Assembly (NCBI GenBank): GCA_026706345.1
Contig: JAPOYX010000142.1
Coordinates: 1-37,859 of the forward strand
Length of the DNA: 37,859 bases
Source of the DNA: Gemmatimonadota bacterium
GTDB lineage: Bacteria > JAAXHH01
Reading direction: 5' to 3'
In this document: one piece after another, positions 1 through 37,859 of the stretch
Numbering within the stretch: position 1 is the first letter of the stretch
How the letters are laid out: every line of letters begins with the position of its first letter
Program-made: the position numbers and the translations under genes
The notes under the pieces: generated by a model
Told to the model about the DNA's origin: nothing
The model's input: only the letters and a program-made list of their open reading frames with translations
The model's database searches: none

Positions 1-150
1 CTCGACGACATCTTCCGAAACGCCGGCGGCATGGGCGATTTCGGCGATGAGTTCCTTGTCCACGCAATCATAGCCGAGGCGGTCCGCGACGATCTTCGCG
101 ATATCCTTCCCGCCGCTGCCGTATTCTCTGGCAACCGTTATGATGCTCAT
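1..150 (-). CDS. Cytidylate kinase-like family protein (N-terminal fragment)
   Basis: Only the first 50 codons are inside the window; the rest lies beyond base 1. Read from an ATG at 150, the protein begins MSIITVAREYGSGGKDIAKI, the glycine-rich AREYGSGG start typical of the cytidylate kinase-like P-loop family. It continues with a LGYDCVDKELI stretch, as expected for nucleoside-monophosphate kinase folds. A good ribosome site (AAGGAG, about 8 bases before the ATG) supports the start. Family members are thought to phosphorylate a nucleotide or a related small molecule, but the true substrate of this branch is not established. It is transcribed divergently from the purine nucleoside phosphorylase gene. 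The assignment rests on the N-terminus only. Confidence 0.7.
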   Translation of the reverse strand, partial: MSIITVAREYGSGGKDIAKIVADRLGYDCVDKELIAEIAHAAGVSEDVVE

Positions 151-214
151 GATGGACTCCTTGTTACATACAACCGTCAAAGGAGACGGGAAAACCGATT
201 GAAAGCGCCTCGCC

Positions 215-1027
215 ATGCCCCGTCATGATCCGCTGAGCGAGACCACGGACTTCCTGGGTTCGCAGGGGTTTTCAACCGCCCGGTTCGGCGTGATCCTGGG
301 CACCGGGTTCGGGGCGTGCGCACAGGCTGTGGAACAGAAATCTGTTGTACCTTATCGTTTCATCCCCCATTTTCCGGCGGCGACCGTTAAAGGCCATGAG
401 GGCAACCTGGTCTTCGGCGCTCTGGGCGATGCGTCCGTGATCGTGATGCAGGGCCGGGTCCATCTGTACGAGGGATATGATATACGGCAAATCGCTTATC
501 CGCTCGAGGCGATGCACAGGTTCGGCGTCGAAGTGCTGGTCGTTACCAATGCCGCCGGCGGACTGAATCCCCGGTACGAGGCGGGAGACCTCATGGTCGT
601 ACGGCACCATATCCATCCCATCGGACGAAAACTGATGGGAGACCTGACTGCGGAAACGGACGGCGATCCCTGTTACGATGACGCCTTGAGGGAGTCGCTT
701 CTACAGATCAGTATACAAAGAAAACTGCCTGTTCAACAGGGAATTTTGGCGTGGATGCCCGGACCGTCCTTCGAGACACGCGCCGAAATCTCCCTGCTTA
801 AATCACTGGGAGCGGACGCGGTGACCATGTCCACCGTCCCCGAAGTGCTGGCCGGACGGCGTCTCGGCATGCAGACCGCCGCCCTGTCGTGCATATCCAA
901 TACCTGGACGGGTCGAAAGGGGGAAACCGTCGACACCGGGGACGTGGTGTCAACGGTCGAATCTTCGGCCGGACAATGCTCCGATTTGCTGGCCCGCCTG
1001 GTCCGGCGGATGGCGCACCGGGGGTAG
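215..1027 (+). CDS. Purine nucleoside phosphorylase (trimeric PNP/MTAP type)
   Basis: A 270-residue protein of normal length for the PNP/MTA phosphorylase family, which splits purine nucleosides with phosphate to give base and (deoxy)ribose-1-phosphate in purine salvage. Visible motifs are a phosphate-binding GTGFG at 29-33, GRVHLYEGY, TNAAGG, GPSFET and MSTVPE. The purine-site segment reads SNTWTG rather than the usual TNxAAG; the key Asn is kept. An in-frame stop just upstream (200-202) forces the start at or after 203, and ATG 215 is the first candidate, although its ribosome site is weak. It is followed by accD in the same direction. The PNP fold is secure; guanosine versus methylthioadenosine preference is not readable from sequence alone. 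Confidence 0.88.
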   Translation: MPRHDPLSETTDFLGSQGFSTARFGVILGTGFGACAQAVEQKSVVPYRFIPHFPAATVKGHEGNLVFGALGDASVIVMQGRVHLYEGYDIRQIAYPLEAMHRFGVEVLVVTNAAGGLNPRYEAGDLMVVRHHIHPIGRKLMGDLTAETDGDPCYDDALRESLLQISIQRKLPVQQGILAWMPGPSFETRAEISLLKSLGADAVTMSTVPEVLAGRRLGMQTAALSCISNTWTGRKGETVDTGDVVSTVESSAGQCSDLLARLVRRMAHRG

Positions 1028-1153
1028 GCGTAGGCGGGCTCACGGCAGGCCGGCTAGAGTAGTCCTGCTTCGGTAGGGCTGTCGGGGTGAGCCGGATACG
1101 GTAGACCGGCCAGAGTAGTCTGGCTTCGGTTTCACAGTGCAAGCGAGAGAAAT
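1028..1153 (+). repeat. Imperfect direct repeat between PNP and accD
   Basis: The 126-base gap holds two imperfect copies of a roughly 26-base sequence (1049-1074 and 1104-1130). Their shared core is AGAGTAGTC(C)TGG/GCTTCGGT, with a repeat period of about 55 bases. Neither copy is part of a recognisable gene. No strong promoter or terminator is visible; accD may be read from an upstream promoter. Confidence 0.5.
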
Positions 1154-2029
1154 ATGGCCTGGTTCGAAAGAAGACAGCGGGGACTGAATCCCCAGAAGCG
1201 CAAGGAAATCCCCAAGGGGCTGTGGGTCAAATGCGACAAGTGCGACGCCATGCTGTACAAGGCCGAGCTCGAGCGGGACTTCAACGTGTGCGGCCAGTGC
1301 GGGTTTCATTTCAAGATCGGCCACCAGGGCTACATCTCCCTGATCATGGATCCGGAATCCTTCGCCGAAACCGACGCCGACCTGCGCACCGTCGATCCGC
1401 TCCAGTTCAAGGAAAAAGAAAACTACCCGGACTACATGAAGCGGTACCAGAAGAGAACGGGCATGCAGGAGGCCGTGGTGTCGGGTACGGGCCGTATCGA
1501 CGGCAGGCTGGTTTCCCTGTCCATCCACGACGGTTCTTTTCTGGCCGGCAGCATGGGTTCCGTGGTCGGCGAGAAGGTGACGCGGTCCATCCGGCGGTCG
1601 CTCGACCAGAAGATACCGTTGCTGGTGGTCGCCACCTCGGGGGGAGCGCGCATGCAGGAGGGCATTCTTTCCCTCATGCAGATGGCGAAGACGTCCCTGT
1701 GGCTGAACCGCCTGTCGGAGGAGAAGGTTCCCTTCATCGTCCTGATTACGAATCCGACCATGGCCGGCGTGATGGCGAGTTACGCTTCGCTGGGGGACTT
1801 CACCCTGGCCGAGCCGGGCGCCATGATGGGTTTCGCCGGCGGAAGGGTGATCGAGCAGACTATCGGCTCGAGTCTGCCGGAAGGATTCCAGACTGCGGAG
1901 TTTTTCCTGACGAAGGGTTTCGTGGACCAGGTCGTGCCGAGGACCAGGCTGCGGGAGACCCTGATCACGATCCTGAGCTATTTCCCCGACCGGGAGAAGA
2001 CGGAAGAGGCGGAATCGGAAGTGTCATGA
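1154..2029 (+). CDS. accD: Acetyl-CoA carboxylase, carboxyltransferase subunit beta
   Basis: A 291-residue AccD of normal length. With AccA it transfers carboxyl from carboxybiotin to acetyl-CoA, making malonyl-CoA for fatty-acid synthesis in the cytoplasm. The N-terminal zinc finger is intact: C27-x2-C30-x15-C46-x2-C49. The carboxyltransferase core shows TSGGARMQEG, and the later GFAG-RVIEQT segment reads GFAGGRVIEQT instead of the usual GFAGPRVIEQT, a single Pro to Gly change. ATG 1154 is preceded by a GAGAGA ribosome-site-like stretch. No accA is in the window. It converges on purF with an 86-base gap. The identity is certain. Confidence 0.97.
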   Translation: MAWFERRQRGLNPQKRKEIPKGLWVKCDKCDAMLYKAELERDFNVCGQCGFHFKIGHQGYISLIMDPESFAETDADLRTVDPLQFKEKENYPDYMKRYQKRTGMQEAVVSGTGRIDGRLVSLSIHDGSFLAGSMGSVVGEKVTRSIRRSLDQKIPLLVVATSGGARMQEGILSLMQMAKTSLWLNRLSEEKVPFIVLITNPTMAGVMASYASLGDFTLAEPGAMMGFAGGRVIEQTIGSSLPEGFQTAEFFLTKGFVDQVVPRTRLRETLITILSYFPDREKTEEAESEVS

Positions 2030-2033
2030 TGCG

Positions 2034-2049
2034 CCTGCCGCCCGGCAGG
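2034..2049. terminator. Small GC hairpin between convergent accD and purF
   Basis: A perfect 6-bp inverted repeat, CCTGCC and GGCAGG with a 4-base loop, lies 4 bases after the accD stop in the 86-base gap between convergent genes. There is no T-tract, so it is at most a weak or factor-assisted terminator. Confidence 0.35.
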
Positions 2050-2115
2050 ATGGCGTTGTCCCGGTTCCTTTTGTACCGATCCGGAACGCGTGCGCCGGCG
2101 CCGGGCCCACGGGCA

Positions 2116-3525
2116 CTATGATTCCAGCATGAGCTTGTTGAGCGAATCTTCCGGGACTACGGGATAGTCTCCGCTGAAGCAGGCCGTGCAGTACCCCACC
2201 CCGGGCTTTCCATACTCCTTGCCGGTCTTCACCATGCCTTCGATGGACAGGTAGCCCAGACTATCCGCCCCGAGATATTGGCGGATCTCCTCCACCCGAG
2301 TCTGCGAGGCGATGAGTTCGCCCCGGCTCTGCATGTCGATCCCGTAGTAGCAGGGATGGCGGATGGGCGGACTGCTGATCCGCACGTGCACCTCGGACGC
2401 ACCCGCGCCGCGGATCAGCCGTACCAGCTGATTGAGGGTTGTGCCACGCACGATGGAATCGTCCACGAGGACCACGCGCCGGTTCCGTAGCACGCCCTGA
2501 ACGGGGTTGTACTTCAGTCTCACCGTGAATTCACGCATCGACTGGTCCGGATCGATGAATGACCGCCCCACGTAGTGGTTCCTGATCAGGCCGATTTCGA
2601 ACCGGATTCCCGATTGCTCCGAGTAGCCCAGCGCGGCGGTCGTGGCCGAATCCGGCACGGCGATGACGATATCGGCGTCCACGGGGTGTTCCTCCGCCAG
2701 CTGGCGGCCGAACCGCCGGCGGAACTTGTCGCTGTTTTCTCCGAAGACCTTGCTGTCGGGCCGGGCGAAATAGATGTACTCGAAGATACACGCGGCCGGC
2801 TCCGCCTCTTCGAAGGGGAAGAAGGACCGGATGCCCTGCTCGTCGATGACGACCATCTCTCCGGGTTTCACTTCCCGGATGTACTCCGCTTTCATGATGT
2901 CGAAGGCACAGGTTTCCGACGCGAGCACGTGGGCATCCCCGATGCGTCCCAGGCACAGGGGCCGGAATCCGCGGGGATCCCGGACGCCAATGAGTTGTGT
3001 CCCGGACAGGAATACGATGGAATACGCGCCTTCCACGTGCCGGAGGGCGTCCGCGATCATGGCGGGCAAATCGGGCTCACTGGATCGCGCGATGAGATGG
3101 AGAACGATCTCGCTGTCGGAGGAGGTACGGAAAATGGATCCGGACTCTTCCATCGACAGGTGCAGCGCGCCGGTATTGGTGAAATTGCCGTTGTGGGCGG
3201 TGGCCAGTTGCCCACGCTTGAAGTTGACCATGAAGGGCTGCGCGTTGTCGACGTTGGACGTGCCGGTGGTGGAGTACCGGTTGTGGCCGATGGCGATATG
3301 GCCTTTGAGGTCGCTCACCCGTTCGCCGTGGTCGTAGGCTTCGCTGACCAGTCCCATGGCCCGGTGGGATTCGATGTGATGGCCGTCGGAGACGGCCATC
3401 CCGGAGCTTTCCTGGCCGCGGTGCTGGAGGGCGTACAGCCCCAGGAAGGTCAGCCTGGCGGCGGCGGGGTCGCCGTAGATGCCGAAGACTCCGCACTCCT
3501 CGCGTATTTCGTCGTCTCCCCACAT
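2116..3525 (-). CDS. purF: Amidophosphoribosyltransferase (GPATase, Fe-S type)
   Basis: The 469-residue enzyme of the first committed step of purine synthesis: PRPP plus glutamine gives phosphoribosylamine. The N-terminal nucleophile Cys11 (EECGVFGI) follows a 10-residue leader, as in the Bacillus-type enzyme whose propeptide is cleaved. Glutaminase residues follow (LQHRGQESSGM, ATAHNGNF). The PRPP loop VVLVDDSIVRGTT is at 351-363. Four cysteines in the positions that hold a 4Fe-4S cluster are present: C246, C392, C446 and C449 (YCTAC). It is therefore the oxygen-sensitive, cluster-containing class. The start is supported by the leader length and by an upstream promoter. Divergent from ndk. 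Confidence 0.97.
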   Translation of the reverse strand: MWGDDEIREECGVFGIYGDPAAARLTFLGLYALQHRGQESSGMAVSDGHHIESHRAMGLVSEAYDHGERVSDLKGHIAIGHNRYSTTGTSNVDNAQPFMVNFKRGQLATAHNGNFTNTGALHLSMEESGSIFRTSSDSEIVLHLIARSSEPDLPAMIADALRHVEGAYSIVFLSGTQLIGVRDPRGFRPLCLGRIGDAHVLASETCAFDIMKAEYIREVKPGEMVVIDEQGIRSFFPFEEAEPAACIFEYIYFARPDSKVFGENSDKFRRRFGRQLAEEHPVDADIVIAVPDSATTAALGYSEQSGIRFEIGLIRNHYVGRSFIDPDQSMREFTVRLKYNPVQGVLRNRRVVLVDDSIVRGTTLNQLVRLIRGAGASEVHVRISSPPIRHPCYYGIDMQSRGELIASQTRVEEIRQYLGADSLGYLSIEGMVKTGKEYGKPGVGYCTACFSGDYPVVPEDSLNKLMLES

Positions 3526-3563
3526 GGACTCGCCCCGGATATTTGATCAGGAAACCCACCGAC

Positions 3564-3592
3564 ATTATACGCGCCGGCTACCCAAATGTCCA
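3564..3592 (-). promoter_or_regulatory. purF promoter (sigma70-like)
   Basis: On the minus strand TGGACA (3592-3587), a 17-base spacer and a perfect TATAAT (3569-3564). This matches 5/6 and 6/6 of the consensus with ideal spacing, and would give a leader of about 30 bases before the purF ATG. Confidence 0.75.
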
Positions 3593-3638
3593 CCGCAAAT
3601 TTGCGGAATCGACCGACTTTATATCCGGGCCATTTTCG

Positions 3639-3667
3639 TTGACACTCCGGGAGGCGAAACCTACATT
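3639..3667 (+). promoter_or_regulatory. ndk promoter (sigma70-like)
   Basis: A perfect TTGACA (3639-3644), a 17-base spacer and TACATT (3662-3667). It would start a leader of about 45 bases ahead of ndk. It sits back to back with the purF promoter, their -35 boxes being about 47 bases apart. Confidence 0.65.
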
Positions 3668-3719
3668 GCACGAGGTTTAAATCCACTGATACGACCCACT
3701 TTTAAAGGAGAATCAATCC

Positions 3720-4181
3720 GTGGAACGAACGCTTGTTCTCATCAAGCCGGATGCCGTGCAGCGTGGAATGATCGGTCTCGTCACCGGCCGTTTCGAAAGC
3801 AAGGGGCTCAAGATCGCGGGCCTGAAGTTGATGCAGCTGACCGACGGGATCCTGAACGAGCACTACGCGCACCTGTCCGACAAGCCCTTTTTCCCTCGCA
3901 TAAAGTCCTTCATGCGGGAAACGCCGGTGGTGGCTCTGTGCCTGGAAGGCGTCGACGCCGTGGACGTCGTGCGGAGCCTGTGCGGCGTGACGAACGCGCG
4001 CCAGGCCGCTCCGGGTACGATCCGCGGCGATTTCGGCATGAGCGTGCAGTGCAACCTGGTGCACGCCTCCGATTCCCAGGAGACGGCGCGGGCGGAAGTG
4101 CCCCGCTTCTTTTCCGAGGACGAACTGTTCACCTACGCGAAGGCGGAAGACACCGTCGTTTACGCCAGCGATGAGCGGTAG
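3720..4181 (+). CDS. ndk: Nucleoside diphosphate kinase
   Basis: The 153-residue enzyme that moves the gamma phosphate from ATP to other NDPs through a phosphohistidine. The N-terminus ERTLVLIKPDAVQRG carries the nucleotide-contacting Lys9, and catalytic His115 lies in NLVHASDS. The start is GTG at 3720, chosen because AAAGGAG (3704-3710) lies 9 bases ahead and a promoter stands upstream. It is somewhat longer than the commonest 140-residue forms, owing to a modest C-terminal tail after the active site. It is followed 20 bases later by recD2 and is likely cotranscribed with it. Confidence 0.97.
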   Translation: MERTLVLIKPDAVQRGMIGLVTGRFESKGLKIAGLKLMQLTDGILNEHYAHLSDKPFFPRIKSFMRETPVVALCLEGVDAVDVVRSLCGVTNARQAAPGTIRGDFGMSVQCNLVHASDSQETARAEVPRFFSEDELFTYAKAEDTVVYASDER

Positions 4182-4201
4182 GCGTCCTTCCCCGGTCAGG
4201 C

Positions 4202-6418
4202 ATGGACATTCTCACCGGTACCATCGAGCGCATCACCTACCAGAGCGAGGAGACCGGCTATACGGTCGCACGGCTGCGTCCCGAAGCGGACGCCTGCCGG
4301 ACCGCGGAGAATCTCGCCCGCGCATCCACGCGGGACGGACTGCTGACGATCACGGGCGAACTGGCGAAGATCGCGGCGGGTGAACGGGTCGAAGTGAGCG
4401 GGTACTGGGTAACCCACAAGCAGTACGGCAAGCAGTTCAAAATCGTCGAATCCAAATCGATCCAGCCCACGACCACGGACGGCATTCGGAAGTACCTGGG
4501 ATCCGGGCTCATCAAGGGACTGGGCCCGGCCAAGGCCGCCATGATCGTCGATCACTTCGGCGAGGACACGCTCGAGGTCATCGAAAAGACGCCGAGCCGG
4601 CTGTCCGAAGTGAAGGGCATCGCGCGGAAGACCATAAACGTCATCCGATCCGGCTGGGAGGAGCAGAAGCACCTGCAGGAGGTCATGCAGTTCCTGATCG
4701 GCCATGACGTCAGCATGGCCTACGCGGTTAAAATCTACAAGACCTACGGCAACGAGGCCATCAGACAGGTCACGGAGAATCCGTACCGGCTGTCCACGGA
4801 CATCTGGGGCATCGGTTTCAAGACCGCCGACAAGATCGCCATGAACCTGGGGGTCGATCCCGGAGACCCGGCCCGGGTCCAGGCCGGCATCCGGTACGTG
4901 TTGGAGTCCCGGGCCGAGGACGGCCACGTATACGTCCCTTTCGAGGGGCTTGCGGAAGAGTGCATCGGCTTTCTCGAGGCCGATCCCGCCGCCATTCCCG
5001 CCGGCCTTGAAGCGCTGATCCAGGCCGAGGTCGTTATACGCAGCAATGACTGGATTTACCTGCAGCCCCTCTATTACGCGGAGCAGGGCATCGCGCGGCA
5101 CGTCGCGCGCCTGGTCGATCATCCGCGCACGTCGCCGTCCCGCGAACGCATCGACGAACATATCCGGCACATAGAAAAGGAACGGGACATCGCCTTCAAC
5201 ACGGAGCAGCGTGAGGCGATACACACCTCCGCGTCCCAGAGTGTCATGGCGATTACCGGCGGACCGGGAACCGGCAAGACCACCTGCGTACAGGGCATTG
5301 TCTACCTGTTTCGCCGCGTGGGGGCGAAGGTGGCGCTGGCCGCGCCGACGGGCCGGGCCGCGAAGCGGCTGTCCGAAGTGGCCGGCGCCGAGGCGAAGAC
5401 CATCCACCGGCTGCTCGAGTTCAATCCGGGTCTCATGGAGTTCGGCCGCAACCAGGATAATCGGCTGGAAGCCGACCTGGTCATCCTCGACGAGTCCTCC
5501 ATGGTGGATACCGCCATGATGAACGCCCTGCTGCGAGCCGTGAAGACCTCCGCCCGGTTCATCATGGTCGGCGACGTCGACCAGCTGCCTTCTGTGGGCG
5601 CGGGCAACGTGCTCAGGGACATGATCGACTCCGGCCAGGTTCCGGTAGTCCGCCTGACCGAGATCTTCCGTCAGGCGCGGGAAAGCAGCATCGTGATGAA
5701 CGCCCACCGGGTGAATCAGGGCGAGATGCCGGACACGAAGAACAGGAACCAGGGCGATTTCTTCTTCATCAACGAGCCCGACCCGTCTGCCGGCGCGGAT
5801 CAGATCGCCGAACTGTGCACGGACCGCCTGCCGCGCAAATACGGCCTCGATCCCTACAACGATATCCAGGTGCTCACCCCCATGTACCGCGGCGAGATCG
5901 GCGTGGATCAGCTCAATCAGAGGCTTCAGCAGGTGCTGAATCCGTCGGGGTCCGCACTGAAGCGGGGCGACCGGGAACTGCGCGTGGGCGACAAGGTGCT
6001 GCAGACGCGGAACAATTACGGGAAAATGACCTTCAACGGCGACATCGGCCGCATAGGACACATTGATCCGGATGCCCGGACGGTGGATATCTCCTTCCAG
6101 GAGACCGTCCGTTACGATTACGGGGAACTGGACGAACTGATCCTGGCCTATGCCATCAGCGTCCACAAGAGCCAGGGGTCGGAGTACCCGGCGATCATCC
6201 TGCCGCTCTACAGCACCCATTACATCATGCTGCAGCGAAACCTGCTGTATACCGCCCTGACCAGGGCAAAGGCGCTCGTCGTAATCATAGGCATGCCCAA
6301 GGCGCTTGCCATTGCGGTAAAGAACAACCAGGTCGTCGAACGGTACACGGGCCTGCGGGAAGCGCTGGGTGAAATGGCCGGCGCCCGGTCCGGCGTCCTC
6401 CCCGGCCTGGCGACATGA
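4202..6418 (+). CDS. recD2: RecD2-type ATP-dependent 5'-3' DNA helicase
   Basis: A 738-residue SF1B helicase of the RecD2 (RecD-like without RecBC) class, which unwinds DNA 5' to 3' in repair. The N-terminal OB-like region (MDILTGTIERITYQSEETGY) is typical. It is followed by helix-hairpin-helix segments (LGSGLIKGLGPAKA, WGIGFKTADKIA), Walker A GGPGTGKTT at 353-361 and the Walker B region ILDESSMVD with D430/E431. Next come GDVDQLPSVG, the late motif VHKSQGSEYP and YTALTRAK. It starts 20 bases after ndk. The C-terminus ends inside a 15-bp tandem repeat (see 6409-6468), so its tail may vary between strains. Confidence 0.93.
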   Translation: MDILTGTIERITYQSEETGYTVARLRPEADACRTAENLARASTRDGLLTITGELAKIAAGERVEVSGYWVTHKQYGKQFKIVESKSIQPTTTDGIRKYLGSGLIKGLGPAKAAMIVDHFGEDTLEVIEKTPSRLSEVKGIARKTINVIRSGWEEQKHLQEVMQFLIGHDVSMAYAVKIYKTYGNEAIRQVTENPYRLSTDIWGIGFKTADKIAMNLGVDPGDPARVQAGIRYVLESRAEDGHVYVPFEGLAEECIGFLEADPAAIPAGLEALIQAEVVIRSNDWIYLQPLYYAEQGIARHVARLVDHPRTSPSRERIDEHIRHIEKERDIAFNTEQREAIHTSASQSVMAITGGPGTGKTTCVQGIVYLFRRVGAKVALAAPTGRAAKRLSEVAGAEAKTIHRLLEFNPGLMEFGRNQDNRLEADLVILDESSMVDTAMMNALLRAVKTSARFIMVGDVDQLPSVGAGNVLRDMIDSGQVPVVRLTEIFRQARESSIVMNAHRVNQGEMPDTKNRNQGDFFFINEPDPSAGADQIAELCTDRLPRKYGLDPYNDIQVLTPMYRGEIGVDQLNQRLQQVLNPSGSALKRGDRELRVGDKVLQTRNNYGKMTFNGDIGRIGHIDPDARTVDISFQETVRYDYGELDELILAYAISVHKSQGSEYPAIILPLYSTHYIMLQRNLLYTALTRAKALVVIIGMPKALAIAVKNNQVVERYTGLREALGEMAGARSGVLPGLAT

Positions 6419-6468
6419 GGTCCGGCGACATGACGGCTGACGACATGAGGCCCTGCGATATGACGGCC
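6409..6468 (+). repeat. Four 15-bp tandem units across the recD2 stop codon
   Basis: Units begin at 6409, 6424, 6439 and 6454 and share the core G(G/A)CGACATGA(G/C)G. The recD2 TGA (6416-6418) lies in the first unit. Read one base out of phase with recD2, the units encode GDMRS, GDMTA, DDMRP and CDMTA, and that frame stays open to a TGA at 6487. This looks like a replication-slippage array. Confidence 0.8.
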
Positions 6469-6485
6469 CGGAAAGCGAAATACAC

Positions 6486-6513
6486 TTGACAGGGATATGG
6501 CGGGACCTATCTT
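6486..6513 (+). promoter_or_regulatory. Candidate promoter for the OPT-like transporter
   Basis: A perfect TTGACA (6486-6491), a 16-base spacer and TATCTT (6508-6513), about 130 bases before the transporter start. The resulting leader would be long, and I see no riboswitch fold in it. Confidence 0.5.
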
Positions 6514-6632
6514 GTCTCACTTGATATCCCACATGCGGAAACGCACGTTTCCCACGCGATTATCTGTATATGTAAACAGATCGAATTAACTGGCGTACAA
6601 GATGTTACAGGATTTAACTGCTGTACCGCTTC

Positions 6633-6638
6633 AGGAGG
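6633..6638 (+). promoter_or_regulatory. Ribosome binding site fixing a TTG start
   Basis: AGGAGG with a 6-base spacer to TTG 6645. It is the best ribosome site in the neighbourhood and decides the rare TTG start of the transporter. Confidence 0.75.
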
Positions 6639-6644
6639 TACGCG

Positions 6645-8669
6645 TTGTCCGTCCGTGAAGAGGAACTGAGGGAAGACAGTCCGGAGCAGTACCAGAATCC
6701 GGATACCGCTTTGTTCGGCGAAGCGGACGAACCCTACCTGCCCGGCTTCAACCTGAAGACGATCTGGGCCTGCCTGTTCGTCGGTTTCGTCATGTTGCCG
6801 GGATCGATCTATCTGAGCCTGGTGACGGGCGGTCAGACCGGCGCGGCAGACTGGGTCACCGTCATCCTGTTCCTCGAGATCGCCAAGCGCTCCCTCGTCA
6901 AGATGACCCGGCAGGAAATCATGATCCTGTACTGGGCCGCGGCCGGGCTGGCCGCCGCGGGGAACGCGATGAACACGGGCATCACCGGCGGCCCCTTCGC
7001 CCACCTGATCTGGGAGCAGTACTACAAGCAGTCGCCGGAAGCCACGGGCATCGCCACGCTGATCCCGACCTGGGTCGTGCCGACCCTGGATTCCACCGCG
7101 ATGGCGAGCCGGACCTTCTTCCACATGGACTGGTTCGTGCCCGTCCTCGTCCTCACCGCGGTGACCGTCCTCTTCGCCGTAAATTCCTACTCGATGGGAT
7201 ACATCCTCTTCCGGGTCACCAACGACGTGGAGCGGCTGACCTTCCCGCTGGCGCGGGTGCACGCGGGGGGCGCCACGGCGCTGGCCGAGACGTCGCAGAA
7301 CCGGGAAGGCTGGCGATGGCGGGCGTTCAGCATCGGATCCGTGATCGGCGTATCCTGGGGACTCCTGTACGTAATGATTCCCATCCTGTCCAGCACGTTC
7401 CTGGTCACGCCCATAACCATTCTGCCCATCCCCTTCATCGATTTCACCACTAGTCTCAAGGAAGTGCTGCCCGCGACCATGGTGGGGATCGGGACCGATC
7501 TGGGCACCCTGTTAGCCGGATTCGTTCTGCCCTTCTGGGTCGTGATCGGCACCTTCGTGTCATCGGCCATCATCGCGCTCGTGGCCAACCCGCTGCTCTA
7601 CCACAACGGCATCCTGACCACCTGGGAGCCCGGGATGTCGCTGATCCCGACGCAGATTTCCAACAACATCGATTTCTGGCTCAGCTTCACCATCGGCGCC
7701 TCCCTCGTCATCGGCATCGTGGGTTTCGCCGCGACCATCCGGGCCATACTGAAATCCAATCGGGAGCGGCGGGAAGATCCCGACCGGGAAACGCAGGTGC
7801 AGCCGACGCCGAAGGGCCGGGGCGACCTGCCGATCTGGCTCGTATTCATCTTCTGGTTCGTCAGCACGACGGGTTTCGTGGTCATCCTCTACATCCTGAT
7901 CCCCGACTTTCCCTGGTGGATCAGCGCCATCTTCGGATACCTCTGGTCGCCGGTGTTTTCCTACATCGGGGCCCGGATGATCGGCATCACCGGCTCGCCC
8001 TACGGCACCTCCTTCCCCTTCGTCAAGGAAGCCTCCTTCCTGCTGTCCGGCTACAAGGGGGTCGCCGTGTGGTTCGCGCCGATTCCCATCTTCGAGCACG
8101 GGAAGGTGGCCGAGACCTTCAAGCAGCTCGATCTCACCAAGACGACCTTCGGCAGCGTGGTCAAGCTGACCGCGGTGACCACCGTCCTGATGTTCATCTG
8201 CAGTTTCATCTTCTACTCGCTCGTATGGAAGCTCAACCCGATCCCTTCCTCGGCCTATCCCTACGTGCAGAAGATGTGGCCCCTCAACGCGGCCATGCGC
8301 ACCATCTGGGTGAAGTCCACCCTGCCCGGCGGCCTCACGTTCATCTTCGACATCATCAAGATCGAGTACATCATCGCCGGCCTGGGCATCACGGGAGGAC
8401 TCTTCGGCCTGATTACGCTGGTGGGCGGTTCGCCCCTCTTTTTCTACGGCCTGGTCGGCGGCATGGCCATGCCGCTCTGGCAGACCCTGCCGACCTTCTT
8501 CGGCGCGATCCTGGGGCGCTACTACTTCTCCAAGCGCTACGGCGAAGAGAAATGGATGTCCTACGTGCCCATTGTGCTGGCCGGCTACGGGGCCGGCATT
8601 GGACTCATAGGCATGATCGCCATCGCCATCGCGCTGATTTCCAAGGCGATTTCGCAGATCGTGTATTGA
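6645..8669 (+). CDS. OPT-superfamily-like membrane transporter
   Basis: A 674-residue integral membrane protein with many hydrophobic helices and a short acidic cytoplasmic N-terminus (residues 1-37). The first helices read IWACLFVGFVMLPGSIYLSL and then VTVILFLEIAKRSLV. The G-T/S-rich loops and the late NNIDFWLSFTIG segment resemble the oligopeptide-transporter (OPT) superfamily, including uncharacterised bacterial members annotated by DUF numbers. A hydrophilic loop of about 30 charged residues (SNRERREDPDRETQVQPTPK) separates two halves. Substrate cannot be read off; short peptides or metal chelates are the family norm. The TTG start follows a strong ribosome site. It has its own candidate promoter. 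Confidence 0.7.
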   Translation: MSVREEELREDSPEQYQNPDTALFGEADEPYLPGFNLKTIWACLFVGFVMLPGSIYLSLVTGGQTGAADWVTVILFLEIAKRSLVKMTRQEIMILYWAAAGLAAAGNAMNTGITGGPFAHLIWEQYYKQSPEATGIATLIPTWVVPTLDSTAMASRTFFHMDWFVPVLVLTAVTVLFAVNSYSMGYILFRVTNDVERLTFPLARVHAGGATALAETSQNREGWRWRAFSIGSVIGVSWGLLYVMIPILSSTFLVTPITILPIPFIDFTTSLKEVLPATMVGIGTDLGTLLAGFVLPFWVVIGTFVSSAIIALVANPLLYHNGILTTWEPGMSLIPTQISNNIDFWLSFTIGASLVIGIVGFAATIRAILKSNRERREDPDRETQVQPTPKGRGDLPIWLVFIFWFVSTTGFVVILYILIPDFPWWISAIFGYLWSPVFSYIGARMIGITGSPYGTSFPFVKEASFLLSGYKGVAVWFAPIPIFEHGKVAETFKQLDLTKTTFGSVVKLTAVTTVLMFICSFIFYSLVWKLNPIPSSAYPYVQKMWPLNAAMRTIWVKSTLPGGLTFIFDIIKIEYIIAGLGITGGLFGLITLVGGSPLFFYGLVGGMAMPLWQTLPTFFGAILGRYYFSKRYGEEKWMSYVPIVLAGYGAGIGLIGMIAIAIALISKAISQIVY

Positions 8670-8815
8670 GGATAATCCGGCAGCCGGTCGAGGTAAGTTG
8701 CGGATTCCGGCTAGATCGCTGGTCCGTTGCACCGGTGAGTAACTTGGTGTCGCAAAACTACCTGTAGCGTGACTGGAGTCGCAAAACCCGCAGCAAACTT
8801 GTGTCGCGGTGTCGA
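8670..8815. repeat. Gap with three degenerate TGxxGTCGCAAAAC-like copies
   Basis: The 146 bases between the convergent transporter and aldolase genes hold TGGTGTCGCAAAAC (8745-8758, allowing one base) and TGGAGTCGCAAAAC (8774-8787), plus a weaker copy at 8796-8809. No gene or convincing terminator is seen. Confidence 0.45.
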
Positions 8816-9748
8816 CTAGTGGTAGTCCCGCAATGGCTCCACCGCCTCGGCCACGCGGTCGGCAATGTCCCGTGGCACCCGCGGATTGAAGGGCCCGCCT
8901 TCGCCCGCCGCAACGTCCTCCCATCCCCCGATGATCATCGCCTCGATCACCGCCGAATAGTTGTACTGCCGGCCGTTCATGAACCGCAGATGTTCAAGGT
9001 CTGAAATGAGGGCTTCCACGCGGGACGATTCCGCGAGGTCGCCCCGGCGCTGGGCGTTGTTGATCTCGTCGGCCGCGCGTGCGGCGACGATGGCAATGCC
9101 CGAGGTGTGGCCCCGGGCACCCATTTCGGCCGCCCGGGTGCTCCGGTCTCCGATCCCCCACATGACGATACCGTCATCGCCGATGCCCTCAATGAGCGGG
9201 GCGACTTCTTCTTCGCTCGTGCCCACTTTCACACCGACCATGTGGGGCGAATCCCTGACCAGACGGATGATCGGGTTCACGTAATCCGCGGACCGCATGT
9301 ACAGAAGGAAGCGTGCGCCGCAGTCTGTGCCGAGCCGCTCGGCGAAGGCCATGTAGTCGTCGTAGGTCGCTTCGTGATCGGCCACGCCGGTAAGCGGCAT
9401 GATGAGGTACACGTCCGGCGGACGCGGCAGGACCGATTGCCCGCGAACGAGCTCCTCGGCCTGGGAAATCGGATTCGGCACGATGCCGGACATCAGGAAT
9501 CCGCCCTCTCCCATCTCTTCCCCCGTCGCCGCGATGACCCGCATCTGGTCTTCGAAGGAGAAATGGTGGATCAGGCTCGTTCCCGCGATCCCGATCACCC
9601 GCTTCCGGTTCCCGTCGAGGTGGTTGTTCTCCATCAGGTAACGGATGTTTTTACGATGGCCGTCGAGGTCGATTACGCCGCCTTTGTAGGGCACGATGGG
9701 TATGGCGGTGACGGAATTGAGCGTGTCGTACAGTGCTTCGCTTTGCAT
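8816..9748 (-). CDS. DapA-family (class I) aldolase/lyase
   Basis: A 310-residue TIM-barrel protein of the dihydrodipicolinate synthase/N-acetylneuraminate lyase family. These enzymes form a Schiff base with a keto-acid and cleave or join C-C bonds. The Schiff-base Lys is at 174 (VGVKVGT) and the partner Tyr at 150 (FLLYMRS). The usual PYY motif of true DapA is replaced by IMPLTG, which argues against lysine synthesis and for sugar-acid breakdown. I start it at ATG 9748 because AAAGGA lies 9 bases ahead; an upstream-extended frame to 9808 lacks such a site. It is the third gene of a minus-strand set with an enolase-type dehydratase and a metallo-hydrolase. Confidence 0.85.
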   Translation of the reverse strand: MQSEALYDTLNSVTAIPIVPYKGGVIDLDGHRKNIRYLMENNHLDGNRKRVIGIAGTSLIHHFSFEDQMRVIAATGEEMGEGGFLMSGIVPNPISQAEELVRGQSVLPRPPDVYLIMPLTGVADHEATYDDYMAFAERLGTDCGARFLLYMRSADYVNPIIRLVRDSPHMVGVKVGTSEEEVAPLIEGIGDDGIVMWGIGDRSTRAAEMGARGHTSGIAIVAARAADEINNAQRRGDLAESSRVEALISDLEHLRFMNGRQYNYSAVIEAMIIGGWEDVAAGEGGPFNPRVPRDIADRVAEAVEPLRDYH

Positions 9749-9811
9749 TGATCGGGATCCTTTCGTCAGCGTAGCCGAGGTTCTTGTGGCCACCAATCCA
9801 GCAGCCATGGA

Positions 9812-10909
9812 TCAGGCCGCCATCGGGTCGACGCGGTATGCTTCCACGACCCCGGGCTCCAGGCTCAGGCCGAGGCCCGGACTGTCAGGGATATTGATCC
9901 GCCCGTTTACCACCTGTTCCGCAGGCGATACGAGCCCCTCGCGCCAGGGTACCTGTCCCCAGGCGTATTCGAGGATGAGAAACGCGGGGTGGGAGGCCAT
10001 GATCTGAACGTGCGCCGCGACGGTGACCGGACCGAAGGGACCGTGCGGCGCGGTCAGTTGCCCCCGGCTTTCGGCGATCGAGGCGATCTTCTTCAGTTCT
10101 CCGATGCCGCCCGCGACTGTGACGTCGGGCATGATGACGTCCATGGCCCGGGCGCCGAAGAGGGGCCAGAATCCCTCGATGAGCATGGCCCTTTCCCCGC
10201 CGGCAATCCGACACCCGGTTGCCCTTTTGATCTGCCTGTATCCATCCAGGTCCCGCTCCCCCACCGGCTCTTCGAGCCAGTACAAGTCGACGCCGCGCAA
10301 TCCGTCCACGATCCGGCAGGCTTCATCCAGCGAGAAACGGCCGTAGCAGTCGAGGAGCAGGTTGATGTCCGGCCCGATGGCCTCCCGCACGGCGTGTACG
10401 CACTGCAGTCCGTGATCTATCAGTGTCGCGCCCGATCCCAAGCGGCCGTCGAACGGCGCGATCTTCACCGCGGTATGTCCATCACCGACGGCGCCCGTGG
10501 CCTGGCGGACGAAGTCGTCCGGCGTGCCCTCCAGCGCGGCCCGGGTGACGTTGGCGTAAACGGGGATGCTGTCCCGGCACTTTCCTCCGAGCAGGGCGTG
10601 GACCGGGGCGTCAAGCGACTTCCCGAGAATATCCCACAGGCCCTGCTCGAAGGCGCACAGCGCATGCACGGCGGGCCGGTCTTCCGGACGCGGTTTCAGG
10701 CTCGCGGCCAGTTGTTCTATCCGTCTCGGATCCTTGCCGACAACCTCCTGCTCGATTTTCCGCAGCGCGCCCAAGACCGCGCTTCTCGGCGCCGACGGGT
10801 TGAGCTCACCCAGTCCATCCACGCCGTCGTCGGTCCGGACGTGCACGAATACCCAGTGATGCTGTCCGTTCACGTCCACCGCGTCGATATCGATGCCCGT
10901 TATATGCAT
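9812..10909 (-). CDS. Enolase-superfamily sugar-acid dehydratase (mandelate racemase group)
   Basis: A 365-residue mandelate racemase/muconate lactonising enzyme family protein. Metal ligands are D187 (LLLDCYG), E213 (WLEEPV) and E239 (AGGERA). K149 sits in VKIAPFD, and a D262/H289 pair (MPDVTVAGG, APHGPFGP) marks the MR-type acid/base dyad. Such enzymes pull a proton next to a carboxylate; most of the group dehydrate sugar acids to 2-keto-3-deoxy acids. That product would be a natural substrate for the DapA-type aldolase encoded 63 bases downstream. The ribosome site is weak, so the start is less certain than the identity. The precise sugar acid is unknown. Confidence 0.88.
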   Translation of the reverse strand: MHITGIDIDAVDVNGQHHWVFVHVRTDDGVDGLGELNPSAPRSAVLGALRKIEQEVVGKDPRRIEQLAASLKPRPEDRPAVHALCAFEQGLWDILGKSLDAPVHALLGGKCRDSIPVYANVTRAALEGTPDDFVRQATGAVGDGHTAVKIAPFDGRLGSGATLIDHGLQCVHAVREAIGPDINLLLDCYGRFSLDEACRIVDGLRGVDLYWLEEPVGERDLDGYRQIKRATGCRIAGGERAMLIEGFWPLFGARAMDVIMPDVTVAGGIGELKKIASIAESRGQLTAPHGPFGPVTVAAHVQIMASHPAFLILEYAWGQVPWREGLVSPAEQVVNGRINIPDSPGLGLSLEPGVVEAYRVDPMAA

Positions 10910-10984
10910 GGCTCGTAGATGGCGATTCCCCCGGGATCGGCGGCGGTCCGCCGCGACACCATGAGAACCGGATGACTACCGGCC

Positions 10985-11776
10985 TCAGGGGCTGTACACC
11001 GTGGACTGGTTGTACGGAATGACCAGGGGCTCCGGTCCGCCCTCCGGCAGATGGGAAGCCCATTCAACGGGATCGTAGTCGCGCGCCACGAAACAGGCGT
11101 AGTGAGCGGGAACGGCGGCTTTCAACCCGAGGGAAACGGCGATGCGCGCCGATCCGTCGAAGAAAGGGAATTCCCCCTCGTTCGGATGATTGGTCAGAAA
11201 CCCGATCTGCGGCCGCAGCGCCCGCACCGGTGCGAGGAGGGATTCGTGGTCGGCGAAGGTGTTGACCGGATCGCCGGAGATGTACACGCGGACCGATCCG
11301 ATTTCGACGACGTATCCCAGGTGCTGCACGTCGGGTGGCGCGATGCCGTCGTCGGGAAGGCCTTCAGGCGGTTTGGCCCACACCGTATGTGCCTTCGATG
11401 AACCCATTTCGGCGGTGTCTCCCGCGGTAACGACCGTCATGCGCCCGGCATCGAAACCTGCCTCTCGAAGCGCGTCTATGCTCTCGATCGGTCCCACGTA
11501 GCGGACCTCCGGATAGTCGGCCGCCAGGCGCTCCAGCGATTCCAGGCAGGTGTGATCGCCGTGGTTGTGGGTCAGGAGCACGTAGTCGGTCTTCAGCGTC
11601 CCTTCGTCCAGGGGCGCCCGGGCATGGACGAAGCGGTCCGCAGGCCTTTCTCGGGGGTAGTAGGGATCGACCTGGATCACCGTGCCGTCCGGATGCTTCA
11701 GTCCGAAAGAGCTCTGTCCGAACCAGTGTATGCCCACGCTACCGGCGGGCACGTGCAGGTCTTCGAAGGGATGCAT
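10985..11776 (-). CDS. MBL-fold metallo-hydrolase (UlaG-like)
   Basis: A 263-residue metallo-beta-lactamase-fold protein. The metal motif THNHGDH gives H70, H72, D74 and H75; further ligand candidates are the Asp of ISGDPVN and the His of TNHPNEGE and PAHYACF. The closest recognisable relatives are UlaG-type enzymes (L-ascorbate-6-phosphate lactonase) and their uncharacterised kin. I chose ATG 11776, which has AAAGGA 8 bases ahead; a TTG 30 bases upstream at 11806 is in frame but lacks a ribosome site. First gene of the minus-strand trio with the dehydratase and aldolase, so a lactonase role in sugar-acid use is plausible but inferred. Confidence 0.85.
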   Translation of the reverse strand: MHPFEDLHVPAGSVGIHWFGQSSFGLKHPDGTVIQVDPYYPRERPADRFVHARAPLDEGTLKTDYVLLTHNHGDHTCLESLERLAADYPEVRYVGPIESIDALREAGFDAGRMTVVTAGDTAEMGSSKAHTVWAKPPEGLPDDGIAPPDVQHLGYVVEIGSVRVYISGDPVNTFADHESLLAPVRALRPQIGFLTNHPNEGEFPFFDGSARIAVSLGLKAAVPAHYACFVARDYDPVEWASHLPEGGPEPLVIPYNQSTVYSP

Positions 11777-12000
11777 GCGGGATTTCCTTTCTGACCAGTT
11801 GCTCAAGGTGTCATTTATTCATGGGCTGATGGGCACCGGAGAACTTAGTGTTTCAGTGCCCTCGTGTCAAGCAGGGCCCGAGGGTTCGGGCCGTGCTGCA
11901 CGCGCTCGGGGATTCATTACAATTCGTCCGGATTACAGGTCATCGGAGCGCCTTGATTTGCCTTGCCTCGGTCGGTAGTCCACCTTAGACTGAACGGACC
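11777..12000. promoter_or_regulatory. Divergent intergenic region with candidate pcm promoter
   Basis: The 224 bases separate the metallo-hydrolase trio from pcm. On the plus strand TTGCCT (11963-11968), a 17-base spacer and TAGACT (11986-11991) form a modest promoter whose start would fall near 11998, only about 3 bases before the annotated pcm ATG. No clear promoter for the minus-strand trio was found. Confidence 0.4.
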
Positions 12001-12660
12001 ATGCTGTTATCCCGTTTTTTCAGGAAAAGAGGGCCGGATGCGGCTCCCGTTTCTCCCCAGGAACGGATGATCGAGGAGCAGATCCGGGGACGCGGACTCG
12101 ACGAACCCCGGATGATCGACGCCATGCGCGCCGTGCCGCGGCACCGGTTCATTTCCGAGGCGTACCGAGCGCACGCCTACGAAGACTGCGCCGTATCTCT
12201 CGACCTGGGACAGACCGTGTCCCAACCCTATATCGTAGGACTTATGACCCGGCTGCTCGAAGCGAATGAAACGGACCGGATCCTGGAAATCGGCACGGGA
12301 TCCGGCTACCAGACCGCCATCCTGGCACGGCTCGCCCGGTCCGTATACACGGTGGAGCGGCTGTCCGTCCTGGGGCAGCGGGCCCGGAAGACCCTCCAGT
12401 CCCTGGGTTATGACAATATCCATTACCGGATCGGAGACGGCCACAATGGGTGGCTTGAGGAAGCGCCCTTCGACGGCATCATGGTGACGGCGGCGCCGAG
12501 TGTGTTGCCCGAAGCACTGTTTGAGCAGTTGAAGGACGGTGGGAAAATGGTCATCCCAATCGGCGAAGAACTTTATACCGTGACGCGGTCGGGTGAAGAG
12601 GCGGTCAAAGTGCACCACGGCGGCGTGCGGTTCGTGCCGATGGTGAAGGAGGGGGAATAG
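12001..12660 (+). CDS. pcm: Protein-L-isoaspartate O-methyltransferase
   Basis: A 219-residue SAM-dependent enzyme that repairs isoaspartyl damage in aged proteins. It has the family signature QTVSQPYIV (71-79) and the SAM motif LEIGTGSGYQTA starting at residue 95, followed by YTVER. The start is ambiguous: ATG 12001 has no ribosome site and lies next to a candidate transcription start (leaderless), whereas ATG 12067 (MIEEQIRGRGL) has AGGAAC just ahead and gives a protein of about 197 residues. Family members usually begin a few residues before this EEQI segment, so either start fits. Confidence 0.93.
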   Translation: MLLSRFFRKRGPDAAPVSPQERMIEEQIRGRGLDEPRMIDAMRAVPRHRFISEAYRAHAYEDCAVSLDLGQTVSQPYIVGLMTRLLEANETDRILEIGTGSGYQTAILARLARSVYTVERLSVLGQRARKTLQSLGYDNIHYRIGDGHNGWLEEAPFDGIMVTAAPSVLPEALFEQLKDGGKMVIPIGEELYTVTRSGEEAVKVHHGGVRFVPMVKEGE

Positions 12661-12759
12661 GGGCCTGATCATCGGAGGTGGAGGTTGGCCAAGAATCGGT
12701 GTTAGTTGTTTGTTGGAAATGATCGACGTAGAAGATAGACACCTCTGAAGCCAGGATCA

Positions 12760-15700
12760 TTACTGATTTGGCTCGAACACAAGTTCCGGTACTACAACCT
12801 CCCATGTGTCGCATTTCGCACTGTCACGGTATTCGGCCTGCGATGCTTCGCGGCTCCAGGACACAATCGCGAAAACAGACGCGGAACCGCCCTCTGATCC
12901 ACTTGGTGGCTCAAATGTTCTGGCAAGACGCCCTACCACCGTTCCTTTTTGGTCAAGAAGTTCCCAGGGTCCGTGCTCGGTGATCCGCGTTGAAAGTGGA
13001 TCGCCGTGCGACAAGGATGAAATAGCACGATGGACTGCGTGGTTGGAATGGAATCGCCCCGCATACCCCAGGTTTATTTCACGCAGACTGGGACGCCGAT
13101 ATTGACGAGCGAGTTCTCTGGTAGGCTTTTGCACTCCGTCCTGTGATCGGTAAAGTATCGATCCATTGTTCGTTCGAAAGGCAAAGGGCAGTGAACGCAA
13201 ATCTCCGGTGTATACTGGGGAATCCGGTTCCTGCACGAGATTTCGCTGCCCGTGATGGCCCATTGAGGAAGGTCCCTGAAAACGCACCGTTGCAAGGGTC
13301 TGTTTGGCACGGGTCATGGACACGTAAAAGAGCCTGCGAGGTGCATCTGGATCTTCATCTTTGTCGACTTTGTCCCAACCACCGTCAAGCACCACTACGT
13401 GTTCAAACTCCAGACCTTTTGCACGGTGTGCCGTAAGCAGCAAAAGGCCATGTTGGCGCCGGCGGGCATCACGTCCCCATTCCGCAAGCCACTCTATGAA
13501 GTGATCCAAAGGAACTTCCCCAACGCCTGATTCCAACGCAAAATCATCCAACGCCGATTGCATCAATTCCTTCCAAGGTCCCGTGGGTACAGTCTTCAAG
13601 CAGTAAGAAAGGTCTGTACTGCTCACCGACCGGCTTTCTCGGTGATGCAACTGGTCGATAAACAATCGTGTCTCGCGCAGGTGCCAGAAACTCGGGATTT
13701 CTTCATTTCCCAAATGTACCGGGATTTCTGAGACCTCGCAGAGCGCTCTTACAGGATCCAGGAATTTCCACTCGCGCGCGATAACCGCACATTCGGACCA
13801 ATTCCAGTCTGGAGAGAGTGATTCAAGACGCTTCAGTTCTCTGATAGCGACTTGGGCTTGCGATATCGGATCGCGTCTGGCATGCAGAATCTGAACCCGG
13901 CCTTTAGAGACCGGATCGAGTGAATCCCACTTTCCGCCTTCGGGGGTTTTCGCACGGGCACGGTCAATACGGATAGGATGTTGCGACTTCATCCTGTTAC
14001 GGGCTGAATCGATAATGGTGTTTGCTGTTGTAATGATATGGCCGGTGGAACGATAGTTTTCGACAAGAAACATCGGTTTGGGTCCGTAATCCTCCTCGAA
14101 TCGTCGGATGAACTTCACTGAAGCCCCGTTGAAGGTATAGATGTTCTGATCATCGTCACCGACGGCAAAGAGGGTGAGTTTGCGGTCCTCATCCTGAAGT
14201 GTTCGCCCCGCTAACGCCGAAATCAACTCATATTGATCTTTGCCTATGTCCTGATATTCATCTACCAGTATCCATCGGAAACCCGCGAGAAGTCGGTCCC
14301 GTTGATCGTCCGCTTCTTCCTCTTCAAGACCCTCCCCGTGCAGCAAAGCTACTGCCTGACGCAGAACTTTCCGGAATTCATCATCGTCGAGCGTTTTCCT
14401 TTCTCGCTCCCGAAAGCTGACGCCTACGATTCGCATAGCGAGCGCATGACAGGTTAGCACAGTAACCCCGCGAGCGTCGTCACCGATCAGTTCCTTCAAG
14501 CGTCGACGTATCTCAACGGCAGCGTGTCGATTGTACGCCAGGGCAAGGATTCCTCGGGGATTCTCCCGTCTTACCCGTACGAGGTAGGCTATTCGATGCA
14601 CAAGTACGCGTGTCTTACCTGATCCGGGTCCAGCAAGAACCAGCATATTCATTTGTTCATGGTCATCTGCGACGATTCTTTGCTGGCTGGGATTCTTCAA
14701 ACTCTCGACGATGGCTCGCCACGATTCGGGCGTGGTCTCCCGTTCGGTTTCTTTTTCACGACTAGGCAGCCAACGCCGTAGGAAATCATCTTGTTTCAGG
14801 CTGAAGTACTCCATGGCCAGTCGCAGCGCTTCGGCCATGTCCTTAAGCCCGCGCTGCGCGAATTCAGCCATTACATGGATTTGACGAACCTGTCCTTTGT
14901 AGTGTTGATTGAGTGGTTCGAAATCTACTTTGGCAAACCCCCTTCTGTCTTCTGCCAGTTTGATGGTCATAGCGGGACGGAATACCGCGAGGCCCTTGTG
15001 AAGACGAATGACCTCCTGCTCATGCAGCCAGAGGAGCGCACGGTCCAAAAGCTTCTCCGGCTTCTTACTATCAAGAAAAAGGTCGGACGTAATCGCGGCC
15101 AATAGCTTGCCCAGCGTAGTTTCGACGAGTAGATCAGTGCCTTGTCTGCCGGCTGGGAGACCGGAAAGCAGACTTTCCAGGAGGCTCCCCGCCCCATTTC
15201 TCCTTCGTGATGCAAGCTCCTCCAGGTCCGACCAGGAGCGCCTTAACGTCACCTGCACGGTATCCATGTTAGTACGCCTTACCCCGAGGCTTCCAGCGTC
15301 GCCACCTTCACCGCGTCCGTCAAAGGCGATACTGTGTAGTATGCGCCAAATACGTTCAGGGAGCGGGTTTTCAACACCATTGGCTCTCAATAAATCCGAT
15401 GCTACGCGCAAATGTAGCGGCCATCTTTCTCCGATACTGATATCCGGAGCTGTTTCACGCATCAGTGAAATCAGTTTGGTTTCCAACTCGGCAGCCTCAT
15501 TGAACCGCTTCTGCGACGATCTGACCACACCTGAGTGAACAAAGGCTGTGAGTGCCGTATCGTTGCTGGCGATGCCTACCCGTTCCAGGTCGTACATAGC
15601 GCCGCGAACGGCTTCGGCACTTAACCCGGAGATTCCCATGAGTTCGTCGGTAGATATGCCTTCATCCGGATCCGCATCGATCAGTGTTTCGGCGATGCTG

Positions 15701-17931
15701 AGCAGTCTTTTGCGATAGTCTTCGGCGATATTCATTTTCGATAACCGATTCTGTGCTTCCTCCACAGAATCCACCCTCAACGACGAAGGAAAGACCTGCA
15801 CTCTATTCTCTTCCCGGGTCAATAAGACCGCCTCTTCAAGCCATGAGACCGCAGTTCGTACCCGGGTATCATCCGTGGTAGAGTCTCTTTCGAATACCTT
15901 CTCATCATCCTCGCCAAGTATCTCGCCGGGTGTAGCCACGACCTCGCCATTCAATCGCTTCTTTCGGTCCAGGTTACGAAGTGACCTGAGAACGCCATGG
16001 ATTTCTTGTCGAGTAAGTCTTGACCGTGCCGACATCCCGAATTGCCGTTCGATGTCCTCAGGTGAATACAATAGCACGCAAAGCGCTGCCTGACGGTCAC
16101 GTCCGGCACGTCCTGCTTCTTGCAGGTAGTTCTCCAACGACCCTGGAATGTCTGCGTGGATTACAAGGCGGACGTCCGGCTTGTCAATTCCCATGCCGAA
16201 TGCATTCGTTGCGGTCACTACTCGTAATTCACCATTTGTAAAGCGATGCTGTACGTCCTTCTTGGTCTCCGGAGGCCGCCCCGCATGAAAAAAGTCAGCC
16301 GCTATTTCTTTATCCTGAAGGAACTCCGCAATCTCTTCGGTCTGACGTCGTGACGCACAATATATGATTGCGCCGCCAGGCCTTGCTTGAGGCAGGTTTG
16401 TCGTCAAAATGTGATGAATGTGTGCGAACTTCTCCCCGCCCGTTGTCGGAATTACCGTAAATTCCAGATTCGTGCGATGAGTGCCGCCGTCAAGAACCTT
16501 CAGTTCGATACCGAGTTCTTCCTTGAAATGCTGTTTGATGTCCGCCACTACATCGGGTTTGGCTGTTGCGGTCAAACACATTACAGGGGGTATCGACTGC
16601 TTTCCGGCTCTTTCGCGGATGAATCGTCCCACGTAACGGTAGTCCGGCCGGAAGTCGTGTCCCCACTTTGAAAGGCAGTGGGCTTCATCCAATACCCAGC
16701 CACCGATCTCACGCTGATCGATCACGCGTCGGACCGCGGTGCTGCGCAGTTGCTCTGGTGAGATGAGCAGGATTCCTGCATCGCCAAGACGAACGCGATC
16801 AAGTGCATCTTTCCGTTCCGGCAGGCTCAACAGTCCGTTAACGGCCACACACGAACCGACGCCCTGTGCCTCCAGACCCGACACCTGGTCTTCCATGAGT
16901 GCGACTAATGGTGAGATCACAACCGTTAAAGCGCCGGTCTTGTCATAGCGAGACAATGCGGGTATCTGATAACACAGGGATTTGCCCGTTCCGGTGGGCA
17001 GTATGCCCAACAAGTGTCGGCAGGACATTGCTTCTTCAATGATGACCTGTTGCATGGGACGACCATCAGCGTCCTTTGGATCTGGACGGTATTCGTCAAA
17101 ACGGAACCATCGTTTGAGTTCTTTTCGAGGATCGTGTCTTTCGCTGCACCAGTCACAGTCCGATTTGCCGCAGGGCGTGTCCCTGAGTTTCCGTACATAT
17201 TCACCAGCTTGCGGATACTGGTGTCGAACCCAGGGTGGCATAACCGAATTGCCTCCCGACACGGACAACCAGGCCAATGCGTACGCAAGGGGCCATCCAT
17301 CGGGATTTTCCTGGCTCAGAACACTTTGACCGTGGTTCGCGACTGCGTTTCCTTCTAGATGGTTTCGGATCGCTTCAATCGCGGCCGAACGGGCTGGTCG
17401 TTCCGCTCCGCGTATATCGGTGAAAACGTCCTCGAAGCCCGTACCATTGGAATTTATGGAAGTCAGGTAATGCCAGGCGGCAAGCAATTCCGCGGACGCA
17501 TTCTGAAATGCATTGTATTGGTTACTTAAGACTTCTATTACGAGACGGGCGTCCAATTCGGGGTCGTTTATGCGACCTTTCTTAAGTTGGCCATCCTGAT
17601 AGTGTTTGACGAGGTAATGATAAGGATTACGGGGAAAGGCAAGAGGGTTGAGCCATAGTGTATCCACCGCCGGTAATTGCAGTACTGCAAGATCCGGCTT
17701 CACGGCTCGCAGGTGTGGTAGATCGAAATAGATCAGATTGTGTCCGAGGAGGAAATCAGTTCCAGTTGCGAATTCGTCAAGTTCAGCCAGTGCTGCATTC
17801 AGGTTCCCCTTGCTATATGTCATGGACCCATTGACCCCTGGACGCACGGCAGCAAATGCGCGTATCCGTCCATCTTTCTTGTTTACTTCGAGGTCAAGAG
17901 ACAGACAGCGCGGGAGTAAGGTGGAGTCCAT
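12760..17931 (-). CDS. Triple fusion: DEDD exonuclease-like, RecQ helicase, UvrD-type helicase
   Basis: A 1723-residue protein that joins three DNA-processing modules. Residues 8-135 resemble a DnaQ/DEDD 3'-5' exonuclease: D13 and E15 (SLDLEV), N65 and D70 (GHNLIYFD), D127 (PELDAR). A C254-x4-C259-x2-C262-x3-H266 cluster may bind zinc. The RecQ SF2 core follows, with Walker A LPTGTGKS 311-318, DEAH 415-418 and QEAGRAGRD 604-612, then a winged-helix-like region to about 800. The SF1A core has AGPGSGKT 1100-1107, DEYQD 1224-1228, TAHRAKGLEFE from 1500 and FYVSMTRAK from 1535. Residues about 800-1070 and 1575-1723 are unassigned. It starts 27 bases after the preceding gene without a clear ribosome site. 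Lower GC than its flanks suggests transfer. Repair or anti-phage roles are both possible. Confidence 0.9.
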   Translation of the reverse strand: MDSTLLPRCLSLDLEVNKKDGRIRAFAAVRPGVNGSMTYSKGNLNAALAELDEFATGTDFLLGHNLIYFDLPHLRAVKPDLAVLQLPAVDTLWLNPLAFPRNPYHYLVKHYQDGQLKKGRINDPELDARLVIEVLSNQYNAFQNASAELLAAWHYLTSINSNGTGFEDVFTDIRGAERPARSAAIEAIRNHLEGNAVANHGQSVLSQENPDGWPLAYALAWLSVSGGNSVMPPWVRHQYPQAGEYVRKLRDTPCGKSDCDWCSERHDPRKELKRWFRFDEYRPDPKDADGRPMQQVIIEEAMSCRHLLGILPTGTGKSLCYQIPALSRYDKTGALTVVISPLVALMEDQVSGLEAQGVGSCVAVNGLLSLPERKDALDRVRLGDAGILLISPEQLRSTAVRRVIDQREIGGWVLDEAHCLSKWGHDFRPDYRYVGRFIRERAGKQSIPPVMCLTATAKPDVVADIKQHFKEELGIELKVLDGGTHRTNLEFTVIPTTGGEKFAHIHHILTTNLPQARPGGAIIYCASRRQTEEIAEFLQDKEIAADFFHAGRPPETKKDVQHRFTNGELRVVTATNAFGMGIDKPDVRLVIHADIPGSLENYLQEAGRAGRDRQAALCVLLYSPEDIERQFGMSARSRLTRQEIHGVLRSLRNLDRKKRLNGEVVATPGEILGEDDEKVFERDSTTDDTRVRTAVSWLEEAVLLTREENRVQVFPSSLRVDSVEEAQNRLSKMNIAEDYRKRLLSIAETLIDADPDEGISTDELMGISGLSAEAVRGAMYDLERVGIASNDTALTAFVHSGVVRSSQKRFNEAAELETKLISLMRETAPDISIGERWPLHLRVASDLLRANGVENPLPERIWRILHSIAFDGRGEGGDAGSLGVRRTNMDTVQVTLRRSWSDLEELASRRRNGAGSLLESLLSGLPAGRQGTDLLVETTLGKLLAAITSDLFLDSKKPEKLLDRALLWLHEQEVIRLHKGLAVFRPAMTIKLAEDRRGFAKVDFEPLNQHYKGQVRQIHVMAEFAQRGLKDMAEALRLAMEYFSLKQDDFLRRWLPSREKETERETTPESWRAIVESLKNPSQQRIVADDHEQMNMLVLAGPGSGKTRVLVHRIAYLVRVRRENPRGILALAYNRHAAVEIRRRLKELIGDDARGVTVLTCHALAMRIVGVSFRERERKTLDDDEFRKVLRQAVALLHGEGLEEEEADDQRDRLLAGFRWILVDEYQDIGKDQYELISALAGRTLQDEDRKLTLFAVGDDDQNIYTFNGASVKFIRRFEEDYGPKPMFLVENYRSTGHIITTANTIIDSARNRMKSQHPIRIDRARAKTPEGGKWDSLDPVSKGRVQILHARRDPISQAQVAIRELKRLESLSPDWNWSECAVIAREWKFLDPVRALCEVSEIPVHLGNEEIPSFWHLRETRLFIDQLHHRESRSVSSTDLSYCLKTVPTGPWKELMQSALDDFALESGVGEVPLDHFIEWLAEWGRDARRRQHGLLLLTAHRAKGLEFEHVVVLDGGWDKVDKDEDPDAPRRLFYVSMTRAKQTLATVRFQGPSSMGHHGQRNLVQEPDSPVYTGDLRSLPFAFRTNNGSILYRSQDGVQKPTRELARQYRRPSLREINLGYAGRFHSNHAVHRAISSLSHGDPLSTRITEHGPWELLDQKGTVVGRLARTFEPPSGSEGGSASVFAIVSWSREASQAEYRDSAKCDTWEVVVPELVFEPNQ

Positions 17932-17958
17932 GTTCGATGCGATGTGCGACAGTTCAGG

Positions 17959-18966
17959 TCAGGCTGCGCCCAGCACCTCGCGGGCGGCCTGCGTGGTCTC
18001 GCGGACCTGGTCCAGGGTTCCCATCCCGAACATCGAGGCCGCCACGCCCATCTCGTTGAAGACGTACTCGAAGGCCTTGTGTCCGAGGTATCGACCGCCG
18101 GCCATCGGCTTGATGGCGATGACGGGCCTGCTGGCCTGCCTGATGGCGTCAATGGCCACGTCGCGCGTGGGGAACATGAAGGTGCCCGGGGCGTTGACGG
18201 TGGTCAGGTAGCCATCGACGGGGATGTTTTCGGCCTCAAGGAGCGGCAGGGTGACCCCGGCGTGGTGGACGCTCGTAATCACGGTGTCGAAGCGTTCACG
18301 CAGGAAGCCCAGGTACTCGCGGATCAGGTCGAAGCGCCCGGTCATCGAGAGGAGGTCGATTTCGGCGCCCGGGTCGGCGACGAGGATGTCGCATCCGGCG
18401 AAGAAGCCCAGGTACTGTTCCAGGACGCCGTAGTCGATCTCGAAACGCGCGGCGTCCGCCTCCGTGTACGGCGGCACGATCTCCGGCGTGACGATGCCGT
18501 CGAAGGTGTCGCCCAGGTTGTAGCGGATGATTTCGTCGCTATGAAAGTGCTCCCGGAAGGCTTCACCGGCCAGGGCATCGTTGCAGCCGTAGAAGGTCGA
18601 ATGCGCGCGGTCGGAGTACGAGACGATTTCGCCGTCCAGCGTCACCGGGATCAGGATGTACGCCACCATGCCCATCCTGGTGCCGGTTTGTTGCTCGGTT
18701 TCCCAGATGGCCTGCAGGTGCAGCCGGTCGAGTTCGGGCAGCATGTGGTCCACCTGGATCGTGGTGATGCCGCCTTCTTCCACGGCATATCGCAGCACGT
18801 TGGCTACCGATTGAACGCGGCTGAAGACACGGTAATTCGAGGCATCCCGTTCTTTATCCTGATAGGAACAGCCGTCGTAGGGATGGATCCCCATGATCAG
18901 CCGAGGTACCTCGGCCTGGCCGATCCGGGTCGTGGGTACACCGCAGCCTTCCAGGTACGTTTTCAT
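17959..18966 (-). CDS. TIM-barrel-like protein, possibly aldo/keto reductase-related
   Basis: A 335-residue soluble protein with no signal peptide. The N-terminal PRLIMGIHPYDGCSY and the C-terminal FNEMGVAASMFGMGTLDQVRET pattern recall the ends of aldo/keto reductase-type (beta/alpha)8 barrels, as do ITTIQVDHMLPELD and PVIAIKPMAGGRYLGHKAFE. I cannot point to the full Asp-Tyr-Lys-His catalytic set, so function remains open. It is GC-rich like the metabolic genes. It ends 27 bases before the giant helicase gene on the same strand, so the helicase may be read from its transcript. Its N-terminus is clear (MKTYLEGCGVPTT) but the ribosome site is poor. Confidence 0.5.
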   Translation of the reverse strand: MKTYLEGCGVPTTRIGQAEVPRLIMGIHPYDGCSYQDKERDASNYRVFSRVQSVANVLRYAVEEGGITTIQVDHMLPELDRLHLQAIWETEQQTGTRMGMVAYILIPVTLDGEIVSYSDRAHSTFYGCNDALAGEAFREHFHSDEIIRYNLGDTFDGIVTPEIVPPYTEADAARFEIDYGVLEQYLGFFAGCDILVADPGAEIDLLSMTGRFDLIREYLGFLRERFDTVITSVHHAGVTLPLLEAENIPVDGYLTTVNAPGTFMFPTRDVAIDAIRQASRPVIAIKPMAGGRYLGHKAFEYVFNEMGVAASMFGMGTLDQVRETTQAAREVLGAA

Positions 18967-19301
18967 ATCGAAACTCGTACGTCAGTTTGTAGATTCAATT
19001 TGGATGTATTGCCCCAAGTAGATGCTTGCGAGGCGACAGGAAAAACGGGTCGCGCTTCCGATAATATAGTACTCCATGCACCAGCGCGCAAGTCCCGGCC
19101 GTCTCGCCACATGCGTTCCGAGAATCCCTCAGCAGTCCCTCGTGTTTTTAAACCTATGTCCCGCCTTGACCCGTACCGTGTTTTGGTATATATACTTGCA
19201 ATCCCGCCGAAACGTCCTCCCTCGGCGGTACTGTTCGAACACCATACTGTCTGTGAAAAAACCAGCTATTGGCATCACGATTGCGCACCGGGAGCAATGC
19301 C
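18967..19301. promoter_or_regulatory. Divergent control region; promoter and leader hairpin of the SMP-30 gene
   Basis: The 335-base gap between divergent genes holds a strong plus-strand promoter: TTGACC (19166-19171), a 17-base spacer and TATATA (19189-19194). The predicted transcript starts near 19201 and has a leader of about 100 bases. A perfect 7-bp inverted repeat, CCGCCGA (19204-19210) and TCGGCGG (19222-19228), opens that leader. No clear promoter was found for the minus-strand gene. Confidence 0.6.
19204..19228 (+). other. Hairpin at the 5' end of the SMP-30 mRNA leader
   Basis: Seven perfect GC-rich base pairs with an 11-base loop, just after the predicted transcription start. It could stabilise the message or bind a regulator; it has no T-tract and is not an attenuator by itself. 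Confidence 0.5.
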
Positions 19302-20228
19302 ATGATGGCGACTATTGAGAAGATCGCGGAAGTCGAAGCGATGGTGGGCGAGGGACCGGTCTGGGATCCGGACAGCAGGACGCTGATCTGGACCGACATC
19401 CGGACCGGTCGATTGTTTCACTACGATCCTGCGACGAATCAGAACCGGCAGGTGCACGACGGTTTCAACGTCGGCGGGTTCTCCTTCAACGAATACGGCG
19501 GTCTCGTGGCGTGTATTTGGGACGGCATTGTTCTCTGGAATTCCGACGACGACTGGGTTCGGGTTTTCGACGAGACGCATGAGGGAGAACCGCTGCGCTT
19601 CAACGACGTGACGGCCGATCCCGGCGGGCGGATGTTCGCCGGCTCCCTGATCGACGACGGTCTGGGCAAGTTGTACCGCTTCGATCCCGATGGCAGCGTG
19701 GAAGTCATCGAAGAGGGGATTGGCTGCAGCAACGGCATGGGATACTCGCCGGACGAAACGGTCATGTACTACACCGATTCCGCCGTGCGGACGATCTACG
19801 CCTACGATTACGACAGGACGAGCGGCTCCGTCTCCAACCGGCGCGATTTCGTCAAGCTGCCCGATACGGCGGGGGTTCCGGACGGGATGACCGTCGATGC
19901 CGAAGGATTCGTCTGGACGGCCGTCTGGTTCGACGGATGTATCGTCCGGTTCGACCCCGACGGCGTGGAGGAGCGCCGCATCGCGCTGCCGGCGATACAG
20001 ACTTCGAGCGTTATGTTCGGAGGAACGGACCTGACGGACATTTACGTGACGACCGCCGGAACGTCGCTGGAACCCGGTTCGCCCCTCGATCCGAAGGACT
20101 ACGACTGGCAGGCATACGGCGAGAATTACCGCGGCGGCGGCCTGTTCCGCGTGCGCCAGGACATCCAGGGCAAACCCGAATACATGGCCCGTTTCCCGTG
20201 GCCGGATAAACCAGGACAGGAGGAATGA
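19302..20228 (+). CDS. SMP-30/gluconolactonase family protein
   Basis: A 308-residue six-bladed propeller protein of the SMP-30/gluconolaconase/LRE family, which opens sugar lactones. The three metal ligands known from SMP-30 fall at nearly the same positions: E17 (GEGPVWD), N144 (CSNGMGYS) and D194 (PDGMTVD), with substrate-contacting N101 in RFNDVTADP. Start ATG 19302 is chosen because GGAG lies 7 bases ahead; a TTG 33 bases upstream lacks a site. Its stop codon abuts the next ATG (TGAATG), so translation is likely coupled with the downstream amidohydrolase. It probably converts an aldonolactone to the acid, feeding a dehydratase such as the one at 30888. Confidence 0.9.
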   Translation: MMATIEKIAEVEAMVGEGPVWDPDSRTLIWTDIRTGRLFHYDPATNQNRQVHDGFNVGGFSFNEYGGLVACIWDGIVLWNSDDDWVRVFDETHEGEPLRFNDVTADPGGRMFAGSLIDDGLGKLYRFDPDGSVEVIEEGIGCSNGMGYSPDETVMYYTDSAVRTIYAYDYDRTSGSVSNRRDFVKLPDTAGVPDGMTVDAEGFVWTAVWFDGCIVRFDPDGVEERRIALPAIQTSSVMFGGTDLTDIYVTTAGTSLEPGSPLDPKDYDWQAYGENYRGGGLFRVRQDIQGKPEYMARFPWPDKPGQEE

Positions 20229-21773
20229 ATGGCCTTCGATGTCGTCATTCGCGGCGCTGATGTAATCGATGGTACCGGGCAGACGAACCGGTACCGTGCG
20301 GACGTGGGGTTGCGGGACGGCCGCGTGGCGGGGATCGGAGACCTGTCGGATGTGGATACCGCCCGGACGATTGACGCCAGCGGCCATATCGTCTGCCCCG
20401 GCTTCATCGACGTCCACGTTCACTCCGAGAATTCCCTGCTGGGCGGCCGGGACCAGATGGGCGGCCTCCGGCAGGGCGTGACGACCCATTTGCTGGCGCC
20501 GGACGGCTTCGGCTGGGCCGGCCTGTCGCGCGAAGAGGCCCTACCCTTATGGCATTACACGCAGTTCGCCTACGGCGAACCCCTTAAGCCGGTCGACTGG
20601 CCCACCATCGAGTCCTACCTGGACCTCTTCCCCGGCCGCTCACCCGCCAACGTGTATCCCCAGGTGCCGCACTGCGCCGTGCGCGTCAAGGCCATGGGCT
20701 GGGACCCGGGGCCGCCCACGCCGGACCAGCTGAAGGTCATGGAAGCGGAGACCCGCGCGTGGATGGAAGCCGGCGCAGGCTGCCTGTGCCTGGGACTGGA
20801 CTACCAGCCCAGCGCCAACGCGCCCTTCGAGGAGCTGGTGGCGCTTTGCAAGGTCGCCCTAGAGTACGACGGGATCTACGCCGCCCACCTGCGGTACCAG
20901 ATCCTTGGGCGGGAACGGGCATGGCAGGAGATCATCGACCTGCACCGGGCCAGCGGCATTCCCGTTCACGTGTCCCACGAGCGTGTCGACGACATGTCGG
21001 GCCGGATCCTGGATCAGGCCGTGAAAGACGGGGTGGACATCACCTTCGAATCCTATCTCTACCCGGCCGGCATGACCCACATCACCATGCAGTTGCCCAT
21101 GTGGGTGCAAACGGGCAGTCCCGACGAAGTGCTCGAGCGAATGCGTCAGCCGGAAACCCGCCAAAAAGCCCTGGAGCATCTGAAATCGACGAACCTGGCG
21201 GACCGCCAGTACATCGGCTATACCCGTTCCGGCGAATTTGCGGGGATGACTCTGGGCGAGGCCGCGCGGAGCGTGAACAAGTCCAACGAGGAATTCGCCT
21301 ACGACCTCGTGCTCGATGAAGACGGCATCCAGGCCTTCGTCATGTTCTGGCCTGCGCCGGAAGCGGAAGTCGACGCCGTGCTGAACCAGACGGCGCCCCA
21401 TCCCCTCATGATGGTCGCCAGCGACGGCGTCTATGACTGTACCCATCCCCATCCCCGGGGACAGGGATGCTTCGCCCAGATGCTCAGGAAGTTCGTCCGA
21501 GAGCGTGGACTGCTATCCCTGGAGGAAGCGGTTTACAAGATGAGCGGCTTTCCGGCGGAACGATACAGGCTGAAAGACCGGGGCGCCCTCCGCGAAGGCG
21601 CTCCCGCGGACGTGGTCGTCTTCGATCCCCACACCGTTGCCGACCGGGCCACCTTCGAAGCGCCGATTCAGCCTCCCGACGGCATTCCCCATGTCTTCGT
21701 CAACGGCATTCCCGTCATCGAAAACCACGAGCCCACGGAACACCGTCCGGGCCAGGTCCTGCGCAGAGGATAG
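20229..21773 (+). CDS. D-aminoacylase-like amidohydrolase
   Basis: A 514-residue amidohydrolase-superfamily enzyme resembling N-acyl-D-amino-acid deacylases and D-hydantoinase kin. The metal motif is at H63 and H65 (PGFIDVHVHSENS). Further pieces are YAAHLR, VHVSHE and the late MVASDGVYD aspartate, then the C-terminal small-domain signature REGAPADVVVFD. It begins directly at the stop of the SMP-30 gene with AGGAGG just ahead. Substrate (an N-acyl amino acid, a dipeptide or a cyclic amide) is not readable. The following gene is an oligoendopeptidase, hinting at peptide or amide use. Confidence 0.85.
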   Translation: MAFDVVIRGADVIDGTGQTNRYRADVGLRDGRVAGIGDLSDVDTARTIDASGHIVCPGFIDVHVHSENSLLGGRDQMGGLRQGVTTHLLAPDGFGWAGLSREEALPLWHYTQFAYGEPLKPVDWPTIESYLDLFPGRSPANVYPQVPHCAVRVKAMGWDPGPPTPDQLKVMEAETRAWMEAGAGCLCLGLDYQPSANAPFEELVALCKVALEYDGIYAAHLRYQILGRERAWQEIIDLHRASGIPVHVSHERVDDMSGRILDQAVKDGVDITFESYLYPAGMTHITMQLPMWVQTGSPDEVLERMRQPETRQKALEHLKSTNLADRQYIGYTRSGEFAGMTLGEAARSVNKSNEEFAYDLVLDEDGIQAFVMFWPAPEAEVDAVLNQTAPHPLMMVASDGVYDCTHPHPRGQGCFAQMLRKFVRERGLLSLEEAVYKMSGFPAERYRLKDRGALREGAPADVVVFDPHTVADRATFEAPIQPPDGIPHVFVNGIPVIENHEPTEHRPGQVLRRG

Positions 21774-21794
21774 GAAGGGACGCGTTGTAGATAC

Positions 21795-23597
21795 ATGGAT
21801 TGGGATCTGGCATCTTACTTTCCAGCCTTCGACGGTCCTGAAATGCGCCGTTTCAAGGCCGACCTCCGGGACGATTTGGATGCGTTGCTGACCGGTGCCT
21901 CGGATACGGCCCCATTGGGTTCCGATAACCAGGAGGCGTGGGAGCGGATCGTTCTCTCTTTCGAAGACGTCGTCACCCGGTTGCGACACCTGGGTTCCTA
22001 CGTTTCCTGTATTACCTCCGCGGACGCGAACAACGAGGATTTCGCCGCGGAGGAAGGCGCATTGAGCCTGCTGGACGCCCAGATGTCCAAGATCCTCGTG
22101 GAGCTGCAGCGGGGGTTCAAGTCCCCTTCCGACGAGGAATTCGAAGCTTTCACTTCCCGCCCCGCCCTCCGGGACGCCCAATTCCGCATTGCACGGATCC
22201 GGGAGCAATCCCGGTTCACCATGTCCACCGAGGAAGAGCACCTGGCGTCGGACCTGGGCGTAGACGGCATCGAGGCCTGGGGACGTCTATACGACCGGGT
22301 CTCGGGTAAGCTGACCTTTGGTATGGCCTATCCGGACGGACGGCTGGAGCAGGTGCCCATGTCGCAGCGCCGCGCCTTGATGGAACACCCCGACCGGCGC
22401 GTGCGCCGCGCCGCCTTCGAAGGCGGCAACGAGGCCTGGGCATCGATCGAGACCGTTCCGGCCGCCGCGTTGAACGCCATCGGAGGTACGCGGTTGACCC
22501 TGTACCGCCATCGCGGCATGGACCATTATCTGGATAAGGCCCTCTTCCAGGCGGCCATCTCCCGCGAAACGCTGGACGCCATGTTCGAAGCGGTGTTCTC
22601 GGAAATCGACGTCGCCCGAAGCATCCTGGCGTACAAGGCGCGCCTCATGGGCGGCCGCACATTGGGATGGTATGATCTCTCGGCTCCCTTGACCGTAGAG
22701 AACAAGGACGAGCCGTCCTGGGAAGATGCCAGGACCCTGGTGCATCGGGCCTTCTCCGCCGGATATCCCGCATTGGCGGACTACACGGCAGAAGCCTATG
22801 AGAAAAACTGGATCGACTGGTCGCCCCGGCCGGGCAAGCGTCCCGGCGCCTTCTGCACGGGATCTCCCCTGACGAAAGAGTCCCGTGTCTACATGACATA
22901 CAACGACAACATGGGCGACATGTTGACGCTGGCCCACGAACTGGGACACGCCTTTCACGGCCATCTGATGCGTGAGGAACGAACGCTGAACCGTGCCTAC
23001 CCCATGACCCTGGCCGAATCCGCTTCCACTTTCGGCGAGATGCTGCTCATGCGCGGGTTGATGGAGGAGCCGGACATCAGCACCGAAACCAGGGCTTTTC
23101 TCTTAAACCTGGAGGCCAGCGACGGCGCCACCTACCTGCTGGACATTCCAGTGCGATTCGAATTCGAGAAGGCCTTCCACGAAGAACGGACGGCTGGAGA
23201 GGTCAGCATAAGCAGGCTGAAGGAACTGATGGTCGAGACCCAGCGCCGCGTGCTCGGTGGCGTGCTGGATCCAGATGGCGGAGATCCCTATTTCTGGGCG
23301 TCGAAGCTCCATTTCTACATCACGGACACCACGTTCTACAATTTCCCCTATACCTTCGGCTACCTGCTCAGCCGGGGTCTCTTCGCCCAGTACGAGAGGC
23401 AAGGTCCGGACTTCCTGCCGGGATACGAGCAGTACCTGAAGCTGACCGGCAGCGATACGGCGGAAAATGTGGTGCGACGAAGTACGGGACTCGAACTTAC
23501 GGAACCCGCATTCTGGTCTGACGCCATTCGCGGTCTGGAGGGCGTTCTGGATCAGTTGAAGGTCAGCGTGGCCGGGAGCCGGGCCGTGCTGAACTAG
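21795..23597 (+). CDS. pepF: M3-family oligoendopeptidase F
   Basis: A 600-residue zinc peptidase with the normal length for PepF. The active site HELGH is at 381-385 (LAHELGHAFHG), and the third ligand Glu408 lies in TLAESASTFGE. The N-terminal helical half and the C-terminal SKLHFYITDTTFYNFPYTFG block, containing the conserved Tyr residues of the M3B group, are present. No signal peptide, so it cleaves short peptides in the cytoplasm. It starts 21 bases after the amidohydrolase; the ribosome site is weak. Likely in one transcript with its neighbours on both sides. Confidence 0.93.
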   Translation: MDWDLASYFPAFDGPEMRRFKADLRDDLDALLTGASDTAPLGSDNQEAWERIVLSFEDVVTRLRHLGSYVSCITSADANNEDFAAEEGALSLLDAQMSKILVELQRGFKSPSDEEFEAFTSRPALRDAQFRIARIREQSRFTMSTEEEHLASDLGVDGIEAWGRLYDRVSGKLTFGMAYPDGRLEQVPMSQRRALMEHPDRRVRRAAFEGGNEAWASIETVPAAALNAIGGTRLTLYRHRGMDHYLDKALFQAAISRETLDAMFEAVFSEIDVARSILAYKARLMGGRTLGWYDLSAPLTVENKDEPSWEDARTLVHRAFSAGYPALADYTAEAYEKNWIDWSPRPGKRPGAFCTGSPLTKESRVYMTYNDNMGDMLTLAHELGHAFHGHLMREERTLNRAYPMTLAESASTFGEMLLMRGLMEEPDISTETRAFLLNLEASDGATYLLDIPVRFEFEKAFHEERTAGEVSISRLKELMVETQRRVLGGVLDPDGGDPYFWASKLHFYITDTTFYNFPYTFGYLLSRGLFAQYERQGPDFLPGYEQYLKLTGSDTAENVVRRSTGLELTEPAFWSDAIRGLEGVLDQLKVSVAGSRAVLN

Positions 23598-23628
23598 CAG
23601 GATCGCCGGAGTGAAAGGACCGAAGTAT

Positions 23629-24381
23629 ATGACAAAGGTCATCGAGGGGGAGCGCAACCGTTTCCACGGCGTGGAAGTCGGTTCGGACGCCCTGCCCGAC
23701 ACAGCGGACGGCTTTATGGAGCGCCTGGACCACTCGATCCGGGAGTGGAAGGCAGAGGGCCTCCAGGTCGCCTGGTTCAAGGTTCCCCTGTCCCGCGCCT
23801 TTCTCATTCCCGCACTGGTGGACGCGGGAAGTGTATTTCACCACAGTACCACCGACTACCTGATGCTGACGCTTCGCCTGGCCGAAGGCGCGTTCGTGCC
23901 GATGTACGCGACGCATTACATCGGCGCCGGCGGCGTGGTGATAAACGAAAAGAACGAACTGCTCGTGGTCTGCGAACGGTTTCGCGGGGGCCGCGCGCCG
24001 TACTACAAGCTGCCCGGCGGAGCGCTGCAGCCGGAGGAGCACCTGGCCGAAGGCGTCGTCCGCGAAGTATTCGAGGAAACGGGCGTGCCGACCCGCTTCG
24101 ACGGCCTGGTCTGCTTCCGCCACTGGCACGGTTACCGCTACGACAAGTCCGATATTTACTTCGTCTGCCGCCTGAAGCCGCTTCACCAGATCATCAAGAT
24201 GCAGGCTTCCGAGATCGAAGAATGCCTTTGGATGTCCGTGGCGACCTACATGGGCTCGGAGAACGTCAGCCAGTTCAACAAGCTCATCGTCAAGGCCGCC
24301 GTGGAGAACCAGGGATTGAAGGAAACCTGGGTCGACGGCTACGGAGACCCGGACCGGTACGAGTTTTTCATGCCGGAGTAG
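23629..24381 (+). CDS. Nudix hydrolase with NUDT6-like N-terminal domain
   Basis: A 250-residue protein in two parts. The first 100 residues match the pre-Nudix domain seen in NUDT6 (FGF2-antisense) and plant Nudix proteins: NRFHGVEV, then IREWKAEGLQVAWFKVP and a FHHSTTDYLMLTL segment. The Nudix box starts at G131 and follows GX5EX7REUXEEXGU exactly, with the catalytic REVFEE. Nudix enzymes cleave nucleoside diphosphates linked to another group; the substrate here is unknown. ATG 23629 is preferred over GTG 23611 because AAAGGA sits 9 bases ahead of it. Last metabolic gene before the defence island. Confidence 0.9.
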   Translation: MTKVIEGERNRFHGVEVGSDALPDTADGFMERLDHSIREWKAEGLQVAWFKVPLSRAFLIPALVDAGSVFHHSTTDYLMLTLRLAEGAFVPMYATHYIGAGGVVINEKNELLVVCERFRGGRAPYYKLPGGALQPEEHLAEGVVREVFEETGVPTRFDGLVCFRHWHGYRYDKSDIYFVCRLKPLHQIIKMQASEIEECLWMSVATYMGSENVSQFNKLIVKAAVENQGLKETWVDGYGDPDRYEFFMPE

Positions 24382-24446
24382 GGCAGTGATCATATAGAGC
24401 GGACTATTGTTATGGTCTCTTTGAATGTACGTGGGAGTAAACCCGG
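24382..24446 (+). other. Left junction of the AT-rich island
   Basis: The 65 bases between the Nudix stop and the zorA-like ATG turn abruptly AT-richer. GGGAG lies 9 bases before the ATG as ribosome site. I see no terminator and no convincing promoter pair, so the island may depend on read-through from the upstream operon or on a weak promoter. Confidence 0.4.
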
Positions 24447-25781
24447 ATGAGCACTTATGTGATAATATCCACTTTCGTCGTCGCGATTATCCTGGTGGTC
24501 TTTGTTTTCAGGAAACACGTAAACTCCACGGCTTCCCTGGTAACTGTGATCGGGGTGCTTGGGACTTTCTGTGGAATAGCATGGGGACTTGCGCATTTTA
24601 ACCCTGCGAATCCTGACGAAAGCATACCCGAATTGCTCGACGGGTTGATGTTCGCGTTCTTGACCTCTATTTGCGGGATATTCGCGTCAGTTGTCATCAA
24701 GCTGACCGAGTTGTACAAAATGAAGAAAAGAACGGATTCGGAGGAATCGCAGCCTGTTGTCGGAGCGACGATTGACGATTTGGCGGCAACCCTGGTGGAT
24801 ATCCTGAGTGCGATACAGAACGGCGCTAAAGAAAACAGGGAGACATTGAAATCAGTTGAGGCTGCATTAACCGGGGATGGTGAAAGCACCGTTCTCACTC
24901 AGCTGCAAAAACTCAGAACCAGCTTCTTGGATAAACAGGACGAAGTCATTCGGGCTATAACGGCATTTTCAGATCAAGTCGCCGAAGACAATACAAACGC
25001 GTTGATAGAAGCGCTCGAATCTGTTATGAGGGATTTCAATACGAAGATAAACGAACAATTCGGGGACAATTTCAAGCACCTGAATGAAGCCGTTGGCCGT
25101 GTCAATGACTGGCAGGAACAGTATCGGTTACAAATGAATGACCTTGCCGACGTAATTGCAGCCGCGATGGAGAGCATGGATAAATCGCGTCAGACACTGG
25201 AGACAATCACCAAACAGTCCGATGTATTTGTCGCCACCGCTAATCACCTAGAACCTGTTCTTCAAACGCTTCAGGAACAGTTGGTGTCAATGAACAATCA
25301 GATGGAAGCGTTCAGCACTCTGAGTGAAAATGCCCGTGTTGCATTTCCACTGATAGAAGAACGCCTTGAAAAACTGACCACCGAGTTTTCTGAAGCCGCG
25401 TTGGATACCATAAGCAGATCCCAAGAGGATGTAAGGAACCAACGACGCAATCTCGACAGACATGCCTCGCAATTCGATGAATTAGTCCAAAAGACCCACG
25501 AGCAGTTTGAAAAACTGATTAATGATACAAACACAAAACTGACCGCGGAGTCCGAAAGAGTTTTCACGGAAAGCACACGACAAATTGCTCAGCAAATCAG
25601 CGTGTTAGACAAGGCGTTGGAGAAGGCGCTTACAGAGTCGATCAACTCGATGGGTAACCAACTCGCAAGCCTCTCAACCAAGTTTGTCGAGGATTACGGT
25701 CCCCTTACATCTAGGCTCCGCGAAGTTGTTAGGTTGGCAGACGGCCTGCCGAGCAATACTGATTCAAACCCCGACAGTTAA
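24447..25781 (+). CDS. zorA: ZorA-like MotA/TolQ/ExbB-family motor protein with coiled tail
   Basis: A 444-residue membrane protein. Three membrane segments are visible: residues 4-21, 31-50 (VIGVLGTFCGIAWGL) and 66-88 (GLMFAFLTSICGIFASVVIK). The LGTFxGI and AFxTSIxGIxxS pairs are the MotA/ExbB proton-channel signature. From about 100 to 430 it is a hydrophilic, Glu/Gln/Leu-rich helical tail with heptad character and no Cys or Pro-rich breaks, as expected for the cytoplasmic ZorA rod. In Zorya, ZorA and ZorB form a proton-driven inner-membrane complex that senses phage infection and activates an effector. Its TAA overlaps the next ATG (TAATG). AT-rich relative to neighbours. Confidence 0.82.
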   Translation: MSTYVIISTFVVAIILVVFVFRKHVNSTASLVTVIGVLGTFCGIAWGLAHFNPANPDESIPELLDGLMFAFLTSICGIFASVVIKLTELYKMKKRTDSEESQPVVGATIDDLAATLVDILSAIQNGAKENRETLKSVEAALTGDGESTVLTQLQKLRTSFLDKQDEVIRAITAFSDQVAEDNTNALIEALESVMRDFNTKINEQFGDNFKHLNEAVGRVNDWQEQYRLQMNDLADVIAAAMESMDKSRQTLETITKQSDVFVATANHLEPVLQTLQEQLVSMNNQMEAFSTLSENARVAFPLIEERLEKLTTEFSEAALDTISRSQEDVRNQRRNLDRHASQFDELVQKTHEQFEKLINDTNTKLTAESERVFTESTRQIAQQISVLDKALEKALTESINSMGNQLASLSTKFVEDYGPLTSRLREVVRLADGLPSNTDSNPDS

Positions 25782-26518
25782 TGGATGTAACGAACATGGA
25801 ACTGACCCCGACAAGCCAGAAAGAAACCGAAGAAACATGGATTTCGATCTCGGACATGATGGCCGGTCTGATGGTGATATTTCTCTTTATTGCAATAAGT
25901 TACATGCTATATGTCAGATCTGAAAAAGACAAGATTGAACAGATCGCCCATACTTATAACCAGCTACAGTCCGCATTGATAGACAGCCTCAATAATGAAT
26001 TCAGGTACGACTTCGAAAAGTGGAATGCTGAACTGGTCGATACTACACTATCAATTCAGTTCAGGGCTAATCGGTTAAATGTGCTGTTCGGGCAAGGCGA
26101 GGCCAAGTTACGTCCGTATTTCCAGAATATCCTGAGCGAGTTCTTTCCACGTTATTTGGAAGTTCTAAAGCAATTTAAAGACGAAATCACGGAAATTAGA
26201 ATAGAGGGGCATACCTCCAGTGAGTGGATTACCGGTGTAGGACCTGACAAAGCCTATATCCTGAATATGGAACTTTCGCAGGGAAGGACTCGAAGCGTGC
26301 TCGAGTTTGTGTTGCAAATGCCTTCTATAGAGCAACAGGATAGAAATTGGATCAAAGGGGTGTTGACCGCGAACGGTCTGTCTTCAAGCCAGTTGCTGTT
26401 TGTAGAGGGCACTGAAGACAGAGAAGACAGAGTAAAATCCAGAAGAGTGGAATTCAGGGTACAGACTAACGCGGAAAAACGAATCGATATTATCGTGAAT
26501 CAAAAACAGGGATCATGA
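25781..26518 (+). CDS. zorB: ZorB-like MotB/OmpA-domain motor protein
   Basis: A 245-residue protein. A short N-terminal tail leads into one membrane helix, SDMMAGLMVIFLFIAISYML (24-43), with D25 at its start. This is the spot of the proton-carrying aspartate in MotB and ZorB. The outer part from about 95 is an OmpA/MotB-like peptidoglycan-binding domain: IRIEGHTSSEW (139-149), YILNMELSQGRTRSVLEFV (159-177) and SRRVEFRVQ (220-228). Start ATG overlaps the zorA stop; its own stop overlaps the HNH gene start (ATGA). It would anchor the ZorA-ZorB complex to the cell wall. The overlap pattern implies fixed-ratio production. Confidence 0.83.
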   Translation: MDVTNMELTPTSQKETEETWISISDMMAGLMVIFLFIAISYMLYVRSEKDKIEQIAHTYNQLQSALIDSLNNEFRYDFEKWNAELVDTTLSIQFRANRLNVLFGQGEAKLRPYFQNILSEFFPRYLEVLKQFKDEITEIRIEGHTSSEWITGVGPDKAYILNMELSQGRTRSVLEFVLQMPSIEQQDRNWIKGVLTANGLSSSQLLFVEGTEDREDRVKSRRVEFRVQTNAEKRIDIIVNQKQGS

Positions 26519-27352
26519 ATCTACCTGATTTCAAGCAGCATGAGTTGTTCAACCGGTTTAGAAGAATGATGAACGCCCGATTGGTAGACTGGAGCGAGGG
26601 CGGACTGTGGAATTCCATCGATATTGATGAGATACTGGAAACGACCGGTCATGACATTTCGCCAGAGGAATTAACCATAGCAGGAGATGGAACCCTGGAA
26701 TACAAAGGCCGTAAAGTAGTGGTTTACATTCGTGACCAGCGTGTTCAGTACCAACCATACAAGTTTCATGTTGCCGACTGCAAGAAGTTGACAGAAATGA
26801 GGGATAATGATCGATACCATAGATATGTAGTGTCAAATAGAACGGACGGTACATTCACCGTAAACTCATATGACCGAGGTCAGATTGTAGAAAAGGACGC
26901 CACAAAGAAAATGTCAATATGTAGGTATTGTCTAATTCGTTTAAATTACAATGGTTATGCGAATCGGGATGATCAGTCACGGAACAGGATTCTCGAGTCG
27001 TTTGAACTGGATAAGTTTTTTAGAAGATACTCTTCACATATCACAATTGAACCGACACACACGAACGTCACCGCACCGGCTGACAGTTATACTGTTCATT
27101 GGGAACAAATCTCCCGATTATTCAAGGCACGTAAGAACTGGCAATGTGAAGAATGCCAAGTTTCCCTGTATGACAGGCGAATGTACCTGCACGTTCACCA
27201 CAAAGACGGAGACAAGAACAATAACAAACGCGAAAACCTCCAGGCTTTGTGCATAGCCTGCCACGCAAAGCTACCCCACCACGATCACTTGACACAACAA
27301 CCTGAATACATCGCATACATTAACTGGAAACATACCATCCAAGGACCTACCC

Positions 27353-27360
<8 letters not shown>
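26515..27360 (+). CDS. zorE: HNH endonuclease, ZorE-like effector
   Basis: A 281-residue soluble protein. The C-terminal HNH nuclease has W209-Q-C211-x2-C214, the core LHVHHKDGDKNNNKRENL (H228/H229 to N241), and C246-x2-C249-H250. A second, separate C136-x2-C139 pair (ICRYC) lies in the middle of an otherwise unassigned N-terminal region of about 200 residues. Type II Zorya systems consist of zorA, zorB and an HNH protein, zorE, as the effector thought to damage phage DNA; this gene occupies that position. It starts in an ATGA overlap with zorB. Its last 8 bases lie within the next gene, so the final residues QGPTHG are encoded by that gene's ribosome site and start. Confidence 0.8.
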
Positions 27361-28759
<1,399 letters not shown>

Positions 28760-28930
28760 TGAGGGTCGATTCGAGTGGGTCGGAAGTCGTCCTCACTTCG
28801 TGGGAGCCCGCAAGGAAGACCTGACCAGGTCCGCACGAGCCGGGATGATGTAGTTGAGCAAGTGACTGAAATATCATAATTTAACACGCACAATGGAAGT
28901 AGCGCGATTTGCGCAAAGGAGCGATTGACG
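28760..28930 (+). promoter_or_regulatory. Intergenic region with candidate promoter
   Basis: The 171 bases before the oxidoreductase hold TTGAGC (28854-28859), a 16-base spacer and CATAAT (28876-28881), a fair sigma70-like pair. An AAAGGAG at 28916-28922 is the ribosome site. Nothing else is recognised. Confidence 0.5.
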
Positions 28931-29926
28931 ATGGGCTTGAATATCGCGGTGGTGGGCATGGGCGGCATCGGTAACAATCATGCTCGGAACTACCAGGCAC
29001 ATGACGCCTGCACGATCGTGGCTGTTTGTGATGCCATCAAGGACAAGGCCGACGAGGCAGCGCAGGCTTACGGCTGCCGGGCGTTCTACAGCGTCGGTGA
29101 CCTGCTGAACAGCGGCCCGAAGGTTGACGCGGCCAGCGTCTGTACGGCCGGCGTGGAAAACGGCGGGGATCACTACGAACCTACGATGGAACTGCTGGGC
29201 GGCGGCATCGCCGTGCTGGGCGAGAAGCCTATATCGAATGAGATCCCGAAGGCCCGGGAAATGGTCGCGCTGGCGCGGGAACGGGGCCTTCGCTACGGAA
29301 TCAACCTCAATCACCGCTTCACGCCGGCCGCCCTGCGGGCGAAGGAATGGGTCGAGGCCGGCCGGCTGGGCGAACTGAACATCATCAACATGACGATGTG
29401 GATCAATAACCCCAACGAAAGCTCGCCCCACTTCCACATGCGGGCCCTCCATCCCCATTCCATTGATGTGATGCGCTATTTCTGCGGCGACGTGGCGAAG
29501 GTACAGGCCTTCTTCAGGAAGGGCAGGGGCCGGAAGATCTGGTCCAACGTTCAGGTCAACATGTTGTTCGAAAGCGGCATTGTCGGCCATCTGACCGGCA
29601 GCTACGATGCCGGGGGCAGTTACGGGCTGGAGACCTGCGAGGTCGTAGGCTCGGACGCCCGGTTCGTCCTGCGTGAGGCCTGCGAGCAGCTTGAGTTCTA
29701 CCCCAGGCATTCCCGGGAAGTGGAAACCTATCAATACCTGGGCGGGATGATGGGCTTTTCCGAGACCTTCGGCTCGCGGATTACCCGCTGGATCGAGCAG
29801 AACCTGGAAGGCGCGGCGCCGGATGAGATCGACGCGAAGGCCGAGGACGCCCTGCGCGCCCAGTTGGTCATCGAGGCCGCCATCGAATCCTGGGACTCGA
29901 ATTCTGTGGTGACGGTGCAGTACTGA
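28931..29926 (+). CDS. Gfo/Idh/MocA-family NAD(P)-dependent oxidoreductase
   Basis: A 331-residue protein with the N-terminal dinucleotide fold GMGGIGNNHARNY (from residue 9) and the family Lys in GEKPISN (E98, K99). The C-terminal sheet domain has the NLNHRFTPAA and MRALHPHSIDVMRYF segments, the His near the active site. Members oxidise sugars, inositols or amino-sugar derivatives using NAD(P). Start ATG 28931 is chosen because AAAGGAG is 8 bases ahead; the TTG 6 bases upstream is too close to that site. It is followed by a sugar isomerase and a galactonate dehydratase homologue, fitting sugar oxidation. Confidence 0.88.
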   Translation: MGLNIAVVGMGGIGNNHARNYQAHDACTIVAVCDAIKDKADEAAQAYGCRAFYSVGDLLNSGPKVDAASVCTAGVENGGDHYEPTMELLGGGIAVLGEKPISNEIPKAREMVALARERGLRYGINLNHRFTPAALRAKEWVEAGRLGELNIINMTMWINNPNESSPHFHMRALHPHSIDVMRYFCGDVAKVQAFFRKGRGRKIWSNVQVNMLFESGIVGHLTGSYDAGGSYGLETCEVVGSDARFVLREACEQLEFYPRHSREVETYQYLGGMMGFSETFGSRITRWIEQNLEGAAPDEIDAKAEDALRAQLVIEAAIESWDSNSVVTVQY

Positions 29927-30026
29927 CAGTGATCGTCTTTCAGTGGTGATCGCCTTTCTGTATGGAAATTCGAGAACTGCCGGCGTATTTGGTTAAACGC
30001 GAGTCGTTAAACCCTAAGGAGAAAAC
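29927..30026 (+). repeat. Short gap with two 17-bp tandem units
   Basis: Right after the oxidoreductase stop, CAGTGATCGTCTTTCAG (29927-29943) is followed by TGGTGATCGCCTTTCTG (29944-29960), matching at 13 of 17 bases. The remainder carries the AAGGAG ribosome site of the next gene. Confidence 0.5.
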
Positions 30027-30824
30027 ATGAAGCTTGGCGCCAACTCGGTACTGTTCGGCGGGTACGATATGGAGACGGCCTTCAAGTATCTGGCCATGGC
30101 CGGGTATGACGGCATTGAAGTGTCCGCTATCAGCGGCATGAGCGAGCACCTGGTCCTGTCGGACTGGCGGAGCATCGCACCTGAAATCAAGCGGTTGTCG
30201 CGGGAGTACGGTCTGGAACTGCTGGCCATGGAGCAGCCATCACAGGATGAAGAGATCATGGAGTCCGCTTTCCAGGCCGCGGCCGAGACCGGCATCCCGA
30301 TCATCAACTGTGGTCCCGGTGGCACCTCCGGTGAAGAGGATAGCCTGCAGGCATCCATAGACTCCCTGGGCAGGCTTTCGGGCAGGGCGGAGCAATACGG
30401 CATAACGCTCTGCGTCAAGGCCCACGTAGGCGCCAGCATCTACGACACCCCGACGACGCTGCGGGCCATGGAAGCTATATCATCGTCCGCCTTCGGGATC
30501 GACATGGACCCCTCCCATATCCACCGCGCCGATGAGAATCCGGTAGAGGCCATCAAGGCCGTACTTCCCCGTGTCCGCCACGTCCACATCCGCGACTGCA
30601 AGGGCCGCCAGGCCGGACCGGGCGCCCCCGAGGACCAGGCCAACGGCCGCGGCGATATCGACCTTGTGGGGTATATCCGTGCGCTGCACGAGGGCGGATA
30701 CGATGGGCCGGTCAACCTCGAGGTCATCGGGGCCCGGGAGTATTCGCTGGAGCAGTGCTGCGTCATCGCCGCGGAGACCCGGGGCCACATGCAGGCTTGC
30801 TTACAGGCGTGTGGGGCGCGGTAA
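30027..30824 (+). CDS. Xylose isomerase-like TIM-barrel (sugar epimerase/isomerase)
   Basis: A 265-residue protein of the AP-endonuclease-2/xylose-isomerase barrel family (IolE/MocC-type), with GIDMDPSHIHRA, VRHVHIRDCKG and VNLEVIGA as the metal-binding strands (D159 region, H164, H185/H187, E232). The first metal position reads VKAHVG with K131 where many relatives have Glu, a change I recall in the MocC-like subgroup. Such enzymes isomerise or epimerise sugars or inosose-type ketones. AAGGAG lies 7 bases before the ATG. In line with the oxidoreductase upstream and dehydratase downstream. Confidence 0.83.
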   Translation: MKLGANSVLFGGYDMETAFKYLAMAGYDGIEVSAISGMSEHLVLSDWRSIAPEIKRLSREYGLELLAMEQPSQDEEIMESAFQAAAETGIPIINCGPGGTSGEEDSLQASIDSLGRLSGRAEQYGITLCVKAHVGASIYDTPTTLRAMEAISSSAFGIDMDPSHIHRADENPVEAIKAVLPRVRHVHIRDCKGRQAGPGAPEDQANGRGDIDLVGYIRALHEGGYDGPVNLEVIGAREYSLEQCCVIAAETRGHMQACLQACGAR

Positions 30825-30887
30825 CCACCAGGGTTAGGTAGACGTGCGGAGTGCGGTAGGGCGAATCTCAAACCGGAGAGGCACACC

Positions 30888-31991
30888 ATGAAAATCACGA
30901 AGCTGGAGACGTTCCTCGTCAAACCCCGCTGGCTCTTTCTCAAGATGCATACCGACGAGGGGCTGGTGGGACTCGGCGAGCCCATCCTGGAGGGCCGGGC
31001 AAAGACCTGCGCCCAGGCCGTGGCGGAGCTGGAGCCGTACCTGATCGGCAAGGACCCGACCCGGGTGGTCCATCACTGGCAGGCCATGTACCGTCACGCC
31101 TTCTACCGGGGCGGCCCCATCTTGACCAGCGCGCTGAGCGGGGTGGAGCAGGCGCTGTGGGACCTTTCGGGCAAGGCCCTGGGCGTGCCGGTGTATAAGC
31201 TGCTGGGTGGTCCCACTCGGGACCGGATCCGCCTGTACAAGGGCGGGGGCGACCCGGAAACGATCAAGGACTGGATTGCACAGGGGTTCACCTGCTTCAA
31301 GACCGGACCGTACTCGGAGCGGCCGCCCAGGATCATCGAGAACAAGGCCTTTATAGACACAGCCGCCAACCATTTCGCCCGGCTCCGCGAAGTCGCCGGC
31401 CCGGAGATCGACCTCGCCATCGACTTCCACGGCGCGGTCAGTCCCCAGACGGCCAAGCTGCTCATCAAAGAACTCGAACCCTATCAGCCCTTCTTTGTGG
31501 AAGAACCGGTTCAGTGCCAGAACGTCGACGTGCTCGCCGAGATCGCCCGGGGCACCCACCTGCCCATCGCCACAGGAGAACGCGTCTTCACCAAGTGGGG
31601 GTTCAGGGAGATCGTGGAGAAGCAGGCCGCGTCCATTCTGCAGCCGGACCTGTGCCACGCGGGAGGCATCTTCGAGGTCAGGCTCATCGCGGGCATGGCC
31701 GAGGCCTATTACGGCGGAATTGCGCCCCACAATCCCTTGGGACCCATTTCCCTGGCCGCCTGCCTGCAGCTGGATGCTTCGATCCCCAATTTCGTCGCCC
31801 AGGAGCACACCACGCTGGGCGAGGGATACCTCAAGAAACCCTTCGTCTTCAAGGATGGATTCGTGGAACTGCCCACCGGGCCGGGTCTGGGGATCGAACT
31901 GGACGACGACGCCATGGAGGAGCAGATCGATCACGATTGGCGGAACGGAGAGAGCTACCTCGCCGATGACGGATCCGTGGTGGACTGGTAG
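30888..31991 (+). CDS. dgoD: D-galactonate dehydratase-like enolase-superfamily enzyme
   Basis: A 367-residue protein closely resembling E. coli DgoD along its length: MKITKLET, WLFLKMHTDEG, then EGRA, GKDP and FYRGGPI. Metal ligands are D179 (DFHG), E205 (FVEEPV) and E231 (ATGERVF). His181 just after the first Asp and His281 (APHNPLGP) are the acid/base pair typical of galactonate dehydratase. ILQPDLCHAGGI is also kept. It would turn D-galactonate into 2-keto-3-deoxygalactonate. A segment around 140-150 (TGPYSERPPRIIEN) differs from DgoD, so a related aldonate is possible. Ribosome site CGGAGAG precedes the ATG. Its last 37 bases overlap the convergent isomerase gene. Confidence 0.87.
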   Translation: MKITKLETFLVKPRWLFLKMHTDEGLVGLGEPILEGRAKTCAQAVAELEPYLIGKDPTRVVHHWQAMYRHAFYRGGPILTSALSGVEQALWDLSGKALGVPVYKLLGGPTRDRIRLYKGGGDPETIKDWIAQGFTCFKTGPYSERPPRIIENKAFIDTAANHFARLREVAGPEIDLAIDFHGAVSPQTAKLLIKELEPYQPFFVEEPVQCQNVDVLAEIARGTHLPIATGERVFTKWGFREIVEKQAASILQPDLCHAGGIFEVRLIAGMAEAYYGGIAPHNPLGPISLAACLQLDASIPNFVAQEHTTLGEGYLKKPFVFKDGFVELPTGPGLGIELDDDAMEEQIDHDWRNGESYLADDGSVVDW

Positions 31992-32755
31992 AGGGCACGC
32001 ACAAGCCGGTATCCATCTGCTATGGCAGCCAGCGGGTCGGGTAGCCCGGGGTTCATTTCGAGGCTGACCGGGCCGTCATATCCGATGTCGTTGAGCGTGG
32101 CCAGCGTGGTTTTCAGCACGTCCTCGGTGAGCACACCGTCGCACAGGGCCCAGTGGAGATCGGACACACCGTCGTTGTCGTCGAGATGGAAATAGCCCAG
32201 CCGGTCACCCGCCTTCGCAACCGCGCCGGCGGGATCTTCCTTCGAAATCTGCGCATGCCCGATGTCAAACAGCAGGTACAGGTTGTCGTGGCTTAGTTTC
32301 TCGATGTAGTCCAGGGTGTCCTGTACCGTCGCCAGCGCCTTCCCCGGAAAATGCTCGATGCACAGCTTGATCCCGTATCCGGGCGCCGCGTCGGCGAGGC
32401 CGGCCACGGACTCCCCGTACCGCTTCAGGGATTCCTCGCCACCCTCCTCTCCCGGCAACAGGTAGGCCCGTCCGATACCAGTCTCATGGGCGTATTCGAG
32501 GGCGCGTCGTGTATGTTCGATGGCCGCGCTCCGGGTGCCGTTGTCCGCCGCGTCGAGCGCAGCGCCTTCAGGCATCCCGAAACCCGTTGCCATGCACGCC
32601 GGCGTAAGCCCGAGGTCCGAGATCAGGCGGCGGGATTCGGCGGACCTGAAATCGAAGGGGCGATGATCGATATGACGCGGGCCCGCCTGTGCGATCCCCG
32701 TCAGCACGTCTGCTTCCGTCCCCGCCAGGGCCCATGTGCAGCAGGAAATCGTCAT
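31955..32755 (-). CDS. Xylose isomerase-like TIM-barrel protein
   Basis: A 266-residue barrel protein beginning MTISCCTWALAG. Metal-site segments are canonical: LCIEHFPG (Glu), LLFDIGHAQ (Asp and His), GYFHLDDNDG (His) and VSLEMNP (Glu). It probably isomerises or epimerises a sugar or sugar-derived ketone. A longer open frame to 33067 exists but its extra 104 residues are only an antisense-like read of the sulfatase gene. The real start ATG 32755 overlaps the sulfatase stop (ATGA) and has AAGGAGG 9 bases ahead. Last gene of the PadR-aldolase-sulfatase set; its 3' end overlaps the dgoD-like gene by 37 bases. Confidence 0.85.
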   Translation of the reverse strand: MTISCCTWALAGTEADVLTGIAQAGPRHIDHRPFDFRSAESRRLISDLGLTPACMATGFGMPEGAALDAADNGTRSAAIEHTRRALEYAHETGIGRAYLLPGEEGGEESLKRYGESVAGLADAAPGYGIKLCIEHFPGKALATVQDTLDYIEKLSHDNLYLLFDIGHAQISKEDPAGAVAKAGDRLGYFHLDDNDGVSDLHWALCDGVLTEDVLKTTLATLNDIGYDGPVSLEMNPGLPDPLAAIADGYRLVRALYQSTTDPSSAR

Positions 32756-34143
32756 GATCCGGGTCCTCCTTGCTCGTACATCGCGTGATTGAACCGCTGG
32801 CCAAGCAGCAGCATGCCGGTTTCCGGGTCCCGGGGTCCGGTGTCGAAAGGATCGCCGGTTTCCGTCATCCACTGCCGGAGGCGCGCTTCGCAGTCCTCCT
32901 GAATCCCCCGGTAATCGGGATCGCCCGCCAGGTTCTTCATCTCGAAGGGATCGTCCCGCCGGTCGAAGAGCAGGGTGCTCCGCTGATTCTCGTGCCACCG
33001 CGCGTAAACCCATCGGTCGGTCCGTATCCCGCGCCAGAAGCCGACCCACTCGCCCCAGTGCGGCCATCCGGGTCCGAGAATCTGAAGATAGACCGAATCG
33101 TTGGCCGGGCCCGGCGCCCCCGCCAGCACGTGAGCCTGATTCATGCCCTGCACCCCGTCGGGCACGGGCACGTTCGCCATCCCCAGCAATGTAGGCATCA
33201 TGTCCACGCTACTCACCAGGGCGTCGCTTCTCGTTCCCGGCGCGATCCGTCCCGGCAGCCGGGCGATGAAGGGAACGTGTATGGATTCCTCGTACGGGGT
33301 CGCCTTCGAGGCACGGAAGGACGGATGCATCCAGCGGTCCATGGGCTTTCCATAGCCGTGACTGCTGAGGTGGTCCCCGTGGTCGGAGGTGAAGACGACG
33401 AGGGTATCGTTTAGGACGCCAAGCCGTTCGAGCGCGTCGTCCAGCCTGCCGAACTGGTCGTCCAGCGCGGTTACGTTTCCGTAGTAGTGGGCGATCTCCC
33501 GCCGGGCGAAGGCGGCAAACTGCTCCGGAACATTGGGCGGCAGGTCCACCGTCTCCGGATCGTGGATATCGTACGCATCCGGATACTGGTCGTAGGGCCA
33601 GTGGGGCGGTCCCCAACTCAGCACGAGGGCAAAGGGCCGTTCCGCATGTTCCCGCACGTGTTCCTCCATGAAGCGGATTGCCAGCGAGGTTTCCGTTTCC
33701 GGCGCCCACCCCTCCATGTCGAATGGACCCTGTTCGTTCTCGTAGTAAGAGACGTCGTAGTAGTCGTGGTTGCAGTCGTAGGCTGCCATGTAGTCGAAGC
33801 CGTACCGGCCTTCCGCGGTATAGGGACCGTATCCCAGGTGCCACTTGCCGATGTAGGCCGTGCGGTAGCCGCGATCTCCCAGGACCTCCGGCAGTAGGAC
33901 CTGGTCACGGCGCAACAGGGACTCGTTGTCCAAGACGCCGTTGACGTGGGAATAGCGTCCGGTCATGAGTTGACCGCGGTAGGGCGAGCAGATGGGACAA
34001 CTGGAAAACACCTGGTCCAGCACCATGCCTTCGGCGGCGAGCCGGTCCAGGTTCGGGGTCTGTACGACGGGATTTCCGCTGGTACCCATGGCGGAGTACC
34101 GGTGCTGGTCGTCGAATACGAAGAGGATGTTGGGGCGGGACAT
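32752..34143 (-). CDS. Sulfatase with canonical formylglycine motif
   Basis: A 463-residue type I sulfatase. It starts SRPNILFVFDDQHRYSAMG and has the formylglycine motif CSPYR (in SCPICSPYRGQLMTG), plus LSWGPPHWPYDQYP and FTSDHGDHLSSHGYGK as metal/active-site parts. It needs conversion of the Cys to formylglycine by a maturase not in this window. No signal peptide is visible, so the substrate (a sulfated sugar or ester) is likely taken up first. The upstream HpcH/HpaI gene ends 18 bases before it, and the isomerase overlaps its stop. The trio suggests desulfation followed by sugar-acid breakdown. Confidence 0.92.
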   Translation of the reverse strand: MSRPNILFVFDDQHRYSAMGTSGNPVVQTPNLDRLAAEGMVLDQVFSSCPICSPYRGQLMTGRYSHVNGVLDNESLLRRDQVLLPEVLGDRGYRTAYIGKWHLGYGPYTAEGRYGFDYMAAYDCNHDYYDVSYYENEQGPFDMEGWAPETETSLAIRFMEEHVREHAERPFALVLSWGPPHWPYDQYPDAYDIHDPETVDLPPNVPEQFAAFARREIAHYYGNVTALDDQFGRLDDALERLGVLNDTLVVFTSDHGDHLSSHGYGKPMDRWMHPSFRASKATPYEESIHVPFIARLPGRIAPGTRSDALVSSVDMMPTLLGMANVPVPDGVQGMNQAHVLAGAPGPANDSVYLQILGPGWPHWGEWVGFWRGIRTDRWVYARWHENQRSTLLFDRRDDPFEMKNLAGDPDYRGIQEDCEARLRQWMTETGDPFDTGPRDPETGMLLLGQRFNHAMYEQGGPGS

Positions 34144-34161
34144 GCATCGCCTTGGCCGGAT

Positions 34162-34944
34162 CTACGAGCCATCCAGCGCCTTGCGCATCTCGTCTCCTTC
34201 CTGCTGCCAGTAACCGTGCAGTATGTGCACGTCCGTGCCGATGCAGAAATGGCGCACGCCAAGATCCAGATAATACCGGGCCTGGTCCGCGGTGTTGATT
34301 TCCGCGCGGGGGTTTCTGCCCGCCGCAAGGGACTTTTCGATCACCACGCGTTCGACCGATCTTACCGCTTCTCTCTGGCCGATCTTGCCCACGTTCACGG
34401 AATAGTCGGCCGGCCCCCACTGGATCATGTCGATCCCGTCGATTTCAAGGATTTCGTCCAGGTGATCCACCGCCGGCCCCTTTTCGATCATGGCTGCCAC
34501 GACGATCTCATCCAGGGCGTTCACGTATTCCTGTCCGCCACCGTAACCCATGTAGGAAAATCTTCGCGTCGCCACGCCGTAGGTCCCGCGGGATTCGGGC
34601 GTATCCGGCCGCGCGATGTCCACGCAGGACCGGAAATCGTCCGGCGTCCGGCAGTCGGCGAAAAGTATGCTCTGAAATCCGGAACCTATGGCCCGCTGCG
34701 CCAGGAATCCCCGCGGTTCCTGGTCGACCTTGATCATCAGGCCGAGGTTGTGGAGTTCGGCGGCGCGGCCGAGGTTGTCCAGGTCATGCAGGTCGTAGGG
34801 GCCGTATTCTCCTACGAACTCGACATAGTCGTACCGGCCTGTATGGCCCACGAGTTCGACCACCGATGGCCAGACCGTGTGAATATGGGTGGCCAGGGAG
34901 GGCTGGCCGCCGTTGAGGATTTCCCGGAGCTTGTTCGGTCGCAT
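34162..34944 (-). CDS. HpcH/HpaI-family aldolase
   Basis: A 260-residue class II aldolase of the HpcH/HpaI (2-keto-3-deoxyglucarate aldolase/citrate lyase beta) family. Active-site His is in LATHIHTVWP. Metal-region residues appear in AAMIEKGPAVDHLDEIL (Glu) and WGPADYS (Asp). Members split 2-keto-3-deoxy sugar acids to pyruvate plus an aldehyde, using a divalent metal. AAAGGCG lies ahead of the ATG. It is read after padR and before the sulfatase, in a run of tightly spaced minus-strand genes, so PadR may control it. Confidence 0.87.
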   Translation of the reverse strand: MRPNKLREILNGGQPSLATHIHTVWPSVVELVGHTGRYDYVEFVGEYGPYDLHDLDNLGRAAELHNLGLMIKVDQEPRGFLAQRAIGSGFQSILFADCRTPDDFRSCVDIARPDTPESRGTYGVATRRFSYMGYGGGQEYVNALDEIVVAAMIEKGPAVDHLDEILEIDGIDMIQWGPADYSVNVGKIGQREAVRSVERVVIEKSLAAGRNPRAEINTADQARYYLDLGVRHFCIGTDVHILHGYWQQEGDEMRKALDGS

Positions 34945-35007
34945 GTGATGATTTCGCCTTTCCGCTGGTTCGTGTGGCCGCGTATTGAATTCTGTCTGAA
35001 ACTCTGC

Positions 35008-35034
35008 GTTACGAAGGTTACGAACGTTACGACT
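35008..35034 (-). repeat. Three 9-bp tandem units across the padR stop codon
   Basis: On the plus strand GTTACGAAG, GTTACGAAC and GTTACGACT follow with an exact 9-base period. In the padR frame each unit gives TCG-TAA, so three stop codons stand in phase, the first being the gene's own at 35027-35029. Confidence 0.75.
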
Positions 35035-35590
35035 CTTTCGACTTTATGGCCTCGAAAGCTTCGATAGCCTGTGTCGCCCAATCGATATGCATCCGCACCA
35101 TGGAAATCTCCCGCTGCAGAGACAGGGCGAAGTGGGGCGAAGACTCGTCCTGCACCCGGGTCTGCGCGTTGAGGATGTTGGCATAGGCCTTGGCCTTGCG
35201 CCTTAAATCCGTGAGAAACCGCAGGGTTTCCGCACTGCTGACCGTATCCTCCATGAAACGGAACCGCAGCATCAGTTCGCCGAGATTGTCCCGCAAGTCG
35301 GATACGGCGAGCCGCTTGCACAACCAGGCGCGGAGCGCCTTCCGTCCTTTTTCGGTCACGTGAAACACTTCCCTTGGCTTCAAACGGGAGCGATGGACCA
35401 CTTCGCTGTCTATAAACCCGTTTTTTTTCAGCAACTGGAGCGCGGGGTAGATCGAACCGGGACTGCTGCTGAAATGGCCCACGGACGCGTTTTCCATCTC
35501 CATGCGGACGTCGTAACCCGATCGGGGAAGCTGGTTCAGCATCCCCAGCAGGACGTATCCGAGCAAGGTGGGTGTATATTGTCTGGCCAT
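35027..35590 (-). CDS. PadR-family transcriptional regulator
   Basis: A 187-residue regulator. The N-terminal winged helix (TLLGYVLLGMLNQLPRSGYD, then SIYPALQLLKKNGFI and the wing EVFHVTEKGRKAL) is the PadR domain. A long helical C-terminal half (about 100-185), typical of Vir-like PadR dimerisation, follows. Members repress nearby genes and often themselves, released by a small ligand. It is first in a run with the aldolase, sulfatase and isomerase (82-base gap to the aldolase). AT-rich palindromes directly before its start are candidate operators. The ligand is unknown. Confidence 0.92.
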   Translation of the reverse strand: MARQYTPTLLGYVLLGMLNQLPRSGYDVRMEMENASVGHFSSSPGSIYPALQLLKKNGFIDSEVVHRSRLKPREVFHVTEKGRKALRAWLCKRLAVSDLRDNLGELMLRFRFMEDTVSSAETLRFLTDLRRKAKAYANILNAQTRVQDESSPHFALSLQREISMVRMHIDWATQAIEAFEAIKSKES

Positions 35591-35596
35591 ATTAAA

Positions 35597-35636
35597 GTAC
35601 GAATAGAATTAATACGATTCGATACAAATATATGTA
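35597..35636 (-). promoter_or_regulatory. Candidate PadR operator(s)
   Basis: Two nested AT-rich dyads lie just upstream of padR. One is CGAAT (35600-35604) with ATTCG (35617-35621), extending to an imperfect 29-base palindrome with one bulge (GTACGAAT to ATTCGATAC). The other is TACAAATATATGTA (35623-35636), with only two mismatched pairs. TACA-N6-TGTA spacing is similar to known PadR half-sites. Confidence 0.5.
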
Positions 35637-35677
35637 CCACGATCCAGCCCGCCAAGCACAAAATCCCCGCGGGCACG

Positions 35678-35731
35678 AATTTCCGGATCACATCCGTGCG
35701 CTCAAATATCCGGATCACATCCGTGCGCTCA
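35678..35731. repeat. Two 27-bp tandem units between rraA-like and padR genes
   Basis: Units 35678-35704 and 35705-35731 differ at one base. The shared 23-base core appears at 35683-35705 and 35710-35732. They lie 88-141 bases ahead of the padR start and just after the RraA-like gene's end. An open frame through them on the minus strand would encode two ERTDVIR copies, but I see no support for a gene. Confidence 0.85.
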
Positions 35732-35778
35732 ATGGTATCGGTCAATGTGGTTTGTTATGGCTGGTGTAGTAATGACGC

Positions 35779-36600
35779 TCACTGGCCTTCCGCGGCCTGT
35801 TGCTTCCGCCAGACCTCGAATTCGACCGTCATTTCGGGAGTCCATTCGCGGTCGATCTCGCCGGGCGTGTAGGTGCCCTCGCGAAGCTGCTGGTGGCCCC
35901 AAGCGTCCCGCAACCTGGTTTCTTCCGATTCGATGACGACCTGTTCCGCCAGGTGCGGCGGAATGAAGATGATCCCTTCCCGCGTTCCGAGTACGATGTC
36001 TCCGGGCACGCAGGTAGCCTCGAGCCCGATGCGAACGGGTACGTTGATGCCGAGGAGGGTCACGTCGGCGATGGCCGTGGGATCGACCCCGCGGATGTAG
36101 GAGGCCATGGGAATTTCGTGGAGCCTCTGCAGGTCCCGGATGCCTCCGTCGATGACCATGCCCGTGCCGGTCTTGGCATAGATGGAATTGCCGAGGTTAT
36201 CGCCGGCGAAGGTCCCGAACTTGACCTTTCCGAAAAGGTCGATGACGATCACGTCGTTGGGTTCGAGCGTATCGATCACCCAGGAGTTCTGGCCGCCGAT
36301 GCAGCCATGTCTTGCGCCGTCGGCCTGGACCGCCGTTTCCAGGTCGGGCCGGGTGGGCACGTAGACCCCGGTCACCGCGCGGCCGACCAGGGTACGATCG
36401 GGGTGGAGGATCTGCCAGTCCCCCGCGAACTGGTAGTTGTATCCCTTTCCTCCGATGACGCCCCATGCTTCCTCGATGGTTACCTTCTTCATCCGTTCCA
36501 GAATGCTGTCAGGCACGACGGGGCGCCCGTCCGGACCCCGTTCGCCGTCCCACTGCGAGGTGACGGCTCGCGTGAACTCCGGACTGTTCAAACCGATCAT
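35779..36600 (-). CDS. RraA-family protein (possible keto-acid aldolase/decarboxylase)
   Basis: A 273-residue protein of the RraA/4-hydroxy-4-methyl-2-oxoglutarate aldolase family. It shows the metal/pyruvate-binding pattern GDN followed about 20 residues later by GGIRD, as in class II pyruvate aldolases. These enzymes cleave 4-hydroxy-4-carboxy keto acids or decarboxylate oxaloacetate; some members instead bind RNase E. The extra N-terminal 80 residues and the metabolic neighbours favour an enzyme. AGGAG sits 6 bases before the ATG. It precedes the padR operon on the same strand, separated by the 27-bp tandem repeat. Confidence 0.87.
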   Translation of the reverse strand: MIGLNSPEFTRAVTSQWDGERGPDGRPVVPDSILERMKKVTIEEAWGVIGGKGYNYQFAGDWQILHPDRTLVGRAVTGVYVPTRPDLETAVQADGARHGCIGGQNSWVIDTLEPNDVIVIDLFGKVKFGTFAGDNLGNSIYAKTGTGMVIDGGIRDLQRLHEIPMASYIRGVDPTAIADVTLLGINVPVRIGLEATCVPGDIVLGTREGIIFIPPHLAEQVVIESEETRLRDAWGHQQLREGTYTPGEIDREWTPEMTVEFEVWRKQQAAEGQ

Positions 36601-36744
36601 GTATAACTCCTGTCTCCTTGTCGCCTGCGGGGATCGTTGATGAAGCGGTATTCGAACGCCTTACGCGTGCGAATATGGGCGCGCGCGTGTCCGCCCACGG
36701 TCTGCAGTTTATTCAGAACGTATTCGGACGCCTGCGTGTCCGCC
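36601..36744 (-). repeat. Gap before the RraA-like gene with dispersed direct repeats
   Basis: GTATTCGAACGCC (36648-36660) recurs as GTATTCGGACGCC (36720-36732), and GCGTGTCCGCCC occurs at 36685-36696 and 36734-36745. They suggest local duplication. No clear promoter was found. Confidence 0.5.
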
Positions 36745-37566
36745 CTACCTGGTCTGCGGCCCGAGCGTCTTCAGATCGATGAAGGGCATGGCCTGGCCGA
36801 TGACCTGGGGGAAGTGGCCGTCCCATTTCTCGATCGCGCGAAGCTGCAGCAGCGTCGGCGTGATCGTGGCGCGCTGCAGGCGTTGCGCCTCGGCCTCGGC
36901 CTGGGCCTGGGCGACCTTCTGCTCGGCCTCGATGCGGATGCGTTCCAGGTCGCGCTGGGCCTTCAGGGCCTGCTGCTCGGCTGTCTGCTTGGCTTCGATC
37001 GCCATGTTGAAGGTCTGGGAAAAGGCGAAGTCGACGATATTGAACTCGTCCACGATCATGTTGAAGTTTATCAGACGCTCCGTGAGGGACTCCTTGATCT
37101 CATCCTTGACATCGGCGCGGCGCGTGATCAGTTCCTCCGCGGTGTACTGGGCGGATACCGCCTTGACGGCTTCCTGCACCGCCGGATCGATGACCCGCTC
37201 CTTGAAGAATATGCCGATTTCCTGATAGACCGTGTTCACCTGACCGGGATCCACGTGGTAGTTCAGCGCGATGGTGGACGAAACCGTCTGAAGGTCTTTG
37301 GTGGAAGCCGTGGCCGCGGTTTCCGATTTCTTGATCTTGACGTCGACGGGTATCACGTCCTCGATGAAGGGCAGCTTGAACTGCAGGCCTTCGGACAGGA
37401 CGCGGTCCTGGACGCCGCCGAACTTGCTGAACACGACCCCACGTTCACCAGCGCCAATTACGGCATAGGAGTTGTACAACACCAGGAGCACGACGATACC
37501 TATGGCTATCTTCAGATAGGGTATGTTGCTGCCGGGAAGCTGCTCCCGGATATCATAGTCAGACAT
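36745..37566 (-). CDS. SPFH/prohibitin-family membrane protein
   Basis: A 273-residue protein with one N-terminal membrane helix (about 18-38, YLKIAIGIVVLLVLYNSYAV), then the SPFH domain (GERGVVFSKFGGVQDRVLSEG, FKLPFIEDVIPVDVKI, SSTIALNYHVDP). A short coiled coil rich in Ala, Glu and Gln (about 190-240) follows. It resembles prohibitins and HflC. Such proteins form membrane-anchored cages that organise membranes or hold FtsH-like proteases. No HflK partner or protease is visible here. AGGAGG stands before the ATG. Confidence 0.9.
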   Translation of the reverse strand: MSDYDIREQLPGSNIPYLKIAIGIVVLLVLYNSYAVIGAGERGVVFSKFGGVQDRVLSEGLQFKLPFIEDVIPVDVKIKKSETAATASTKDLQTVSSTIALNYHVDPGQVNTVYQEIGIFFKERVIDPAVQEAVKAVSAQYTAEELITRRADVKDEIKESLTERLINFNMIVDEFNIVDFAFSQTFNMAIEAKQTAEQQALKAQRDLERIRIEAEQKVAQAQAEAEAQRLQRATITPTLLQLRAIEKWDGHFPQVIGQAMPFIDLKTLGPQTR

Positions 37567-37620
37567 TTCTACTCCTCCTTCTACTGAGTGGACTGGCTGG
37601 AATTCGCGTTCGTGTGGTTT

Positions 37621-37859
37621 TCAGGCATTGATCTGAATCAACACTTTGAGGGAATCCCGGGCGGCGGCGGTGACCTCCATGCCCCGCCGCGTCTCCGACA
37701 ATGGAAAACGGTGGGTTACGACCTGGTCGGAAGTCACCACACCCGCTTCGATCAGGTCCAGTGCCATGCGGGTGTCATCGGGACCGCAGGAATAGCTGCA
37801 CACGATCGATACATCGTTAAAGTACAGGTCGAAGGGCCTGAAAGCAAGCACATCCTCCT
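37621..37859 (-). CDS. Zinc-type medium-chain dehydrogenase (C-terminal fragment)
   Basis: About 79 codons at the window edge; the beginning lies past 37859. The end of the protein reads LAFRPFDLYFNDVSIVCSYS and THRFPLSETRRGMEV. These are the C-terminal pattern of zinc-dependent alcohol/sorbitol dehydrogenases, where the loop with HRFPL closes the catalytic cleft. It likely oxidises a sugar alcohol or sugar. The NAD-binding and zinc residues are outside the window. It precedes the SPFH gene on the same strand. Confidence 0.75.
   Translation of the reverse strand, partial: EDVLAFRPFDLYFNDVSIVCSYSCGPDDTRMALDLIEAGVVTSDQVVTHRFPLSETRRGMEVTAAARDSLKVLIQINA

Follow-up and report, generated by a model that had tools for sequence, protein, structure and literature searches.

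Type II Zorya has been reported in Sulfuricurvum, and the ZorA5B2 complex of Sulfuricurvum kujiense is available as structure 8VVI (PMC11890865). According to the same work, residues H141, S143, R215 and R230 of E. coli ZorB are required for peptidoglycan binding and defence. For ZorE, a structural model is reported in a preprint (PMC13192584), which also describes Druantia-associated ZorE proteins: in 53 of 59 leaves these bear a C-terminal nuclease-like extension, a part often found beside Druantia III.

We analysed a window (the whole stretch of DNA under study, 37,859 nucleotides) that holds three genes with the set, order, overlaps and sequence family of a type II Zorya system. Most of the residues named for such systems are kept, and the operon is patchily present at a defined junction. 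It is very probably a complete type II Zorya system that was acquired horizontally within a Latescibacterota genus. Latescibacterota are an under-studied phylum, known mainly from environmental genomes. Judging by sequence, the window host is in the same genus as a Candidatus Latescibacterota MAG, whose contig JAAXHH010000141.1 is syntenic with the window at ~88.5-88.8% DNA identity and carries a ZorB relative (93%), the sole relative found in a contig search.

Gene layout and family assignment

The operon and its surroundings comprise the following features:

23611..24381, + strand: left flanking gene, NUDIX hydrolase (Pfam), a conserved neighbour
24382..24446, no strand given: left leader, from the NUDIX stop to zorA
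24447..25781, + strand: zorA (type II), 444 aa; PADLOC ZorA2 PDLC00637, PDB 8vvi_F
25781..26518, + strand: zorB (type II), 245 aa; PADLOC ZorB2, Pfam OmpA, PDB 8vvi_A
26515..27360, + strand: zorE, HNH nuclease, 281 aa; PADLOC ZorE2 PDLC00643, active-site residues
27340..27360, + strand: right junction, the 3' end of zorE over the sulfatase ribosome-binding region and start codon
27353..28759, + strand: right flanking gene, sulfatase (Pfam), a conserved neighbour

The insert contains only the three zor genes, all on the same strand. As a preliminary description had stated, they overlap in TAATG (zorA/zorB) and ATGA (zorB/zorE), and the open reading frames of 444, 245 and 281 amino acids match that account. 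ZorA is a MotA/ExbB-like inner-membrane protein that has its membrane helices at the N-terminus and a long helical tail in the cytoplasm, ZorB is a MotB-like protein that combines a single membrane helix holding D25 with an OmpA-like peptidoglycan-binding domain, and ZorE is the short form, without a C-terminal extension. The island had also been described as more AT-rich than both flanks, which agrees with a GC content of 0.44-0.48 across 24501-27500 (1-kb steps) versus 0.61-0.62 in the NUDIX and sulfatase flanks, and with a GC3 of 0.48-0.55 in the zor genes versus 0.77-0.86 in seven flanking genes.

The order zorA-zorB-zorE had been read as type II Zorya, and profile comparison with PADLOC (5027 models) bears this out, the best matches all being type II models: ZorA2 PDLC00637 for ZorA (E 1.2e-100, residues 4-432), ZorB2 for ZorB (E 5.3e-90, 299 bits) and ZorE2 PDLC00643 for ZorE (E 1.8e-74). 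Chance cannot account for matches of this size. For ZorA and ZorB, type I and III models rank below those of type II, the best type I match of ZorB being itself good at 186 bits versus 299 for ZorB2. ZorC/ZorD and ZorF/ZorG are absent beside zorAB, where Pfam identifies the neighbours as NUDIX and sulfatase; a type I or III system was rejected on these neighbours together with the lower model scores for ZorA and ZorB. NCBIfam likewise ranks ZorA2, ZorB2 and ZorE first for the three proteins, with scores below its equivalog cut-offs (156 of 700, 233 of 400 and 167 of 600 bits, respectively), which are score thresholds and no biological feature of type II Zorya, and which are presumably tuned to near kin of the E. 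coli proteins. The specificity of low scores is limited, since hits at E <= 0.001 occur in control genomes too, in B. subtilis with the ZorB2 model and in three others with the ZorA2 model. A second Zorya in the host genome was considered and rejected, as at E <= 0.001 the genome yields nothing more than weak further matches (25.7 bits to the ZorB model, from a 518-aa frame, and 24 bits to the ZorA model).

Pfam gives a weak MotA_ExbB match on ZorA (18.3 bits, under the cut-off of 22.9) and an OmpA match on ZorB that is slightly above its cut-off (28.7 bits versus 27.2). Both would fit an ordinary ExbB/ExbD, TolQ/TolR or flagellar MotA/MotB motor beside which an HNH gene lies by chance, a reading that we regard as exceedingly improbable: whereas MotA_ExbB stays under its cut-off, the ZorA2 and ZorB2 models match nearly end to end, the HNH protein is itself a ZorE, in the order annotated for the E. 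coli plasmid type II Zorya, and the top PDB matches are Zorya structures. The closest solved structures are 8vvi_F for ZorA (E 1.2e-53) and 8vvi_A for ZorB (E 6.7e-42); in the same kind of sequence search against solved structures, ZorE gave nothing beyond chance (best E 0.28). The flagellar MotAB, ExbBD and TolQR families were thus rejected, the best profiles in PADLOC, Pfam and NCBIfam not being theirs. A profile search had been named beforehand as the check, and it assigns the proteins to ZorA2, ZorB2 and ZorE2, not to MotAB, ExbB/TolQ or another HNH family. The MotA/ExbB-like character and long helical tail ascribed to the first protein are in keeping with the ZorA2 and 8vvi_F matches, and the HNH nuclease ascribed to the third gene with the ZorE2 match and the HNH residues that it keeps.

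The NUDIX|sulfatase junction across the genus

We surveyed the junction in 12 genomes of the genus, from G000 (the window) to G011. The NUDIX gene is present in all 12 (partial in one), and the whole operon occupies the junction in two, G000 and G008. In G010 a contig starts inside zorE, so that the last 108 ZorE residues are followed by the sulfatase; the NUDIX gene of this genome is truncated where another contig ends, and the right side alone of its junction is visible. Eight genomes (G001, G002, G003, G004, G005, G007, G009 and G011) have an empty junction in which NUDIX adjoins sulfatase, with a stop-to-start spacer of 57-72 bp in seven of them and ~56 bp in G002. The transfer proposed earlier from base composition is therefore further supported by the eight empty junctions. 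At E <= 0.001 the ZorB2 model matches 12 of 16 genomes of the phylum, only G000 and G008 scoring above 100 bits; the remaining matches (22-27 bits) are read as OmpA-type proteins, and G010 was missed because its contig begins inside zorE.

Directly before the sulfatase ATG, the seven empty spacers carry CGAGGAC(C/T)(A/G)ACC(C/T). A similar leader in the window (AAGGACCTACCC-ATGGCTAA), read in another frame, encodes the last residues and the stop of ZorE. The sulfatase ATG is at 27353 and the zorE TAA stop, which ends at 27360, lies within the first sulfatase codons; this overlap of 8 bases makes the right edge sharper than first stated. The end position of ZorE and the overlap with the sulfatase are identical in G008 and G010. 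The right edge of the insert thus probably lies within ~20 bases of the sulfatase start, and the right-junction piece at the 3' end of zorE would be host-derived. zorE and the sulfatase may be translationally coupled. On the left, the final ~24 bases of the leader are similar to the equivalent stretch of G008, a genome in which zorB is three codons shorter at its end and has no overlap with zorE. Direct repeats of at least 12 bases bracketing the island were sought and none was found, and tRNA-directed insertion was rejected, the window containing no tRNA.

In G006 the same junction holds an unrelated AT-rich three-gene cassette (L081:1557-6187, ~47-49% GC) that encodes a DNA methyltransferase-like protein, a 387-aa protein with zero matches in Pfam, NCBIfam and PADLOC, and a HerA-like ATPase whose closest solved relative is TdpA (8wet, E 1.5e-21). 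The 387-aa protein occurs in 8 of 384 genomes at E <= 1e-5, G006 counted; among the seven others, five have a matching HerA-like gene adjoining it, and one genome, G324, also has the methyltransferase, both within 1.5-kb flanks. The cassette is possibly defensive, and its presence at this junction in a sister species is the most interesting by-product of the analysis.

The genus offers a clean natural series at one junction, namely empty, Zorya and other cassette, and lends itself to studying the movement of small defence systems that carry no integrase. We tentatively propose, at just short of an even chance, that the NUDIX|sulfatase junction serves for the exchange of defence cassettes without an integrase: AT-rich cassettes unrelated to each other, namely Zorya in three species and the methyltransferase/unknown/HerA-like set in a fourth, would be swapped between species, perhaps via homologous recombination through the conserved flanks, with the host supplying the last zorE codons and stop.

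Another AT-richer stretch of the window, at ~12.7-17.9 kb and with a GC content mostly of 0.52-0.55, contains one large helicase gene (12760-17931), whose 1723-aa product joins RecQ-like and UvrD-like helicases. The gene has the same pair of neighbours in 5 of 12 genomes (G000, G005, G008, G011 and, with its frame disturbed, G002). In G003, G004, G006 and G007 the two neighbours adjoin each other without it; G001 and G009 lack one neighbour or have it in reduced form, and G010 is outside the survey. Like Zorya, from which it is 6.5 kb away, it is a patchily distributed insert. In G003, an insert of ~3.9 kb with several small ORFs (L106:4134-7991) lies between two genes of the same cluster.

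Conserved residues, divergence and history

In an alignment of the window ZorB with seven other ZorB proteins, D25, which had been correctly placed in the MotB-like membrane helix, aligns with D24 of E. coli ZorB, and the alignment from the structure search pairs it with D21 of S. kujiense ZorB, as the proposed comparison with characterised ZorB called for. Three of the four peptidoglycan-binding residues are kept (H144, S146 and R221, equivalent to E. coli H141, S143 and R215), and the fourth, E. coli R230, corresponds to D236, a position that is also non-arginine in five of the seven other aligned sequences. The preprint on ZorE (PMC13192584) singles out twelve residues, and at 12 of 12 positions its letters and numbers agree with the E. 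coli plasmid ZorE. The window ZorE keeps 11 of them (H85, E94, Y104, Y192, H229, K234, N237, N241, L242, H250 and H256), the exception being E. coli H235, which is K238 here. Apart from H235, the HNH residues on this list are conserved in each of the three carriers, for G010 over the 108 residues that can be read. T40 and S74 of ZorA are invariant across eight aligned proteins, among which the row for the first ZorA copy of G199 is the upstream ORF only of a gene split over two frames; these two residues would form part of a serine/threonine ring around the motor aspartate.

By analogy with studied relatives, assembly, sensing, rotation, nicking and defence may be expected in the window host as well. 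Five ZorA and two ZorB would form an ion-driven inner-membrane motor, triggered by a phage that pierces or deforms the envelope. The ZorB domain would then grip peptidoglycan and ions would pass D25, upon which ZorA would turn or rearrange its cytoplasmic rod; ZorE would be concentrated at the phage entry site, where its HNH domain would nick phage DNA, and host DNA as well.

Identity between G000 and G008 is 89.8% for ZorA and 93.1% for ZorB, and falls to 71.5% for zorE, versus 93.8% for NUDIX and 95.9% for sulfatase. Fast change in zorE, the lack of ZorB R230 and the absence of the operon from 8 of 12 genomes are what one would expect if this Zorya had decayed or become inactive and persisted as a mere passenger of its neighbours. 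Such a relic is nevertheless very unlikely, as the frames are unbroken in G000 and G008, the three carriers retain the named HNH residues except H235, and dN/dS stays low. Whole-gene values for the two species are 0.11 for zorA, 0.18 for zorB and 0.26 for zorE, and do not exceed 0.31 for any zor gene or part examined in this comparison; over the last 108 zorE codons, three species pairs gave ~0.28-0.42, with ~0.05-0.08 for the sulfatase. The open frames in two species, together with the low dN/dS, point to purifying selection. In its own right, zorE (26515-27360; L003:6735-7580) is far more divergent than zorA, zorB and the flanks, in dN and, in pairs with G000, also in dS; the high dS of pairs that include G000 suggests that allele exchange may be at work in addition to faster change.

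The common right junction and zorE/sulfatase overlap of the carriers would equally be seen if Zorya had been at the junction in the ancestor of the genus and was then lost by most species, rather than spreading among them. We give this history somewhat less than an even chance. The seven empty spacers of 57-72 bp, inspected by eye, hold zero remnants, and spread via homologous recombination through the flanks fits the common junction equally well. The three carriers do not come together in a tree built from four flanking genes of 13 genomes (4962 columns; some rows are incomplete, and G001, G004, G005 and G007 each lack one of the four genes), and their forced grouping as a single clade is rejected (p-AU 5.5e-6), in a tree that is poorly resolved, with 1 of 10 inner branches starred, and that may itself have recombined. 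Because the flank tree is weak and the flanks may have recombined, repeated loss and interspecies spread are both possible routes to the patchy presence.

Range and comparison with known type II systems

The ZorE2 search around G000 matched 30 of 384 genomes at E <= 0.001, for the most part over the HNH portion only and with the E. coli control matching too, and the search around G199 matched 12 of 386 at E <= 1e-25, with zero controls. No donor was found in these 384 and 386 genomes, the closest locus compared being ~46-55% identical. Among 72,556 plasmid records, 14 match, all at <60% identity; four of the five matching stretches inspected are zorA-zorB-zorE and one is without annotation, and the search places type II Zorya on Pseudomonadota plasmids. 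A phage-borne origin was rejected, as ZorE has zero matches in 50,697 phage records (E <= 1e-5) and one short match, to the HNH part, in viral contigs, a scan that detects close relatives only.

A side locus in G199 (L075:2463-9196) consists of zorA-zorB-zorE followed by a second zorB and zorA and by a gene for a 218-aa coiled-coil-like protein, which has no Pfam or PADLOC match and starts MKLPDFGQNRRFASLRKRM, resembling the M-x-LPDF start that ZorE has in this group. From this likeness, the start common to ZorE and the 218-aa protein could be a motor docking signal.

Latescibacter and Zorya were not found together in the open-licence PMC literature, and sequence databases may contain Zorya annotations for the phylum. 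For sponge Latescibacterota, PMC12993501 names CRISPR-Cas, restriction-modification, toxin-antitoxin and DNA phosphorothioation as defence systems and leaves Zorya unmentioned. What is new here is an apparently intact type II Zorya, in its short-ZorE form, from Latescibacterota. The modest news lies in the host range and in the insertion site common to the carriers. The preliminary description had anticipated a wider range for Zorya, which holds insofar as a Latescibacterota relative is added as host; the extension is modest because type II Zorya already occurs on Pseudomonadota plasmids and in Sulfuricurvum, a member of the Campylobacterota.

The gene order of the window is that of the E. coli plasmid type II Zorya, and the motor aspartate, the peptidoglycan-binding His, Ser and Arg and the HNH active site are shared with the S. 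kujiense and E. coli systems. The window system differs from them in length, with a ZorA of 444 aa versus 378 in the S. kujiense chain and 550 in the E. coli plasmid copy, and a ZorE of 281 aa versus 367 in the latter, and in the fourth peptidoglycan residue, R230 of E. coli ZorB, which is not kept. With the Druantia-associated ZorE proteins, as far as they are presented in PMC13192584, the window ZorE has in common the N-terminal zinc-site His and the HNH residues except H235, and it lacks their C-terminal nuclease-like extension. Among seven loci compared, the closest outside the genus is the type II Zorya of G415, a host of a different family, which has an identical gene order, a ZorE that also starts M-x-LPDF, and best segments of 46.5% (ZorA), 55.2% (ZorB) and 45.6% (ZorE) identity. 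We conclude that the window operon is an ordinary type II system that leaves the understanding of Zorya unchanged.
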